Source of the DNA: Spongiibacter sp. IMCC21906
Lineage (GTDB): Bacteria; Pseudomonadota; Gammaproteobacteria; Pseudomonadales; Spongiibacteraceae
Length of the DNA: 64,000 nucleotides
NCBI RefSeq assembly: GCF_001010805.1
Contig: NZ_CP011477.1
Location: 1,689,001 to 1,753,000, forward strand
Direction: 5' to 3'
The notes under the pieces were generated by a model that was given only the letters and a program-made list of their open reading frames with translations, searched no databases and was not told the origin of the DNA. The position numbers and the translations under genes are program-made. Numbering within the stretch: the stretch's first letter is position 1; the number at the start of each line of letters is the position of its first letter. This document shows, in pieces, positions 1 to 64,000 of this stretch.

Positions 1-2
1 TT

Positions 3-422
3 AATCGTGATGACTATCCCTTAGCCGCCGATCAAGAGCTACAGGACTTTAAGGCCTGGGTGCCTTATGCCAATACCTTGGGCATGGAAATACTTGAGGG
101 TGACAATTATTGTGTTTTGCCACCACGGCAAAGCAATGTGGGTAATTTTTCTTTGCCTGCGTTACACGGTGGTGCCATCGCGGGCTTTATGGAAATGTCG
201 GCGGTGATTGCGGTAATAAAAAAGACGGGTATTTCCCGCATTCCCAAAATTGTCGATATCAGTGTGGATTATCTGCGGGCGGGTCTTTTTAAAGACACTT
301 ACTCGCGCTGCAAAGTAAACTATCTTGGTCAGCGAATGGTGAATGTCAGTATTACGGCCTGGCAAGACAGCGAAGATAAGCCCATCGCCAATGCTAGAGC
401 GCAGTTTTTGCTAAAAGATTAA
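3..422 (+). CDS. Hotdog-fold thioesterase (PaaI-like), 5'-truncated
   Basis: The reading frame is open from base 3, so the true start lies before the window; the GTG at 60 is internal. The visible 139 codons resemble the hotdog thioesterase family (PaaI/DUF4442 type), which hydrolyses acyl-CoA thioesters in the cytoplasm. The segment around LHGGAIAGFMEMSA is the usual central helix of that fold. It is followed by beta strands such as VDISVDYLRAG and a C-terminal strand ending in NARAQFLL. The family is normally about 135-150 residues, so little is missing. It is followed 64 bp downstream by a flavoprotein gene on the same strand. The substrate cannot be told from sequence. Confidence 0.75.
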   Translation, partial: NRDDYPLAADQELQDFKAWVPYANTLGMEILEGDNYCVLPPRQSNVGNFSLPALHGGAIAGFMEMSAVIAVIKKTGISRIPKIVDISVDYLRAGLFKDTYSRCKVNYLGQRMVNVSITAWQDSEDKPIANARAQFLLKD

Positions 423-486
423 AAGTTAAAGATTAGAAACCGCGAAATTAAAACAGGGTGAATAAAGATTAAAGAGCTAGTCTGCA

Positions 487-1731
487 GTGGCGAATAAATC
501 AGCCGTAGTCATTGGCGGGGGCCCCGCTGGCTTAATGGCGGCAGAGCAATTGCTAGCGGCTGGGGTGTCAGTGGATGTGTATGACGCTATGCCTTCGATG
601 GGCCGTAAGTTTTTGCGGGCGGGCATCGGCGGCTTAAATATTACCCATAGCGAAGCCGATACCGCATTTCGGCGGCGTTATGCTAGCGCCCAATCGTATA
701 CCAATAAATGGCTTGATGCCTTTGGCACCGAGGCTTTGCTTAGCTGGTGTCGCGGGCTGGGTGTCGAAACCTTTGTCGGCAGTTCCGGACGCGTGTTTCC
801 CCTTGAGAAAAAAGCGGCGCCATTACTGCGACGTTGGCTGCAACGCCTGCGAATTCAGGGTGTTCGATTGCATACACGGCATCGTTTTAACGGTTGGGAT
901 TCAAGTGGACAGCTCTTGCTAGACAGTCCCAATGGCCAAATTCAACGTCAAGCCGATGTAGTGATCTTTGCCTGCGGCGGAGGGAGCTGGGCCAAGCTGG
1001 GTTCGGATGGTCGTTGGTTGGCGCTATTAAAAGCGCAAGGTGTCGCATGCACAGATTTTCTCCCCAGCAATTGTGGCTTTGATTTTAATTGGTCAAACGC
1101 ACTGAGTGAGCAATTTGGCGAGCCATTAAAGAATATTGCGCTGGGGTTAACCACCGCGACGGGAGAGCCTTGGTATCGCAAGGGTGATGCCTTGATCGCA
1201 AGCTATGGTATAGAAGGTAGCTTGGTTTACGCGGCCTCTAGTCATATTCGTGATGTCATAAGTACGCAGGGTCAGTGCACGGTGTATTGGGATTTGTTCC
1301 CAGAACGCAGTGTAGACGCGCTGCGATCTGCTATTGGCAAGCGCAAGCCAAAAGATTCTCTGAGTAATGTTCTGCGTAAGCAGTGTCGACTCAGTGGTAG
1401 CAAATTGGCTTTATTAAAAGCGCTGACCAGCAAACAGCAAATGACCGATCTGGAATCGCTTGCGGAATTACTTAAGGCGTTGCCGCAATCTTTGGGCAGT
1501 GCTCGTCCATTGGATGAAGCCATAAGCACCGCTGGCGGAGTGACCTTGTCGCAGCTGAATGAACAACTAATGTTAAAAAATATGCCCGGTGTTTTTTGTG
1601 TGGGTGAAATGCTTGACTGGGATGCGCCAACGGGTGGGTATTTACTCACAGCCTGTTTTGCCAGTGGTTTTGTGGCTGGACGTGGAGCGGCATCTTATCT
1701 TTTGGGTGACGCTGTTACCTTGCGCTCTTAG
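487..1731 (+). CDS. HI0933/YhiN-family FAD-binding flavoprotein
   Basis: A 414-residue flavoprotein beginning with GTG. The N-terminus carries a Rossmann dinucleotide-binding motif, GGGPAGLMAA, at about residues 10-19. It is followed by GRKFLRAGIGGLNITHSE, typical of the HI0933-like (YhiN) family, subgroup PP_4765. The C-terminal segment AGGVTLSQLNEQLM and the final GEMLDWDAPTGGYLL are also characteristic and help hold FAD. The physiological reaction of the family is not established, so only a cytoplasmic FAD-dependent oxidoreductase can be claimed. Its stop overlaps the stop of the convergent secreted-protein gene by two bases. Confidence 0.85.
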   Translation: MANKSAVVIGGGPAGLMAAEQLLAAGVSVDVYDAMPSMGRKFLRAGIGGLNITHSEADTAFRRRYASAQSYTNKWLDAFGTEALLSWCRGLGVETFVGSSGRVFPLEKKAAPLLRRWLQRLRIQGVRLHTRHRFNGWDSSGQLLLDSPNGQIQRQADVVIFACGGGSWAKLGSDGRWLALLKAQGVACTDFLPSNCGFDFNWSNALSEQFGEPLKNIALGLTTATGEPWYRKGDALIASYGIEGSLVYAASSHIRDVISTQGQCTVYWDLFPERSVDALRSAIGKRKPKDSLSNVLRKQCRLSGSKLALLKALTSKQQMTDLESLAELLKALPQSLGSARPLDEAISTAGGVTLSQLNEQLMLKNMPGVFCVGEMLDWDAPTGGYLLTACFASGFVAGRGAASYLLGDAVTLRS

Positions 1732-2507
1732 CCCCGGACGCCGCTACCACCATCAGGCGTTTTGATTTTGTCCGCAGGATCAACAGCATGGCGGTCCATT
1801 ATTTGTCGCAGCTCCGAGCGGGCTTTATCCAGCAATGTGGGGTTGGCTGGTTGCAGAGGTTCGCAGGCAAGTTTGGCAAAATCATCTTTGTACAGGAGTT
1901 GGTGGTTTAAAACGCCGCGGCTACCTGCTGAGGATATCCAACGATAATAACCTTTGCCTTTGGCAACATACTGCAGGCTTAAACTACGGGTTTCGCCGTT
2001 GGCGCAGGGGAAAAAGTATTCTACCTTAGAGGCCACTGAAGCTAAGCCTTGGGCGGTGGTTGTTTCTTCATCAAGTAGCTCAGCTGCCCCGCCTTCTGCT
2101 ATGCATATCACTTGGCTAGCCCCGATTTTTCTCAAGTTCATTTTGGCGGGAAGCTCAACCTCCAGCGAAAATTCGGCAGTTTGTATATCGCCATTCTGAC
2201 AGCGAACTTGATAAGACATATTGTCAATTTGAACCCGGTTGTTGCTTGGATTCGCCACCCATAATTCAACAGTGCTCAGACCATCCAGTTGCGCTAGTTT
2301 TGCTTGAATTTGCAAGGACTCCGGTGCTTCATTTTTTAATGGTCCGGGATTTAATGGAACAGGGCCTCGTTGGCAATGTTGGTAGGTAGATTGGCAGGTG
2401 GCGGGGTTGCCGGTTTTTTGCACGCAGGCGATAAAATTATCTTTGCAATTATCGGCAATACTCAAGGTACTAAACAGAAATAAGCATAGAGCGGCAGCAA
2501 TTTTCAT
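1728..2507 (-). CDS. Secreted cysteine-containing protein of unknown function
   Basis: A 259-residue protein with a Sec signal peptide (MKIAAALCLFLFSTLSIA, cleavage before DNC). I chose the internal ATG at 2507 because it places the lysine and the hydrophobic core at the very N-terminus; an in-frame ATG six codons upstream would add a polar leader. The mature N-terminus has a compact cysteine motif (CKDNFIAC and then CQSTYQHC). Further cysteines at CQNGD, VICIAEGG, FFPCANG and LACEP suggest disulfides in the periplasm. I do not recognise a family. It is convergent with the flavoprotein gene, with overlapping stops. Confidence 0.65.
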   Translation of the reverse strand: MKIAAALCLFLFSTLSIADNCKDNFIACVQKTGNPATCQSTYQHCQRGPVPLNPGPLKNEAPESLQIQAKLAQLDGLSTVELWVANPSNNRVQIDNMSYQVRCQNGDIQTAEFSLEVELPAKMNLRKIGASQVICIAEGGAAELLDEETTTAQGLASVASKVEYFFPCANGETRSLSLQYVAKGKGYYRWISSAGSRGVLNHQLLYKDDFAKLACEPLQPANPTLLDKARSELRQIMDRHAVDPADKIKTPDGGSGVRG

Positions 2508-2626
2508 GCGTTGATCCGAGCACAATATAAAGAGTAATAGGGTTCAGACGTTTTAGGATGGTCTTTATTTTTCCTATTTTAATGGTCATCTTGAGATAGC
2601 CGTAGGCATATGTCAAACACGCGTGT

Positions 2627-4792
2627 TTAGACGTGCATGGCGGCTTTAACACACTCCAATATACCGTAGTCGTATTCGCCGTCGAGAAAATCAAACACCG
2701 GTTTTAAACGGCCATCTTCGCTGTGCTCAAAGGCAAATTGAATTTCCTGAAGTGCCTTGTCGTCCAGGACGACCGCATCAGCCAGCTCTAACTCGCCGCT
2801 GCGAATGGCGCCCGCTAAATGGCGATAAACAGTGCTAATGGTTATGTCGCGCTTATGGGCTATTTCCAGCGGGCTCAAACCTTGGCACAGCAGCTCAATA
2901 GAATGGCTGGCGGTATCTGAAGACGAATTGGCAAGCTCGCCACCGTGTTCTTGTATTACCTCCAGAAAGGCTTCGCCATAGGCGTCGAGTTTGCGCTCGC
3001 CTACCCCGGATACCCGGCTGAGTTGTTCTAGGGTCTGGGGCTGTCTTTCCAGCATGTCCATTAACGTAGCATCGTGGAAGATGACGTAGGCTGGCACACC
3101 TTGTTCTTCGGCCAAGGCTTTACGTTTGTTGCGTAGGGCTTCCCAAAGCGCGGGGTTGCTACTGGCAAGCATCGGTGTGGTATTGCGCTGGCGGGTTTTA
3201 CTCGCTTTGAGCATTTTGCGTAGCACCAGCGTTTGCTCGCCTTTGAGAATAGGTCTGGCGGCTTCCGTTAGTTGGACGCTGCCGTGACTCTCAATATCTA
3301 CACTCAGCAACCCCCGGGAAATAAGCTGGCGATAGAGGGTGCGCCACTCGCTGTTGTTGAGTTCGTTGCCAATGCCATAGGTACTTAGGGTGTTGTGACC
3401 AAATTGCTTGATACGGTCGTCTTCTTTGCCTAGCAATACGTCGACTAAATAATTCACCCCGAAACGCTGACCGGTACGGTAGACACAAGAGAGTGCTTTC
3501 TGGGCAGCAATGGTGGCATCCCAGGTTTGCGGCGGCGTGAGACAGTTATCGCAGTTGCCACAAGCGTGATCCATCGGATCGTCAAAATAACTGAGCAGTG
3601 CCTGGCGGCGGCAATCGTGCAGTTCGCACAGGCCTAGCATGGCGTCGAGTTTGTGACGCTCTATGCGTTTGTAGGCTTCGTTGGCGTCGGAGTTTTGCTG
3701 CATTTGTTTGAGGGTGATGACGTCTTGCAGGCCGTATAGCATCCACGCATCGGCGGGAAGACCGTCGCGCCCGGCCCGGCCGGTTTCTTGGTAATAAGCC
3801 TCGATACTTTTGGGTAAGTTTAAGTGGGCGACAAAACGCACGTCGGGCTTGTCGATTCCCATGCCGAAGGCAATGGTGGCAACAATAATGACGCTATCAT
3901 CCCGCAGAAACCGAGATTGGTTTTGTTGGCGTTGCTCTTGGCTTAGGCCCGCGTGATAGGGCAGGGCTGTCAGGCCTTTACTGCTGAGCCAGGCTGCGGT
4001 GTCGTCTACCCGTTTACGAGACAGGCAATAGACGATACCGGCATCGTGCTCATGCTCGTTGCGGATAAACCGCAGCAATTGATCTCGGGCATTACCCTGG
4101 TTTTCGGCGATTCGATAGCGGATGTTGGGGCGGTCAAAACCGTTGTTGAAAACGACGGCTGATTCCAGTGCCAATCGTTGAATAATCTCTTGTCGAGTGC
4201 GGGCATCAGCGGTGGCGGTGAGGGCAATTCTCGGGATGCCGGGGTAGCGTTGATGAAGAATGGAAAGCTGAATATATTCTGGTCGAAAGTCGTGTCCCCA
4301 TTGGGACACACAATGGGCTTCGTCAATAGCAAACAGGGCCAGTTGGCTATTGTCCAACAGCTCCAGCATCCGGGGCATCATCAGGCGTTCTGGGGCGACG
4401 TAAAGCAGATCAAGATCGCCATTTCGCAAACGATGCTCGACCTCAAAGGCTTCACTGCCACTGAGGCTGGAGTTTAAACAGGCGGCGCGCACGCCATATT
4501 GCCGTAGGGCATCGACCTGATCTTGCATCAGCGCGATCAAGGGCGACACCACAATGGCGGTGCCGCTGCGCAGCAGGGCGGGAATCTGGAAACAAAGGGA
4601 CTTGCCGCCGCCGGTGGGCATCAGTACCAGCGCATCACCGCCACCGGCAACCTGCTGGACAATGTCACTTTGAGGGCCACGAAAAGCTTCGTAGCCGTAA
4701 GTGTGTTGGAGTATCTCCAGTGCCTGCTCTTGCAGTTGCTGGCGGTGGGGAGCCGGGCTTTGCTTGGGGATTGTGTTGGCTTCGATATGCAT
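2627..4792 (-). CDS. recQ: ATP-dependent DNA helicase RecQ
   Basis: A superfamily-2 3'-5' DNA helicase for recombination and fork repair. Visible parts in order are: Walker A in [10 protein letters not shown] near residue 62; DEAH in [15 protein letters not shown] near 158; the helicase C domain ending [10 protein letters not shown]; a RecQ zinc-binding cysteine cluster (CRRQALL then ACGNCDNC); a winged-helix region; and an HRDC domain around [15 protein letters not shown]-terminal helix-turn-helix extension contains [19 protein letters not shown]. At about 721 residues it is longer than E. coli RecQ because of this extension. The ATG at 4792 shares a TAATG junction with the upstream DUF2058 gene, which suggests translational coupling. 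A GTG two codons earlier is a possible alternative start. Confidence 0.95.
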
Positions 4793-5325
4793 TACCACAT
4801 CAAATCATCGGGGATTTGATAATCGGCGTAAGGATCATCTTCGGCGATTTCAGTCTCGCTCTGGTCATTGAGGACCAGAATTGCGGCTTCATCCCGTTGG
4901 CGAATTTTTTCGGCGATTTGTACGGGTACCAGCTCGTATTGATCTTTCAGCCTGGCCACAGCCAGTTGTCCTTTAACCAGTTGGCGGTGCTGGAGCTCGC
5001 TGACATAGATTTTTTTGATTTTCTTGGCGTCACTGAAGTTATAGGGGGTGTCGCCCGGACCTTTGGCAACCCGGTTGAGTTCGATCAACTGAATAATTTG
5101 CGCCTGAATGGCTTTCTTTTCGGCCTCTACGTTGCGCAGGCGATTCATTTCTCGATCTCGCTCGGCCTTTTCTGCCAAGGCCCGCTGCGCGGCTAATTTA
5201 CCCTCGTCGACGGTCTGGCCTTTGCCCTGTTGCTTGGTTTCCTTGCGCTTCTCTTGTTTAATTTTTTTGGCTTTTTTCTTATCGACGATGCCGGCTTGCA
5301 GAAGCTGTTCTTGTAATGAAGGCAT
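4792..5325 (-). CDS. DUF2058 (YaiL-type) protein
   Basis: A 177-residue, highly charged protein matching the DUF2058/YaiL family. The N-terminus [20 protein letters not shown] is diagnostic. It runs into a Lys/Arg/Glu-rich helical, probably coiled-coil, segment to about residue 75. A small C-terminal domain holds [15 protein letters not shown] and ends in a [15 protein letters not shown]-like acidic tail. Members have been linked to nucleic-acid-associated or nucleoid functions, but no activity is firmly established. It precedes recQ with overlapping stop and start codons, so the two are probably co-transcribed. Confidence 0.85.
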
Positions 5326-5503
5326 AGAGGGTTCCGGTGCTGGGCTGGTGGTCAGCGGGTAAGTTTACGGGATCGGCGCCGTCTCTTGAAGTGTTGTCGT
5401 AAGCTGTTTGAATGTGGGCGCTTTAGGGCACTATTGTAGAAATTGGGGCTCTGAACTACGTAACTGCAGTAGCTGCTATATTTAGGGAGAATTTGCTTTT
5501 TTT

Positions 5504-6040
5504 ATGCTCATTTGTGGTGATTTACGCACATTTTCAGAAATCGTACGCAGTCTGGGTGGCGCTTTGCTGGGGCTCGCTGCTGTCGCGCTTGTTGGTTGTG
5601 CTACCGCGACGAATACACAGGAGGCTTCTGTTGATAGCCCTCGTCATCCGCCCCTGTCGGTTACTTTTTCGCTGAGTGATCCCCAGTTGCTAAGAGATTG
5701 CCTTGGTTATAGCGAACGCCATGCGGTCAATCACTGCACGTTAAACATGCTGGATTTAAGCTATTATTGGAAAAGCCTGAACGACAGTCATCAGTTTCAA
5801 AAAGTACTCTATAACAGCGATAACTCTGATTACCAGCTGGCAATCACAACGGCTTATTATTCTGAAGAAGGGGTGCGGGATATTGCGATGTCGTATTTGT
5901 CAGGCCTGACATTCACGCTTTATCCGCTGACTACTCACCATGAAGTTGAAGCAACGCTAAGCTTGATGTGGCGGGATAAAGTGCTTAAGCGTTATCACTA
6001 CCGCCTGCCATTTGATCGCAAAGTACGTCTTTATTATCGA
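5504..6040 (+). pseudogene. Lipoprotein gene, 5' part, interrupted by IS110-family element
   Basis: The N-terminal 179 codons encode a hydrophobic export signal with a lipobox-like LVGC at about residues 29-32, then a mature region rich in Tyr and Ser. The frame runs to the IS end and stops there by chance. The continuation lies after the IS at 7437. Joining base 6040 to base 7437 keeps the frame (YYR then GDDSREFV) and gives one protein of about 400 residues. I do not recognise the family. As it stands the gene is disrupted, although the truncated 179-residue product could still be made. Confidence 0.6.
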
Positions 6041-6044
6041 TAGG

Positions 6045-6058
6045 ATGGTCTCCTCCTC
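6045..6058 (+). repeat. Left subterminal inverted repeat of IS1111-type element
   Basis: The sequence ATGGTCTCCTCCTC is the exact reverse complement of 7417-7430. It lies four bases inside the inferred left end. Confidence 0.85.
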
Positions 6059-6128
6059 GCTCCAATCTGCATAGCGATGTGCGAATATTGGAGACTTACT
6101 TTGTCTAACCGAGTAGGGAGAAGCCATC

Positions 6129-7151
6129 ATGAAACTTAAAACACTCGCAATAGATTTGGCAAAAAATACGTTCTACCTTGTGGGCTTTGATCTGGACAAT
6201 CAGCCCGTGTGGCGCAAGAAGCAAAGCCGCCGACAGCTAGAAATCTTTATTGCCAAACAAGAACCCCACCTTATTGTCATGGAAGCCTGCGCCAGCGCGC
6301 ATCATTGGGCCCGCCGATTCAGCCAGCTTGGTCATCAGGTCAAACTATTACCGCCTCAGCATGTTAAAGCTTATCTTCGCGGGCAGAAGAATGACTATAA
6401 CGATGCCCAAGCCATCGGCGAAGCATCTCTTCATGGCGTCACACGAAGCGTGCCAGTCAAAACGGTTGAGCAACAAGACAAGCAGGCCTTTCACCGTATC
6501 CGTCGTCAGCTCATGGGTGAACAGACGCGAATCATCAATCAGTTGCGGGGGTTATTGGGCGAGTACGGCATCATCATTGATACCGGTATTCACCAAGCAA
6601 ACAAAGCGATCCCCCTTATCCTTGAGGATGCTGAGAATGGTCTGACGCCAAAGTTACGTGAGTTAGTATACCGGCAGTACCAGCGCTATCTCGTACTCAG
6701 AGAGGAGCTGGCATGGTATGAGCAACAGCTTGAGCAGGTGGCGAAAACCGATCCCGATGTTAAGCGCTTACAAGATGTGCCGGGATTCGGCCCCGTGAAC
6801 GCTAATGTCCTGTGTAGTTGGCTAGGCGACGGCACTCAATTCAGTCGTGCTAGAGACGCCTCCGCAGCGCTGGGGGTCGTCCCGAGGCAGCATACGACCG
6901 GTGGGCATGACCGTTTATATGGCATTACGAAGCGGGGTGATAGTTATGTTCGCAGCATGGTCGTACATGGCGCTCGAGCAGTGGTCAGCCGTGCCAAAGG
7001 AAAAACAGATGCTCTGAGCCACTGGATAAATCAACTGGTAGCAAGGAGAGGCTTCAACAAAGCCGCTATTGCGTTGACCAATAAAATGATTCGCATTGCT
7101 TGGGTGTTAGTTACCCGAGGCGAGCGCTATAAACCCGCTCTGAGTATGTAA
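6129..7151 (+). CDS. IS110/IS1111 DEDD transposase (recombinase)
   Basis: A full-length 340-residue IS110-family recombinase. The RuvC-like DEDD domain starts at AIDLAKNTFYLVGFD (first Asp near residue 9). Next come the Glu in MEACASAHHWAR near 62 and the Asp pair in GQKNDYNDAQAI near 95. A coiled region follows, then the C-terminal Transposase_20 domain with DVPGFGPVNANVL and the segment around SAALGVVPRQHTTGG, which holds the catalytic serine region. The start ATG follows a clear GGGAG ribosome site. No frameshift or stop is present, so the element may be active. Members of this family use a non-coding RNA encoded in the element to choose target and donor sites. Confidence 0.95.
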   Translation: MKLKTLAIDLAKNTFYLVGFDLDNQPVWRKKQSRRQLEIFIAKQEPHLIVMEACASAHHWARRFSQLGHQVKLLPPQHVKAYLRGQKNDYNDAQAIGEASLHGVTRSVPVKTVEQQDKQAFHRIRRQLMGEQTRIINQLRGLLGEYGIIIDTGIHQANKAIPLILEDAENGLTPKLRELVYRQYQRYLVLREELAWYEQQLEQVAKTDPDVKRLQDVPGFGPVNANVLCSWLGDGTQFSRARDASAALGVVPRQHTTGGHDRLYGITKRGDSYVRSMVVHGARAVVSRAKGKTDALSHWINQLVARRGFNKAAIALTNKMIRIAWVLVTRGERYKPALSM

Positions 7152-7416
7152 GCAGACAAAACAGAAAAGAAAAATCAGTAAGGGGTAAGTACTTCCCCCC
7201 AAGGTTGCGTAGGTAAAAGCAGAGATAGCAGCACAGGTGAGACCGGCATACTGTAAACCTGAATCCCCCGTTGACCCGATTCCTGAATCGATTAGGTCGT
7301 ATTAACGTATAGGGCAGTGTGCGCGGATATTTATCGAGGCCAGAAGCTCAGCTTCAATAATAGGCCGGATATACGACAGCAAACCTGGTTCTGTTACCCG
7401 CTATTACCTTGCAAAA
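7152..7416 (+). ncRNA. Putative seekRNA/bridge RNA of the IS1111-type element
   Basis: IS1111-group elements are known to encode their guide RNA between the recombinase stop and the right end. This 265-nt stretch is in that position, has no credible gene of its own and can fold. Hairpins are visible at 7234-7261 (CAGGT/ACCTG), 7277-7290 (CGATTC/GAATCG) and 7343-7355 (GAAGC/GCTTC). Just before the last hairpin, 7331-7339 reads TTATCGAGG. That equals the reconstructed insertion target across the junction (6034-6040 plus 7437-7438), as expected for a target-recognition segment. Exact RNA ends cannot be seen. Confidence 0.55.
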
Positions 7417-7430
7417 GAGGAGGAGACCAT
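7417..7430 (-). repeat. Right subterminal inverted repeat of IS1111-type element
   Basis: GAGGAGGAGACCAT, the perfect complement of the left repeat at 6045-6058. It lies six bases inside the inferred right end. Confidence 0.85.
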
Positions 7431-7436
7431 ATACCG

Positions 7437-8102
7437 GGGGATGACAGCCGAGAGTTTGTCGATGAGCTGCTTGCCCGTTTTATGAATGACGCCGAGGCCG
7501 ATGGTGCATTTTCTGAAGAATTTTTATACAGCGTGCTGAATGCGAGTGACTACTCTCAGGTTCTTGGAGAGGTGGCTCAGCTGGACAAATTACAGTTGAA
7601 AAAACAAAAGTTATCGCCCAATCCTTATCGGGGGCTGCATTTACAATACGAGTTGCCAAAGCAGCCAGAAGGGCAGTTTGAGGTGTATGTGTACCCAGTA
7701 GCGAGAACCGACTGGTCAGACCTCAATAGCACCTTATTAGAAGAAGAGTTACGAATCCGCCACTCCCAGGCCGATGTGGTTGTGGGCGATCTACTTGGCA
7801 GCATCGATTATGCAGATTCTATTTTCGTGTTATTTGAAAGCGAACTGAATTTGCCGATGAGAGGATTGTTGTTTCGAGGCGAGATTCTTACCAGCTTTGG
7901 TCAACGCCTCGTAAGAGATACCTATCTGTTTTTAAAGGAAGATAAATTTATTCAAGCCAGGGTGACTTGCCCTAATATTGAGTGTCTTGAGCAGAGTCGC
8001 TCGTTTGCTCGCAATGTAGCAAGACGCTTTGAGGCGCCGCCAGAGTCGGAGTTTATGGCAGATTTACGGCAGCGACACCGCCGAATATCATTGCGACGTT
8101 AG
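7437..8102 (+). pseudogene. Lipoprotein gene, 3' part, after IS insertion
   Basis: This is the downstream part of the gene broken at 6040. It is open from GDDSREFVDELLARF onward for 221 codons and rich in charged residues, with no membrane segment or motif I recognise. An apparent start at 7317 lies inside the IS and is not native. Without the N-terminal lipoprotein signal this half would not be exported. The gene ends just before a strong hairpin at 8145-8169 that separates it from a convergent gene. Confidence 0.6.
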
Positions 8103-8144
8103 CCGTCAATGGTTTGGAGCTGAGGATAAGGTGGGGGGGGGGGT

Positions 8145-8169
8145 ACAGAGCGCCATGGTGGCGCTCTGT
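8145..8169. terminator. Hairpin between convergent genes
   Basis: A perfect 11-bp inverted repeat (ACAGAGCGCCA, loop TGG, TGGCGCTCTGT) between the stop codons of two convergent genes, preceded by an 11-G tract at 8133-8143. Position and symmetry suit a bidirectional terminator, although the T-run is poor. Confidence 0.6.
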
Positions 8170-8185
8170 TAAATCGGCGTTCTTA

Positions 8186-8470
8186 TTAATTGCTACGGTC
8201 ACGGCGGTTAGGACGGTAGCCTTGCTGTTGGGCTTGCTGGTTCACTTCTTCAAATGCCGCAATTTCAGTGTCTGCAACCAGTCCTTGGCTGAGGTAGGGG
8301 CGGTATTTGTCCAAGCGTCGTTGACCTTCTGCCTGGCTGAGTTCTACTGCGGGTCCAGCAACGTGCTCTTTTTCGTAGGACAGTTCAGTTAAAAATGGCG
8401 GTCTTGCTTGGGTACTGGCAGCGAAGACAGCTGTTGCGGCGAAAAGTCCAAAACGACTGATCAATCTCAT
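8186..8470 (-). CDS. Small secreted protein, unknown function
   Basis: A 94-residue protein with a signal peptide (MRLISRFGLFAATAVFAAS, cleavage near TQA). The ATG at 8470 was preferred over one two codons upstream because the AAGGAG ribosome site is 7-8 bases from it and only about one base from the earlier ATG. The mature part is Gln- and Arg-rich and ends in RPNRRDRSN, with no cysteine. It is probably a periplasmic small protein. No family is recognised. Confidence 0.6.
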   Translation of the reverse strand: MRLISRFGLFAATAVFAASTQARPPFLTELSYEKEHVAGPAVELSQAEGQRRLDKYRPYLSQGLVADTEIAAFEEVNQQAQQQGYRPNRRDRSN

Positions 8471-8660
8471 AAACATTCTCCTTAAAGAGGGACAACAGGG
8501 TTTAAGACAAATATTAATAGCGCTAGTTTAGGGTGGTTTCTTTAAGTTTTCGCCCAATCTGCTGATAGCTTTTATTGATCAATACTGGCCTTGATATTGC
8601 AACTACCCATGTAAGTAATCATGGCGAAACCCGCAACTGACGCGGGTAGGGGTAGAGACA

Positions 8661-9245
8661 ATGCATCAATACCAAGGGTCGAAAAGTCGAGATAGCCGCG
8701 CATTCTGCACAAAAATAATCCTTTCTTTGTTTTTTGTGCACTTTTTTTGTGCATCTTTGGTCAGTGCAGCTGACCTTGTGTCAGACCCGCAAGCCGTTTC
8801 CAGAAATGCTATGCAACACGCCCAGGTTGCTGAAATTGACTTGCTAGAAAAGAACACAGATGTTTTTTATCTTCGTGCTCGTTTGGGCGATGCTGATGAA
8901 AGCGAGTTTCTATTGGACACCGGTTCAGGTTATCTCGCGATCAGTGAGGATGAGCTGGCCAAGTTAAAGCAAAGTGATATGGCCCGGTATGAGCGCGGAA
9001 TTAATGCCCGCTTAGCCAATGGTCAGGTTAAACGGGTATCGATCTATATTGTTGACAGTTTGGATTTAGGCGGTGGCTGTGTACTGCACAATGTTGAGGC
9101 GGCGGTGTTGCCAGGGGCAACCCGTAATATTATTGGTATGAATGTACTGAAAATGGTGGGTAACTTTAGTATTTCGTTTAACCCGTCCAAGCTGACGCTT
9201 AGCGACTGCAGTGCTAACACTGCCGAGGCCGTAGCAAGCCTTTAA
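8661..9245 (+). CDS. Retropepsin-like aspartic protease, exported
   Basis: A 194-residue protein with a hydrophobic N-terminal segment (residues ~19-36) ending LVSA, probably a signal peptide or anchor. The domain that follows has FLLDTGSGYLAIS, the DTGSG active-site loop of clan AA aspartic proteases. It continues through RANGQVKR-like and LPGATRNIIGMNVL strands, which resemble the second half of bacterial retropepsin-like proteins (TIGR02281 type). Such enzymes act as dimers with one Asp from each subunit, here likely in the periplasm. Two cysteines (GGGCVLHN, LSDCSAN) could pair. Neighbouring genes give no clue to the substrate. Confidence 0.75.
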   Translation: MHQYQGSKSRDSRAFCTKIILSLFFVHFFCASLVSAADLVSDPQAVSRNAMQHAQVAEIDLLEKNTDVFYLRARLGDADESEFLLDTGSGYLAISEDELAKLKQSDMARYERGINARLANGQVKRVSIYIVDSLDLGGGCVLHNVEAAVLPGATRNIIGMNVLKMVGNFSISFNPSKLTLSDCSANTAEAVASL

Positions 9246-9347
9246 CCGTTTGAGTTAACAAATATTAAAACGAAATGAGGGCGATGTATTGCACCAATGC
9301 CCTTGTCACTGACGATTTGGCATGATGAACCTGCCCCTCGTTCCCTA

Positions 9348-10385
9348 TTAGATCAGCACTAACTTTCCTGTGCTGGCTCCAGATGCCAGTTGCTGTTGCG
9401 CACGCGCCGCTTCTTCAAGTGAAATACGCTCACCGATCAACGGATCAATTTTGTTTTCTGCCAGCAAGCTTAATAGTGTCTCTAGATCTTCTCGATAAAA
9501 CGCCGGGCGTTCAGTGCGCCAGGTATCGACGTTATAACCCACGACACCTTTGCTGGCACTAAGCAATTTCAAGGGCGATGCAGACAGGTTGTGAAGAAGG
9601 CTTTTGAGTACACTCAGCATATTGAGGCGACCATTTTTGGTTATGCCTAACATGCCATAACAGACCACCGTGCCGCTGGGTTTTAGCATGCTTAGCGCAC
9701 GGCTGGTTTCTTTGCCGCCAATAGCATCAAAAACAGCATTAAGGCCTTTGCCTTGAGTGAAGGTGTCCACGGCTTGTTCAATGTCTTCGTTGCGGTAGTC
9801 GAGGGGGTGGCCGCCACGCTCTGTCACTATGGCGTGCTTTGACTTGGAGGCGTAGCCAATCGCGTTAACACCATGCATCGCGGCTAGCTCAAGTAGAGCT
9901 GTACCGACTCCGCCTGCGGCAGCGTGAATCAATATCGTGTCCCCAGCTTGTACCTTTGCAACTCTGTGCAGCATTTGCCAGGCGGTTAGGTAATTCAGTA
10001 TCAGTGCAACGGCTTTTGTGGCATCAAGCGATTCCGGCACCACAACGCATTGATCTGCGGGTAGCAGGCGGTGTCGAGCGTAGCTGCCATAGACTGTGAG
10101 GGCTGCGACCCGAGTACCGGGTGTGAAATGTTCTGGTACGCCTGCACCCACGGCTTCGATTTTTCCTACAACATCGTAGCCGGGAGTTCTTGGCCAGCCA
10201 ATATCTTTTGGCAGCGGATAAATACCTTCTCTAAGCATAATGTCGGCAAATGCAACGCCGGCTGCTTCCATCTTGATTTGAATTTCACCCGGGCCGGGTT
10301 TGGGAATTGGTGGGTGCAATGTTTTGAAAACCCGCGTATCGCCACGCTTTATAGCAATAATCTTGGTGGATAATTTGTCGCGCAT
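9348..10385 (-). CDS. Medium-chain (quinone-type) NAD(P)H oxidoreductase
   Basis: A 345-residue zinc-independent member of the medium-chain dehydrogenase/reductase superfamily, nearest in pattern to quinone oxidoreductase. The N-terminal GroES-like domain includes KPGPGEIQIKMEAAGVAFAD and GYDVVGKIEAVG. The Rossmann domain contains ILIHAAAGGVGTALLELA at about 155-172, followed by DYRNED, as in NADPH-binding members. No structural zinc cysteines are present. It probably reduces quinones or enals in the cytoplasm. It stands alone, upstream of nothing on the same strand except the AP2/H1-like gene. Confidence 0.85.
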   Translation of the reverse strand: MRDKLSTKIIAIKRGDTRVFKTLHPPIPKPGPGEIQIKMEAAGVAFADIMLREGIYPLPKDIGWPRTPGYDVVGKIEAVGAGVPEHFTPGTRVAALTVYGSYARHRLLPADQCVVVPESLDATKAVALILNYLTAWQMLHRVAKVQAGDTILIHAAAGGVGTALLELAAMHGVNAIGYASKSKHAIVTERGGHPLDYRNEDIEQAVDTFTQGKGLNAVFDAIGGKETSRALSMLKPSGTVVCYGMLGITKNGRLNMLSVLKSLLHNLSASPLKLLSASKGVVGYNVDTWRTERPAFYREDLETLLSLLAENKIDPLIGERISLEEAARAQQQLASGASTGKLVLI

Positions 10386-10461
10386 GGTCTTCAGGTCCTA
10401 GAGAAATGACTTGGAAATAGTATTTCTGGCCTTATTTTCCGTCTGCAAGGCGGATAGGCCG

Positions 10462-11457
10462 CTATTTTTTAGCGCCCTTCTTGCGAGCCGCTTTTTTCTT
10501 GGCCGGGGCTTTTTTAGCTGCCGCCTTTTTAGGCGCTGCTTTTTTTACCGCCACTTTCTTTGCGGCTGCTTTCTTGGGCGCGGCCGGCTTCTTCGGCGTA
10601 GCTTTTGCCACGGCGGGCTTTTTAGTAGCTGCTTTCTTGGGTGCTACCCTCTTTTTAGGCGCTGTTTTCTTGGGGGCGGCCTGCTTCTTTGGAACAGCCT
10701 TTGCCACGGCGGGTTTCTTAGCAGCCACTTTTTTGGCGGCGACTTTTGTTTGGGTCGTGGATTTGCGAGGGGCTGCCGCTTTTGCGGGTGCCTTAGTCGC
10801 TGAGGTTTTAATAGGCTTTTTCGGATTAGCCTTGCTTGCTACGGCTTTTTTAGCTGTGGTCTTGACGGCCGCTTTTTTTACCAGCGATTTAGCTGCTGGG
10901 GCTTTTTTCACTTTGGCTTTCTTCTTGGTCGAAGCCGTTACCGCTTCCGCTTTAGATGCCGCGCGCTCCGCTTCTTCGATTTCGCCGCGCTTAGATGCCC
11001 AGAAAACACCTTTAATTCGGCTTATGCCATCTTTTCGAGCCTGAATCGCCAGTTGTTTAGCTTTCTTCTCGCCAAAGGTGTTGTAAGAAAAGCTGGCTTT
11101 GGCGCTACCGTTTTCGCCTACCGGCCAATGGGCTTCCCAATAGCGGGTTTCTCTTACACTGCCGTCTTTTAACTTATAGCGTTTGCCGTAGGTGTATACG
11201 CCAGGTATGCCCGAGGTATTGTTGCGGCGAACAGTGGCGCAAAACTGTTTGCGAGTTGTGGGTGGAAATTTGGCAATGATCTCGTCTCGAAATTGCTTGG
11301 CAGCCTGTTGGGCCTTGCGCTTGCCGCCAAATTTCTTGTCTGGAAAATTGCGGACGAGGAGTTTGCCCTGTCTACGAATACTGACTCGCCATGCATGCGT
11401 GCGATACAAATCGTCATCAATGCGAGATATTCCATACATTGCTTTGTTCTTGGTCAT
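10462..11457 (-). CDS. AP2-domain protein with histone H1-like Lys/Ala tail
   Basis: A 331-residue protein in two parts. Residues 1 to about 150 contain two AP2-like DNA-binding units. The first is GISRIDDDLYRTHAWRVSI and onward to AKQFRDEI. The second begins NNTSGIPGVYTYGKRYK, continues with YWEAHWPVG and ends with a helix around KKAKQLAIQARKDG. Residues ~175-331 are a low-complexity Lys/Ala/Pro tail of KKA, PKK and AAPKK repeats, like histone H1 or bacterial HU/AlgP-type tails. It is probably a nucleoid or DNA-binding protein. The tail is encoded by repetitive DNA and may vary in length between strains. The combination is unusual. Confidence 0.8.
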   Translation of the reverse strand: MTKNKAMYGISRIDDDLYRTHAWRVSIRRQGKLLVRNFPDKKFGGKRKAQQAAKQFRDEIIAKFPPTTRKQFCATVRRNNTSGIPGVYTYGKRYKLKDGSVRETRYWEAHWPVGENGSAKASFSYNTFGEKKAKQLAIQARKDGISRIKGVFWASKRGEIEEAERAASKAEAVTASTKKKAKVKKAPAAKSLVKKAAVKTTAKKAVASKANPKKPIKTSATKAPAKAAAPRKSTTQTKVAAKKVAAKKPAVAKAVPKKQAAPKKTAPKKRVAPKKAATKKPAVAKATPKKPAAPKKAAAKKVAVKKAAPKKAAAKKAPAKKKAARKKGAKK

Positions 11458-12067
11458 AGAATTTAAATCTAATCCGGTTGCAAAGGCAGCTGGTTCGCAA
11501 TGAGGTGGGAGAGGTTTTCGAGAGGGAAATCCGTTTTCAGCTCATTCGCAATCCAAGGTCAATGGGTTTCGCGCCATTGATCTCTGCGGGAGATATGTGA
11601 TTGTTGGGTATTCTAACAAGGGGCTTATCATGAACTTTAACTCAATAGAGTCAGCAAGATAGTCTATGGCGACCCATTGTCGTAACTGCAGGAATAATAA
11701 TGTTTTTACCACTGATTAGCAATAATTTCAAAAAGTAAAAAGCTGGGCGGCAGTGGGTTTTAGCGGAATCACATCGTTTTTGTGAAGATTATTTCAACCG
11801 CGTTATTAAAAATGCTGGGTGTCACTTTGTGTGTATTTTGTATATTAAGGTTGCTTGGCGCCCACTCTGTTGGCCAAGATAAGATATACCATAGGTGGCG
11901 TTAATCTTGGCGTGGCAGCATAAATGTAGTCGGAGATAACATTTATGCTGCGCTTATTACTTCATTATTAAATTTTGGTGGGGCTCATTGGTTTGGGCTT
12001 GATACTTCCACTTGCCAGTTGTTACAGGCATGATTGCGGGTAGTTGTTAGTGAGGAGCAAGTTAAAT
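11458..12067. other. 610-bp intergenic region upstream of fur
   Basis: No coding region is visible. It holds a perfect 13-bp inverted repeat (GCAGCATAAATGT ... ACATTTATGCTGC) at 11915-11951 with an 11-nt loop and no T-run. An 8-bp inverted repeat, GCCAAGAT/ATCTTGGC, lies at 11873-11880 and 11904-11911. The rest is AT-rich and presumably carries the divergent promoters of fur and the AP2/H1-like gene. Confidence 0.5.
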
Positions 12068-12478
12068 ATGTCATCTGAAACACAAGACATCAGAGGGGCG
12101 GGCTTAAAAGTCACTTTGCCTCGAGTAAAGATTCTACAATTGCTAGAGTCTGCAGCAGAAGAGGGTGCACATTTAAGCGCTGAAGATGTCTATAAACGGC
12201 TCATTCAAACCGGAGAAGATATCGGTTTGGCAACGGTATATCGTGTGCTGACTCAGTTTGAATCAGCGGGGTTGGTGATGCGGCATAATTTCGAGGGCGG
12301 GCACTCGGTGTTTGAGTTGGCCAGTGGTGAACATCATGATCATATGGTTTCTGTCGAGACCAATGAAGTGATCGAATTTACCGATCCGCTTATCGAGAAG
12401 CGTCAGCATAAAATTGCTGAAGAACACGGCTATGAATTAGTCGACCACTCTTTAGTTTTGTATGTGCGTAAGCTGTAA
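12068..12478 (+). CDS. fur: Ferric uptake regulator Fur
   Basis: A 136-residue iron-responsive repressor. The winged-helix DNA-binding part includes LKVTLPRVKILQLLE and DIGLATVYRVLTQFESAGLV. The metal site EHHDHM follows, then the dimerisation region. The start ATG at 12068 has a GAGGAG site about ten bases upstream; an in-frame TTG eight codons earlier was rejected. The usual CxxC zinc ligands after HHDH are absent (SVETN instead), and the whole protein lacks cysteine. It is transcribed alone and closed by a strong terminator at 12551. The candidate Fur target nearest in this window is upstream of the TonB receptor. Confidence 0.93.
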   Translation: MSSETQDIRGAGLKVTLPRVKILQLLESAAEEGAHLSAEDVYKRLIQTGEDIGLATVYRVLTQFESAGLVMRHNFEGGHSVFELASGEHHDHMVSVETNEVIEFTDPLIEKRQHKIAEEHGYELVDHSLVLYVRKL

Positions 12479-12550
12479 AGCAAACACCTCTGTGCTGGTA
12501 TCGTTGCCAGTCAAGCGCCTGTAAATATACCAATCTCTACCGATATGTAA

Positions 12551-12585
12551 TGTGCGAAGAGAGATTCTCTCTTCGCACATTTTTT
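12551..12585 (+). terminator. Rho-independent terminator after fur
   Basis: A near-perfect hairpin, TGTGCGAAGAGAGA paired with TCTCTCTTCGCACA, followed directly by six T. It lies 73 bases after the fur stop. Confidence 0.9.
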
Positions 12586-12763
12586 ATTACATACGTGCCT
12601 TGCAATGCAATGCAAGGCTCTAGCGTAAAAATTAGTACTGTTTCCTTGTTCTGTAAAAAGCTGAAATAAATTCGCTGCAATATTGCAACTTTGGCTTTTT
12701 CGGTTTGTCCGGATAGTAATGGCTCATGTAGTCATGTCCTTTACTGATTACGGGAGAAACAGC

Positions 12764-13186
12764 ATGAAAGTACAAGAAGTGATGACCGCAAAACCAGAAT
12801 ACCTTCAAGCCGATGCCACTATTCGTGAAGCCGCTATACGAATGATGGAACACGATAGAGGTTTTGAACCCATTGGCGACGACAATAAACTCGTCGGGGT
12901 GATCACCGATCGAGATTTGGCATTGCGAGGCATGGCTGATGGCAAAACGCCAGACGATGCGGTGAGCTCGGTGATGAGTGGAACGCTACTTTATTGTTTT
13001 CAAGATCAGGATATTAACGATGTGCTGGAAAATATGAAGCAGCAAGCTGTGCAGCGTTTGGTTGTGCTAAACAACGAGAAGGATAAAGAGTTTGTTGGGA
13101 TTGTTGCCATTAGCGATATTGCTGATCATTGTAAAGACCCGGCGCTAGCCCAGCGTATTGTGGATTGCTGTCGCGTTTATCATTAA
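12764..13186 (+). CDS. Tandem CBS-domain protein
   Basis: A 140-residue protein made almost entirely of two CBS domains (about 1-62 and 70-125), which usually bind adenosyl nucleotides. Landmarks are MKVQEVMTAKPEYLQADATI, VGVITDRDLALRGM, VSSVMSGTLLYC and VGIVAISDIADH. The ATG at 12764 has a GGGAG ribosome site nine bases upstream; a longer open frame from 12683 lacks one and runs through non-coding sequence. No enzymatic domain is attached, so a regulatory or stress role is likely but unspecified. Confidence 0.85.
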   Translation: MKVQEVMTAKPEYLQADATIREAAIRMMEHDRGFEPIGDDNKLVGVITDRDLALRGMADGKTPDDAVSSVMSGTLLYCFQDQDINDVLENMKQQAVQRLVVLNNEKDKEFVGIVAISDIADHCKDPALAQRIVDCCRVYH

Positions 13187-13251
13187 ACCGGTAGCTTGGA
13201 GTCGAGGCGATCTTGCTTCGGCTCCAAGCTTAAACGATACGGCCATTGACT

Positions 13252-13857
13252 CTATTCTACTGACCGAATAACACCACAGGCAACACGACCACCGGCATCC
13301 CCCGACGGCTGAGATACCAGATCATCAGCATTAGCGTGAACCACCACGGCTCTATTCAGAATATTGTTCTCTCCTGAAAAAGCGAGTCGTTCGTTGTTTA
13401 TTTCTATATCAACATCGCCTTTGTTATTGGCAGTGATATTGCCGAGATCACCGACATGCTGAGAGGCTTGCCGGGGGCCGCTATGGTCGACTTCTTGTGG
13501 GTTAAAGTGACCGCCGGCTGCCTTACCTTGGTTGTCACAGTTAGGATCGGTATGAATATGAAATCCGTGTTCTCCGGGGGTAAGGCCGCTGATGTTGATG
13601 CTGACCTTCATTTCTGAGCGACCCTCGCTGGGCATAAAAGTGACTAAACCGTCGATTGTATTATCTTTAGTGCCTTTCAGTTTGGCCTGAGCTTTTTCGA
13701 CAAGTGAGAATTTTTCTTTACCAGTGCTGCCGGCCTCCGCTTTTTGGTTATCTGCAAGTCCTTCAGGGACTCTCGGATTCGGGCGCTCGCATGCAGTTAT
13801 TCCTAAGCATAAAATTGCACTGGCCGAGGTAAGCAATATAGTTTTTGCCATTGGCAT
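13252..13857 (-). CDS. sodC: Cu/Zn superoxide dismutase, lipoprotein form
   Basis: A 201-residue periplasmic superoxide dismutase. The signal peptide ends in a lipobox-like ITAC near residue 23, so the protein is probably lipid-anchored. The enzyme domain has the copper ligands in GEHGFHIHTDPNCD, the bridging histidine and zinc ligands in AGGHFNPQ and DHSGPRQASQHVGDL, and a later ligand in AVVVHANADD. The end GGRVACGVI supplies the disulfide cysteine. The ATG at 13857 follows a GGAGG site at seven bases. It is divergent from the DJ-1/PfpI gene, and the 190-bp gap probably holds both promoters. Confidence 0.93.
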   Translation of the reverse strand: MPMAKTILLTSASAILCLGITACERPNPRVPEGLADNQKAEAGSTGKEKFSLVEKAQAKLKGTKDNTIDGLVTFMPSEGRSEMKVSINISGLTPGEHGFHIHTDPNCDNQGKAAGGHFNPQEVDHSGPRQASQHVGDLGNITANNKGDVDIEINNERLAFSGENNILNRAVVVHANADDLVSQPSGDAGGRVACGVIRSVE

Positions 13858-14050
13858 TGTTTTGCCTCCGTTATCTATATGATGAACAAAATTGCTTCTA
13901 CACCAGCTCCGACAAATAGAATGTACATTAATTCAGCCTCTTCTATTGATGGTTATATTTTCAATATTTTCTGTAAATTACTAAATGTTTTTTCCGAAAG
14001 CTTGTCGTAGCTAGACAGGCATTGATAACACATTTAGAAGGAGAAAATGT

Positions 14051-14617
14051 ATGAGTAATGTCCATAAATTAGCCGACAAAAAAGTCGCTATTCTCGCGAC
14101 AGATGGTTTCGAGCAGAGCGAGCTTTTAGAGCCTTTATCTGCACTTCAAGAAGCAGGCGCGTCGGTGGACGTGGTTTCACTTAAGGCAGGAAAAATTCGC
14201 GGTTGGCAAAAAGATGATTGGGGTGACGAAGTTGATGTTGATAAAACCCTGAGTGAAGTAGCGGCTGATGATTACAATGCCTTGGTCTTACCGGGTGGCT
14301 TGTTTAATCCTGATATTTTACGCACTGAGCCCAATGCCGTGAAGTTTGTGAAAGGTTTTTTTGGTCAAGCAGAAATTAAACCGGTTGCCGCAATTTGTCA
14401 TGGTCCCTGGATGCTGGCCGAGGCAGGGGTGTTAGAAGGGCGAACCGTAACTTCCTACCCGAGCATTCAGACTGATGTGAAAAACGCCGGTGCCACCTGG
14501 GTAGATAAAGAGGTGGTGGTGGATCATGGGTTGGTCACTAGCCGAAATCCGAATGATCTTCCCGCGTTCAATAGCAAATTAATAGAAGAGATTGCCGAGG
14601 GACGCCACGCCGCTTAA
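14051..14617 (+). CDS. DJ-1/PfpI-family protein (YhbO-like)
   Basis: A 188-residue type-1 glutamine-amidotransferase-like protein of the DJ-1/PfpI group. The nucleophile elbow AAICHGPWMLAEAG holds the catalytic Cys-His pair near residues 116-117. The N-terminal KKVAILATDGFEQSEL and central ALVLPGGLFNPDILR are the other family marks. Members act as deglycases/chaperones or stress proteins; the exact activity is debated. The ATG has a clear AAGGAG site. It is divergent from sodC, which fits a stress-response setting. Confidence 0.88.
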   Translation: MSNVHKLADKKVAILATDGFEQSELLEPLSALQEAGASVDVVSLKAGKIRGWQKDDWGDEVDVDKTLSEVAADDYNALVLPGGLFNPDILRTEPNAVKFVKGFFGQAEIKPVAAICHGPWMLAEAGVLEGRTVTSYPSIQTDVKNAGATWVDKEVVVDHGLVTSRNPNDLPAFNSKLIEEIAEGRHAA

Positions 14618-14774
14618 ATTGGCTCCGCAGGCGTTGTAGTAGACCCTGTAGTAGAGACCTTGTATAAGCGCAGACCAAGCTGCCTCGTGCATTTTCGGCT
14701 TGGTCGCGCGCTTTAAATTATGAGGCACATGCCTTTATTCAGCCAGCTGTGGCCAGCGTGTATTCAATCTACAT

Positions 14775-16451
14775 TTACTGGGTGGGTGGTGCTGGGAGCT
14801 TCGCTTTCGTTGTGAGTGCTGCTGCGTAATTCATAATATGAAATATGCGGTTTTGCTCGTGGCTACCACTAACTAGTTCTGCACCGGGACCGGAGGCAAA
14901 AATGGCGACGTCTTCGCCGCCGTGGGTTTCTGAGGAGAGTGGTACCAACGACGATTGTATAAAGTTTGGGTCTTCAGTATCTATGCTCTTTAGATCTGGT
15001 CGGGACTCGGTGTTTGTGTGGTCTTGTTCATCCAAAAGAGCCATATGTGCACCGGGACCATTGCTGTAAGCCAAAGTGGTGTAGGGCTTACCGTCGTTTG
15101 CCAGCGTGGGCTTGTTTGAGCCAATGCTAACGACTTTGCCTAAAATGGGGTTGCCTCGTTTAGGGTAGCCCGCCATGGTAAATACATGGCTATGATCTGC
15201 TGTCACAATAATCAAGGTGTCATCGCTACTACTTAAACGCGCTGCAGTTTCTACAGCGTCTGACAGCGCGACAGTATCACTGAGTGCTCTATAGGCATTG
15301 CCAGCATGGTGAGCGTGATCAATACGACCTGCTTCCACCACCAAGAAATACCCCTTGTTGTTCTGGCTGAGTAGGGTGATCGCCTTTTCTGTCATTTCTG
15401 CCAAAGAGGGCTCGGTACTATCACCTTGCTTTCTGTCCGCCTCAAATTGCATATGAGATGGGTTGAACAGCCCTAGTAATTGCTGTTTTTCCTTAAGGTC
15501 AGCGGCCAAAAGCTCACTGCGAGTGCTGATGTATTGACCCGTTGGCGACTGTTGCTGCCATTGTTTAATTAGGTTGTTGCCATCGCTGCGTACGCCTGTT
15601 GTGGCCGTTGCGGTTTTGCCAGTGGGTAGGGTAGAGGCATTGGAGGCAGTTGCTGGCTCGTTATCGTTTTTAAGCGTTGGCTGGGCCGGAAGAAAGTTAC
15701 GACGCCCACCGCCCAGTATCACCTCAATACCATTGGTTTTTTGGCCTGGAAATCGCTGGCTAAAGTGTTCTTTAAAGCGAATCAGTTGCAGGGCAATATC
15801 TTCACAGCCTGCGTCTTGTTCTGCTTTGGGTATATCGCTGTCGCTTTCCCAATTGCGCTCAATGGATTTGGCATAATTTGCCGCTGGTGTGGCATGGGTA
15901 ATACGTGCGGTGCTGATGATGCCAGTGCTTTTGCCTGCCAGCTCAGCAAGTTCTAGTGCAGAGGGGAGCGCTGTGCCTTTTTGGGTGGCGCAGTGGCCGC
16001 GCTCAACACTTTCATTCACGGCCAGTACTCCCGCGTCAGTTTTGGCACCAGTAATAATAGCTGTCATGGTACCGGCAGAGTCAGGAACCTGCGCGTCGAC
16101 ATTATAGGTTTTGATTAGGCCGCTGTAGGGAAAACGCTCAAAACTCAGGCTGTTTTCCTCGCCACTTTTTCCTTGTTGCTGGCCCTGAAAAATGCGCGCT
16201 GCGGTAAGGGTCGAGATGCCCATGCCATCGCCAATAAAGAGGATAATATTCTTTGCTTCACCCCTTTTATGATTGCTATTGGCTCGCGTCATCATTGAGT
16301 TGTTGACGCTGTGGTGTCCGGCACGATACCAGGTGTTTGTCAGGGCATTTTGAACAATAGCGGCGGGGGCTGCTGTGTTGCTGGCTGGTTCAGCTGCTTT
16401 TTCACAGGCACTAAAAAATAGGCAAAGTGCTAGAAGGGCTGGGGTTCTCAT
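14775..16451 (-). CDS. Alkaline phosphatase, lipoprotein
   Basis: A 558-residue PhoA-superfamily phosphatase that frees phosphate from phosphomonoesters in the periplasm. Metal and nucleophile motifs are visible: NIILFIGDGMG, the serine nucleophile in VPDSAGTMTAIITGAK, VEAGRIDHAHHAGNA, IIVTADHSHVF and SSETHGGEDVAIFASGPG. The ATG at 16451 begins a signal peptide with lipobox FFSAC and has a GGAG site. The longer open frame to 16601 adds a leader with no export signal and was rejected. A Ser/Thr-rich insertion (around 260-300) varies in this family. No PHO-box was identified upstream. Confidence 0.9.
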   Translation of the reverse strand: MRTPALLALCLFFSACEKAAEPASNTAAPAAIVQNALTNTWYRAGHHSVNNSMMTRANSNHKRGEAKNIILFIGDGMGISTLTAARIFQGQQQGKSGEENSLSFERFPYSGLIKTYNVDAQVPDSAGTMTAIITGAKTDAGVLAVNESVERGHCATQKGTALPSALELAELAGKSTGIISTARITHATPAANYAKSIERNWESDSDIPKAEQDAGCEDIALQLIRFKEHFSQRFPGQKTNGIEVILGGGRRNFLPAQPTLKNDNEPATASNASTLPTGKTATATTGVRSDGNNLIKQWQQQSPTGQYISTRSELLAADLKEKQQLLGLFNPSHMQFEADRKQGDSTEPSLAEMTEKAITLLSQNNKGYFLVVEAGRIDHAHHAGNAYRALSDTVALSDAVETAARLSSSDDTLIIVTADHSHVFTMAGYPKRGNPILGKVVSIGSNKPTLANDGKPYTTLAYSNGPGAHMALLDEQDHTNTESRPDLKSIDTEDPNFIQSSLVPLSSETHGGEDVAIFASGPGAELVSGSHEQNRIFHIMNYAAALTTKAKLPAPPTQ

Positions 16452-16549
16452 TTTAACTCCGGAGTGTATAAATGGCTGCGCAGAGATAGTATCTAAGCCA
16501 AATGACAGTTTAAGGACGTTATTTTTGCCAGACAGTTGTGGCAAGCACT

Positions 16550-16867
16550 TTATGCGGTTAATTTGAGGCCCGCCGCGCCAATAATAATTAAACCAATACA
16601 AGCCAGTCGAACAGGGCTGATGGCTTCACCAAACCAGATGACTCCGCAGACAGTGACCCCTACGGCCCCTAATCCGGTCCAAATGGCATAAGCCGTTCCC
16701 ATGGGGATTCCTCTGAGTGCAAAGCTCAGTAAGCTAATTATCGCAAAGGCTAATAAAAATACGGTGATCCCAGAAAAGATCCCCGGCTGTTTGCTGAACC
16801 ACTTCATTGACATGGCCCAGGCAATCTCAAATAAAACAGCAAGAAGTAATAATAGCCAATAGCCCAT
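16550..16867 (-). CDS. sugE: SMR-family transporter, SugE/Gdx (guanidinium exporter) type
   Basis: A 105-residue, four-helix small multidrug resistance protein of the inner membrane. The essential glutamate lies in AVLFEIAWAM (residue 13). The stretch GTAYAIWTGLGAVGV is the signature of the SugE/Gdx subgroup, which exports guanidinium in exchange for protons, rather than EmrE-type drug pumps. The internal ATG at 16867 gives the usual length; the longer frame to 16912 adds a charged leader. It lies about 4.4 kb from a guanidine-I riboswitch operon, which supports a role in guanidine homeostasis. No guanidine riboswitch was seen upstream of this gene itself. Confidence 0.8.
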   Translation of the reverse strand: MGYWLLLLLAVLFEIAWAMSMKWFSKQPGIFSGITVFLLAFAIISLLSFALRGIPMGTAYAIWTGLGAVGVTVCGVIWFGEAISPVRLACIGLIIIGAAGLKLTA

Positions 16868-17125
16868 GTTAATGCTCGGTAGTTTAGGTTTGTGACGCAA
16901 AGATAAGCCCATAAGTGCTTAGCAGCTCAGCAGTATAAGCAATGCAATGCTAATAATCGAAATTGATTTTATGGGGTTTAGTGTGCTCAAAATTCGTGGT
17001 TTTAGGGTTTATATCAGAGTGTATTCGCCTATATTGCAAAACAGATTATCTCATTAGGTGTTTTTACGTATGTCTATACCGCTTTCTAAGGATCAGAATC
17101 ACAAATTCTGAATATTGAGATTTCT

Positions 17126-17144
17126 ATCAATAATAATTGTTCTC
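17126..17144 (+). promoter_or_regulatory. Candidate Fur box upstream of TonB receptor
   Basis: The 19-mer at this position matches the E. coli 19-bp Fur consensus at 12 of 19 sites when aligned by eye. It lies about 130 bp before the receptor start, in AT-rich sequence. The match is moderate and unscored. Confidence 0.3.
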
Positions 17145-18179
17145 ATGGAATGAGGTCGATATTGGGAATGTATTAAAAATAGGGTCTTCTATCATTACGC
17201 GGTCAGTTGCTTGAGCGTTTTCTGTGATTTAGTGGGTTTGATTTTTGAAAGTAGTACGTATTAGAGGTTTATATATGAAAAAAATAATGGTTACTGGTGC
17301 CATCGCTTCCTTAATACCATCGTTGTTAAATGCTGGCGCTCTAGAAGAAGTTGTCGTTACGGCTCAAAAACGTTCCCAGTCTATTAATGATGTTGGCTTG
17401 TCGGTATCTGCAGCGACGGGTGAGCAAATTACCGATGCGGGTATTAGTGACACGGGTGATTTGATCAAAGTTTCTCCTGGCCTGGTGTTTACTGCCAGCC
17501 AAAACGGTACGCCTTTATTCTCTCTGCGCGGTGTTGGTTTTAACGACTATACCTTGGGTGCCAGTCCTGCGGTGAGCGTGTATGTGGATGAAGTTCCGCT
17601 GGCCTACGGTGCTTTTACCAAAGGGGCGACGCTGGACCTGGAGCGGGTTGAAGTGCTTAAAGGTCCACAAGGCTTATTGTTTGGTCAAAACTCGACCGGT
17701 GGGGCAATTAACTATATTGCGGCAAAGCCGACAGAAGAATTTGAAGCCGGTGGTCGCATTAGTTATGGCCGCTTTAATAAGATGGAAGTTGATGGGCATG
17801 TTAGCGGCCCTCTGTCAGAGACGGTTTCTGGCCGCGTGGCATTGGCGACGACCCAGGCTGATGAATGGCAAGAAAGCATTTCTTCCAGCCGAGAACTGGG
17901 CGCTGAGGATTTGTTTAAAGGCCGTGCTCAGTTGTTAATTGATGTGAGTGATCGCACCACGGTATTGGCTGGGGTCAATGGCTGGACAGACAAGTCAGAC
18001 ACTCAAGCAGCGCAGTTACAGGATTTAAAACTGCAATATTCGTCACCCAGTGAGCCACTGGTGTCTGATACGGCGGCAATGCAGTCCCGTATTGATGCTT
18101 TTTTCGATCAGCCCAATGCTGACAATGATGCCCGTAGCGCTGAGTGGGATGAAGGCCGTGATTTATCCCGAGATGATAG

Positions 18180-19325
18180 GGAAGGTCTGCACAACCTCCC
18201 TCGTTCATAAAAATACCGCTAAAAATACGCGTTAGTTTCTTGGGCCGCGGTGATTCTCAGCTTTTCCCGGCCTGTAACCAGCCATTTGGCTGATTACAGG
18301 CGCACCTTCCCTACGAAGGCAGATATTTCTCCGCTCTCAGCAGGTTGGTAAACGCCGAGAGGACATACAGGCGATTGGTGTTTTTCGCCAGTCCACGGTA
18401 GCGAACCTTCCCATAACCAAACTGCTGTTTGATCGTCCGGAACGGATGCTCGACTTTCGCACGCACGCTGGCCTTTATTCCCTCCAGCATTTCCTGTAGC
18501 TGGTCAGCCAGCTTGCGCCGGGTGCCGGGGCGTAGCGCGATACGCCAATCGACATCCCGATCTTTAAACTCATCTCGCTTATGGATGCCGGTATAACCCG
18601 CATCACCCCAGACCCGCTGCTCTTCTCCGTGAAGAAGCTGATCTGCCGCAGTGAGATCATGCACATTCGCGGCTGTGGTCTCGATGCTGTGAATCAAGCC
18701 GTCCCGGTCATCCACGCCAATATGCATCTTCATGCCAAAGTGCCATTCATTGCCTTTCTTTGTCTGGTGCATCTCCGGATCCCGCTCCCCGTCCTGATTC
18801 TTGGTTGAGCTGGGCGCGGCGATAATCGTGGCATCAACAATGGTGCCTTCACGCATCATCAGACCCTGCTGGCGCAGCTGGGCGCTCACGGTATCGAAGA
18901 TCACTTTGCCCAATTTGTAGCGTTCTAAAAAATGACGGAAGCGGAGAATGGTGCTTTCATCCGGTAGCCGATCAGACAAACGGAGCCCGGCAAAGCGGCG
19001 CATCGACTCGATCTCGTACAGGGCATCCTCCATCGCCGGATCACTGAGGTTGTAGAACAGCTGCAGGCAGTGAACCCGAAGCATTATCGCCAGCGGGTAC
19101 GGCGGATTCCCGTTCTCACCCTTGGGATAGTGCTTGCGGAGCTTCTTCTCCAGCTTGGCCCAGGGAATCAAGCCATCCATTTTCTCGAGGAACAGCTCCC
19201 GCCGCGTCTTGCGCTTCTTGTTTTGGTATTCGGCTTCGGCGAAAGTCAGTTGGCTCATGCTATATTCCGGTTGAAATGGGTCATCACGAAATTATCTCAA
19301 ATTTTCGAGGTTGTGCAGAGGTTCC
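18180..19325 (-). mobile_element. IS5-family insertion sequence, 1146 bp
   Basis: Terminal 19-bp inverted repeats at 18180-18198 and 19307-19325 differ at two positions (GGAAGG versus GGAACC, then TCTGCACAACCTC in both). The element is flanked on both sides by the 4-bp duplication ATAG (18176-18179 and 19326-19329). One intact transposase is encoded on the minus strand. All parts are present, so it may be mobile. Confidence 0.95.
18311..19258 (-). CDS. IS5-family transposase (DDE)
   Basis: A 315-residue transposase. The N-terminal DUF772-type domain includes PYPLAIMLRVHCLQLFYNLS and FAGLRLSDRLPDESTILRF. The DDE catalytic core follows: the first Asp in GTIVDATIIAAPSS, the second in RVWGDAGYTG near residue 219, and the Glu in KVEHPFRTIKQQFGY near 272. 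The product is full length, without frameshift. It sits within clean terminal repeats inside the receptor gene, in the opposite direction to it. Confidence 0.95.
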   Translation of the reverse strand: MSQLTFAEAEYQNKKRKTRRELFLEKMDGLIPWAKLEKKLRKHYPKGENGNPPYPLAIMLRVHCLQLFYNLSDPAMEDALYEIESMRRFAGLRLSDRLPDESTILRFRHFLERYKLGKVIFDTVSAQLRQQGLMMREGTIVDATIIAAPSSTKNQDGERDPEMHQTKKGNEWHFGMKMHIGVDDRDGLIHSIETTAANVHDLTAADQLLHGEEQRVWGDAGYTGIHKRDEFKDRDVDWRIALRPGTRRKLADQLQEMLEGIKASVRAKVEHPFRTIKQQFGYGKVRYRGLAKNTNRLYVLSAFTNLLRAEKYLPS

Positions 19326-20837
19326 ATAGTTTTCTGCAGTTTACCTTACGGGTTGATCACGATATTAATGACAGCTTGACCTTTACGTCTATTACGGCGG
19401 TTTCAGAGTATGAAGAAGATTACTCGATGGATCGCGATGGCACCACGCTGGAAAATATGGGCATCAATTCTGTCGGCAGCGTAGACAGCTTGACTCAGGA
19501 GTTGCGTCTGTCTGGCAACACGGACCGCAGCCAGTGGTTGCTGGGTGTTAATTATGCCACCAATGATGTCGTCAGTGATGAAACCGTTCTCGTCGGGGAC
19601 TCAACCAATGTGGCGCTGTTGCCCGGCGGTCCTTTTATCGATAATGCGACCACCAGTATCACCCAGGACATAAAGGATATTGGTATTTTCGCCAACCTCG
19701 AATACGATCTGAGTGAGCGTTTTACACTGCTAGCCGGTGCTCGCTACACAGAGAGCAGCAATGACTTCTCGGCCTGTAGTCATAGCCAGGATCCGGGTTT
19801 GAATGCCACTTTTGCTTTTGTCTCTGATGCCCTGCAGGGCCAAGCTCCGGGCACGACTGTTATCGCTCCAGATGAGTGTGTGACCTTGGATGCGACCACT
19901 GTTCAAGTAACTCGAACGCCTTATACCGACTCGCTGGATGAGGATAATGTGTCATGGCGTTTGGGCCTGAATTATCGGGCCAGTGATGACCTGCTGTTAT
20001 ATACCTTGGCATCTAAGGGCTATAAAACAGGCAGCTATCCCATTCTTCCTGCATCGACAAACGCGCAGTTTGAAGCTGTCACGCAGGAATCTGTTCAAGC
20101 GCTTGAGGCGGGTTTGAAATGGAGTTTGCTGGATCGTAAAGCCCAATTGAATTCGGCGGTGTTTTATTACGAGTACGATGACAAGCAGGTACGGGGCAGT
20201 GTCAAAGACCCAGTTTACAACCAGCTTGACCGTTTGGTGAATATTCCTGAGTCCAGCATCCAAGGGATTGAAATGGATTTCACCTACAGTCCTATCGACG
20301 GTTTGTTGCTGCGGGCATCGGGAACTTACGTGGATACCGAAGTGAATGAGTGGTACACCTTTGTTAACCCAACCACGGGTCAGGATGAAGATGGTCTGAA
20401 TGGCCTGAGAGAGCAGGGGGATTTCAGCGGCTCTGAATTGCCCTTTACCCCAGAATGGCACTTTGTTGCAGATGTGGATTATCGCTGGCCAGTTAGCGAC
20501 ACCCTCGGCGCATTCGTTGGTGCTAATTTGCTCTATAACAGCGAAGCCAATTCCACCTTTGGTGACCCGGAGCAGACACGCATCGACAGTTTCGCAACCC
20601 TGGATCTGCGGGCCGGGCTTGAGTCACTGGATGGACGTTGGACTGCCACTGTCTGGGGGCGGAATGTCACTGATGAATACTACTGGAGTAATCAGTTTGT
20701 GACCCAGGATGTCGTGGTGCGCTACGCGGCCAAGCCAGTGACCTACGGCATCAGTTTCGCCTACAACTTTATGTAATGATATTGCCGTCATTAGGACAAA
20801 AGTTATGACCTGAGCGACGATATATCAGTACCACCAT

Positions 20838-20870
20838 AAAGGCCTGTTCAATGGACAGGCCTTTTGTTTG
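20838..20870 (+). terminator. Rho-independent terminator after TonB receptor
   Basis: The stem AAAGGCCTGT/ACAGGCCTTT with a 7-nt loop, followed by a T-rich tail, 62 bases after the receptor stop. It separates the receptor from the riboswitch-controlled operon. Confidence 0.9.
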
Positions 20871-21094
20871 TTGGCGTCGAAGTAAGAAGATAATCGTTGA
20901 GTTATTGTGGTGCATGCGCTCTAAAGTGGTGCTTTCCTGGCTTGGGTTGCTCCTTGATCAGCGGTTCGCCTTGGCGGTAAAACACGCTGATTTAGCGGGT
21001 TTTATGCAAAAAAAGAGGCTTGGCACGAAACCTGTATTAGTGATAATGTCCGCACTCTTGGTGAAACAGGACGCAATACAATTTAAAAATGGAA

Positions 21095-21248
21095 GGCTAG
21101 GGTTCCGGTTGTGGTTTGGATTTTTAAACTGCAATGACTGGTCCGAGAGCTTTCGACCTTCGCACACTTCTTTCTGATTTTTTTCAAAAGTAGTGTCAGG
21201 CTTCGGCCCTCAGCAAGGTTACACGGCGGGACAAAAGCCCGGGAGACG
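21095..21248 (+). promoter_or_regulatory. Guanidine-I (ykkC) riboswitch aptamer
   Basis: The conserved blocks of the ykkC/guanidine-I class are present in order: CTAGGGTTCCGG at 21097, GGTCCGAGAG at 21140, and ACGGCGGGACAAAAGCCCGG then GAGA from 21223. Between the second and third block a variable hairpin pairs ACACTTC with the GTAGTGT region. The aptamer lies 60 bases upstream of the first gene of an importer and carboxylase operon. In this class guanidinium binding turns expression on. This is the best evidence that the operon handles guanidine and not urea. Confidence 0.92.
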
Positions 21249-21281
21249 ATCGGCGATTTCGCCAGGAGTGCTCCGTAATCT

Positions 21282-21305
21282 GTGTAACAAACCGCTGGAG
21301 GTTTG
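21282..21305 (+). promoter_or_regulatory. Possible riboswitch expression platform over the ribosome site
   Basis: CAAACC (21288-21293) can pair with GGTTTG (21300-21305), placing the GGAGG ribosome site in and beside the loop. Overlapping it, GTGTAAC (21282-21288) is complementary to GTTACAC (21219-21225) inside the aptamer. The two pairings are mutually exclusive, which would suit ligand control of translation initiation. This is inferred by eye only. Confidence 0.45.
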
Positions 21306-21307
21306 CA

Positions 21308-22348
21308 ATGAAGCGACTCGCTGCTTTACTACTCACACTGACGTTCTCGTCATTCTCATCGGCTGCAGATAGCTTTAAAGTCTGTTGGTCTATCTACGTT
21401 GGTTGGGTGCCCTGGGGCTACGCCGACGAGCAAAAAATCGTTGATAAATGGGCCAAAAAATACGGCATCGAAATCGACGTGGTACAAATTAACGACTATG
21501 TCGAATCCATTAATCAGTATACCGCTGGCGGTTTTGACGCCTGCACCATGACCAATATGGATGCGCTGACGATTCCTGCCGCAGGTGGCGTGGACAGTAC
21601 TGCGTTGATTGTGGGTGACTTTTCCAACGGCAACGATGGCGTTGTCCTGAAAGGCAGTGACAGCTTGGCGGATATCAAAGGCCAGCGGGTTAATTTGGTT
21701 GAGCTAAGCGTATCTCACTATTTATTGGCCCGTGGCCTCGAATCTGTGGGCATGAGCGAGTCAGATGTCACGGTGGTTAACACCTCCGATGCCGATATGG
21801 TCGCGGTCTTTCCAACCTCGGGTGTGACCTCGGTAGTAACCTGGAATCCGCTACTCAGCGAAATACTCGAAATGCCCGCCGCCAATAAAGTTTTTGATTC
21901 CTCGCACATTCCCGGTGAAATTATCGACCTGTTGGTGATCAATACCGAGACCCTCAAAGCCAACCCCAAATTGGGTAAAGCCTTGACCGGTGCCTGGTAT
22001 GAAATTATGGCGACTATGAGTGGCGAGAGTGAAACAGCCGTGGCTGCCCGCACGGCAATGGGTACCGCGTCGGGTACCGATTTGGCGGGTTATGACGCCC
22101 AGCTTGCCAGCACCGAAATGTTTTTTGAGCCTTCTGCAGCGGTGGAATTTACTAACAGCGCGGCGTTAAAAGAAACCATGAAAAATGTTGCGGAGTTTTC
22201 TTTTGCCCACGGCCTTTTGGGCGAGGGCGCGCCAGATGCTGGTTTTATCGGTATTGAAACACCCGCAGGTGTTTATGGTAATCCCGGCAATATTAAATTC
22301 CGCTTTGATCCCAGTTATATGCAAATGGCTGCCGACGGCAAACTGTAA
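21308..22348 (+). CDS. ABC transporter periplasmic binding protein (guanidine/urea-carboxylase region type)
   Basis: A 346-residue protein with a signal peptide (cleavage near SSAADSF). The body belongs to the NrtA/SsuA/TauA-like binding proteins; WSIYVGWVPWGYA and GGFDACTMTNMDALTIPAAGG are typical of the subfamily encoded next to urea/guanidine carboxylases. It would capture substrate in the periplasm and deliver it to the permease encoded 93 bp downstream. It is the first gene behind the guanidine-I riboswitch, so guanidine is the likely ligand, although binding has to be inferred from context. Confidence 0.85.
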   Translation: MKRLAALLLTLTFSSFSSAADSFKVCWSIYVGWVPWGYADEQKIVDKWAKKYGIEIDVVQINDYVESINQYTAGGFDACTMTNMDALTIPAAGGVDSTALIVGDFSNGNDGVVLKGSDSLADIKGQRVNLVELSVSHYLLARGLESVGMSESDVTVVNTSDADMVAVFPTSGVTSVVTWNPLLSEILEMPAANKVFDSSHIPGEIIDLLVINTETLKANPKLGKALTGAWYEIMATMSGESETAVAARTAMGTASGTDLAGYDAQLASTEMFFEPSAAVEFTNSAALKETMKNVAEFSFAHGLLGEGAPDAGFIGIETPAGVYGNPGNIKFRFDPSYMQMAADGKL

Positions 22349-22441
22349 GCCCTCCGCTGAGTGGTGGGCATTATTTTTATGGCCACCACACATTGTTAAG
22401 CCACGGGCATTACAGCCAATGCCCCTCATTTAGAAGGCAAT

Positions 22442-23263
22442 ATGAAACGACTCATCAACCAAAGCCCTAACCGCGTCTGGCGTGTCGGCCTGGCATTGTT
22501 GCCCTTTGCCATTTTGTTGCTGCTGTACATCTCGGCATCAGAGGCGCGATTGGCCGAGAATGCCTATGACAAATTGCTGCCCAGTTTTGAGCAAATGGGC
22601 GATGCTATTCATCGTTTGGCCTTTGAGCCCAGTAAGCGCAGCGGCGACTATTTGTTTTGGCAGGACACTGGCAGCAGTTTGCGTCGCTTGGGCTTGGGTA
22701 TGTTGATTGCCGCGTCGTTGGGAATGTTTTTGGGCTTAATGACCGGCGCCATTCCACTGCTAAATGCCTCGTTTGCACCGCTGCTGACGATTGTTTCGCT
22801 GGTGCCACCAATGGCGTTGCTACCCATTCTGTTTATTGTGTTTGGCTTGGGGGAGTTGTCTAAGGTGGCATTGATCGCGATTGGGGTGACGCCTTTTGTC
22901 GCCAGAGATATTCAAAAGCGGGCATTAGAAATACCTCGGGAGCAATTGGTCAAGGCGCAAACCTTGGGGGCAAACAGTGCTCAGATTATCTTACGGGTAT
23001 TAATTCCCCAGCTGATGCCTCGGCTGATTGATGCGGTGCGATTATCGCTGGGTAGCGCGTGGTTATTTCTGATCGCCGCCGAGGCGATTGCTTCCACAGA
23101 TGGCTTGGGTTATCGGGTATTTTTAGTGCGCCGCTATCTGTCGATGGATGTGATTTTGCCCTATGTGGCCTGGATTACCTTCCTCGCTTTTCTGATCGAT
23201 TATGCCTTGGTCAAAATCAGTCACTTTGCCTTCCCCTGGCATGCGCAGCAGGAGGGTAAGTAA
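22442..23263 (+). CDS. ABC transporter permease (guanidine/urea-carboxylase region type)
   Basis: A 273-residue inner-membrane permease of the SsuC/TauC/NrtB type with about six helices. The coupling-loop segment that contacts the ATPase is visible as EQLVKAQTLGANSAQIILRVLIPQ (split here: EQLVKAQTLGANSAQ, then IILRVLIPQ). The N-terminal helix at residues 15-30 and the region around VSLVPPMALLPILFIVFGLG are membrane-spanning. Its stop overlaps the start of the ATPase gene (TAATG), which indicates tight coupling in the same operon. Confidence 0.88.
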   Translation: MKRLINQSPNRVWRVGLALLPFAILLLLYISASEARLAENAYDKLLPSFEQMGDAIHRLAFEPSKRSGDYLFWQDTGSSLRRLGLGMLIAASLGMFLGLMTGAIPLLNASFAPLLTIVSLVPPMALLPILFIVFGLGELSKVALIAIGVTPFVARDIQKRALEIPREQLVKAQTLGANSAQIILRVLIPQLMPRLIDAVRLSLGSAWLFLIAAEAIASTDGLGYRVFLVRRYLSMDVILPYVAWITFLAFLIDYALVKISHFAFPWHAQQEGK

Positions 23264-24036
23264 TGATTGAGGTAAAAAATATCTGGAAGCGTTACGGCCA
23301 TAATGTGATTCTGGAAAATATTTCCGCCACCGTTAAAGAAGGGGAGTTTATTACTCTCGTCGGCGCATCTGGCTGTGGTAAATCCACCTTTCTAAAAATG
23401 CTGCTGGGGACAGAAACACCCTCACAAGGCAGTATTCTTATTGATGATAAACCCATTCCCGCTGAGCCGGATGCCGAGCGAGGGGTGGTTTTTCAGCAAT
23501 ACTCCGTGTTTCCACATATGACAGTGTTAGAAAACGTCGCAGTTGGTCGCGCGTTTGAAAAAACCAAGCTGGGTTTTCTTTTTGGTGCTCGTAAAAAGGC
23601 AGCGCGGGCCGAGGCTGCCGAGCTGTTGGACATAGTGGGCCTGAGTCATATGCAAGACCGCTATCCCGATGAGCTATCCGGCGGTATGCGTCAGCGTTTG
23701 GCTATTGCCCAGGCACTGATTTTAAAGCCCCGCATTCTTTTGCTAGACGAACCTTTCGGCGCATTGGATCCCGGTATTCGCGCCGATATGCACGAGCTGG
23801 TATTGAATCTGTGGCGCAAACACAAGCTCACTATTTTTATGGTTACCCACGATTTGAAAGAGGGCTTTCATTTGGGCACTCGGCTATGGGTATTCGATAA
23901 ACTTCGTGTCGACCCTCAAAGCCCTAATGCCTATGGCGCCGGTATTACCTACGATTTACCGGTGGGCGTGTGCGGTGACGAACTGCTGAATGAAATTGAT
24001 CAAAGCCTGTCCGCCAATGCGGCAGAGGAACTGTAG
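23263..24036 (+). CDS. ABC transporter ATP-binding protein (guanidine/urea-carboxylase region type)
   Basis: A 257-residue ATPase of the nitrate/sulfonate/taurine group. Walker A is GASGCGKST near residue 37, the Q-loop is VFQQYSVFPHM, the signature is LSGGMRQRLAIAQAL, Walker B is RILLLDEPFGALDP and the switch histidine is in MVTHDLKEG. The C-terminus has a short extension (residues ~215-257). Together with the preceding permease and binding protein it forms a complete importer. The next gene begins one or two codons after its stop. Confidence 0.93.
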   Translation: MIEVKNIWKRYGHNVILENISATVKEGEFITLVGASGCGKSTFLKMLLGTETPSQGSILIDDKPIPAEPDAERGVVFQQYSVFPHMTVLENVAVGRAFEKTKLGFLFGARKKAARAEAAELLDIVGLSHMQDRYPDELSGGMRQRLAIAQALILKPRILLLDEPFGALDPGIRADMHELVLNLWRKHKLTIFMVTHDLKEGFHLGTRLWVFDKLRVDPQSPNAYGAGITYDLPVGVCGDELLNEIDQSLSANAAEEL

Positions 24037-24038
24037 TG

Positions 24039-24749
24039 ATGGATGTTTATAAAACCCAAATTCCCGCCGGTGGCCACTGGTCGCTGGAAGTGCGCAAGGG
24101 CACGCAACTGACCCTCACCGATATTAATGGGAGTGGTAACGCGGGAATGTTGTTCTACAACCCCCGCAATTTACTGGAACGCTATAACGCCCCCGACACC
24201 TTAAAGTGCCAGCACACCTTTAAGCTCACGGCGGGCCACTGCCTGTATTCTGATATGGGGCGTATTTTTGCTTCGGTGATTACCGATACGGCCGGCTGGC
24301 ACGATACCGTTTGTGGCAATGCCAATGCGAACATCGTGGCTGAAAAATGGGGTGCCAGAGATTACCAAAATCATCGTAATCACTGGCATCAAAATGGCTA
24401 CGATGCCTTTTTAACCGAGCTGACCAAATACGGCTTAGGCGCTGCCGATATGGCCGCCAATATTAACTGGTTCAGCAAAGTTGCCACCGATGCCCAAGGC
24501 AATATGCAGTTGGTCAGCGGTCATAGTCAGCCCGGTAGCCGCGTCACTCTGCGTTTTGAAATGGACACACTCGTTGTGCTTCACGCATGTCCTCATCCTT
24601 TAAACAGTGCGGCTGAATATCCACGTTACGACATTGGTATTGACATGGCTGTTGCCACGCCGATGACAGAAGATGATCTCTGTTTAAACCACTGCGACGA
24701 AAACCGTCGTGGTTTTGCCAATAACGCCCTCTACCATCTTGGCGCTTGA
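24039..24749 (+). CDS. DUF1989 protein, putative carboxyguanidine deiminase subunit
   Basis: A 236-residue DUF1989 protein, traditionally called urea-carboxylase-associated protein. Pairs of such proteins (CgdA/CgdB) have been shown to form carboxyguanidine deiminase, which turns carboxyguanidine into allophanate and ammonia. Conserved-looking residues include GNAGMLFYNPRNLLERYN, VITDTAGWHDTVCG, and HRNHWHQNGYD with several histidines and cysteines that could bind metal. The start is ATG at 24039 (a GTG one codon upstream is possible). It lies directly behind the importer genes and 24 bp before its partner. Which of CgdA or CgdB it is I cannot say. Confidence 0.8.
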   Translation: MDVYKTQIPAGGHWSLEVRKGTQLTLTDINGSGNAGMLFYNPRNLLERYNAPDTLKCQHTFKLTAGHCLYSDMGRIFASVITDTAGWHDTVCGNANANIVAEKWGARDYQNHRNHWHQNGYDAFLTELTKYGLGAADMAANINWFSKVATDAQGNMQLVSGHSQPGSRVTLRFEMDTLVVLHACPHPLNSAAEYPRYDIGIDMAVATPMTEDDLCLNHCDENRRGFANNALYHLGA

Positions 24750-24773
24750 TTACCGGGTAAACGGGAGACATAT

Positions 24774-25427
24774 ATGATTAAAGAAAGTGCATTACAGCCC
24801 GCTAGCGCCATCTTCAATGAAGTGATTGGCGCTGGGGATTACTACTTGGGTAAAGTCAGTGCCGGACAAACGTTTCGGATATTGGATTTAGAAGGCAATC
24901 AAGCCGCAGATACCTTGTTTTACAGTGCCGCCAACCCCAGCGAACGCTATAGCGCCACCGACACTATTCGCGAGCAGGGCAATGTTTACCTCACCGCTGG
25001 CAGTGTTTTACGCAGTAATGAAAACAAGCCTATGCTAGAAATTGTGGCCGATACCTGCGGTCGTCACGACACCCTCGGCGGCGCCTGCGCCACAGAAAGC
25101 AACACCGTGCGCTACGACCTGGAAAAACGTTGCATGCACGCTTGCCGGGATAGCTGGATGCTCGCCATTGCCGAGAAGCCCGAGTACGGTTTATCCAAAC
25201 GGGATATTACCCACAATATTAATTTTTTTATGAACGTACCCATTACCGAAGACGGTGGTTTGAGTTTTGCCGATGGCATTTCCGGGGCGGGAAAATACGT
25301 GGAATTGAAAGCCCTGATGGATGTGCTGGTGTTGATATCCAACTGTCCGCAGTTGAATAATCCTTGTAATGCATACAACCCCACACCGGTGGCGTTTTTG
25401 GTTTGGGATCGCCAAACCGGGGCTTAG
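24774..25427 (+). CDS. DUF1989 protein, putative carboxyguanidine deiminase partner subunit
   Basis: A 217-residue second DUF1989 protein, distantly similar in layout to the preceding one. [20 protein letters not shown] and [19 protein letters not shown] correspond to segments of its neighbour. Cysteines and histidines in CMHACRDSW and the Asn-rich [12 protein letters not shown] are candidate ligands. The known partners act as a heterodimer on carboxyguanidine. It has a GGGAG site. The gene is followed by 1.17 kb of repeats before the carboxylase gene, an unusual break in the operon. Confidence 0.8.
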
Positions 25428-25467
25428 TAGGTGGGCGCTTTTATTATGCACGTTGTCGAGGAAGATT

Positions 25468-25680
25468 TTTTGTTGAAAGCTTTTGTTTCGCCCAGTTGGG
25501 CGACTCACTTCTTTTTGCGAAAAAAAGAAGTAAGCAAGAAAATTCGCCCCCAATCACTCGGCCTGCGGCTTCCCTGCGCTTCTCGAAATCCAATGGGAAA
25601 CGCTGCGGAACTCGCTTCGCTCAAACAGTCCTCGCTAAAAGCCATTCCCAATGGATTTCTGTGATGCTCGGCGAGCTCAA
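25468..25680. repeat. Palindromic intergenic repeat next to REPIN array
   Basis: No gene is credible here. The stretch starts with an inverted relative of the spacer found in the downstream array: TTTGTTTCGCC ... GTTGGGCG here, against CAACAAGGCGAAACAAA there. It then holds the hairpin ACTTCTTTTT gcg AAAAAAAGAAGT at about 25506-25531. A long inverted repeat (GAAATCCAATGGGAA at ~25583 and TTCCCAATGGATTTC at ~25646, one mismatch) follows. It looks like a dispersed structured element. Confidence 0.6.
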
Positions 25681-25689
25681 AGGGGGATA

Positions 25690-26525
25690 GAAAACATTCG
25701 CGGTCGGCGCCCGCTCCTACGAAGGGCAATACCTTGTAGGAGGCCGCGCCGAGGCCGAAAAGCTGACTCGCGGAAGATGATGAAGCCAGACGTTCAACAA
25801 AACGAGACAAAACTGTTATCAAAAGTGAATTACGACAGGGTGCCTAGACCAAGCCCCTGAAGGCCAAAAACATTCGCGGTCGGCGCCCGCTCCTACTAAG
25901 GGCAATACCCTGTAGGAGGCCGCGCCGAGGCCGAAACGCTGACTTGCGGAAGATGATGAAGCCAGATGCCCAACAAGGCGAAACAAATGCTTTCAGCAAA
26001 ACAGTGAATTACGACAGGGGACTAGAACAAGCCCCTGAAGGCCAAAAAACATTCGCGGTCGGCGCCCGCTCCTACGAAGGGCAATACCCTGTAGGAGGCC
26101 GCGCTGAGGCCGAAACGCTGACTTGCGGAAGATGATGAAGCCAGATGCCCAACAAGGCGAAACAAATGCTTTCAGCAAAACAGTGAATTACGACAGTGTG
26201 CCCAGACCAAGCCCCTGAAGACCAAAAATATTCGCGGTCAGCGCCCGCTCCTACGAAGGGCAATACCGTGTAGGAGGCCGCGCCGAGGCCGAAGAGCTGA
26301 CTCGTAAAAGATGAGCAAACCAGACGCCCAACAAGGCGAAACAAATGCTTTCAGCAAAACAGTGAATTACGACAGGGTGCCCAGACCAAGCCCCTGAAGA
26401 CCAAAAAATATTCGCGGTCAGCGCCCGCTCCTACGAAGGGCAATACCTTGTAGGAGGCCGCGCCGAGGCCGAAAAGCTGACTCGCGAAAGATGAGCAAAC
26501 CAGACGCCCAGCAGGGCTAATAAAC
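25690..26525. repeat. Tandem array of five REPIN-like units, ~179 bp each
   Basis: The core ATTCGCGGTC recurs at 25696, 25872, 26051, 26230 and 26410, giving periods of 176, 179, 179 and 180 bp. Each unit has CCCGCTCCTAC, then a short centre, then GTAGGAGG, forming a hairpin like a pair of inverted REP sequences (a REPIN). Each also has a ~100-bp spacer with GCCGAGGCCGAA, AACAAGGCGAAACAAATG and CAGTGAATTACGACAG. The copies differ by scattered substitutions, and the first is most divergent. The array lies between the deiminase and carboxylase genes. Confidence 0.9.
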
Positions 26526-26594
26526 AAGGAAACAACCCCAGTGGACGACCACTGGTGAAAAAACTGAGCGGGACGGCCCGCAAATGGAAGCCCC

Positions 26595-29500
26595 ATGTTC
26601 AATAAAGTATTGATCGCTAACCGTGGCGCCATCGCCACCCGTATCCAGCGCAGCTTGAGGTCGCTCGGCGTCACTTCGGTCGCGGTTTATGCCGAGGCAG
26701 ATGCTCGCAGCCTGCATGTACGCAATGCCGATGAGGCTTATTCCTTAGGGGACGGCGGCGCTGCGGATACGTATCTTGATGCCGATAAAATCCTGCAGAT
26801 CGCTAAAGACTGTGGCGCGGGGGCGATTCATCCCGGTTATGGTTTTCTCAGCGAAAATGCGAATTTTGTTCGCAGTTGTGAAGCGGCGGGCATTGCGTTT
26901 ATTGGTCCTACTGACGAGCAGATGCTGGCTTTTGGTTTAAAACATCGCGCCAGAGAAATTGCCGAGTCCGTTGGGGTGCCGCTACCCCCCGGTACCGGTT
27001 TGCTACTGGATAAAGACGAAGCCTTGGCCAATGCCGAAAAAATAGGCTATCCGGTCATGCTGAAAAGCACGGCGGGGGGTGGTGGCATTGGTATGCAGGT
27101 CTGCCACAGCACTGACGATCTGGCGGGAGGCTTCGATAAAGTTAAAAAACTGGGTCAAAGCAACTTTGCGGATGATGGCGTATTTATTGAAAAATTTATT
27201 GCCCGCGCCCGACATATCGAAGTGCAGGTATTTGGCGACGGCAAAGGCAAGGTGATTGCTCTGGGAGAGCGAGACTGCTCCGCCCAGCGACGCAACCAGA
27301 AAGTAGTGGAAGAGTGCCCTGCACCGAACTTGCCAGACGAGGTGCGTGCACAGCTCCATCGACAGGCAGAGGAATTGCTCTCTGCGGTCAAGTACCGCAA
27401 TGCGGGCACGGTGGAGTTTATTTACGATCAAGACAGTCAGCAGTTTTATTTTCTGGAGGTGAACACCCGGTTGCAGGTGGAGCACGGGGTGACAGAAATG
27501 GTCTGGGGAGTGGACCTGGTGACGTGGATGCTGCAACTTGCGGCGGAAGAGCTCCCGGATCTGGCATCCTTAAAAGCAGGGCTAACAGCGAAAGGTCACG
27601 CCGTGCAAGTACGAGTGTATGCCGAAGATCCATTCCGCCAGTTTCAACCTTGCGCGGGTTTATTGAGTAAAGTCAGTTTTCCGGAAACAGTCAGCGACGG
27701 TCAGCTACGTATTGATCATTGGTTGGATAGCGGCATTGAAGTGTCACCTTTTTTTGATCCCATGCTGGCCAAGGTGATTGTGCATGCCGATAATCGCGAC
27801 AAAGCCATGTCAGGTGTTGCCGAGGCGCTGAACAAAAGCGAACTGTATGGCATCGTTAGTAATGTCGACTATTTATCCAGCCTGCTGCAAGACCCATTGC
27901 TGAAACAGGGTTTAATCACCACCCGCTACCTCAATGATTATCGCTGGCAACCGCTGCGCATGGATGTGTTACAGGCGGGGACCCAGACGACCATTCAAGA
28001 TTATCCGGCACGAACCGGTTATTGGGATGTGGGGGTGCCGCCCTCGGGTCCCTTCGACAATTATTCCTTCCGCTTGGCGAATCGCTTACTGGGAAATGAT
28101 AAAAGGCTAGCGGGGCTGGAAATAACCCTGCAAGGTCCAAGTCTGCAATTCAGCACCGATACTCGAATCGCCATAACCGGCGCCGAGATTCCCGTCAGTA
28201 TTGATGGGAAAGCCGCTGCCATGTGGCAGGTATTGGATATTAAAGCCGGACAAACCGTCAGCATGGGCCGTATTCAATGCGGTGCCAGAGCGTATTTGGC
28301 GGTGGCTGGCGGCATTCAATGCCCGGAATATTTAGGCTCCCGTTCAACCTTCACCTTGGGGCAGTTTGGTGGCCACAGTGGTCGCGCTCTGCGAGTGGGA
28401 GATGTATTAACCCTTAGCCAGCCTGGGTCGTCTCCAGCGGCCACGCTAGTCGACAGCCTTAAACCTGACATCGATAAGCAATGGCAGCTCAGGGTGATTT
28501 ATGGTCCCCACGGCGCGCCGGACTTTTTTACCGATGATGATATCGCCACGTTTTTCAGCACTGATTGGGAAGTGCATTACAACTCCAGCCGTACTGGTGT
28601 GCGCTTAATCGGTCCCAAACCCAAGTGGGCCAGAGACAGCGGCGGCGAAGCGGGGATGCATCCCAGCAATATTCACGACAATGCCTATGCCTTCGGCACG
28701 GTGGATTTTACCGGCGACATGCCGGTTATTCTGGGGCCAGATGGTCCTTCCTTGGGAGGCTTTGTTTGCCCAGCTACCGTGATTACGGCCGACTTGTGGA
28801 AGTTGGGTCAGCTTCGTGCGGGGGATACTTTGCGGTTTGTGCCGGTCAGCATTGACGATGCGGTTTTGGCAGAAAAATCCCAGACAGAGGCCATTGACGG
28901 TCTCTCTGGCGAGCTCCCTGTTAGCAATTCCCTTAAGGCACTGCCTTCGCCCATTGTTCAGCGTTTACCCGCTGAGGAGTTTGGCGATGAGATCGTTTAC
29001 CGGGTCGCCGGAGATCATTTCCTGTTGGTGGAATACGGCTCCTTGGAGTTAGACATTCGGCTGCGGTTTCGGGCTCATGCCTTAATGCAGCACTTGCAGG
29101 CCAAGCCTATTGCCGGGGTGCGGGAAATGACACCGGGTATTCGCTCCCTGCAACTGCATTATGATTCCCAGCAAGTGTCATTACAGCAATTGCTAACGAG
29201 CTTGAAAACGGTGGAAACCAGCTTGGCTGCCCAGCTGGAAACCCTGAGTGTGCCGTCTCGCACTGTGTATATCCCCCTGAGCTGGGATGACGAAGCTTGC
29301 CACTTGGCGATTAAAAAATATCAACAATCAGTGCGTGAGAACGCCCCTTGGTGCCCAAGCAATCTTGAATTTATTCGCCGTATAAACGGCCTCGACAGCA
29401 TTGCTGAAGTAAAAGATATTGTATTTGATGCCTCTTATCTGGTGATGGGCTTGGGGGATGTGTATCTGGGAGCGCCGGTGGCGACGCCGGTCGACCCACG

Positions 29501-30200
29501 ACATCGTCTGGTCACCACCAAGTACAATCCTGCTCGAACCTGGACGGCGGAAAACTCTGTTGGCATTGGCGGTTCGTATCTGTGTGTTTACGGCATGGAA
29601 GGGCCGGGTGGCTATCAATTTGTTGGCCGTACGTTGCAAATGTGGAATCGCTATCGCCGCACCGCAGAATTTACCGAGCCTTATTTACTGCGCTTCTTTG
29701 ACCAAATTCGTTTTTACGAAGTGAGCCAGGAGGAGCTGCTGCAAATTCGTGATGACTTCCCGCTAGGCAAATACAGCTTGCGTATTGAAGAGGGTGAATT
29801 TTCGCTTTCTGACTATCAAACCATGCTGCAAAACAATGCTGGAGATATTGCCGACCACAGCCAGCGCCGGCAGCAGGCCTTTAATGAAGAGCTGGCCCGC
29901 TGGCATCGGGATGGGCAGTTTCATTATGAAGCGCCAGAGATTGATGCCGCAGCAGAAGCGGTGGCCTTGATAGAAGGTGAAATTCCGGTGGATAGCGCCG
30001 TTGCCGGTAGCGTCTGGCAGTGGTTAGTCAAGGAGGGTGAAGAGGTCAAAGTAGGGCAGCCGCTATTGCTGCTGGAATCGATGAAAATGGAGATTTCAGT
30101 CTTCGCCCCGGAAGCCGGGCAGGTCAAAAAATGTGTGTTAAAAGAGGGCGCAAGGGTCGCTGCTGGCCAAGCTGTGGTGATTTTGGAGGCGCTGTCATGA
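26595..30200 (+). CDS. Biotin-dependent guanidine (urea-type) carboxylase
   Basis: A 1201-residue multidomain enzyme of the urea-carboxylase family. Domains in order are: biotin carboxylase (about 1-450, with KSTAGGGGIGMQ and EVNTRLQVEHGVTE); a KipA-like carboxyltransferase half (about 455-770, with QDYPARTGYWDVGVPPSGPF); a KipI-like half (about 790-1000); and a C-terminal biotinyl domain with ESMKM, the lysine near 1164. It would carboxylate guanidine at the expense of ATP and bicarbonate. Guanidine is preferred over urea because of the riboswitch and the two DUF1989 partners. Its stop overlaps the start of allophanate hydrolase (ATGA). Confidence 0.9.
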   Translation: MFNKVLIANRGAIATRIQRSLRSLGVTSVAVYAEADARSLHVRNADEAYSLGDGGAADTYLDADKILQIAKDCGAGAIHPGYGFLSENANFVRSCEAAGIAFIGPTDEQMLAFGLKHRAREIAESVGVPLPPGTGLLLDKDEALANAEKIGYPVMLKSTAGGGGIGMQVCHSTDDLAGGFDKVKKLGQSNFADDGVFIEKFIARARHIEVQVFGDGKGKVIALGERDCSAQRRNQKVVEECPAPNLPDEVRAQLHRQAEELLSAVKYRNAGTVEFIYDQDSQQFYFLEVNTRLQVEHGVTEMVWGVDLVTWMLQLAAEELPDLASLKAGLTAKGHAVQVRVYAEDPFRQFQPCAGLLSKVSFPETVSDGQLRIDHWLDSGIEVSPFFDPMLAKVIVHADNRDKAMSGVAEALNKSELYGIVSNVDYLSSLLQDPLLKQGLITTRYLNDYRWQPLRMDVLQAGTQTTIQDYPARTGYWDVGVPPSGPFDNYSFRLANRLLGNDKRLAGLEITLQGPSLQFSTDTRIAITGAEIPVSIDGKAAAMWQVLDIKAGQTVSMGRIQCGARAYLAVAGGIQCPEYLGSRSTFTLGQFGGHSGRALRVGDVLTLSQPGSSPAATLVDSLKPDIDKQWQLRVIYGPHGAPDFFTDDDIATFFSTDWEVHYNSSRTGVRLIGPKPKWARDSGGEAGMHPSNIHDNAYAFGTVDFTGDMPVILGPDGPSLGGFVCPATVITADLWKLGQLRAGDTLRFVPVSIDDAVLAEKSQTEAIDGLSGELPVSNSLKALPSPIVQRLPAEEFGDEIVYRVAGDHFLLVEYGSLELDIRLRFRAHALMQHLQAKPIAGVREMTPGIRSLQLHYDSQQVSLQQLLTSLKTVETSLAAQLETLSVPSRTVYIPLSWDDEACHLAIKKYQQSVRENAPWCPSNLEFIRRINGLDSIAEVKDIVFDASYLVMGLGDVYLGAPVATPVDPRHRLVTTKYNPARTWTAENSVGIGGSYLCVYGMEGPGGYQFVGRTLQMWNRYRRTAEFTEPYLLRFFDQIRFYEVSQEELLQIRDDFPLGKYSLRIEEGEFSLSDYQTMLQNNAGDIADHSQRRQQAFNEELARWHRDGQFHYEAPEIDAAAEAVALIEGEIPVDSAVAGSVWQWLVKEGEEVKVGQPLLLLESMKMEISVFAPEAGQVKKCVLKEGARVAAGQAVVILEALS

Positions 30201-31996
30201 ACTTATCCCTAAATACTTTAAGGTCTGCCTACCAGTCTGGCGCGACCAGCCCCCGCGCTGTTATCGCTGAAATCATCAAGCAATGCGAGCAAAGCCAAGA
30301 TCACAATATCTGGATTTATCGCCTGTCGACCGAAGAGCTGGAGCCTTATCTACAAAGGCTGGAAGCCTGCGCGCCAAACAGCTTGCCGCTATACGGCATT
30401 CCCTTTGCGATAAAAGACAATATCGATTTAGCTGTAGTGCCCACCACCGCAGCCTGCAAAGAATTTGCCTACACGCCAGAAAAATCGGCTTTTGTGGTAC
30501 AGCGTTTAATTGATGCCGGGGCTATTCCAGTAGGAAAAACCAATCTAGATCAATTCGCCACGGGGCTGGTCGGCACCCGCTCGCCCTATGGCGCCTGCAA
30601 AAACAGTTTTGATCCGCAACAAATCAGCGGCGGCTCCAGTTCAGGTTCTGCGGTAGCCGTGGCAATGGGTATGGCCAGCTTTGCATTGGGCACCGACACC
30701 GCCGGTTCCGGCCGGGTGCCTGCCTGCTTCAATAATTTGGTGGGGGTTAAACCCAGCATTGGTTTGTTATCGGCCAGCGGTATGTTGCCCGCTTGTCGCT
30801 CGCTGGACTGCATGACGATTTTTGCCTTACACAGTGACGATGCCGCGCAAATACTCAATGTGGCAGAAGGCGAAGATGACGCCGATGCCTACAGCCGAGC
30901 AAATCCCTTTGCCAATAGCGCCAGGCATTACGGCAAGCACACAGGTCCACTGCGGCTGGGGGTAATGAAAGCCGAGCAGTTGCAGTTTTTTGGTCATCAC
31001 GGCTATCAACGCTGTTATCAGCAATCCCTCAAGGCAATAGCTGACAGCGGTATAGAACTGTTGGAAGTGGATATGTCCGCTTTCTTGGAAGCGGCTCGAT
31101 TACTCTATGAAGGACCTTGGGTGGCAGAACGTTATTTAGCCACTATGCCCTTGATAGAAAACAAGCCCGCAGCGCTGTTAGATGTTACCCGAACGATCAT
31201 TAGTAGCGGTGCAGAGGGCACAGCAACCAACGCTTTTGCCGCCCAGTACAAGCTCAAAGCCCTGCGAAAACAGGCACAACAGGTTTTGGATAGTGTAGAC
31301 GCCTTACTCACCCCCACCGCAGGCCGACCCTATAGCATCGATGAGCTCAATGCCGATCCTATTACCCTCAACAGCAATATGGGCTATTACACCAATTATA
31401 TGAACCTGTTTGATCTAGCCGGAGTGGCTGTGCCCACCGCTTTTACTGATCAGGGTTTCCCTTTTGGTTTAACACTGGTTGGCGAGTCTTTTACAGACCG
31501 GTATTTATTATCCATCGCCAACCGCTTGCAACAGCAGTTTCAATTGCCGCTGGGTAAGGAGCAGGGAGCGTATCCCGGTTTAAGTGACGCCCCAGTTGCC
31601 ACTAATCAATCGATTGCCGTTGTGGTGTGCGGTGCCCATCTGGAAGGCATGCCCCTGAACTGGCAGCTCAGCGAACGAGGCGGCAAACTATTACAGAAAA
31701 CCCACTCTGCCCCAGACTATAAACTCTATGCCCTGGCCGGTGGCCCACCTTTTCGTCCCGGTATGGTTGTTGCGCCAGAAGGTGAGGGTGCCGCGATTGA
31801 GGTGGAAGTCTGGTCCGTGCACGCTACGGAGTTTGGTAGCTTTGTGGCCGGCATTCCCGCGCCACTGGGTATTGGCAAAGTAAAACTCGCTGATGGCAGC
31901 CTGCTAAGCGGCTTTATTTGCGAAGCGTCCGGTTTGGCCGGGGCGGAGGACATTACACATCTTGGCGGCTGGCGAAAGTATATGGCGACAAAATAA
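30197..31996 (+). CDS. atzF: Allophanate hydrolase
   Basis: A 599-residue amidase-signature enzyme that hydrolyses allophanate to carbon dioxide and ammonia, the final step of the pathway. The Ser-cisSer-Lys triad region is visible: the lysine in PFAIKDNIDLA, and the serines in QISGGSSSGSAVAVAMG and DTAGSGRVPACFNNL. A C-terminal domain from about 470 (VVVCGAHLEGMPLNW to FVAGIPAPLGIGKVKL) is the usual AtzF extension. I chose the ATG at 30197, which overlaps the carboxylase stop; an open frame from 30131 is longer but lies inside the carboxylase. Its last ~28 codons are duplicated at 34705. Confidence 0.93.
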   Translation: MNLSLNTLRSAYQSGATSPRAVIAEIIKQCEQSQDHNIWIYRLSTEELEPYLQRLEACAPNSLPLYGIPFAIKDNIDLAVVPTTAACKEFAYTPEKSAFVVQRLIDAGAIPVGKTNLDQFATGLVGTRSPYGACKNSFDPQQISGGSSSGSAVAVAMGMASFALGTDTAGSGRVPACFNNLVGVKPSIGLLSASGMLPACRSLDCMTIFALHSDDAAQILNVAEGEDDADAYSRANPFANSARHYGKHTGPLRLGVMKAEQLQFFGHHGYQRCYQQSLKAIADSGIELLEVDMSAFLEAARLLYEGPWVAERYLATMPLIENKPAALLDVTRTIISSGAEGTATNAFAAQYKLKALRKQAQQVLDSVDALLTPTAGRPYSIDELNADPITLNSNMGYYTNYMNLFDLAGVAVPTAFTDQGFPFGLTLVGESFTDRYLLSIANRLQQQFQLPLGKEQGAYPGLSDAPVATNQSIAVVVCGAHLEGMPLNWQLSERGGKLLQKTHSAPDYKLYALAGGPPFRPGMVVAPEGEGAAIEVEVWSVHATEFGSFVAGIPAPLGIGKVKLADGSLLSGFICEASGLAGAEDITHLGGWRKYMATK

Positions 31997-32234
31997 GCTT
32001 CTTTGTTGATTCCCCCATAGCTTGGTCAGCTGTTTACCCCTATAACGGTTGGAAAGTCACATTTGCGATCAGTCAATGTTTTACATGTTAAGGGACTTGA
32101 GCAGTAGAGCTGTTCAAGTCCCTTACTTCATTGTGCTTCAGTGCCAGAAACTCAAGAAATTGCTTTACCGCCTCACCACCCAGTGTTGAGGGGTGTACCT
32201 TGTTGTGAAAACGGATAAAGTAAAGAATCCAGTA
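31911..32234. repeat. Direct repeat copy A (atzF end plus intI fragment)
   Basis: This 324-bp stretch recurs at 34705-35027 with about a couple of dozen scattered differences. It begins within the last codons of atzF and ends inside an integron-integrase remnant at CCAGTA, after which the two copies diverge. The pair flanks the HlyD and FUSC genes. A long palindrome (AAGGGACTTGA ... TCAAGTCCCTT) lies at about 32090-32124 inside it. Confidence 0.9.
32088..32234 (-). pseudogene. Integron integrase (intI) fragment, copy A
   Basis: A 48-codon open remnant on the minus strand begins YWILYFIRFHNKVHPSTLGG and continues EAVKQFLEFLALKHNE. This matches the N-terminal SAM-like domain of IntI tyrosine recombinases. 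The remainder of the gene is absent on both sides: the end runs into the palindrome and a stop. The same fragment, with more N-terminal sequence but a frameshift, occurs in copy B. Confidence 0.7.
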
Positions 32235-32288
32235 TATCTGCACTTCTGGGCGGCTTTATTGTGAATCATCGGATTCATACGAATGGCG

Positions 32289-33320
32289 CTAGGCTTTAGT
32301 TTGGGGTTGTCGTAATTGCCTGCCAATAATTAACGACTCAAGCAGGCTTGTTAAAAACGCGGCTGTAATTGCGCCAGCCAATGTTAATGCAATGCGCACA
32401 ATGGCTGATTCAAAGGGCGATTGACTGCTTAAACCACCAATGGTTAACGCAATCATTACGGAAAACGCAAATTGGTACACCATTGACGGATGGCGGCCGT
32501 TCATCATGCGGCTAGCAAAAAAGAGGCCGCCGAGAAAAATAAGTAAAAGCAGAATGGCAAAATGCGCCATTAAAGAAAACAAGGCCACGATAAGCAGCGC
32601 CATACCTCCGCCAAGTACGGTTGCAAAAGTGCGCTCCTTGGCTTCAGCAAAGAGCTGTTCGCGGCTCGGGAAAACCAATACGAAAACGGCGGCCATCGCC
32701 AGCATAACGCTAGTTTCGTCTACCACGGTATAAAGCCAAAAGGTTTGCAAAAGTAACACCGCTCCGCGGATTAAGGCCTGTAACATAATATGTTCACCTG
32801 GTGCGGGCGGGTGAACCTCAATCATTTTTTCTGTGCTTACTGGTGGCATAAGTAAATAGAGCAGGGGTGTGGTAACAAGCGCAACCAAGCTGCCTTCAAT
32901 AAAGGCGTCGCGCATAACCTCCATGGCCATGAGGGAGTTCATGCCCATGATCGACATCAGTACCGTGACAATAAGAATGAGCATGCCGATGGGGTTGCCG
33001 GTTTTGAGAATTAGGTAATACGCCAGAACGTATAGCATTCCAATAATGCTGATGAGTACCGCGGGCATTGGTCTAGTGAGTGAAACGAGGCCAGAAAAAA
33101 CCACGATCATTACAATCATGACAAGGGGCCCGCCAAAGGCTTTTTGGGGGGCAAAGCGCTTTCGCATTCCAGCCATCATACCAACTGCAAGTGCCGGAAT
33201 GAGCATTGGCATCGGCGACTGTAAAACTACGGCGATAATGAAGCCAAGTGTTGCGGCAGAGGCAAGGCGAACGGCGAATAAAGGATCATCTTCGACTCTT
33301 GGGCGAGGGGCTACGTACAT
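32289..33320 (-). CDS. FUSC/DUF2955-family inner-membrane efflux protein
   Basis: A 343-residue integral membrane protein with about ten hydrophobic helices in two groups separated by a cytoplasmic stretch (EKMIEVHPPAPGEH, near 168-182). It fits the DUF2955/FUSC group, related to aromatic-acid exporters of the AaeB type. It lies 11 bp downstream of an HlyD-like adaptor gene on the same strand, and the two should form an export pair. No outer-membrane factor is encoded nearby. The pair is bracketed by the 324-bp direct repeats, a sign of past insertion or duplication. Confidence 0.75.
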   Translation of the reverse strand: MYVAPRPRVEDDPLFAVRLASAATLGFIIAVVLQSPMPMLIPALAVGMMAGMRKRFAPQKAFGGPLVMIVMIVVFSGLVSLTRPMPAVLISIIGMLYVLAYYLILKTGNPIGMLILIVTVLMSIMGMNSLMAMEVMRDAFIEGSLVALVTTPLLYLLMPPVSTEKMIEVHPPAPGEHIMLQALIRGAVLLLQTFWLYTVVDETSVMLAMAAVFVLVFPSREQLFAEAKERTFATVLGGGMALLIVALFSLMAHFAILLLLIFLGGLFFASRMMNGRHPSMVYQFAFSVMIALTIGGLSSQSPFESAIVRIALTLAGAITAAFLTSLLESLIIGRQLRQPQTKA

Positions 33321-33331
33321 TATTTATACAC

Positions 33332-34495
33332 TCAATACAGGTATGAGAGCCATGAGCGAAGCCGCAATAGGCCTGCTGAGATCCATGCGATCGGATTCTC
33401 AGTTCCCTCTGCATAAATAACGACGCCCACTTTTCCCCCAGCTCTTGCCGCCTTAGGCCAGTCATCAAGACTGCCATCTAATTCAATGTGAACGGGAATA
33501 CGTCGCGCTGGTTCAAACCATTGGTTTTCTGGGCTGTTTTGGACTAAGCCCCCAGCGGTCGGTCGACCCGGATCGATACCCCAGGCAATGCTCTGTACTT
33601 GACCAGAAAATACTCTGCCTGGAGCGGCGTCAAATAGAATCTCTGCCCGATCACCTGGCTGGACGTTGCCCAATTGATTTTCCCGTAGATCGGTGGTGAC
33701 CCAAGCTCCGCGGCCATCAAAAAAGGTGAGGGCGGGGGCCCCTGGTGAGACGTATTGGCCAATTGCTAACTGTAAATTGGTAATTGCTCCTCGGGTTGGT
33801 GCGGTGATTGTAGAAAACTGCAGATCCAGTAGCGCTTGCTCGAGCCGTATTCGCGCTGCTTGAACTTCAGGGTTTGATGCACCTTGTTCACCTAATGCCA
33901 GCATGGCACTTTCCAAATCGGCCGTGGCGCGATCCAGCTGTGCCTGTGCGGTTCTCAGTTCTGCCCTGGTATTGTCTGCCTGAGATTTAGAGACGAGCCC
34001 TCGCTCAGCTAGTGCGAGAGTGCGGTTGGTGCTAGAACGCGTATTTTCTAAATTAGCTCTGGCTTGGCTAACCGCCGCCTGTGAAGAGACGATGGAGGCA
34101 GCAGATGCCGCAGTAGATTGTAATGTTTGAGTTAGGCTTGCCTTTGCCTGTTGAACGGCAAGTTCAAATTGGCGCGGATCTAGTTGGAATAGGGGGGTGC
34201 CGAGCTCAACAATATCTCCGTCTTTAACGAAAACCTCGGTGACCTGTCCTGCAACTCTTGGGGTTAGTTGCGTTACATATCCAGCTACTGCGCCTCGTGC
34301 AGAATAGGGTGCTAGCCGATCTGTTGCGACATACCACGTTACTAAGGTGACGGTAAAAATAAGCAGTAAAACACCTACTTTGGCGGCAGGGTTACGTGGC
34401 GTTGCGTTTGCCGGTACTGCCTTGCTTTTAGAGGGGTCGCCAACGGTGTCCGATTGGGAGGGAGTAACAGTTTTTTCAGGCTGATCGACCGCCAT
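33332..34495 (-). CDS. HlyD-family membrane fusion protein
   Basis: A 387-residue periplasmic adaptor. A cytoplasmic Pro/Ser/Thr-rich N-terminus precedes one membrane helix (GVLLLIFTVTLVTWYVA, about 42-58). The biotinyl-lipoyl-like domain starts at GYVTQLTPRVAGQVTEVFV. Next come an alpha-helical hairpin rich in Ala/Gln (about 115-215) and beta-barrel segments with TTDLRENQLGNVQPGD. It resembles EmrA/AaeA adaptors. It would link the FUSC-type protein encoded just downstream to an outer-membrane channel. Substrate is unknown. Confidence 0.88.
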   Translation of the reverse strand: MAVDQPEKTVTPSQSDTVGDPSKSKAVPANATPRNPAAKVGVLLLIFTVTLVTWYVATDRLAPYSARGAVAGYVTQLTPRVAGQVTEVFVKDGDIVELGTPLFQLDPRQFELAVQQAKASLTQTLQSTAASAASIVSSQAAVSQARANLENTRSSTNRTLALAERGLVSKSQADNTRAELRTAQAQLDRATADLESAMLALGEQGASNPEVQAARIRLEQALLDLQFSTITAPTRGAITNLQLAIGQYVSPGAPALTFFDGRGAWVTTDLRENQLGNVQPGDRAEILFDAAPGRVFSGQVQSIAWGIDPGRPTAGGLVQNSPENQWFEPARRIPVHIELDGSLDDWPKAARAGGKVGVVIYAEGTENPIAWISAGLLRLRSWLSYLY

Positions 34496-34639
34496 ACATG
34501 CTCCTGTCTTTGAAGGTAAGTCCTTGTCATTCTCAATAAGATACTTGTTTTTGCTATGGATTGGCAGGTGTGTGTATTGAACAGTGAGAATTAAGTTCAG
34601 AGTAAAATATTGGCTTGAATCGATAACGAAAGGTTCATG

Positions 34640-34702
34640 AAAAGGGGACAGATTTATTTTTGTTTAAACCGAAACCGCGTGAAAATAAACCTGTCCCCTT
34701 TT
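34640..34702. repeat. Inverted repeat with AAAAGGGGACAG arms
   Basis: Arms at 34640-34661 and 34682-34702 (AAAAGGGGACAGATTTATTT and the near complement) enclose about 20 bp. The arm motif recurs in shortened form at about 38806-38831, beside the end of the cassette array. Such elements are common intergenic repeats in proteobacteria. It lies directly before repeat copy B. Confidence 0.7.
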
Positions 34703-34704
34703 CT

Positions 34705-35027
34705 GCTTTATCTGTGAAGCGTCTGGCTTGGCCGGGGCGGAGGATATTACTCATCTTGGCGGCTGGCGAAAGTATATGGCGACAAAATAAGCTTCTTTGT
34801 TGATTCCCCCATAGCTTGGCCAGCTGTTTACCCCTATAACGGCTGGAAAGTCACATTTGCGATCAGTTGATTTTTTACATGTTAAGAGACTTGAGCAGTA
34901 GAGCTGTTCAAGTCCCTTACTTCATTGCGCTTCAGTGTCAGAAACTCAAGAAATTGCTTTATCGCCTCACCATCCAGTGTGAGGGGTGTACCTTGTTGTG
35001 AAAACGGATAAAGTAAAGAATCCAGTA
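34705..35027. repeat. Direct repeat copy B (atzF end plus intI fragment)
   Basis: The second copy of the 31911-32234 segment. It contains the last ~28 codons of an atzF copy (including the stop) without the rest of the gene, then the palindrome near 34883-34918 and the intI remnant. Relative to copy A it lacks one base in the integrase part, which breaks the frame. Confidence 0.9.
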
Positions 35028-35108
35028 AACGTAGGCTTCCTCGGTGCGCTTGCCGTAATGCCGCGCCCGTAAGTGATCGCGAATGGATTGGATAAAAGCG
35101 GAAGCCAT
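34882..35108 (-). pseudogene. intI: Integron integrase (intI) N-terminal fragment, frameshifted
   Basis: On the minus strand an ATG at 35108 opens MASAFIQSIRDHLRARHYGK, then RTEEAYVYWILYFIRFHNKV. A missing base near 34980 shifts the frame, and the next frame continues TLDGEAIKQFLEFLTLKRNE to a stop at 34882. These are the N-terminal ~75 residues of an integron integrase. The catalytic domain (RHRY residues) is absent. It is divergent from the cassette array at 35.3-38.9 kb, as intI genes are, which identifies the block as a remnant integron. Confidence 0.8.
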
Positions 35109-35349
35109 GGCACACTTCTTGTGCTGGGATTTTATACAGAATTAGCCGATTCTGCGGTTTGTGTAAGGATAGGTGTCAAATTGACGCCTTTGGCCAGGTG
35201 ACTGGTGCAGGTCAAGAAAGGAATTCGATAAATAAACAAAGGGATAGCCAATGAGTTTAAAAAAACCTTCCGTGGATATATGTCAGATTGACGTGTTTAA
35301 ACACGTCATTTTGATGTTGAATTAGCTGTTATGTAACAAAGGAAGTGTC
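35109..35349. other. Presumed attI/promoter region of the remnant integron
   Basis: This 241-bp gap lies between the integrase start and the first cassette gene, where attI and the cassette promoter belong. A perfect 20-bp palindrome, TGACGTGTTTAAACACGTCA, sits at 35289-35308. GTTATGTAACA at 35328-35338 is the reverse complement of TGTTACATAAC at 35836-35846, after the first cassette gene. No canonical attI core can be assigned with confidence. Confidence 0.5.
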
Positions 35350-35832
35350 GTGCGGGAGATAGACATTGATAATCACAAAGGGGTCTTCAGGGAAATAGTT
35401 TCCCCAAACTTCGCTGAATTCTATGATTATTACCGGACTAATTCAGACACGAATACACTACGATTGGCTGAAACGTATCGGCGGCTAGTCAATCTAGTTC
35501 TCACTATAAATCATCAATCTGACAAGGTTGCAAACGCAATAGGTATAAGTAGTGCCTATCAGCTCATCCAGAATATTAAAGAAACGTATCCCGAAGAGGG
35601 CTGTGCCTTAGACTCAGTCAGGAAGCTTGCGAACGATGTTAAGCATTCAGCCAGGCTAATCCAGCATTCTGGATACAGGGGTCCTTCAGTTGGCGACCCA
35701 ATAGATTACCCGGATACTTTGCCGGAATGGCAAGTGGAATCGCCAAACGGAGAATCTTTTGAAGCATGTGAAAGTGCAATAAAAGCCTATGTTTTTTGGG
35801 CAAAATACTATGCTGGCGAAAGGAGCATATAG
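35350..35832 (+). CDS. Cassette gene 1, unknown protein
   Basis: A 160-residue predicted cytoplasmic protein starting with GTG, with an AAAGGAAG ribosome site just upstream. It appears mostly helical, with no signal peptide or membrane segment. Segments such as RLAETYRRLVNLVLTINHQ and VRKLANDVKHSARLIQHSGY recall small helical HEPN-like folds, but the similarity is too weak for a family call. It is the first gene after the intI remnant and is closed by an attC-like site, so it is probably an integron cassette gene. Function unknown. Confidence 0.6.
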   Translation: MREIDIDNHKGVFREIVSPNFAEFYDYYRTNSDTNTLRLAETYRRLVNLVLTINHQSDKVANAIGISSAYQLIQNIKETYPEEGCALDSVRKLANDVKHSARLIQHSGYRGPSVGDPIDYPDTLPEWQVESPNGESFEACESAIKAYVFWAKYYAGERSI

Positions 35833-35839
35833 CATTGTT

Positions 35840-35929
35840 ACATAACAAGAGCCGGCAATATGCTCCCTGCGGTCGCCGGACACCAAAAACGCTGCGCTTA
35901 TTTTGGCGCCGTTGCGGCTGTCGTTAGTG
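35840..35929 (+). repeat. attC-like site 1
   Basis: AACAAGAGCCGGCAA at the left pairs imperfectly with TTGCGGCTGTCGTT at the right, the imperfect palindrome expected of an attC (59-base element). The right end is GTTAGTG, one step off the GTTRRRY core. It lies just after cassette gene 1. Confidence 0.55.
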
Positions 35930-35945
35930 GTCGAGGCGTGAAGAC

Positions 35946-36845
35946 ATGAATGTAATATCAGAAAACAATGAAGTCTTGAATGCCTCAGTTTCGATCCAGG
36001 AGATTAGCGGAGTATTTGGCCTTGTTATGGAGTCAAGAGGTGGAGCTAGAGGAAAGCCAAACGAACGAAATACTGACTATTTCCCCGCGCTAGATGCATT
36101 GTTAGTACGGCTTAGGAATAGGGGGCTAGATAAGATACGTATTCACATTGTTTCTTCTAAGGCTTTGACCATCTGGAATCCAGGTGAACGGACAATTGAG
36201 GTAGACGGAAATCGTGATATTTTTCTCAAAGGCACAGATCTAAAAGACTTACGTGGAAAAATATCTAAAGCCCAGCAAGAGAAAAAGGAAGACCCTAACA
36301 GCAAAGGTGGAAATCCTACTAAGCGCATATTGATTGAGGCGAACCTGTCAGAGGGCGTATGGAAGGAAGTCATTTTTGGAGCTGATGCTACGACGATACC
36401 AATATCAGAAGATGACGTAGAAACAGACGCCGAGGAGTTTTCGCCAGAAGATGCGGAAAAATCTAAGGAGAAGATTTCAAGGGCTGTTGCTCTTCGGAGA
36501 GGTCAGCCGAAATTCCGTAAGCAGCTCCTCAATATGTACGAGAGTACTTGTGCGGTTACAGGTACTTCACTTCCACCAATTCTTGAGGCTGCTCACATTG
36601 TTCCATATATGGGTGAGAAGACCAATCATGTAACAAATGGAATCCTTTTGAGGGCTGATATACATACGCTGTTCGACCTAGGATTATTGGGTATAAACCA
36701 GAGTTACGAGGTGGTGGTTTCGTCCTCGATGAAAGAGACCGAATATGAAGCCTATAACGGTAGAAAGATTAAGCTTCCCGAAAATGAGGCGGAGTGGCCG
36801 AGCTTGCCTGCACTCAAAAGCAGGCCTTTGCCAAGTAGGCACTAA
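35946..36845 (+). CDS. Cassette gene 2, HNH endonuclease
   Basis: A 299-residue protein with a C-terminal HNH nuclease domain (about 195-280). A cysteine in YESTCAVTG is followed by LEAAHIVPYMGEKTNHVTNG and LLRADIHTLFDLGLL, which supply the histidine and asparagine residues of the metal site. The N-terminal ~150 residues (with DALLVRLRNRGLDKIRIHIV) are not recognised and may bind DNA or regulate. The layout is like that of stand-alone restriction or defence nucleases. It lies between two attC-like sites, so it is a mobile cassette gene. No methyltransferase partner is nearby. Confidence 0.8.
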   Translation: MNVISENNEVLNASVSIQEISGVFGLVMESRGGARGKPNERNTDYFPALDALLVRLRNRGLDKIRIHIVSSKALTIWNPGERTIEVDGNRDIFLKGTDLKDLRGKISKAQQEKKEDPNSKGGNPTKRILIEANLSEGVWKEVIFGADATTIPISEDDVETDAEEFSPEDAEKSKEKISRAVALRRGQPKFRKQLLNMYESTCAVTGTSLPPILEAAHIVPYMGEKTNHVTNGILLRADIHTLFDLGLLGINQSYEVVVSSSMKETEYEAYNGRKIKLPENEAEWPSLPALKSRPLPSRH

Positions 36846-36934
36846 CAAGCGCATTTTGTCGCAGCGCAAAACAGCCGCGCCCTGCTGGGACGGCTTACGC
36901 GTTGCTTCAGCCGTCCCAAATGCGGGCGTTAAGC
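36839..36934 (+). repeat. attC site 2
   Basis: CTAACAAGCGCATTT on the left faces AAATGCGGGCGTTAAG on the right. An internal stem GGGACGGCT/AGCCGTCCC and the core GTTAAGC (matching GTTRRRY) at 36928-36934 are present. This is the clearest attC of the array; it overlaps the end of the HNH gene. Confidence 0.75.
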
Positions 36935-36957
36935 ATCAATACGTCAAAAAGGAGCGC

Positions 36958-37323
36958 ATTATCAAACACTTAATTTTAGGTATCTCAGTACTACTGTTCG
37001 GTCTATTTATCGGTAGTGTGGGTGTCGCATCAGCAGGGATCGGCATAGGCATCCCGATGATTCCTCTTGGTATTTATCTTAGCTACCGAGGCTGGCGTAT
37101 ATACAAACACGAAGAAGAAACCCATGATTCTAATATTTTAAACCCCGAAGCTCTTGAGCCATTAGAAAAAACAAAAATGGGTAAAGTGGGTTTGGGAATC
37201 TTGTTTATTCTTGTTGGTGTTGGCACCTCGGCTCAACTTATTGGTATTCCAATACTGGGTGTAGGCCTTTGGTTTATTTACAAGGCGTATGAAGTTGAAA
37301 TCAAGAAAATGCTTAAAAAGTAA
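36958..37323 (+). CDS. Cassette gene 3, small membrane protein
   Basis: About 122 residues with two hydrophobic hairpins: LILGISVLLFGLFIGSVGVA with IGIPMIPLGIYLSYRGW, and GKVGLGILFILVGVGTSA with LIGIPILGVGLWFIYKAY. A charged linker joins them. The internal repeat suggests duplication of a two-helix unit. No ATG, GTG or TTG occurs at the right place. An AAGGAG site precedes ATT (36958) and ATC (36961), so a rare start codon, a lost start, or readthrough of the upstream frame must be invoked. It lies between attC sites 2 and 3. Function unknown. Confidence 0.55.
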   Translation: MIKHLILGISVLLFGLFIGSVGVASAGIGIGIPMIPLGIYLSYRGWRIYKHEEETHDSNILNPEALEPLEKTKMGKVGLGILFILVGVGTSAQLIGIPILGVGLWFIYKAYEVEIKKMLKK

Positions 37324-37374
37324 ATGGTGCGGGACAAAATGCTGCGCATTTCGCCCCACATTAAAGCGTTAGGC
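37319..37374 (+). repeat. attC site 3 (short)
   Basis: A short attC-like palindrome: AATGGTGCGGGACAAAATG faces CATTTCGCCCCACATT around a small loop, and it ends with the core GTTAGGC (matches GTTRRRY) at 37368-37374. The left core is degenerate (TAAAT in place of YAAC) and overlaps the stop of cassette gene 3. Confidence 0.65.
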
Positions 37375-37386
37375 GCTAAGTGAAAA

Positions 37387-38157
37387 ATGGTTACGCTCAC
37401 AATCAAAACGGACAACTGCGACACCGAAAATTTCTACAAAGTAGAGGCGTCTGCGAACAGCGAAGTGGAACTTCGCATTGCGTTTGATCGGATTGTTAGC
37501 GTTCAGTCCAAGAAGAAGACACGAGATGAGTTATGTTCTGCGATTCAGGCGGAACTGGCGAAGTTTAAGTGGATATGCGCGGGCCCGGTAAATGTCGAGT
37601 TCCTTTGGTATCTCCACGGTACGCAGAGGCAAGAAACTGACAAGGTAGGCGATCTCGACAATATCACAAAGCCGATTCTCGACGCCTTAACAGGGGCCGC
37701 AGGCTTACTCATTGATGACTCTCAAATAGGGTCGCTGCACACCTTTTGGCAGTCGAGGAACCACCAGACAGAAAAAGATGTTCTCTACATCCGCCTACAG
37801 TTCATTAACGATGAGTGTTTGAAGAGAGAAAACTTGATCTTTGTTCAGTACGCGGGCGCTGTGTGCCTGCCACTCAACGTTGATTTTGAGTGCATGAGAG
37901 ATCTTGTCGCGGGGCTGGTGATAATCAAGGCTCGATTGCATCATCGAAAGACGGCGGAGAAGATCAAAAAACCAGGCTATGATGCTGATCGAATGTTAGT
38001 GGTGTCTTCTTGGGATGTTCACAGAACTAGGCTTGGCGGGTTCGATTCGTCCAACATCTACCAGTTGGACGCTTTCAAAGCTAAATGTTGCGAGAAGGGG
38101 TTGTCATGGCGAGCGCTTCTCAAACAATTTCGGGAGCTTAAACATGCGCGCGCCTAA
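37387..38157 (+). CDS. Cassette gene 4, RusA-like resolvase with extra C-terminal domain
   Basis: A 256-residue protein. Residues ~20-135 match the RusA fold of Holliday-junction endonucleases: the acidic motif GDLDNITKPILDAL followed by LLIDDSQIGSLH gives the two Asp of the first motif and those of the second, at the right spacing. An N-terminal strand (VELRIAFDRIVSVQSKKKT) agrees. Residues ~140-256 form an extension I do not recognise, with several cysteines and basic residues (ending LLKQFRELKHARA). RusA proteins are usually ~120 residues and phage-borne, so a fused version in an integron cassette is odd. Start ATG at 37387. Confidence 0.7.
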   Translation: MVTLTIKTDNCDTENFYKVEASANSEVELRIAFDRIVSVQSKKKTRDELCSAIQAELAKFKWICAGPVNVEFLWYLHGTQRQETDKVGDLDNITKPILDALTGAAGLLIDDSQIGSLHTFWQSRNHQTEKDVLYIRLQFINDECLKRENLIFVQYAGAVCLPLNVDFECMRDLVAGLVIIKARLHHRKTAEKIKKPGYDADRMLVVSSWDVHRTRLGGFDSSNIYQLDAFKAKCCEKGLSWRALLKQFRELKHARA

Positions 38158-38250
38158 CAATTCGTTGCACCGGACATTTGACCCGCAGCCCATTTTTTCT
38201 GCCGCAAAAATAGGCATCGCCTCAAATACCGTTGAGCTCAAGCGTTAGAG
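38152..38250 (+). repeat. attC-like site 4
   Basis: It begins with GCCTAAC, a perfect RYYYAAC core, overlapping the end of cassette gene 4, and ends with AGCGTTAGAG at 38241-38250 (GTTRRR matches). The arms pair only partly, so it may be a hybrid or decayed site. Confidence 0.65.
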
Positions 38251-38256
38251 CTCCCC

Positions 38257-38769
38257 ATGACTCATCGTTACTATTATATTGATTCGAGCGGCCCGGATAC
38301 AAATCTTCAATTATATTCATTGCAGCAAGCGAAACTGTACTGGTCAGCTCTGGAGAAAGATCTTGCAGAAAATGATCAAGTTGAGCATTTTCATGAGCGA
38401 TGTGTTTTTATTATCTGCACAATGGGCCTTAGTGTTTCGCAGTTACTTGGTCAGAATATTATGGAACCAAGTGAGAGAGTACCTTCACCATCGATGATAT
38501 TTAAGAGTTTGATAAATAAACATAAATTGGAAGGTAGCCTGAAAGAGCAGTTCAGAGAGTTTATAAATACATATGACCATTGTCGGCATTTTGGGCTTAC
38601 GAATGATGGAAGCAGGCATTGGGAGGTAAGCCAGGTAACCTTAGAAAAAACCAGGAAGATGTATAAGTTCGGGTTACTGGTTTGGGAAACTGTAATTGGA
38701 ATTTTTCGTAAAGAGCCAGGTAGTGAACTTGATGATTTAGATTTAGAAGGAATCGAGAATGAGATCTAA
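38257..38769 (+). CDS. Cassette gene 5, unknown protein
   Basis: A 170-residue soluble protein with no signal peptide or membrane helix, mostly helical by eye, and a strongly acidic C-terminus (LDDLDLEGIENEI). The middle part, EQFREFINTYDHCRHFG, has a histidine- and cysteine-containing helix. No family is recognised. The ATG at 38257 lies seven bases after attC 4, the usual close packing of cassette genes. Confidence 0.6.
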   Translation: MTHRYYYIDSSGPDTNLQLYSLQQAKLYWSALEKDLAENDQVEHFHERCVFIICTMGLSVSQLLGQNIMEPSERVPSPSMIFKSLINKHKLEGSLKEQFREFINTYDHCRHFGLTNDGSRHWEVSQVTLEKTRKMYKFGLLVWETVIGIFRKEPGSELDDLDLEGIENEI

Positions 38770-38850
38770 CAAGCCGCTGTTGTCGCCACTATCAGATTTG
38801 AAATCGCGTGAAAAAAAATCTGTCCCTTTTTACTGTTTGAGACGTTAAAA
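38764..38850 (+). repeat. Degenerate attC-like end of the cassette array
   Basis: ATCTAAC (RYYYAAC) at 38764-38770, then CAAGCCGCTGTTGTCGCC, gives a good left half. The right half is not convincing: GACGTTAAAA at 38841-38850 lacks the final Y. Between them lies a copy of the AAAATCTGTCCC-type repeat arm seen at 34640, which may have replaced the rest of the site. Confidence 0.4.
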
Positions 38851-38908
38851 TCAGTGATTTCCCGCAGCGTCAATGTACTTAATGAAAAATAAGAAATGAG
38901 ACCAATTC

Positions 38909-39214
38909 TTGAAAAATCGTGTTAAACATTTTCTGCTAGTTGGCGTCTCATGGTTTCTTATCGTCATCGGTGTGGTGTTTCTTATTTCTCCGATACCAAT
39001 TGGGGTGTTTTTTATTGCCTTTGGTTTATCGTCGCTGATTTATAGCAGTGACACGGTGGCCCATAGAATTGCCAATTATCGCGGGTGTCACGCGAAGTTG
39101 GACGAGCAATTAAACTGGGTTGAAAGGAAGCTGAATAATCGAGTTAGCTTTGTCAGTGATGCCTTGGCTAAAACCCGCCCCATCGTGGATGAGGATAATG
39201 GCAGGGCCTGTTAA
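38909..39214 (+). CDS. Small membrane protein, stop codon supplied by MITE
   Basis: A 101-residue protein starting with TTG. It has two adjacent hydrophobic helices (FLLVGVSWFLIVIGVVFLI and IGVFFIAFGLSSLIYS) in YbaN/PGPGW-like arrangement, then a soluble tail. The last codons (GRAC and stop) overlap the left terminal repeat of the MITE at 39204, so the native C-terminus may have been altered by the insertion. Function unknown. Confidence 0.5.
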   Translation: MKNRVKHFLLVGVSWFLIVIGVVFLISPIPIGVFFIAFGLSSLIYSSDTVAHRIANYRGCHAKLDEQLNWVERKLNNRVSFVSDALAKTRPIVDEDNGRAC

Positions 39215-39469
39215 CACTAATTGGATTGTCACTGTTGAGGCTAAAAAAGCGCCAATCTCGGCGCGAGGAGAGCAGTTTGGTCATTCCAAATAAACGACGA
39301 GCAACACAGAGTGGTGCTTTTTTAGCCTCAACCCGCAGGGCTGGGGCCATTTATGCCTCCAGCGTTGTTGCCAGCCACTTGTTTAGAATGACTAAACGGC
39401 GTGTCTGTCGCCTAGCTGGAGGCAAAAATGACCGCCAGCAGTAATAATCCAATTAGTGTTAACAGGCCC
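39204..39469. mobile_element. MITE-like element, copy 1 (266 bp)
   Basis: Perfect 24-bp terminal inverted repeats start GGGCCTGTTAACACTAATTG (39204-39227 and 39446-39469). Nested inside are an almost perfect ~20-bp inverted repeat, TTGAGGCTAAAAAAGCGCCA with its complement, and a GCGCC/GGCGC hairpin. Compared with the copy at 52529 it has an extra ~75 bp bounded by GCCTCCAGC/GCTGGAGGC. No transposase is encoded, and no target duplication is clear for this copy. Confidence 0.85.
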
Positions 39470-39487
39470 TAGATAAGTTTTACAGCA

Positions 39488-40966
39488 TTATTGCTTATCA
39501 TGATTTTGATACAACTCGATTGCCTGAACAATTCCCTGTTGCTCAAATGCCGTTAGCCAGTTTTCAATGGCGATAAAAACCTCGTCTTGAGCGGCAATAT
39601 CTTTGGGAAAAAGACCGTTTGATTCTCTGAGTGCTGGCAGGGCGTTTTTTGCCGAGTTGTTATGCTGCGCAAAAATGGCGTCAAGCTGTGTCGCCATTGG
39701 GTCGTTAATGGGGTAACGATTGCCTGTTTCATCTATGCCCTGTAAGTAACGCAGCCACGCGGCCAGTGCGGCGGTGGTGATGACGATAGGGCCCTTGTGT
39801 TGCCGTTGCCAGCGTAATATAGGAAACAGCCTGTTGGGGATTTTCTGGGAGCCGTCGATGGCGATTTGTTGGCAGCGGTGTTGCAGGGCGCTATTGGCAA
39901 AGCGTTGCAGCAAGCTTTGCTGGTAGGCCTGTAGATCAAAATCAATAGGCATAGACAGGGTTGGTGCGGCTTCTTCTGTCATGAGCTGTTCTATCGCTTT
40001 GCGCAATACCGGATTGGCGATAACGCGGTCGACGGTGTTGTAGCCGGCTAGGCAGCCGAGGTAGGCAATGGCGGAGTGGCTGGCGTTTAACAGCCGTAGT
40101 TTCATGGCTTCGAAGGGGGTAACGTCAGTCACATACTGTGCGCCGACTTTGTCCCATGGGGGCATGGGGCCAGCGAAATTCTCTTCGATTACCCATTGGC
40201 AGAAAGGCTCGCTGAAGACGGCGGCTTGATCTTGATAACCGAGGTCCGTGGCTAGGTCTTGAATGTTTTCTGGCGTGGTCGCAGGCACAATGCGATCTAC
40301 CATGGTAGCTGGAAAGCGACAGTGGCTATCTATCCAGTCGGCTAAAGTGGGATCAATCCGGCGGCAAAATTGTAATAGCGCACTGCGGAGTTTTTCGCCA
40401 TTCCCGGAAATATTATCGCAGGAAATAATTGTTAATCCCGGCTTGTGTTGATCTCGCCGGGCTGCCAAGCCTGCTGCCAGAAATCCTAATGCAGTACGAG
40501 GCTGGGCTACATTTTTTAGATCGTGTTGTACCTCGGAATGTTGTTCATCTAGCTGCTTACCATCGGGACGGAGGCAATAGCCTTTTTCGGTAATGGTCAG
40601 GGTGACCACCTGTGTGGCCGCCGCCGCTAATGCGCTGATGACCTGCTCTGGTTGCTGCGGAGCGATAAGGACCTTGGCCAATGCGCCGATAAGTTGCTGG
40701 TGACGATGTACCCCTTCAGAAATGATCAGGGTGTAAAGATAATCTTGTGGCGCAAGTTGATCGTGCACCGTGGGGCTGCGCAAACTCACACCGATAATAC
40801 GCCAGTCGCCACCAAACTGGTTTAACACTTGCTCGGTATACCAGGCTTGGTGAGCACGATGAAAAGCGCCAAGCCCTAAGTGGACAATACCCGCACGGTG
40901 TTGTTCGCGTTGGTAGTTGGCTTGCTTTATAGCATTAGCCAAGCGGCTGTTTTGATTAAGGCGCAT
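39488..40966 (-). CDS. uxuB: D-fructuronate reductase (mannitol dehydrogenase family)
   Basis: A 492-residue NAD-dependent polyol dehydrogenase. The N-terminal dinucleotide-binding motif is IVHLGLGAFHRAHQAWY. The mid-part has TLTITEKGYCL. The catalytic lysine and asparagines lie in FEAMKLRLLNASHSAIAYLG near residue 290. Together with uxaC directly upstream on the same strand (21-bp gap) it should catalyse fructuronate to mannonate in the glucuronate pathway. A mannitol or tagaturonate substrate is possible on sequence alone, but the neighbours favour fructuronate. Confidence 0.85.
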   Translation of the reverse strand: MRLNQNSRLANAIKQANYQREQHRAGIVHLGLGAFHRAHQAWYTEQVLNQFGGDWRIIGVSLRSPTVHDQLAPQDYLYTLIISEGVHRHQQLIGALAKVLIAPQQPEQVISALAAAATQVVTLTITEKGYCLRPDGKQLDEQHSEVQHDLKNVAQPRTALGFLAAGLAARRDQHKPGLTIISCDNISGNGEKLRSALLQFCRRIDPTLADWIDSHCRFPATMVDRIVPATTPENIQDLATDLGYQDQAAVFSEPFCQWVIEENFAGPMPPWDKVGAQYVTDVTPFEAMKLRLLNASHSAIAYLGCLAGYNTVDRVIANPVLRKAIEQLMTEEAAPTLSMPIDFDLQAYQQSLLQRFANSALQHRCQQIAIDGSQKIPNRLFPILRWQRQHKGPIVITTAALAAWLRYLQGIDETGNRYPINDPMATQLDAIFAQHNNSAKNALPALRESNGLFPKDIAAQDEVFIAIENWLTAFEQQGIVQAIELYQNHDKQ

Positions 40967-40987
40967 GCAGTGTCCTGTTTGTATTGC

Positions 40988-42403
40988 TTACAAGTGGTAG
41001 GCGTTTTTAGCAAGGCTATAACTGAGTTCTGTGGCCAGTGTTACGGCCTCGGTTTCTGTCAGTCGATGATCGGCGACCAGTTCGGCGAGAAAGCTGCAGT
41101 CTATTCGCCGGGCGACATCGTGGCGGGCGGGAATAGATAGAAAGGCGCGGGTGTCATCATTAAAGCCAACCGTATTGTAAAAGCCGGCGGTTTCGGTGGT
41201 TTGCTGTCGATACCGACGCATACCCTCGGGGCTGTCGTTAAACCACCATGCCGGGCCGAGCTTGAGGCAGGGGTAATGCCCCGCCAAGGGTGCTAGCTCG
41301 CGGGCATAACGGGATTCGTCAAGGGTAAAAACAATCAGTCTGAAATCTGGATGGTTGCCAAAGCGATTGAGTAGGGGCTGCAGTGCCTGGACGTATTCTG
41401 TGGCAACGGGAATATCACCACCTTTGTCCCGGCCGTATTGGGTAAAGACGAATTGATTGTGGTTGCGATGGACGCCGGGGTGGAGTTGCATCACCAAGCC
41501 ATCGTCCACGCTCATGGCGGCCATTTCGGTTAATAACTGGGCGCGGAACAATTCGGCGTCGGCACTGCTGAAATGCTGACTGATGATTTTATGAAACAGT
41601 TTTTCACATTCAGCCAATGACAGGTTTGCGGTGGCGGCGCTGGGGTGGCCGTGATCGCTGGCAGTGGCGCCGTGTTGTTGAAAAAATCGCCGACGTTGAC
41701 GCAGTGCGGCCAGATAGCCAGACCAGCTTGTGGTGTCTTCATTTGTTAGCTCGCCAAGGCGAATGAGATTATCGGCAAAACCTTCGTAGCCTGGGTCGAC
41801 AACCGGATCGGGTCTGAAGGTGGTAATGACGCGGCCCGACCAGTCGCTTTGTTGGATGTTGGCGTGGTGTTGCAAATCATCCAATGGCGATTCGGTGGTG
41901 GCCAGTACTTCAATGTTAAATTGCTCAAACAGAGCCCTAGGGCGAAAGTCATCACTGGCTAGCTGGGCGTTTATTTGCGCAAAGTAGTGATCGGCGGTGT
42001 CGCTATTTAACACCACGTCGAGCTTGAAGACCTCTGCAAAAACATGATCCAGCCATAGCCGTGAGGGTGTGCCTTGAAACAAATAATAATGTTTGGCGAA
42101 CAGTAGCCAGCTGTCTTCCGGGTCGATATTGCTCACATTGCCATCAACGTTGGGGATGCCCAGCGCATCCAGCGATACCCCCTGACTGTAGAGCATACGA
42201 AACACATAGTGATCGGGGCGGATCAACAGCTCGGTGGCATTGGTAAAGGAATTGTTGTCAGCAAACCAGCGGGGGTCGGTATGCCCGTGGGGGCTGATAA
42301 TGGGCAGATTTTTGACGGTTTGGTAGAGAAATCTGGCAATACTACGAATGCGGTCGTCGGCAGGAAAAAGCCGATCGGGGTGTAATACTAGCGGGGTATT
42401 CAT
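40988..42403 (-). CDS. uxaC: Glucuronate isomerase
   Basis: A 471-residue UxaC-type isomerase of the amidohydrolase-like superfamily that converts glucuronate to fructuronate. Family landmarks are LPIISPHGHTDPRWFADN at the N-terminus (metal-binding HGH), LLIRPDHYVFRMLYSQGV, MQLHPGVHRNHN with further histidines, and ARHDVARRIDCSFLA near the end. An AGGA ribosome site precedes the ATG. It is divergent from manD; the ~110-bp gap should hold promoters for both transcripts. No operator could be assigned. Confidence 0.93.
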   Translation of the reverse strand: MNTPLVLHPDRLFPADDRIRSIARFLYQTVKNLPIISPHGHTDPRWFADNNSFTNATELLIRPDHYVFRMLYSQGVSLDALGIPNVDGNVSNIDPEDSWLLFAKHYYLFQGTPSRLWLDHVFAEVFKLDVVLNSDTADHYFAQINAQLASDDFRPRALFEQFNIEVLATTESPLDDLQHHANIQQSDWSGRVITTFRPDPVVDPGYEGFADNLIRLGELTNEDTTSWSGYLAALRQRRRFFQQHGATASDHGHPSAATANLSLAECEKLFHKIISQHFSSADAELFRAQLLTEMAAMSVDDGLVMQLHPGVHRNHNQFVFTQYGRDKGGDIPVATEYVQALQPLLNRFGNHPDFRLIVFTLDESRYARELAPLAGHYPCLKLGPAWWFNDSPEGMRRYRQQTTETAGFYNTVGFNDDTRAFLSIPARHDVARRIDCSFLAELVADHRLTETEAVTLATELSYSLAKNAYHL

Positions 42404-42513
42404 GATCTTTTCCTAATATTGCGATTCCCTCTATCTAATGTCATTTATGTTTAACTTTTGTGACCTACATTGGACAGTCTCAAGGTGTTAATTGGGAATG
42501 CCCAAGGGTCTCT

Positions 42514-43722
42514 ATGAAAATTATCGATGCAAGAGTGATTGTTAGCTGCCCCGGACGCAACTTTGTCACGCTAAAAATAATCACCGACGAAGGCGTGTAT
42601 GGCATTGGTGATGCCACCCTGAACGGCCGGGAGCTGGCGGTGGTGTCGTATCTTCAAGACCATGTGCTGCCCTGCTTGATAGGTCGCGACCCTCAGCAGA
42701 TAGAAGATATTTGGCAATATCTCTACCGGGGCTGTTACTGGCGGCGCGGTGCGGTAACCATGACCGCCATTGCGGCGGTGGATGTTGCCCTCTGGGATAT
42801 TAAAGCCAAACTGGCCAATATGCCGTTATATCAACTGCTGGGCGGCCGCTCTCGCGAAGGGGTGATGGTTTACGGCCATGCCAATGGTGCCGATATTAAC
42901 GAGACCATTGATGAAGTGGGTCGTTATATCGACATGGGATACAAAGCGGTGCGAGCCCAGTGCGGTATCCCCGGTCTGCCGTCAACCTATGGCGTGTCTG
43001 GTGACAAGATGTATTACGAGCCAGCCAATGCAGACTTGCCGGAAGAGAACGTCTGGTCCACGGAAAAATACCTGCACCATGTTCCCAAACTGTTTGAAGG
43101 CTTGCGGGACAACTACGGTTTTGACGTTCATCTGCTCCACGATTGTCATCATCGCCTATCCCCCATAGAGGCGGGACGCTTGGGTAAAGACCTGGAACCT
43201 TATCGTTTGTTTTGGTTGGAAGACACCGTGCCTGCCGAGCTGCAGGAGCGCTTTCGCCTGATTCGTCAGCACACCACCACGCCGCTGGCGGTGGGGGAAG
43301 TCTTTCATTCCATTTACGACTGCAGCACCTTAATCAGCGAACAGTTGATTGATTATATTCGCGCAACCGTTGTTCATGCCGGGGGCATTAGCCATGTACG
43401 GCGGATTGCGGCGCTGGCTGAAATCTACAATGTTCGCACCGGCTTTCATGGGGCGACCGACTTGTCGCCAGTCACCATGGGTGCCGCGCTGCATTTTGAT
43501 ACCTGGGTGCCCAACTTTGGCATACAGGAATATATGCGCCACACCGACGCCACCGACGAGGTTTTTCCCAGTGATTACACCTTTGAGAATGGTTATTTGA
43601 AGGTGGGGGATACACCGGGACACGGTGTTGATATCGACGAAAATCTTGCAGCGGAATACCCCTATCAACGTGCTTATTTGCCGGTGAACCGTTTACAGGA
43701 CGGCACGCTGTTTAACTGGTGA
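42514..43722 (+). CDS. manD: D-mannonate dehydratase, ManD (enolase superfamily)
   Basis: A 402-residue enolase-superfamily dehydratase, exactly the ManD length. [20 protein letters not shown] is the typical start. Magnesium and catalytic residues lie in [27 protein letters not shown] and [13 protein letters not shown]. The gene replaces the usual uxuA for mannonate to 2-keto-3-deoxygluconate. The ATG at 42514 was chosen over an open frame from 42460, since the family begins at MKI. RspA-type paralogues have low or different activity, but the uronate neighbours support true ManD. Confidence 0.88.
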
Positions 43723-43773
43723 TGTGATGAACGAAGCGCAGCTATTCAGTGTGAATTCTTAAAAAGGCAGCGA

Positions 43774-44763
43774 ATGACCTCACTTCCAAACATCATCGCC
43801 ATGGGCGAAGTCATGCTGGAGTTCTCGCCGCAGTTCTCGCCGCAGAGAGCTGGCTCGGGTGGCTTTGAGCTGGCCTATGCTGGCGATACCTTTAACACCG
43901 CGGTTTATTTAGCGCGGCAGGGCCTTAAGGTCAGCTATCTCACTGAGCTGGGCAGTGACAAGTTCAGCGATCAAATCATCGCGCTGGCTGAGTCAGAATC
44001 TGTGTGCATGAATGGGTGTATCCGCAGTGACGGCGCATTACCGGGACTGTATTTAATTGAAAATAATGCCGAGGGCGAACGGGAGTTTTATTACTGGCGA
44101 CGCCATAGCGCGGCGCGGCAGTTGTTAATGACCCCTGAAAAAGTGCAGCGGATTTGTCGGGCTGTGGGCAAGGCTGATGTGTTTTATCTCTCTGGTATCA
44201 GCATGGCGGTGATGGGGCAGGATTCGGAACAGGGCTTTTGGGCCTTGATTGACAGCGTGCAACGGCAGCAAAAGACGCTGGTATTTGATCCCAATTTTCG
44301 GCCACGGTTGTGGCCAGATTTAAATCTTGCCAGAGACTTTTATCAAAAAATTCTCGGCTACTGTGATGTGGTGTTTCCCACCTTAGATGACGACACCCTG
44401 TTATGGGACCTTAGCGAGCCTGAGACGATTATTGATTTCTATCACTCACTCGGTGTTGCGGAGGTGGTGTTAAAACTCCCCGCCGCCAAGGCAATGGTGA
44501 GTACAGGCCATGAGCAGGTGCTGCGATCCTCAAGGTATCGCGGCGCAGTGGTGGATACCACCGGTGCCGGAGATGCCTTTAATGCCGCGTATCTGCATGC
44601 CCGTTATGCCGGCGCATCATTGGCGGCCTCCTTGGATGCGGGCCATCGTTTGGCGGCAAAGGTGATAGGGGTACGGGGGGCCATTATTTGGCACAACGCT
44701 GAGCCAATGTCTGATTCCTCTATTGTTACTGACGGTCTTCCGCCAGAGGAGCCTTTTTATTAA
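43774..44763 (+). CDS. kdgK: 2-keto-3-deoxygluconate kinase (PfkB family)
   Basis: A 329-residue ribokinase-fold sugar kinase. The N-terminal GEVMLEFSPQ and FELAYAGDTFNTAVYLARQG are typical of KdgK. The catalytic base and anion hole lie in VDTTGAGDAFNAAYL near residue 262. It phosphorylates KDG to KDPG, the step after ManD, which is encoded 51 bp upstream. A short direct repeat near the start duplicates SPQF (EFSPQFSPQRAG). KDPG aldolase is not in the window. Its 3' end overlaps the presumed start of the GH79 gene. Confidence 0.9.
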   Translation: MTSLPNIIAMGEVMLEFSPQFSPQRAGSGGFELAYAGDTFNTAVYLARQGLKVSYLTELGSDKFSDQIIALAESESVCMNGCIRSDGALPGLYLIENNAEGEREFYYWRRHSAARQLLMTPEKVQRICRAVGKADVFYLSGISMAVMGQDSEQGFWALIDSVQRQQKTLVFDPNFRPRLWPDLNLARDFYQKILGYCDVVFPTLDDDTLLWDLSEPETIIDFYHSLGVAEVVLKLPAAKAMVSTGHEQVLRSSRYRGAVVDTTGAGDAFNAAYLHARYAGASLAASLDAGHRLAAKVIGVRGAIIWHNAEPMSDSSIVTDGLPPEEPFY

Positions 44764-46297
44764 GTTTAATGAATTGCTCAATACCTTACTCAGCAGGCTG
44801 GCAAGCAAAGGGCTTCAGCTTTATCGGTCGCTGTTGGCATTTAAAAACAATAAACCCAAGCCCGCTGATACCGCCCGTTTAAGTTTGCTGGGGGCTGAGC
44901 CTGTTGCCGAAATTAATCCACGCTATCTGTCATTTTCGGTAGATATTTCGGTGTTAGCGGGGGGCTTTTGGTGGGAGGGCAGCACCGATAGTCGGCGGGG
45001 TTTAGGAACCTTGCGCATTCCGCCCTTAAAACTGAATTCTGAAAAACTGGATCGCTTAGTTAAGTTATTGGGACCGGCCTATTTGCGCATCGGCGGTTCT
45101 GAAGCGGATAAAATCCATTATTTTGATAACCCCAATGGCGATGCGGATGCGCTGGTATTAACCCGGCAGCAGTGGGATGAACTGCATGCTTTTTTACAGC
45201 GCAATGATTTAAAACTGATTTTTACCTGTAAATATGGGCTGTTTAAACGCGAGCATCATGGCCGCTGGCAAGGCAGCGAATTGTTGAAACTATTGGATTA
45301 CAGCAAGGCGCAGGGCTATCACATCGATGTATTTGAGTTGGGCAACGAGCTTAACGCGTATTGGGCGTTTCATGGGTTGATGTCTCAGCCTCGGGCGATC
45401 AATCTGGCTCGGGATTACAACCAGTTTTACAAAGTGGTGAAGCGGGATTTTCCCAATTCAAAAATTTCCGGGCCGGGCAGTGCTTTTTGGCCCAAGCTGG
45501 GGGAAACCGTCCGCCCCATCAGCAATATTACACCTCGGTTTTTAGCCAATCTTGATTTCAAGCTGGATATTGTGGATTGGCATTACTATCCCTTTCAAAG
45601 TGATCGCAGTCCGGTACGGACCCGCAAGGCGCGCTTGCATCATTTGCTGGACCCTAAATCCTTTGAGTATTTTCGCTTGTATGGCAAACGGCTGAGTGCC
45701 CTGCGGGATCGTTTTCAAGCGCAAGCAGAGGTTTGGACCGGGGAGACAGGCTCGGCTCAATGCGGCGGTCAGCCCGAATTATCGGACCGTTGGGTGTCCA
45801 GTTTTTGGTGGGCCGATCAGCTGGGCATGGGGGCCCGTTTAGGCCAAAAGGTCATGGTCAGACAGTCACTCATTGGCGGTGATTACGGCATGATTGTACG
45901 GCTTACCCTAAAACCCCGGCCAGACTATTGGGTGAGCTGGTTGTGGGGACAGCTGATGGGCACGCAGGTTTATGCCATCGACAGCAGCTCGCCCCATATT
46001 CGCTGTTATCTGCATTCAGCCAAAGAGGGTGAAGGTAAAACCCTGTTACTGATTAATCTTGCTGCCCATGCGGTAGAGCTTGATCTGCCTTCGGTTTTGC
46101 AGGAATCTATTCGTGGCGGCTACGAAATGACAGCAAAAAAACTGGCCAGCCGTCGGGTGAGGCTAAACGGTAAAAAGCTGCGTTTTAAAGGAGGCACGGT
46201 GGAGTTAGCACATTTTGATCCTGCCCCATTTACGGGCACGTTGTCACCTTATAGCTTGAGCTTTTGGCAATGTGATTTAGCTGCAACACATGATTAA
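44759..46297 (+). CDS. Glycoside hydrolase family 79-like (beta-glucuronidase/heparanase type)
   Basis: About 512 residues of a clan-A TIM-barrel glycosidase resembling GH79. The acid/base glutamate is in VFELGNELNAYW (near 197) and the nucleophile in VWTGETGSAQCGG (near 329). WHYYPFQ and SFWWADQLG match the barrel, and a C-terminal beta domain follows. No cleavable signal peptide is obvious, only an amphipathic leader, so the site of action is unclear. No ATG fits. GGAG at 44748 points to ATT at 44759 as a rare start; TTG at 44723 or 44774 are alternatives. Its place after kdgK suggests it releases glucuronate from a glycan or oligosaccharide. Confidence 0.75.
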   Translation: MKFNELLNTLLSRLASKGLQLYRSLLAFKNNKPKPADTARLSLLGAEPVAEINPRYLSFSVDISVLAGGFWWEGSTDSRRGLGTLRIPPLKLNSEKLDRLVKLLGPAYLRIGGSEADKIHYFDNPNGDADALVLTRQQWDELHAFLQRNDLKLIFTCKYGLFKREHHGRWQGSELLKLLDYSKAQGYHIDVFELGNELNAYWAFHGLMSQPRAINLARDYNQFYKVVKRDFPNSKISGPGSAFWPKLGETVRPISNITPRFLANLDFKLDIVDWHYYPFQSDRSPVRTRKARLHHLLDPKSFEYFRLYGKRLSALRDRFQAQAEVWTGETGSAQCGGQPELSDRWVSSFWWADQLGMGARLGQKVMVRQSLIGGDYGMIVRLTLKPRPDYWVSWLWGQLMGTQVYAIDSSSPHIRCYLHSAKEGEGKTLLLINLAAHAVELDLPSVLQESIRGGYEMTAKKLASRRVRLNGKKLRFKGGTVELAHFDPAPFTGTLSPYSLSFWQCDLAATHD

Positions 46298-46339
46298 ATA
46301 AGCGCTATTTGACACTTAATTTTTCTCCTAAAGTTGCTT

Positions 46340-46690
46340 ATGAATTTTAAAACACTGTCAGATGAAGATATTCTTGCCGTGGTTAATCCAATCATGGATA
46401 GGCTCATGCAAGGGTCTACAGAAATTAATCATTCAAAGCATACCCAAGACTTTACCGAGCGTATGAAATCTATTGTTACGCCCGAGCGCCTCGAAGAAAT
46501 GTGTAGTGAATATCAAAAACGCATTGGCTTTTTTCAAGCACGGCAATTCGTCGCACTTTTTCGGCGTCAGGATTCTGTCGCCGTGGTCTGGAAACAGTTC
46601 ATGTCTAAATCTGAGGATGAATTTGTTGCTGAGGCGGTGTTTGTTTATCGAGACGGCCGTTGCTTAGTGGATCACGCAATGGTGTTTTAA
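46340..46690 (+). CDS. Small protein of unknown function, possibly NTF2-like
   Basis: A 116-residue soluble protein. The order of elements (helices with SKHTQDFTERMK, then strands such as FVALFRRQDSVAVVWKQF, and EAVFVYRDGRCLVDHAMVF) is compatible with an NTF2/SnoaL-like fold, but no family call is safe. The ATG at 46340 was taken over a TTG two codons upstream. It stands between the uronate genes and the convergent CofD-like gene and could belong to either neighbourhood. Confidence 0.5.
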   Translation: MNFKTLSDEDILAVVNPIMDRLMQGSTEINHSKHTQDFTERMKSIVTPERLEEMCSEYQKRIGFFQARQFVALFRRQDSVAVVWKQFMSKSEDEFVAEAVFVYRDGRCLVDHAMVF

Positions 46691-46726
46691 TGCTTTTATC
46701 TTGCTATACATGGTTATAAGCTTCTT

Positions 46727-47920
46727 TCAGGTCAGTGACATTAGTGCCGACACTAATAATTCATTATCGTAATAAGGCGCGCTGCGCTTACTGACCAGTC
46801 GGGTATCGATTAAGGTCACGCCTAAAGATTTCAGCACTTCCGCAGAGAGCTTTGAGGGATAGTTGCCATTGCGACTGTCCAGCAACACAAAGTTAAGGAG
46901 TTTTTTGTTGCTGGTGTTGGTATCGCAGTCCATATGCAATTGGGCGAGCAGGCGTTCTACTGAACTGGCCAAATCCATATTGAATTGTTCGGGGTCGCTC
47001 CCTAGGTTGGGAATGTAGACCTTCGGGCAGTCATTGTCGGCGATGGCTCTACCAACGCCTTTTGGCATTAAGTTGACTAATAACGATGAATAAAAGCTGC
47101 CAGGGGGGTAGCAGATTAACTCGGCTGAATCGATCAGCTTGCGGTTTTTCTTTCGTAAGGCGGTGGACGCGGGCGATTTTTTACCTATTTTCTCGGAGAG
47201 AAAAATCTGATCTATGGCTGAGTTCAGCGGGGGCACTTCTTTACCGGTTAACAGGTGCTGGCCAATAAGCTCGCTGCCATCTTCAAGCTCTGCGCCTAAG
47301 TGCAGGTCTTTGTTGACAATGGCACGAACGGTGCCTTGGGCATTCACCAGCTTAGAAAATAAAAAGATGATGGGGTCCAGGTGGCGGTGATTGTTTAAAT
47401 AGCCGCCAGTGAGAATAAGGTTGCCGATGCTGGCGCCACGCAGGTCAAAATGCTTTGGCATGACCGCAAAAAAATAACCCAGCTGATTGCAGATCAACTG
47501 ACGCATGGGGTTCGCTATATCACTGATGAGTGGTGATTTGCCGCTTATTAAGGCTTCAAGCTCTTGCCGCAATAGGATTTGAGAGGCATTTTTTTCAAAG
47601 CGGTGATTAAACAGAGCGATAATTTCGGGGTGACCGAGCACGGTTTCGTCGGCTAGAGCCATAAGGCGACTGCGCAAATCACCGATGGATGGCATATTAA
47701 ATGCTTTGCGTAACTCTGCGGAGCTACCGCCCGAATCAAAGGGCGTGACTAAATGAATCGAATTATGGGTGTAATTCTTTAGTGTTTTACATAAGCCGTT
47801 TAGAGCGGATCCGCCACTGAAAAATAAAATTCTTGGGCCGAGCTCTGGGATTTTACGATAACGACTAATGCGTAAAGGGTCGGGAATATCAACGCTGCGG
47901 CTTACTCTGATGCTACTCAT
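46727..47920 (-). CDS. CofD-like protein of a GAK-type system
   Basis: A 397-residue protein of the CofD/YvcK-like fold. The nucleotide-binding loop is ILFFSGGSALNGLCKTL near residue 30, followed by HLVTPFDSGGSSAELRKAF, both hallmarks of the family. Later, MPKHFDLRGASIGNLILTGG and NLMPKGVGRAIADND agree. CofD transfers a phospholactyl-type group to a deazaflavin, and YvcK is a regulator; the GAK-associated subgroup has no known activity. The ATG at 47920 was preferred to an open frame from 48046 because homologous sequence starts near it. It is divergent from the six-gene GAK-type set. Confidence 0.8.
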   Translation of the reverse strand: MSSIRVSRSVDIPDPLRISRYRKIPELGPRILFFSGGSALNGLCKTLKNYTHNSIHLVTPFDSGGSSAELRKAFNMPSIGDLRSRLMALADETVLGHPEIIALFNHRFEKNASQILLRQELEALISGKSPLISDIANPMRQLICNQLGYFFAVMPKHFDLRGASIGNLILTGGYLNNHRHLDPIIFLFSKLVNAQGTVRAIVNKDLHLGAELEDGSELIGQHLLTGKEVPPLNSAIDQIFLSEKIGKKSPASTALRKKNRKLIDSAELICYPPGSFYSSLLVNLMPKGVGRAIADNDCPKVYIPNLGSDPEQFNMDLASSVERLLAQLHMDCDTNTSNKKLLNFVLLDSRNGNYPSKLSAEVLKSLGVTLIDTRLVSKRSAPYYDNELLVSALMSLT

Positions 47921-48163
47921 AAATACAAATTTATATCTGTTTGATAGTGGTAATGGAGGACTTGTCGTATTTCTGTAACAGACAAGCTGGGTCTGATGCT
48001 TCAGAATGCCCGCTATCCTACGGGTCAATTGTGACGGTTTCGTCAATGGCTAGAGGAATGTCAGTATTCTTTCTGTGCGGATGTAATCTGCTTAATAAGC
48101 CTTATTCTGCAAATAAACTGGTATTTGCATGTATCACTGAGAATGCCTTAACGATGACCAAGC

Positions 48164-49807
48164 ATGAAACTGCCTAAAAATATTCGCGATAATTTGCGTT
48201 TTCTCTGTATTGAGGTGGATTCGCTGCTGGAAAGTCTTGAAGCCTGCTTTCAAGGTGGGGTGGCTATTCAGGGGCGTCGTATTCTCGACCGGGGCGGTTA
48301 TGCCTACAATTTAAAAATCCGCATTCACAACGCCAGCCTGCAGCAACTTTCCCAGCTGAAAAAGGGCGATGCCAGCATTATGAGTTTGCGTGGTGCCGAG
48401 TTTATCGCCACTGATCTTGAGCGCATCGCGGAGTTATGTCGGGAGAGCGTTAAGCAAATCAGCTATTTAGACAACCTTGAACTGATACATGCAGAGGCTT
48501 ATCCCGCTTTGCTGGCATTGATCCGGGAAGGGATTGGCATGATTGGCGCTGCCGCAAGAGATAGCGATAGTCGTCAGGCACTGAAGATAGGCCAGTTGGA
48601 ATCCCAGATAGATCGCGCTTATCACAAGCTATACAAACATTATATTGCCGCCTTAAAAGCCAAGAGCAAGCAGACAGAAAGTCTGGCAACCGCCTTGTTT
48701 ATAGCCCATAACGTTGAACAGATGGGATATGCACTGCGCAACATCAGTGAGACGATTATCTCTGCCAATATTGGTCAGCCCGTTAATTTTGAACGCTACC
48801 ATGCCTTGCAGGAGTCGGTGGAGCATCTTGAGACCGAGGTGCTGCGAGGTCAGTTAAAAGTGGCACCCATTGCCGAAACCCGTTCTGGCAGCGCGATTTC
48901 TGGTGTGCATGCTGGGTCTGGCAAGTCGAGAGAAACGGTTGCCATTTTTAAAGAAGGACAAAAGCGTAAGCTGAAGGAAGAGCGTCAGGGAGTAGAGAGT
49001 TGGCATGAGATCTACCCCGGTTTGGCGCCACGCATTTTAAGTTATAAAAAACGCGGTCAGTCAGCGGCTTTGCTCATTGAGCATTTGCCCGGACTCACCT
49101 TTGAGCAAATTGTGCTTAACGGCAATAAACGTCAGCTTGCCGACTGTCTGGCGCACTTACACGACACCTTGCAGTCGGTATGGCAGGAGACCCGCAACAA
49201 CAAGCCGGTTATGGCGGGGTTTATGGCTCAAACCGCCAAACGACTGCCAGAAATCTATAAAATCCATCCGGAGTTTAATCGCGGAAAAAGCGATATTTGT
49301 GGGCTGAAACCCCCGCCATTTGCTGATTTGCTGAGCAAAGCTGCCAGTTATGAGGCGCAGCTAAAAGCGCCGTTTTCGGTGTATATCCACGGCGATTTTA
49401 ATGTGGATAATATTATTTACGACCCCGCTGAACAGCGAATCAACTTTATTGACCTGCACCGTTCCCGTTATATGGACTATGTGCAGGATGTGTCGGTATT
49501 TATGGTTTCAAACTACCGCTTACAAATTCTTGACCACGAGGTGAGAAAGCGAATTATGGCGGTGGCGAGGGCGTTTTGCGAAGCGGCCCGGCAATTTGCT
49601 GCCAAGCAAGGTGACGACAGTTTTGAATTGCGTTTGGCGTTGGGATTGGCGCGATCGTTTATCACGTCTACCCGGTTTACCCTCGATAAGTCTCAGGCCA
49701 GGCGCATGTATTTGCGATCCTGTTATTTGATTGAACGGGTACTCAGCACGCCAAGCAATAAAGCTTCATCCTTTAAAGTGCCTGTTAAGGAGATATTCAT
49801 TGCCTGA
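48164..49807 (+). CDS. PhoU-like plus aminoglycoside-phosphotransferase-like kinase
   Basis: A 547-residue fusion. Residues 1 to ~215 are all helical and PhoU-like (for example SLRGAEFIATDLERIAELCR and ATALFIAHNVEQMGYALRNI). Residues ~250-520 form an APH/choline-kinase-like domain with RILSYKKRGQSAALLIEHLP and the catalytic loop VYIHGDFNVDNIIYD near 408, then INFIDLHRSRYMDYVQD for the metal aspartate. It probably phosphorylates a small molecule or protein under control of the PhoU-like part. Its end overlaps the ATP-grasp gene by eight bases. It fits the GAK-type gene set by its neighbours. Confidence 0.8.
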   Translation: MKLPKNIRDNLRFLCIEVDSLLESLEACFQGGVAIQGRRILDRGGYAYNLKIRIHNASLQQLSQLKKGDASIMSLRGAEFIATDLERIAELCRESVKQISYLDNLELIHAEAYPALLALIREGIGMIGAAARDSDSRQALKIGQLESQIDRAYHKLYKHYIAALKAKSKQTESLATALFIAHNVEQMGYALRNISETIISANIGQPVNFERYHALQESVEHLETEVLRGQLKVAPIAETRSGSAISGVHAGSGKSRETVAIFKEGQKRKLKEERQGVESWHEIYPGLAPRILSYKKRGQSAALLIEHLPGLTFEQIVLNGNKRQLADCLAHLHDTLQSVWQETRNNKPVMAGFMAQTAKRLPEIYKIHPEFNRGKSDICGLKPPPFADLLSKAASYEAQLKAPFSVYIHGDFNVDNIIYDPAEQRINFIDLHRSRYMDYVQDVSVFMVSNYRLQILDHEVRKRIMAVARAFCEAARQFAAKQGDDSFELRLALGLARSFITSTRFTLDKSQARRMYLRSCYLIERVLSTPSNKASSFKVPVKEIFIA

Positions 49808-50690
49808 GTTAAAAATAGCCGTTGTGGGTATACCGGGAAAATGGTCTACCGAAGTACTGGCGGATGCACTGCAAGCGCGAACGGGGTTTCGGTTGATTGT
49901 GGATATGGCAGAGGCCAGTCTGGATTTAAGCGGGAAGGCATTGATGTATCGCGGCGTTAATTTATGCGAGCTGGATGGCATTGTGGTGAAAAAAATCAGT
50001 GCCCAGTACAGTCCCGATACGTTAAACAGACTTGAAATGCTGCGTTTTGTCGAGGCTTGTGGGGTTAAGGTATTCAGCCCGGCCATGAGTATGCTGGGGC
50101 TGATCAATCGATTGAGTTGCACCGTAACGCTGCGTCAGCATGATATTCCGATGCCGGATACGGTAGTGACAGAAGATATTGATGAGGCGATGGCAACGAT
50201 ACGGGATTTTTCTCAAGCGGTGTGCAAACCGTTGTTTTCCACCAAAGCCCGGGGCATGTGCCTTATCGACGGCAGCCAAACGGAAGACGAGCTGCTGACC
50301 GAGCTAAAGGCCTTTCAGAGCGCAAACCCAGTAATGTATATACAGCGTAAAATTGCCTTGCCGGGACGTGATTTGGGCATGGTGTTTTTGGGCGGCGAAT
50401 ACTTGGGCAGCTATGCGCGAGTAAATCAAAGTGATAGTTGGAATACCACGATCAATAGTGGTGGCCGTTATGAATCGTCTAATCCTCCTGCAGAAACCAT
50501 CGCCATTGCGCAGCGGGCTCAAGCGGCTTTTGATTTGGATTTTACCACGGTTGATGTAGCCGAAACGGAGTCGGGGCCTGTGGTGTTTGAGGTATCGGCC
50601 TTTGGTGGCTTTCGTGGTGCCTTAGAAGGTGCCGGTATTGATGCGGCAGCGCTCTATAGTGATTACGCAATTAAGCGCCTTTTTCGATGA
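49800..50690 (+). CDS. ATP-grasp enzyme of a GAK-type system
   Basis: A 296-residue RimK-like ATP-grasp protein. LKIAVVGIPGKWSTEVLADA begins the N-terminal domain. SQAVCKPLFSTKARGMCLID is the ATP-binding strand pair with a lysine, and VMYIQRKIALPGRDLGMVFL and DFTTVDVAETESGPVVFEVS hold the magnesium-binding residues. Such enzymes ligate a carboxylate to an amine or amino acid. The TTG start at 49800 follows an AAGGAG site. The gene overlaps the PhoU/kinase gene and precedes the HprK-related kinase by 10 bp. The substrates are unknown. Confidence 0.85.
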   Translation: MPELKIAVVGIPGKWSTEVLADALQARTGFRLIVDMAEASLDLSGKALMYRGVNLCELDGIVVKKISAQYSPDTLNRLEMLRFVEACGVKVFSPAMSMLGLINRLSCTVTLRQHDIPMPDTVVTEDIDEAMATIRDFSQAVCKPLFSTKARGMCLIDGSQTEDELLTELKAFQSANPVMYIQRKIALPGRDLGMVFLGGEYLGSYARVNQSDSWNTTINSGGRYESSNPPAETIAIAQRAQAAFDLDFTTVDVAETESGPVVFEVSAFGGFRGALEGAGIDAAALYSDYAIKRLFR

Positions 50691-50700
50691 GTAGTGTTTT

Positions 50701-51828
50701 ATGAGTGTGAATAGCTGCGATATATACCAACAGTTCAGCGATGGGCTTGTGGTGCAAACCCCAGCGCTGAACGTGGAGTGGGCTGGGATTAGAGTCTGTG
50801 TTCGCAGTAACTCCAATGCCTTGCTTGATAATCTGGCGGACTATTTTAGCCACTGCCTGGCTCCTCCTGGGGCGGCCAGCGTAAATGCACCGGGTAAACA
50901 AATAGATGTGATGGCGGTGGAATGCGATGCCCCCAACTTAGCCTTCGATTTTCAGGATTGGCGTCGCGAACCGGGCAAGCAAGGTAAAAAAGACAGTTAT
51001 ATTGAGCTAAGTGATGGAAGGCTACTTCGTAAAGTCCGTACTGGCATGGTGTTTTTGCAGAACGAGAACTACCTGCTGGCTGCAGGGCCTTGTTTAGCCA
51101 ATAGCAATCAAGTTATTAACTTTATCAACTCGCAGTTGATGAATCGTTTTCAACATCAAGGCTATGTGATTTGCCACGCTGCGGCGGCAAAGGTGAATGG
51201 TGTCGGTTTGGCTTTGGCGGGATTTTCGGGCGGCGGCAAGTCCACCTTGATGCTGAAACTACTTGATAGCCCGAACAGTCAGTTTATTAGCAATGATCGC
51301 CTGTTTCTTAAACAACAGGCAGATGGCGTGCACGCATTAGGTATTCCTAAAATGCCACGGGTTAATCCCGGTACCTTGTTGAACAATCCTCGTTTGCGGG
51401 AATTAATGCACGAAAAAGATCGACAGCAATTTGAGGCGTTGGCATTTTCTGAGCTGTGGGACCTTGAGCATAAATATGATGTGCCGGTTGATCGTGTTTA
51501 TGGCGCAGATCGTATTTTGGCCTCGACTGATTTATTAGCGGTAATTATTTTAAACTGGCAGCATGAGAGCCCGCAGCCAACGGCGATCCAATCTGTCGAT
51601 ATCTCATCTCGACAAGAACTATTGGCGGCGATAAAAAAAGCCCCCGGTCCCTTCTATCAAGATGCCCAGGGCGGTTTTTTGCAAGATGCAATTGACGTGA
51701 ATGATGCTCCGTATTTGCGCTTATTAGAAAATACGCAAGTTTGGGAATTGAGTGGAAAAGTCGATATAGAAAAGGGCGTAACGCTTATTCGTGAGCAATT
51801 AGCAGCAGAAGCACTATGCCACGAATAA
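50701..51828 (+). CDS. HprK-related kinase (type B)
   Basis: A 375-residue protein with the C-terminal HPr-kinase-like P-loop domain. Walker A is ALAGFSGGGKSTLML at about 171-185, preceded by YVICHAAAAKVNGVGLALAG. SNDRLFL contributes the capping aspartate. The N-terminal ~150 residues are unrelated to HPr kinase. True HPr kinase phosphorylates Ser46 of HPr, which is not encoded here, so the target is probably different. Members of this HprK-related B family are characteristic of GAK gene sets. Its end overlaps the histidine-phosphatase gene by 13 bases. Confidence 0.85.
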   Translation: MSVNSCDIYQQFSDGLVVQTPALNVEWAGIRVCVRSNSNALLDNLADYFSHCLAPPGAASVNAPGKQIDVMAVECDAPNLAFDFQDWRREPGKQGKKDSYIELSDGRLLRKVRTGMVFLQNENYLLAAGPCLANSNQVINFINSQLMNRFQHQGYVICHAAAAKVNGVGLALAGFSGGGKSTLMLKLLDSPNSQFISNDRLFLKQQADGVHALGIPKMPRVNPGTLLNNPRLRELMHEKDRQQFEALAFSELWDLEHKYDVPVDRVYGADRILASTDLLAVIILNWQHESPQPTAIQSVDISSRQELLAAIKKAPGPFYQDAQGGFLQDAIDVNDAPYLRLLENTQVWELSGKVDIEKGVTLIREQLAAEALCHE

Positions 51829-52517
51829 TTGCCGCTCTGGTTCGTCATGGTGATTATCACCAACGTGAGAATACCCCCAGTGCCCATCAGCCTTATCCGC
51901 TAACGGAAAAAGGGCAGCAACAGGCAAGTGAAGCCGCCAATGAGCTTGTTGCCGTGGCCGCTAAAAACGACTGGAATATCAACAGCAATATTGATAGCTC
52001 GACCCTACTTAGGGCGTGGCAAACAGCTCAGTGCTATCAACGCAGTATTCAACACAATCTGAATAAACACGTTGACGTCACCAGTTTTGACAGCCTGTGT
52101 GAGCGCAGTGTGGGCAGTGCCGCCAATTTAAGTTTGACGGAAATTAACAGCTTGATCGGCGATGACCCGCGAGTGGCAACCCTCCCGGAAAACTGGAAGT
52201 CCGATAGCTATTTTCGTTTGCCGCTGGTGGGGGCGGAATCTTTAATGGCAGCGGGCGAGCGGGTTGCCGAGCATATTCGTAGTAGTGCCACGCAAATTGA
52301 TGACTACAGCAAAGATCAACTTAAGATATTTGTCGGCCACGGCGCGGCATTTCGCCATGCCGCCTATCTGCTGGGTGTGCTGAGTTTTGAAGATATTGCG
52401 AAATACAGTATGCATCACGCCAGGCCTGTTTATATTGAGCTGGTGGCCAGTGGCCAGTGGCGGCATATTGGTGGTGATTGGAAGCGCAGAGATAAGACCA
52501 CGTTGTTACTGGACTAG
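51816..52517 (+). CDS. Histidine phosphatase (phosphoglycerate-mutase-like)
   Basis: A 233-residue member of the histidine-phosphatase superfamily. The RHG motif is in IIAALVRHGDYHQRE at the N-terminus, where the histidine would take the phosphate. PLTEKGQQQASEAA is the usual next block, and the second histidine is in KIFVGHGAAFRHAAYLLG near 172. It could remove a phosphate put on by one of the adjacent kinases. It overlaps the HprK-related gene, so it is part of the same transcript. The following gap to the metallophosphoesterase gene is filled by a MITE. Confidence 0.85.
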   Translation: MPRIIAALVRHGDYHQRENTPSAHQPYPLTEKGQQQASEAANELVAVAAKNDWNINSNIDSSTLLRAWQTAQCYQRSIQHNLNKHVDVTSFDSLCERSVGSAANLSLTEINSLIGDDPRVATLPENWKSDSYFRLPLVGAESLMAAGERVAEHIRSSATQIDDYSKDQLKIFVGHGAAFRHAAYLLGVLSFEDIAKYSMHHARPVYIELVASGQWRHIGGDWKRRDKTTLLLD

Positions 52518-52528
52518 CGCTTAATTTA

Positions 52529-52719
52529 GGGCCTGTTAACACTAATTGGATTGTCTCTATTGAGGCTAAAAAAGCGCCAATCTCGGCGCGAGGAGAGCAG
52601 TTTGGTTATTCCAAATAAACGACGAGCAACACAGAGTGGCGCTTTTTTAGCCTCAACCCGCAGGGCTGGGGGCAAAAATGACCGCCAGCAGTAATAATCC
52701 AATTAGTGTTAACAGGCCC
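52529..52719. mobile_element. MITE-like element, copy 2 (191 bp)
   Basis: It shares the perfect 24-bp terminal repeats of copy 1 (52529-52552 and 52696-52719) and the inner perfect ~20-bp inverted repeat beginning TTGAGGCTAAAAAAGCGCCA, but lacks the extra ~75 bp. TTA flanks both ends (52526-52528 and 52720-52722), a probable 3-bp target duplication. It sits between the histidine-phosphatase and metallophosphoesterase genes of the GAK-type operon. Confidence 0.88.
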
Positions 52720-52769
52720 TTATGATTCATTGAAATGTCACAGCGTTGCAATATAACGGTAGGCAAACG

Positions 52770-54143
52770 ATGAGGACTGCGAGCAGCATGGCCATTTCCG
52801 CCACACCAGAATTTTCTCAAACTACTGAGATCAACGATGCCCTAACGGGACGTTTGGGATTGGCCCAAGAGCCTTGGGAGCTTGGCAGCGGCAGTGATCC
52901 GGTGAAATTAATAAAGCGCCGCAGCCTGTTGCGTGAAACCCTGGAAAAATCAGTTGCAGAAGGTTCTTGGCGCTGGCCGAAAAAACCGATTATTTTTATT
53001 TCTGATGCCCACGCCGATGCCGAGGCGTTTCGGGAGTCTCTTCTTGCTTCCGGCGGTGTTCGCCTGCATCGCCGCCATGGTTTTGTACTGACCGCATTGG
53101 GGCGCAAAGCCAAATTTATTATTGGCGGTGATTGTCTGGACAAGGGACCAAGCAATTTGGCCCTGTTGCGGAGTGTAAAATCACTGATGGACTGCGGAGC
53201 AAAGGTCAAGCTACTGGCTGGCAATCACGATGTTCGCTTGCTTGTGGGCTTAAGGGCAATGAGTCTGCCGAAACATTGCGATACCGAGCATATGTTTGTG
53301 CGTATGTCGCCCAAAGTCGTGCCGCTACTCCTCGAAATCTATCAGGAATATCTGCAGGGTAAAAAACAGGCCCTACGAAATATCCCTTCAAGTGAAGAGT
53401 GTCGGCAGCGCTTGTTTCCGTCGGCTAATTGGGCGGAAGAGTTTGCCGCGTCTGCGCAAGGCCGTATGCCCGAAGAGACGCTGCAGCGCGAATTGGCGCG
53501 CATGCGTAAAAAGATAGCGGGCTGTGAGCGAGCGTTTGCCGACGCGGGCATGGGGATGCGAGAGCTGTACGCTACGGCTAAGCGTTGTCAGCAGCTGTTT
53601 TTAAAACCGGGTGGTGAATTCTTCTGGTTTTTTAAAAAAATGGAACTGAGCTATCGCAGTGGCTCATTTTTATTTATTCACGCAGGGGTGGACGATCGGG
53701 TAATTGAGCTGATCCAATCTGATGGCGTAAAAAAGCTCAACAAACTGTATCGCAAGCAGATCAAACACAATTTATTCGATTTTTATTATGGCGCAGTAGC
53801 CAATACCATGCGTACCAAATATCGCGATGTGGATATGCCTCTCTCGACTGAATCGGTAAGCTGTGCGTATCGTGAAGGGATTCATGTGGTTGTGCATGGC
53901 CACCGCAATCGTTTAGATGGCCAGCGTTTGATGCTTAGGCATGGCATGTTACATGTAGAAGGGGATATCACCATGGACCGTAATTCCCGAATTAAAGAAG
54001 GTCTGACGGGGATTGGAGTTGGCGCCACCATCATTGATCCCCAGGGGCGGGTGATTGGAATAAGCAATGATTATCCAGCCGTAAAGGTGTTTTCTCCATC
54101 GCGCTATCTGCAGTTAATACCCGAAATCGGGATTGAGGAATAA
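52770..54143 (+). CDS. Calcineurin-like metallophosphoesterase
   Basis: A 457-residue protein with a metallophosphoesterase core split by an insert. PIIFISDAHADAEAF gives the first metal aspartate and histidine, FIIGGDCLDKGPSN and LLAGNHDVRLLVG the GD and GNHD motifs, FLFIHAGVDDRVIEL and VVVHGHRNRLDGQ the later histidines. The insert (about 175-285) is helical. It resembles Ser/Thr-phosphatase-like or diadenosine-phosphatase-like enzymes. The ATG at 52770 was taken; ATG at 52788 is also possible. It is separated from the earlier GAK-type genes only by the MITE, and the amphi-Trp gene follows after seven bases. Confidence 0.85.
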   Translation: MRTASSMAISATPEFSQTTEINDALTGRLGLAQEPWELGSGSDPVKLIKRRSLLRETLEKSVAEGSWRWPKKPIIFISDAHADAEAFRESLLASGGVRLHRRHGFVLTALGRKAKFIIGGDCLDKGPSNLALLRSVKSLMDCGAKVKLLAGNHDVRLLVGLRAMSLPKHCDTEHMFVRMSPKVVPLLLEIYQEYLQGKKQALRNIPSSEECRQRLFPSANWAEEFAASAQGRMPEETLQRELARMRKKIAGCERAFADAGMGMRELYATAKRCQQLFLKPGGEFFWFFKKMELSYRSGSFLFIHAGVDDRVIELIQSDGVKKLNKLYRKQIKHNLFDFYYGAVANTMRTKYRDVDMPLSTESVSCAYREGIHVVVHGHRNRLDGQRLMLRHGMLHVEGDITMDRNSRIKEGLTGIGVGATIIDPQGRVIGISNDYPAVKVFSPSRYLQLIPEIGIEE

Positions 54144-54150
54144 GGATATT

Positions 54151-54423
54151 ATGCATCAGGCTAAAGCCAGTTTTCGTCATGAGTCTTTGCAAGACAGCAA
54201 GTCGATTCAAGAATTTTTAAAAGCGATTAGCAAGGGGCTGGGCAAGGGCAAACTGCAGTTTAGTGACGAGGAGGGGAAAATAGTGATGTTGCCGGAGGGA
54301 CTGTTAAATTTAAAGCTCACCGCCACTCAGGATGAGTCCCGTCATCGCATTGATTTGCGGATTAGCTGGCAGAGCGACGATGAGCATGTTGAGCCAAAGA
54401 CACTGCAAGTCAGCAGTGATTAA
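54151..54423 (+). CDS. Amphi-Trp domain protein
   Basis: A 90-residue protein that is essentially one amphi-Trp domain. It has FRHESLQDSKSIQEFLKAIS, then GLGKGKLQFSDEEGKIVMLP and LLNLKLTATQDESRHRIDLR, ending with the tryptophan in ISWQSDDE. The domain is often found beside GAK genes and as an add-on elsewhere, and no activity is known. A small partner or substrate-carrier role is conceivable. The ATG at 54151 has an AAGGA site. It is the last gene of the operon and faces a cytochrome-oxidase-like operon on the other strand. Confidence 0.85.
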   Translation: MHQAKASFRHESLQDSKSIQEFLKAISKGLGKGKLQFSDEEGKIVMLPEGLLNLKLTATQDESRHRIDLRISWQSDDEHVEPKTLQVSSD

Positions 54424-54450
54424 TCAAACTCAGCCAGCGATAGAATAAAA

Positions 54451-54750
54451 TCAAGCTCCAGTGCAAATCACAATTAACACGCTGCACATGACAACTGCCC
54501 AAAGATCAAAGCCGTGGCGCAGCCAGCGCGGCGCGCAGCGTAACTCCATAAACTGAAAACCGACTACCCACACTTTAACAAAGGCGGTAATAATCACCCC
54601 GGCCGTGGCCAATGGCAGGCCACCGCTGACGTTGTGACCGGTATTGCCCAGCCACCACCCAATCAATGTGGCAATAATCAGTATCAACCAGGCGATATGA
54701 AGGGCTTTGTGTTGCTTGAAAAGTTGTTGGCTAAAAGAAAGAATCGACAT
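54451..54750 (-). CDS. Cytochrome c oxidase subunit IV-like (NorF-like) membrane protein
   Basis: A 99-residue protein with three predicted membrane helices. ALHIAWLILIIATLIGWWL, then LATAGVIITAFVKVWVVGFQFMELRCAPRW (split: AGVIITAFVKVWVVG, FQFMELRCAPRW) and the last helix match the prokaryotic COX4/NorF pattern. The ATG at 54750 was chosen over one 12 codons upstream that overlaps the preceding gene. It is 13 bp downstream of a COX3-like gene on the same strand. Confidence 0.75.
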   Translation of the reverse strand: MSILSFSQQLFKQHKALHIAWLILIIATLIGWWLGNTGHNVSGGLPLATAGVIITAFVKVWVVGFQFMELRCAPRWLRHGFDLWAVVMCSVLIVICTGA

Positions 54751-54763
54751 TTTTATTAGCTCA

Positions 54764-55381
54764 TTAAAGCAGGTAGAGGAGGGCAAATAGGGCGATCCAT
54801 AGCAGGTCGACTAAATGCCAGAACAGCGCGCCACTCTCTATAGTGCGCACATCTTTTGTGGTGAGGGGCTTGCGTTTACTGGCGCCACGAATAACAAACA
54901 GTACCGCTATACCGACCAGAACATGCAATAAATGGATTCCGGTAAACATAAAAAAATACATGTAAAAGTCATTCGTCATGGGGGATAGCCCCGCACTGAT
55001 TTTGCCGCCCCATTCCATGCTTTTATTGGCAATAAAGCCGAAGCCGCAGAGAATTGCCAGTGAAAAATAACGGCTTAATTGGGGGCTGCCGCCGGTTTTG
55101 GCTTTTTCTACGCCCAGTGCGACAAACCATGAGCCGGTTAACAGTAATAGGGTGTTGGTAATGCCGACCCATAAATCGAGTTGCAGGCGGGATTGGGCGA
55201 ATATCTCGGTTTGTTCCCGTTGACCTAAAGCAATCAAAATAAAGAAAACGGCGAAAATCATCAGGTCCCCAGCAATAAAAAACCAAATGCCCAGCTCGCC
55301 GGGAATCCGAGGTTTTGTATGGGGGGTGGCTTCTGGGATGTTTGCGTCGTGCTTATTGAATTGGGTGGAGTCGTTCATCAA
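54764..55381 (-). CDS. Cytochrome c oxidase subunit III-like (NorE-like) protein
   Basis: A 205-residue, five-helix membrane protein of the COX3 family. PGELGIWFFIAGDLMIFAVF starts the first helix, and FTGIHLLHVLVGIAVLF and ALFWHLVDLLWIALFALLYL are the conserved histidine-containing helices. The size is like NorE and less like full COX3. No subunit I or II gene is in the window, so it is an orphan accessory protein, perhaps for a nitric-oxide-reductase-like or other oxidase encoded elsewhere. Confidence 0.85.
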   Translation of the reverse strand: MMNDSTQFNKHDANIPEATPHTKPRIPGELGIWFFIAGDLMIFAVFFILIALGQREQTEIFAQSRLQLDLWVGITNTLLLLTGSWFVALGVEKAKTGGSPQLSRYFSLAILCGFGFIANKSMEWGGKISAGLSPMTNDFYMYFFMFTGIHLLHVLVGIAVLFVIRGASKRKPLTTKDVRTIESGALFWHLVDLLWIALFALLYLL

Positions 55382-55509
55382 GTACCCTTGGTTATGTTAT
55401 CTGATCGTATAACAGCTGAGCAGCCAAACCCCTTTGAGTTTGGCATGACTTGAGTCAACACAGGTTTGCAGGGGGCTATCCCCTCACAAACCTATATCAA
55501 GCCTGCTAT

Positions 55510-56220
55510 TTAGTCTGCTTTTTTAGCGGCCTTCAGCATTTCAACAGACATAATCAGAATCCAAAGAAAGAAAGCCACAAAAGGAATCCACAGGGCAACA
55601 ATGCCGTGCCAAGAGAAGGGGCCATCTTTGAAAAACAACACCATTTGGCCGGGGGCAAACAATAAGACGGCCCAAAGGTTGATGTAGGCAACCCAACGAG
55701 GGAAGGGTTCTTTGCCTTCTTCAGAAAACAGAATAGACATTGCAATAATCGCACACCAACCACCAAATACGGGTACCGAAAACACGGCTAGAAAGTAGGC
55801 GAAGTCCGCAAACATCTGTACTGTGCTGGGATGGTATTCAGTGGGGCGGAAGACCATTAGCGCCCATGTAAACGCCACCAGCAAGGCTACCATGGTGCCG
55901 CAGGCGGTAAACATCAATTGCACATAAGAGAACACCGGACGTGACTCTACCCGGCGGGTCTGGGCAGCGATGCCTGCACCAAAGGGGCCGAACAATGCAA
56001 AGGAAATCATTAGAAAGACCGAACCTATTCGAATAGAGAACAGGTGCTCGGTGACCTTGCTGACAAACATGTCAGGACTGTCGTTGGCGTGGAGTAGTGG
56101 CGGGAGCATTCCCCCGAGTAACATGCCGCCAATAATAAAAAAGAAAATTGCCATAAATCCCGACCAGGCACAAAAGGTCATTGATTTACGAAACAGGATA
56201 TCGTTATTCGTTGCTTCCAC
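55510..56220 (-). CDS. Multi-helix membrane protein, unknown function
   Basis: A 236-residue protein with about six predicted membrane helices (for example MAIFFFIIGGMLLGGMLPPL, SVFLMISFALFGPFGAGIA and ALWIPFVAFFLWILIMSVEM). Several charged loops separate them, and it has a lysine-rich end. It lies upstream of the COX3/COX4-like pair on the same strand, with a 128-bp gap, so it is probably part of the same unit. No family is recognised. A role in membrane electron transfer or sterol/lipid handling is only a guess. Confidence 0.6.
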   Translation of the reverse strand: MEATNNDILFRKSMTFCAWSGFMAIFFFIIGGMLLGGMLPPLLHANDSPDMFVSKVTEHLFSIRIGSVFLMISFALFGPFGAGIAAQTRRVESRPVFSYVQLMFTACGTMVALLVAFTWALMVFRPTEYHPSTVQMFADFAYFLAVFSVPVFGGWCAIIAMSILFSEEGKEPFPRWVAYINLWAVLLFAPGQMVLFFKDGPFSWHGIVALWIPFVAFFLWILIMSVEMLKAAKKAD

Positions 56221-56560
56221 AGAGCATCTCCTTAGAGTTATGTTTATCGTTGTTGTCTACACCGCCTGATTTTATTGACGGTGTTATCGCAAGCTTGGCC
56301 ATAGGACTCAGGCTTGAAATTCTGGGTTGATCCCTTGTTTGAGTGTAAAGTCGGTTTCGCTGTTAGCAGTGACTCATGCGCCTTGGTTTGTGTACAAGGC
56401 GGTGTAAGGCAATGGTGAGCCCTGCAAATATAAATAATTATCTTATGCATTGTATACCTGCAGGCTTATTCTTTGCTATCCGTTATATGCCTTGAAATTG
56501 CTTGGCCGTGGGATAGGGTAAAGTGCAGTAATCGAGGGGCCAGTTAAGGCAATATTATTT

Positions 56561-57631
56561 GTGAGCGATATCGTAACAAGTGATTCAAGCCGGGTGCAGG
56601 CTTGGCGCAATGCCAAGACCGGGGTGCTATCAGGGTGGGTGCATACTATTTTGCGAGCCCTTGAAAGCTATGGTGTGCCTCTTGAGCGGGCGGTGATTGA
56701 GTCGGGAATCAATCCCGATTTACTCCTTAACGGCGCGTTTCGTTATAGCCAGTCGGATGTTAATCGCCTTTGGATTTATGCCCGCAAGCAGGCTGCAGAT
56801 CCTTCGTTTGGATTGGCAGTAGCCAAACAGGTGAGGCCGTCGAGCTTTCATGTGGTGGGGCAGGCAATGAGTTGCAGCATGAGCTTGCATAGAGCTTTGC
56901 AGCGTCTGAGTCGATATTGCCGACTGTTATCTGATGCCGCCACGGCAACGCTGATTGATAGTGGTGAGACGCTGCGATTACAGTTTTTTTTCGATATGGG
57001 TAAGCGACCACCTGTTTATCAGTCTTACGATACGGTGCTGGCCAGTGTGTTGTCTCTGCTGCGCTGGATAAGTCAGGACAATATTGTGCCGGTTGATGTC
57101 ACGCTGCGCTATACCGGCAATGAGCTGTCGCCAGGTTTTGCCGAGTTCTTTCAGTGCAAGGTGCATTTTTCGCAGGCCCAAGACAGTATCTGCTTTAAAA
57201 AGTCAGATCTCGACACCCGAATATTGGCGGCTGACGAACGTTTGGCGACCTTGCTTGATGAAGCGGCCAACGAAGACCTGGATGCGCGCATGGCAGGGCG
57301 TTTTACTGTTCGCGTGAGAGACGCACTCATCGCCCAGTTGGCAGAAGGCCCTCCCTCTAAACAGCTAACCGCTGAAGCATTGCATATGACCCAGCGCACC
57401 TTGTTGCGGCGCCTGAAGGAAGAAGGGGTAACCTATCTTTCTGTCCTTAATCAGCTTAGAGAGGAGCTGGCCTTCGACTATATAAGCCGAGGCGATATGG
57501 ACTTGGCGGGTGTTGCAGAACGGTTGGGGTTTTCGGATTACACGGCCTTTTCACGCGCTTTCAGTCGCTGGACTGGCCGCCGTCCCACCCAAATGGTTGC
57601 TGATGCCGCCCGATCTCGAAAGCCCCGATAA
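56561..57631 (+). CDS. AraC-family transcriptional regulator
   Basis: A 356-residue regulator of the AraC type with an Arabinose_bd-like (PF12625) N-terminal domain and a C-terminal pair of helix-turn-helices. In the latter, LTAEALHMTQRTLLRRLKEE and VAERLGFSDYTAFSRAFSRW are typical. The start codon is GTG. The gene lies 189 bp upstream of the sulfotransferase cluster on the same strand and 340 bp from the divergent membrane-protein gene, and is likely to regulate one or both. Such regulators often respond to hydrophobic ligands, including steroids. Confidence 0.9.
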   Translation: MSDIVTSDSSRVQAWRNAKTGVLSGWVHTILRALESYGVPLERAVIESGINPDLLLNGAFRYSQSDVNRLWIYARKQAADPSFGLAVAKQVRPSSFHVVGQAMSCSMSLHRALQRLSRYCRLLSDAATATLIDSGETLRLQFFFDMGKRPPVYQSYDTVLASVLSLLRWISQDNIVPVDVTLRYTGNELSPGFAEFFQCKVHFSQAQDSICFKKSDLDTRILAADERLATLLDEAANEDLDARMAGRFTVRVRDALIAQLAEGPPSKQLTAEALHMTQRTLLRRLKEEGVTYLSVLNQLREELAFDYISRGDMDLAGVAERLGFSDYTAFSRAFSRWTGRRPTQMVADAARSRKPR

Positions 57632-57650
57632 ATCAACGTTCTCACCTTAA

Positions 57651-57675
57651 TGCCCCCCGAAAACTTCCGGGGGCA
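57651..57675 (+). terminator. Hairpin after the AraC-type regulator
   Basis: TGCCCCCCGAA pairs with TTCCGGGGGCA around a short loop, 19 bases after the stop. There is no following T-run, so its efficiency as a terminator is uncertain. Confidence 0.45.
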
Positions 57676-57819
57676 GATCGGCCGTCTTGTGACAAGTGGC
57701 GTTATATTGTCACCTTTAGTCTAGTTTCGTCCTTTTCTGTTCTTCAGATACCTGCCGTGATTTTTTACCTTAGAGCCTGATCGTTATATTAATAAAAACT
57801 TCAATAAGAGATTTTTATC

Positions 57820-59007
57820 ATGCAGGACAACCAGGCATCCGCCGCTGTACCCGAAATGCCCACCACTGTAGAAGGCTTGCTTGCCGCGGCAAAAGCAGAA
57901 ACCGGATTGCAGGATTTTGGGGATATGGGCTTTTTAAAAGGCCTGACGGTATTGACTGAGGCATTACCAAAAGAAGCCAATTTAAATGAGGTTGGGAAAC
58001 AGATGGTTTACGGCGGATTTATCCGCTTGTTGTGTAATCGTCTTCGTTACCAAGCTGATCTCAAAAGACACCCAGAGATTCTGGACGAGAAAATTGAAGC
58101 GCCGATTATTATTCTCGGCTTGCCGCGTACGGGGACCTCTAAGCTGCAGCGGGTTATGTCCAGTGATCCCCACGTGCAGCGCTTGGAGTTTTGGCGCACG
58201 ATTTTTCCTGCGCCCTTTCCCGACGAGGAACCGGGTAATCCCAAAGCGCGCAAAGAAGCGGCATTGATGGTGGAAGACGCGCTGTCAACGAATTTCCCCG
58301 GCTGGATGGCCCGCCATCCTATGGAGGCACTGGAGCCAGATGAAGAGTTGCACATCATGGATATGTCCTTTGATTGCATGATCTCTTGGCTATTTTCTCG
58401 GGTGCCGTCTTTTTATCAGTATATGTCTGATTGCGACCCCACGCCGACCTACGACATGTTGTATTCGATGCTGCAATACTTGCAGTGGCAGGATGGCGGC
58501 AGCCGGGGCCGTCCTTGGATTATGAAATCCCCCGTTCATCTGGGAGATTTACCGACCCTGTTAAACACCTTCCCCGATGCCGTGTTGGTACATTGTCACC
58601 GTGACCCGCGCAAAGTGATTCCTTCCTTTGCTTCTTTGATCGAAGAAGCCCGCAAGATTGGCAGCGACACCGTCGACCCCTTAGAAATTGGTCAGGATAT
58701 GTTTGATTACTGGGCTGACCAGATGGACCGCTATATGGCCGCGGTGGATGACTTGCCAGAAGACCGTATTTTACATGTGCAGTTTGAAGACACCGTTGCT
58801 GATGTGATTGAGGTTATTGGTCGGGTTTATAAAAAAGCCGACCGCAGTCTTACGCCCGAGGCTGTCGCCGCTTTTAAAGAATATGAGCAGCGCCGCCCAG
58901 ATAAACACTGGGGCAGTTACAGCTACACGGCTGAGCAATACGGTCTGTCATTGGCGGCTATTGATCAGCGTTTTGCTAAATACAATCGGCGTTTTCTCTC
59001 GAAATAA
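57820..59007 (+). CDS. Sulfotransferase-family protein
   Basis: A 395-residue protein of the Sulfotransfer_3 family, which transfers sulfate from PAPS. The 5'-phosphosulfate loop is IIILGLPRTGTSKLQRVMSS near residue 93. The 3'-phosphate-binding segment is AVLVHCHRDPRKVIPSFASL near 260, and PWIMKSPVHLGDLPTLLNTF lies between. In marine and soil bacteria such genes often sit in clusters for steroid- or lipid-like compounds; whether this protein transfers sulfate is not proven. It is the first gene of a run of five on the same strand. Confidence 0.85.
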   Translation: MQDNQASAAVPEMPTTVEGLLAAAKAETGLQDFGDMGFLKGLTVLTEALPKEANLNEVGKQMVYGGFIRLLCNRLRYQADLKRHPEILDEKIEAPIIILGLPRTGTSKLQRVMSSDPHVQRLEFWRTIFPAPFPDEEPGNPKARKEAALMVEDALSTNFPGWMARHPMEALEPDEELHIMDMSFDCMISWLFSRVPSFYQYMSDCDPTPTYDMLYSMLQYLQWQDGGSRGRPWIMKSPVHLGDLPTLLNTFPDAVLVHCHRDPRKVIPSFASLIEEARKIGSDTVDPLEIGQDMFDYWADQMDRYMAAVDDLPEDRILHVQFEDTVADVIEVIGRVYKKADRSLTPEAVAAFKEYEQRRPDKHWGSYSYTAEQYGLSLAAIDQRFAKYNRRFLSK

Positions 59008-59027
59008 GAATATCAAGGAGTGTTTGA

Positions 59028-60215
59028 ATGAGTCTTTCTGAAGCCCCACAGCTGAGTGGCCTGGGTTTTTCTGATCCTAAAATCTGGCAGGAAATAAGCC
59101 GTGCCATTGGTGCCATGCAGTCCATTGTCTGGAGCGACCCTTTAATTAAAGATGACCTTACCCGTGCAGAAGGTGTGCGCTATCTGACTCGGCTGATTGC
59201 CGGGGCGCTGCCCATGTCCTTGGATTCGTCCTCTGCGGATTACCCACAATTTTTACATTTTCTGTCTACCCGTATTCACTACGGCTTACCTGCCACCGAC
59301 TGCTATTACATTTGGGCGCCGGTGCATGGCGACAATGTTTATCACATTAAAGGCGATCGCGGCACCGCGCGTTTGTTCGATATAGAAACTCGCCAAGGGC
59401 ATTTTGCTCATATCGCCCAGTGGGAAACCATTGATCGCAAATCTGACTTTGAGATTGGTGACGATAATCAAATTGATATTGTTCTTAGCCGCGAGCCTCA
59501 ACCGGGTAACTGGGTGAAACTGCCTGAAGGTGACGGCAATATTATTTTTCGTCAGTACTACTACGATTGGAATACCGAGCGTCCTGCCGATGTCACTATT
59601 GAGCGGGTAGGGGCCACTTTTCCGCCACCAGCTTTAACAGAAAAAGATATTGCTGATCGCTGTCAGCTGTTTGTGGATTGGTTGCAATATTTGCCAGAGC
59701 GGTTTGCTCAAGTTTATCAAAGCTATCACGAAGCCCCTGAAGACAAATTGATTTTTGATTCTATTAATTTTGGTTGGGAAGACCTGCGTTATGGCAAAGG
59801 CACCTACCAATGCGCCGAAGATGAAGCGCTGATCATGGAGGTGACACTACCAAAGGCCGAGTACTGGAGCACTCAACTTTGCAGTCATTTCTGGGAGGCG
59901 CGGGATTATCATCTTCGTCAAACTTCTCTCAATGGTCATCAAGCAGAAGTCGGCGAAGACGGTGTTTTCCGTGCCGTTATCAGTCACCGTGATCCGGGTG
60001 TGGCGAACTGGTTAGATGCAGGTGGACAAGATCGGGGTTTGATATCCATTCGATATTACAAAGCGGACTCCACGCCAGTGCCCACAATTAAACGCGTGAA
60101 GTTTTCAGACCTTGAAAAAGAATTACCTGCTTCAACACCGCGAGTGAGCGCGGAACAACGTCAAGACATTTTACGAGATCGGGCACGCTCTGTTGTGCGC
60201 CGTAACTGCGAATAA
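59028..60215 (+). CDS. DUF1214-domain protein
   Basis: A 395-residue soluble protein. The C-terminal ~120 residues fit DUF1214 (for example LICMEVTLPKAEYWSTQLCS-like strands around residue 280, VFRAVISHRDPGVANWLDAG and GLISIRYYKAD). The N-terminal part (GVRYLTRLIAGALPMSLDSS) is helical. No catalytic motif is known for the domain. It is 20 bp behind the sulfotransferase gene and 29 bp before an SDR gene, so the three are probably one transcript. Its role would follow the substrate of those enzymes. Confidence 0.75.
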   Translation: MSLSEAPQLSGLGFSDPKIWQEISRAIGAMQSIVWSDPLIKDDLTRAEGVRYLTRLIAGALPMSLDSSSADYPQFLHFLSTRIHYGLPATDCYYIWAPVHGDNVYHIKGDRGTARLFDIETRQGHFAHIAQWETIDRKSDFEIGDDNQIDIVLSREPQPGNWVKLPEGDGNIIFRQYYYDWNTERPADVTIERVGATFPPPALTEKDIADRCQLFVDWLQYLPERFAQVYQSYHEAPEDKLIFDSINFGWEDLRYGKGTYQCAEDEALIMEVTLPKAEYWSTQLCSHFWEARDYHLRQTSLNGHQAEVGEDGVFRAVISHRDPGVANWLDAGGQDRGLISIRYYKADSTPVPTIKRVKFSDLEKELPASTPRVSAEQRQDILRDRARSVVRRNCE

Positions 60216-60244
60216 ATTCGAATAAAAAATTGGAGAAATAGAAT

Positions 60245-61021
60245 ATGACTGATATTACAACAATGTTTTCCCTTGAAGGCCGTACAGCGTTGGTGACCGG
60301 CGCGGGTACCGGCATGGGACGTCAAATTGCTAAAACTTTATCTGCTGCGGGTGCCAGGGTGATTTGCGCTGCACGCCGCTTGGAAATGGTTGAGAGTGTG
60401 GCCGCCAGTATCCGTGAATCCGGTGGCGAGGCTATTGGTTTAAGTCTGGATATTGCCAGTACCGACAGTGTGACGACGGTGTTTGATGAAGCCCAAGAAA
60501 AATTTGGCAGCGTAGATGTGTTGGTTAACGCGGCGGCGCAATTGGATTTTGCACCCTTTCCGGGAATTGATGATGAGGCTTGGACCAATCTGATTAACGT
60601 TAACTTCACCGGCACGATGCGTATGTGTCGGGAGTTTTCCAAGCGCTTGTTGGATGCAGGCAAACCCGGTTCTATTATTAATATCACCTCAGTCACGGGG
60701 ATGCAGGTCCTTAAAAACGTGCCTTGCTACGGCAGTATTAAAGCCGCTGTTAATCAGTTGACTAAACAGATTGCCGCCGATTTATTTAATACCGGCATCC
60801 GTTGCAATGCGATTGCACCAGGTTATTTTTTGACAGAAATGGTGGCGGAGTACTTTGAGACAGATCAGGGTAAAGAAGAAATTGCTCGTCTGCCATCCAA
60901 ACGAGTAGGACAAGTTGAAGAGTTGTCCGGGGTTGTTTTGCTGTTGGCGAGTAATGCCTCCTCTTTTATTAATGGTGCGGTTATTCCCGTTGATGATGGA
61001 CAGGTGTTGCAGCTCGCCTGA
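60245..61021 (+). CDS. Short-chain dehydrogenase/reductase
   Basis: A 258-residue classical SDR. The glycine-rich cofactor motif is ALVTGAGTGMGRQIAKTL near residues 14-31, followed by ICAARRLEMV, which suggests NADP(H). DVLVNAAAQLDF holds NAG-like residues, SIINITSVTG the serine and CYGSIKAAVNQLTKQI the YxxxK pair. It probably oxidises or reduces a secondary alcohol or ketone in the pathway of the neighbouring genes. It is co-directional with the DUF1214 gene upstream and the NTF2-like gene downstream. Confidence 0.93.
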   Translation: MTDITTMFSLEGRTALVTGAGTGMGRQIAKTLSAAGARVICAARRLEMVESVAASIRESGGEAIGLSLDIASTDSVTTVFDEAQEKFGSVDVLVNAAAQLDFAPFPGIDDEAWTNLINVNFTGTMRMCREFSKRLLDAGKPGSIINITSVTGMQVLKNVPCYGSIKAAVNQLTKQIAADLFNTGIRCNAIAPGYFLTEMVAEYFETDQGKEEIARLPSKRVGQVEELSGVVLLLASNASSFINGAVIPVDDGQVLQLA

Positions 61022-61062
61022 TTTGACACTTAAGAAAAATAAATCTAATAGAGGACAAAGTA

Positions 61063-61461
61063 ATGAGCGCAGAGCAAAACAAAGCCATTGTAGCGAGCTT
61101 TTGGCAGGCTTTTTCAACAGCTAAATATGACCAGGCGTTAGATCATTTGGATGATCAAGAATTTACCTGGTGGATTGCCGGTGACAAAGCAAACTTTCCA
61201 TTGGCGGGTAACCGCAACAAGGCCGAGTTTGCTGAGCTGCTTTACGGTGTGGCTGACAGCTGTGAGGATGGTATCACCATGACGCCCTCTGCGTGGACGG
61301 TTGAGGGTGACCGAGTGGCGATGGAGGCAGAGTCGTATGCCGTGGTTAATGGTAAGGTCTACAATAACCTCTACCATTTTTTGATTGTGGTGAAGAACGG
61401 TAAAATTCGCCAAGTTAAAGAATATTTGGACACGACCCACGCCAGTGCAGTGCTGTGTTAG
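61063..61461 (+). CDS. NTF2/SnoaL-like protein
   Basis: A 132-residue protein with the alpha+beta cone fold pattern: AEQNKAIVASFWQAFSTAKY, then ALDHLDDQEFTWWIAG and strands such as NNLYHFLIVVKNGKIRQVKE. Members include isomerases, dehydratases and polyketide cyclases, but catalytic residues are not obvious. It is 41 bp downstream of the SDR gene. It could act on the same substrate. Confidence 0.8.
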   Translation: MSAEQNKAIVASFWQAFSTAKYDQALDHLDDQEFTWWIAGDKANFPLAGNRNKAEFAELLYGVADSCEDGITMTPSAWTVEGDRVAMEAESYAVVNGKVYNNLYHFLIVVKNGKIRQVKEYLDTTHASAVLC

Positions 61462-61560
61462 GACTAGGCTTGAAAGAGCGCGTCGCCCATAAAATGTGCT
61501 TGGCGATGCGCCTTCTGCTGCTCTGCGGTACATTCATTTAAAGCAAAACCGGATAACGTT

Positions 61561-62658
61561 ATGACGAAAAAAATTGGGGTGGGGATCATTGGTGCCAGCC
61601 CGCAACGAGGCTGGGCAACAGATGCTCATATTCCCGCATTGTCGGCACTGGACCAGTTTGAGTTTGTGGCGCTTTCCACCAGTCGTAAGGAATCAGCCGA
61701 CGCCGCCGCTAAAGCTTTTAAGGTGGATTTAGCTTTTGATAATCATATGGATTTGGTGAACCGTCCGGAGGTGGACGTAGTGGCGGTGACAGTCAAAGTC
61801 CCTTATCACTACGAGCTGGTTAGCGCAGCAATAGCAGCGGGTAAAGCGGTGTATTGTGAATGGCCGTTGGGTAATGGTCTTGAAGAGGCCGAAGCTATGG
61901 CCGAGATGGCCAAGAACAAAGGCGTGTACAACGCCGTGGGCTTGCAGGCCCGGTCTTCGCCTGTAATTAATTACGTCAAAGCATTGATCGCCGAAGGTTA
62001 TGTCGGTGAGGTGTTGTCATCCAGCATTGTGGCCGATGCTATGAACTGGGGGGCAGAGGTTATGGATTGCTATCGCTATCTGCTGGATAAGAAAACCGGC
62101 GCGTCGATGATGACGATCCCTTTTGCCCACACCATGGATGCGTTCTGTTTTACCCTTGGCGAATTTACCCAGCTGTCGGCGACGACGGCTACCCGGCGCA
62201 AGCAGGTCAAATTGCTAGAAACCGGTGAGATGATTCCCAGCGATGTGGCAGATCAGCTGGCATTACAGGGCATTTTGCAAAATGGCGCGGTGGCGTCGGT
62301 GCATTTTCGGGGTGGCATGTCCCGATCTACCCATTTTTTATGGGAGATTAACGGTACCGAAGGTGACCTGGTGATTCGGGCAGATGGTGGCCATATCCAA
62401 ATGTTGCCGCTACGTCTCTTTGGCAGCCAAGGCGATGCGCCCTTGGCCGAATTGCCGGTGCCAACATCTTACGATCCCGTGGCTGGCTTATTGCCAGATG
62501 GCCCCTCAGCCAGTGTGGGTCGAGCCTATTCCCGGCTATCCCTGGATCGGGAGGGATCGCAGCAGCTTCCTAGTTTTGACGATGCCGTGCTGCGGCACCG
62601 GATGATCGATGCGATTGAACGCGCTGCTGCAACGGGTAAGGCCCAAACTTATCTGTAA
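61561..62658 (+). CDS. Gfo/Idh/MocA-family oxidoreductase
   Basis: A 365-residue NAD(P)-dependent oxidoreductase. The Rossmann start is GVGIIGASPQRGWATDAHIP near residue 6. VAVTVKVPYHYELVSAAIAA and KAVYCEWPLGNGLEEAEAMA correspond to the second conserved block, where the usual EKP is EWP. The C-terminal domain has VHFRGGMSRSTHFLWEINGT. It fits the galactose-dehydrogenase-like subgroup. It closes the cluster that starts with the sulfotransferase; a 99-bp gap separates it from the NTF2-like gene. Confidence 0.9.
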   Translation: MTKKIGVGIIGASPQRGWATDAHIPALSALDQFEFVALSTSRKESADAAAKAFKVDLAFDNHMDLVNRPEVDVVAVTVKVPYHYELVSAAIAAGKAVYCEWPLGNGLEEAEAMAEMAKNKGVYNAVGLQARSSPVINYVKALIAEGYVGEVLSSSIVADAMNWGAEVMDCYRYLLDKKTGASMMTIPFAHTMDAFCFTLGEFTQLSATTATRRKQVKLLETGEMIPSDVADQLALQGILQNGAVASVHFRGGMSRSTHFLWEINGTEGDLVIRADGGHIQMLPLRLFGSQGDAPLAELPVPTSYDPVAGLLPDGPSASVGRAYSRLSLDREGSQQLPSFDDAVLRHRMIDAIERAAATGKAQTYL

Positions 62659-63176
62659 TATTTCTACGTTTTCAGCCACGTTGTCTGCAATATGCGTGGC
62701 GGTTGCTTGTTTTTTTAAACGACTGCCGCTGCAAAGCAGGCGAGAAATTCTAAAGGGTATTACATACACTACCCATTAAGCTGCGCCCACTCAGCGATAA
62801 GCCAGTCATCAATAAACGGCTGCAAGCCGCGATGTTGCTACCTCCTCAAGCTCATCTTTACTGACAGCAGCCCTCGTTTTGCGTGACCCAAAGGCCGGTA
62901 ATTACGGTAGCTGCGTTATTTTTGTCATTGATGGTAAAACTCCCGTTGTGTCCTCATTTTCGTCGAAATAACGCAGATCACTGCTCTATGTGTCGTCAAG
63001 GTTCTGATAAGGCCTTTAGCCGCGCTATTGATCTAAAACATTTTTTTTGCACTAATTACTTATTCTGTGCCATTAATATATAGCTTGCGAACTACTGTGC
63101 TCAGAAGTTCGCTATGATGTACTCGGGTTCCGAGATAAGGAATCGCTGATAACTATAAAGAAAGAGAGGGTGCCGT
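62659..63176. other. 518-bp intergenic region
   Basis: No gene is supported; a 66-codon open frame near 62883 has no ribosome site and atypical composition. I see no repeat, RNA gene or strong terminator. The last ~60 bases hold an AGAGGG ribosome site for the acyltransferase gene and presumably its promoter. Confidence 0.5.
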
Positions 63177-64000
63177 ATGATGAAACTCGCCGATGCTGGC
63201 TTTTTACTTACCGATACAACGCGGAGTAATGCCCAAGTCAGTATGCTGACAACGTGGTATTTACCCAAAAATGCGAAAGAAGACTTTTTGTCCAGCTTGG
63301 TGGAGCAATGGCGCAAGAGCGTAAAATTTGCTGAGCCGTTTAATTTACGTCTTAAGCCGGGGATTTTGCCAGATTGGGAGGTTTTAACCGCCGATCAAAT
63401 TGACTTGGACTATCACCTGCGTCATTCGGCATTGCCCAAGCCCGGCGGCGAAAAAGAGTTAGGTATTCTGGCATCGCGACTGCATTCCAATCCCCTCGAT
63501 AAAAAGCGACCGCTCTGGGAAATGCATGTTATTGAAGGCCTGGAGCGCGGGCGCTTTGCGGTGTTTTTGAAATTGCACCATTCTCAAATTGACGGCATGG
63601 GCGCCATCCGTATGTTAGAGCGGTTTTTGTCGCCGTCACCAACGGCGAATGACCTGCCCGCTTGGTGGGAGGTGGCACCGCGCAAGAGTGCTCCCGCGCC
63701 AGAAGAGCCCGCTAAAAAGAAAATCAGTTTTAAGAAAATCCCCCGTGTCGATAAATTGATGGGGGCGTTGGGCGACGCCTATTTAAACTCAAACCCTTAT
63801 AATGCAGCGCCATTCTCAGCGCCGATGACACCGTTAAATGTGCGTCTGGGGCCCGCTCGTCGGGTGGCAACTCAGCTCTATGCGGTAGAACGATTAAAGA
63901 AAATAGCCAAAGCGGCCAGCGTGTCGATGAACGATGTGGTGTTGTGTATTTGCGCGGGAGGTCTGCGTCGCTATCTAATCGAAAACGATCAGCTTCCCAC
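63177..64000 (+). CDS. Wax-ester synthase/diacylglycerol acyltransferase (WS/DGAT), 3'-truncated
   Basis: The first 274 codons of a WS/DGAT-type O-acyltransferase run off the window. The active-site motif HHSQIDG (HHxxxDG) is at about residues 135-141, within FLKLHHSQIDGMGAIRMLER. Upstream, DYHLRHSALPKPGGEKELG and PLDKKRPLWEMHVIEGLERG are family hallmarks. The later NDVVLCICAGGLRRYL fits the conserved ND motif. It uses acyl-CoA to make wax esters or triacylglycerol for storage. The ATG at 63177 was chosen, though ATG at 63180 is equally good. Confidence 0.93.
   Translation, partial: MMKLADAGFLLTDTTRSNAQVSMLTTWYLPKNAKEDFLSSLVEQWRKSVKFAEPFNLRLKPGILPDWEVLTADQIDLDYHLRHSALPKPGGEKELGILASRLHSNPLDKKRPLWEMHVIEGLERGRFAVFLKLHHSQIDGMGAIRMLERFLSPSPTANDLPAWWEVAPRKSAPAPEEPAKKKISFKKIPRVDKLMGALGDAYLNSNPYNAAPFSAPMTPLNVRLGPARRVATQLYAVERLKKIAKAASVSMNDVVLCICAGGLRRYLIENDQLP

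Follow-up and report, generated by a model that had tools for sequence, protein, structure and literature searches.

A GAK gene cluster of Spongiibacter sp. IMCC21906 and a suggested link to phosphate and polyphosphate

Seven neighbouring genes of Spongiibacter sp. IMCC21906 are, judged by their sequence, a typical copy of GAK, a recognised set of bacterial genes that has had no explanation so far, and the gene neighbours and control sites of related clusters suggest that GAK helps to manage phosphate and polyphosphate when phosphate is scarce. In the NCBI family library GAK figures as a conserved group with no function assigned; new here is the functional lead to Pi and polyphosphate. The preliminary description of this DNA had called the function undescribed, and our literature search with the GAK names and the family combination likewise found no paper on function in the library covered.

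The window, i.e. the whole stretch of DNA analysed, comprises 64,000 nucleotides. An ORF check of the window located the seven ORFs where the preliminary description had placed them, and its naming of a GAK-type cluster was borne out, since all four GAK marker models (TIGR04354, TIGR04355, TIGR04356 and TIGR04357) exceeded their NCBIfam cut-offs in adjacent genes. The GAK CofD-like protein is encoded on the minus strand (46727..47920; TIGR04357, 544 bits, cut-off 340; PF01933, E 4e-35). Its ORF is open to 48046, the start at 47920 being probable by comparison with relatives, and its closest solved structures are YvcK/UPF0052-type proteins. The plus strand carries a PhoU-APH fusion (48164..49807; PF01895, E 5e-10; PF01636, E 5e-11), the GAK ATP-grasp enzyme, a RimK/LysX/MptN-like ligase (49800..50690; TIGR04356, 453 bits, cut-off 300), the HprK-related kinase B, HprK-B, of PEPCK/HprK fold (50701..51828; TIGR04355, 340 bits, cut-off 200), a branch 1 histidine phosphatase (51816..52517; PF00300, E 2e-15), a distantly ApaH-like metallophosphoesterase (52746..54143; PF00149, E 1e-5) and the amphi-Trp protein (54151..54423; TIGR04354, 64 bits, cut-off 31). 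Comparison with relatives also makes starts near 49800 for the ATP-grasp gene and at 54151 for amphi-Trp, whose ORF opens at 54133, the probable ones. With the corrected starts only APH/ATP-grasp (8 bases) and HprK-B/histidine phosphatase (13 bases) overlap, and 228 bases separate the histidine phosphatase and metallophosphoesterase ORFs, so that the earlier picture of six same-direction genes with overlapping ends holds only in part.

Conservation of the neighbourhood extends well beyond the source genome. Among 47 related loci, collected via the ATP-grasp gene, 32 keep the order APH, ATP-grasp, HprK-B, histidine phosphatase, metallophosphoesterase, amphi-Trp, and the grouping therefore goes beyond chance. 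Several of the loci lacking the full six-gene order lie at contig edges or miss genes. Unrelated families and an unconserved neighbourhood had been named as findings that would speak against a common system; we found matching families and a kept neighbourhood. HprK-B occurs in 9 of the 10 ATP-grasp-positive genomes of the order compared with 0/105 ATP-grasp-negative ones, and amphi-Trp accompanies GAK in all 10 positive genomes. The CofD-like gene is an optional part of GAK: it was found in 13/31 GAK-positive genomes (E 1e-20 or better) and is thus not an obligatory step. Plasmids of Rhodobacterales also carry GAK (5 of 72,556 plasmid records), and the cluster is present on a plasmid of the culturable Roseobacter Tritonibacter mobilis F1926. 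Viral contigs and phage records gave no confirmed GAK match, and spread by phages or viruses was rejected on this ground.

The fusion kinase matches the PhoU structure 4q25 at profile positions 6-223 (E 3e-11) and APH(3') at positions 239-444 (E 1e-7). Its C-terminal part is an aminoglycoside-phosphotransferase-type kinase with H409, D411, N416 and D430 kept in 24/24, and the PhoU half is present wherever the fusion gene occurs (45/47 loci). The ATP-grasp profile is nearest to structures of the RimK and LysX/ArgX types and also matches the MptN model (149 bits), a likeness to RimK-type carboxylate-amine ligases; its metal motif is E-x-S (E264-V-S266), whereas RimK has E-x-N. For HprK-B a sequence search of the PDB returned P-loop and repeat matches only, and the fold was later resolved by a model. 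HprK-B shares with HPr kinase/phosphorylase and PEPCK the fold, an intact P-loop and a histidine ahead of it, and resembles PEPCK over its length, but has N198-D199 (36/36 rows) where HprK carries two aspartates. An HPr-like partner for HprK-B was not found. In the histidine phosphatase R10, H11, R66, E96 and H175 are invariant in 31 rows; a comparison with the PDB gave no match at E 0.01. The metallophosphoesterase matches ApaH structures at E 2e-4, and its metal motifs D87-H89, G128-D129, G159-N160-H161-D162, H312 and G385-H386 are invariant in 21 rows.

Genes surrounding the related clusters point towards phosphate metabolism. SixA is fused to a DIPP-like NUDIX domain in 18/47 loci, a separate NUDIX gene is present in 18/47, and some relatives also encode a CHAD protein, which binds polyphosphate, and a ParA-like ATPase. 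In the 31 GAK-positive genomes 5 of 23 CHAD genes lie within 10 kb of GAK where 0.14 were expected (P 2.7e-7, relatedness ignored; the cases come from 5 genomes of 3 families). Further instances are locus L014 and a split-contig case in genome G768, and genome G637 has a second HprK-B gene beside CHAD. On a contig of genome G836 GAK is surrounded by PPK2, PPX, PhoU, Pit, DUF47, PPK1, a PstS-like gene, PhoU and PhoR. Proximity within 25 kb is weak for PPK1 (3/30, P 0.015) and for PPK2 (3/47, P 0.04, 11 of 58 rows having been left out as second domains of two-domain genes or short fragments), with few families in either case. Genes resembling 2-phosphoglycerate kinase also sit in phosphate islands. 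CHAD, PPK or PPX thus adjoin the cluster in some relatives but not in the source genome, which has no CHAD and no PPK2, and its PPK1 far from the cluster. CHAD as a genome-level predictor of GAK was rejected, as its presence is not enriched in GAK-positive genomes of the order (3/10 vs 37/105). Downstream of ppk, PPX, NUDIX and histidine phosphatase genes are common according to the sections of PMC8003754 concerned.

Sites resembling a Pho box were scored with the Pho-box consensus. The set comprised 44 upstream regions (47 loci minus 4 without a usable upstream stretch, plus the window). Strong sites were found in 8/44 regions compared with 2/210 in the background (Fisher 1.6e-5), and in 6/32 when counted by lineage (P 7.9e-5). 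Of the five strong sites in the background, three coincided with sites of the set, read from the neighbour gene on the divergent side, and were dropped, giving 2/210 instead of 5/213; if they are retained the lineage test yields P 9e-4. None of 200 scrambled motifs, run on 150 of the 213 background regions, reached the difference of the real motif. A strong site is absent from 36/44 regions, including that of the phosphate-island locus L070. The best site of the window, TTGTCGTATTTCTGTAAC (47962..47979, plus strand, between the divergent genes), is weak, its score of 19.4 being reached by 3.8% of the 213 background upstream regions; a 25-base block at this site is identical at 22/25 positions in a congener (L051). 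The bare repeat TGTCA-N6-TGTCA was rejected as a signal in the window (50 matches vs 45.6 expected).

Taken together, the PhoU half, the accessory genes for DIPP-like NUDIX, SixA, CHAD and ParA proteins, and the enrichment of Pho boxes suggest a tie to phosphate limitation and polyphosphate. Our preferred reading, held with slightly more belief than doubt, is that the cluster serves as a module for phosphate limitation, in which the PhoU-linked kinase, the PEPCK/HprK-fold kinase and the RimK-type ligase build a phosphorylated product and the phosphatases remove it. It draws on the families, the kept order, the PhoU fusion, the neighbours, the Pho-box enrichment and the catalytic motifs. A PhoB-type regulator probably turns the cluster on at low Pi in several lineages, and the PhoU half would signal phosphate status to the kinase half of the fusion. 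Both kinases may phosphorylate a small molecule or carrier, onto which the ATP-grasp enzyme would join an amino acid or peptide; the preliminary description had already guessed, in vaguer terms, at phosphorylation of such a compound. Removal of phosphates would fall to the histidine phosphatase and the metallophosphoesterase, joined in some lineages by SixA-NUDIX and NUDIX enzymes. The product would adjust the use of Pi or polyphosphate. For loci with CHAD and ParA-like genes, polyphosphate granules are a possible site of action of the module. The predicted control by Pi limitation and effect on Pi or polyphosphate are specific and could be tested cheaply in marine bacteria that grow in culture. 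Should they prove true, bacterial phosphate physiology would gain a new branch, one in which a kinase is coupled directly to a PhoU domain.

Several other readings have to be weighed against this module. The amphi-Trp protein might itself be a small acceptor that HprK-B phosphorylates, the ATP-grasp enzyme extends and the phosphatases reset, with its state exerting control in the cell comparable to that of HPr in sugar uptake systems. Besides its constant company with GAK in the 10 positive genomes and the HprK/PEPCK fold with intact P-loop of HprK-B, this is favoured by an N-terminal motif F-x-H-E/D-S-L-Q-D of GAK amphi-Trp proteins (H and S each in 31/34), which is missing in 7/7 free-standing copies from GAK-negative genomes. 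The conserved serine is alanine in 3/34 rows and was therefore dropped as an obligatory phospho-acceptor. The predicted amphi-Trp model is alpha-beta4 (pLDDT 85); an HPr-like fold found no support and was rejected, because all Foldseek matches had E 1.1 or worse and VIA gave no Z above 2.5. We regard protein modification as unlikely, if by no means far-fetched.

Quite unlikely, in our judgement, is a module for stress or defence that has no particular connection with phosphate, its phosphate neighbours being due to chance or lineage-specific. The patchy spread, Rhodobacterales plasmids included, and the many loci without a phosphate gene nearby would fit such a module, but the PhoU fusion, the CHAD proximity and the Pho-box enrichment speak against it, as does the lack of confirmed matches in viral contigs or phage records. 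An anti-phage defence system was rejected, none of the seven proteins having a PADLOC match at E 1e-5. We consider very improbable a cofactor-tail pathway like that of F420, in which the CofD-like protein would transfer a phospho-acid of three carbons and the ATP-grasp enzyme, in the manner of CofF, would attach amino acids. It would explain the co-occurrence of CofD-like and CofF/MptN/RimK-like enzymes, the PEPCK likeness of HprK-B and the 2-phosphoglycerate-kinase-like genes of phosphate islands; however, the CofD-type gene is not always with GAK, as such a pathway would require, and its protein is nearest to YvcK-type structures.

The GAK cluster can also be set beside systems already described. 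PPIP5K has an ATP-grasp fold, and eukaryotic PPIP5K with DIPP shares with GAK an ATP-grasp enzyme, a histidine phosphatase, a DIPP-like NUDIX and the phosphate setting. PPIP5K is described as kinase plus phosphatase in the relevant part of PMC11836120. The GAK histidine phosphatase, in contrast, belongs to branch 1, and the ATP-grasp enzyme was rejected as a PPIP5K relative, its best listed matches being RimK/LysX-type ligases, with PPIP5K absent among the 12 solved sequences listed at E 0.01 or better. It is an improbable idea that GAK forms a phosphate-signalling circuit like the inositol pyrophosphate system of eukaryotes, in which the PhoU-coupled kinase and the ATP-grasp enzyme would respond to a change in Pi with a messenger that is highly phosphorylated or pyrophosphorylated, histidine phosphatases and DIPP-like NUDIX enzymes would destroy this messenger, and it would control polyphosphate via CHAD/ParA granule proteins. 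The cluster agrees with the NCBIfam GAK set in its four markers. Those models give no more than family names, in which neither PhoU-APH nor the two phosphatases, the NUDIX genes or a tie to phosphate appear. The Streptomyces ppk-pptA(CHAD)-NUDIX operon, for which the sections of PMC8003754 concerned mention no ATP-grasp, HprK-B, PhoU-kinase fusion or amphi-Trp, has in common with the GAK loci CHAD and NUDIX together with polyphosphate genes, and is under Pho control.

All seven genes of the preliminary description were recovered at their positions between 46727 and 54423 of the window, and their assignment to the GAK gene set is borne out by all four NCBIfam models, which score window proteins above their own cut-offs: the CofD-like protein (544 bits), the ATP-grasp protein (453 bits), HprK-related kinase B (HprK-B, 340 bits) and amphi-Trp (64 bits). 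The starts of the CofD-like (near 47920), ATP-grasp (near 49800) and amphi-Trp (54151) genes were reset from comparison with relatives. With the adjusted starts the overlapping ends previously claimed are found at two junctions, while one gap measures 228 bases. Pfam places PhoU and APH within a single window protein, the histidine phosphatase in branch 1 and the metallophosphoesterase among the calcineurin type. ORFs ahead of the cluster at 42460–46297 (by eye sugar-acid dehydratase-, sugar kinase- and glycosidase-like) look unrelated to GAK; directly after amphi-Trp, on the opposite strand at 54451–56220, are membrane proteins resembling by eye relatives of cytochrome oxidase subunits III/IV. 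In the open-licence literature no paper was found under the system's names or family combinations; other queries brought up either work on CHAD and polyphosphate or unrelated papers.

Fourteen loci were detected when genome contigs were scanned with the window's ATP-grasp protein, and a family model search, window genome included, detected ATP-grasp in 14/398 genomes of the phylum, 14/369 of the class and 10/115 of the order; the five positive plasmid records among 72,556 are all from Rhodobacterales. Among 47 loci gathered via the ATP-grasp gene, where many Rhodobacterales loci are close kin and some absences are contig ends, APH is present in 45, HprK-B in 43, amphi-Trp in 42, the metallophosphoesterase in 40, the histidine phosphatase in 39 and the CofD-like gene in 17. 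The six-gene core is complete in 37 and follows the window's order in 32, in agreement with the gene system proposed earlier. Within the order, HprK-B occurs in 9/10 ATP-grasp-positive versus 0/105 other genomes and amphi-Trp in 10/10 versus 7/105; free-standing amphi-Trp copies of seven GAK-negative order genomes (L083–L089) lack the GAK-type N-terminal motif. CofD-GAK is optional, since only 13 of the 31 GAK-positive genomes contain it at E 1e-20 or better (12 pass the cut-off). At locus L066 (1–6009) there are two separate APH matches and two to ATP-grasp, and one long frame matches both HprK-B and SixA-NUDIX, possibly owing to frameshifts or fusion.

With slightly more confidence than doubt we regard GAK as a phosphate (Pi)-limitation module, the reading that fits most facts. 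Its making side would comprise a RimK-type ligase and two kinases, one coupled to PhoU and the other of PEPCK/HprK fold; its breaking side would have between two and four enzymes of the phosphatase or NUDIX kind. The clearest phosphate island is a 51 kb contig of genome G836: PPK2, PPX, ABC permease and PhoU on one flank; ParA, CHAD, CorC-like, CofD-like, NUDIX, the GAK genes, an extra histidine phosphatase, DUF47 and Pit in the middle; PPK1, PstS-like, PhoU and PhoR on the other. G768 shows a similar arrangement divided between contigs, and lone neighbours occur elsewhere (PPK2 in L060, Ppx in L052). Proximity of PPK1 (3/30 within 25 kb, P 0.015, but none as close as 10 kb) and PPK2 (3/47 within 25 kb, P 0.04) lends the phosphate link weak support. 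Many GAK loci, plasmid loci included, have no phosphate gene nearby, and the window's genome lacks both CHAD and PPK2, its single PPK1 being distant from the cluster. PMC8003754 describes a Pho-controlled (PhoR/PhoP) ppk-CHAD-NUDIX operon, and names PPX, NUDIX and histidine phosphatase as the commonest genes after ppk. Phosphate-island proteins at L076 (421–1611), L077 (5731–6921) and L079 (2052–3242) have similar N-termini; that of L079 is 2-phosphoglycerate kinase-like (285 bits, below the model's cut-off) and that of L076 has an ATP-cone.

Because phosphate neighbours pointed to Pho control, one Pho-box consensus was scored in 320-base regions 5' of the first gene, with intergenic regions as background. 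Strong sites (score ≥20) were found in 8/44 GAK regions versus 5/213 background regions; three of the latter five were the same sites viewed from the divergent gene, and dropping them left 8/44 versus 2/210 (Fisher 1.6e-5). Counting only the first member per lineage gave 6/32 (P 7.9e-5), rank tests gave 1.2e-5 (loci) and 3.6e-5 (lineages), and 0/200 scrambled motifs came up to the real mean difference. Examples of Pho-box-like sites are GTGTCATAGAACTGTCAT in L037 and CTGTCACATTGCTGTCAT in L041; 36/44 regions, including that of the phosphate-island locus L070, have no strong site. The window's top site (47962–47979) scores 19.4, matched by 3.8% of background regions, and its surrounding 25-base block is identical at 22/25 positions in the congener L051. 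At the sequence level, the case for putative Pho boxes is good in a number of lineages, but in the window itself it is no more than suggestive.

A SixA-NUDIX fusion of 320 residues occurs in 18/47 loci. SixA is the closest match for its N half (E 1e-18), and human diphosphoinositol polyphosphate phosphohydrolases (DIPP; E 2e-15) are the closest for its C half. A separate NUDIX gene is likewise present in 18/47; the one case tested, from L070, is MutT-like in general terms only. CHAD domains bind polyphosphate, according to PMC6537752, and a CHAD protein lies near GAK in L014, L041, L043, L049, L065 and L070, accompanied in five of the six by a ParA-like ATPase. Across the 31 GAK-positive genomes 5/23 CHAD genes are no more than 10 kb away from ATP-grasp (expected 0.14, P 2.7e-7), though the real significance is weaker since the five genomes fall in three families; in the order CHAD is not enriched alongside GAK (3/10 versus 37/105). 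The CHAD and ParA-like pair is a unit of its own, as in G826 (L080, 9360–11653) it stands without adjoining GAK genes; the pairing of a ParA-type ATPase with a polyphosphate binder suggests granule positioning. In G637 a second HprK-B gene (L081, 1721–2785), separate from the full cluster in L062, accompanies histidine phosphatase, NUDIX-like, CorC-like, CHAD and ParA genes.

Protein modification with amphi-Trp as the acceptor draws on the N-terminal F-x-H-E/D-S-L-Q-D motif of GAK amphi-Trp copies, missing in 7/7 free-standing ones, yet the motif's serine is alanine in 3/34, and we consider this alternative unlikely. The boldest reading, for which we would give only a slim chance, takes GAK as the bacterial counterpart to signalling by inositol pyrophosphates. 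The likeness lies in the DIPP-like NUDIX, the histidine phosphatase, the ATP-grasp enzyme and PhoU; the GAK ATP-grasp enzyme, however, is kin to the RimK type, which makes the analogy weaker.
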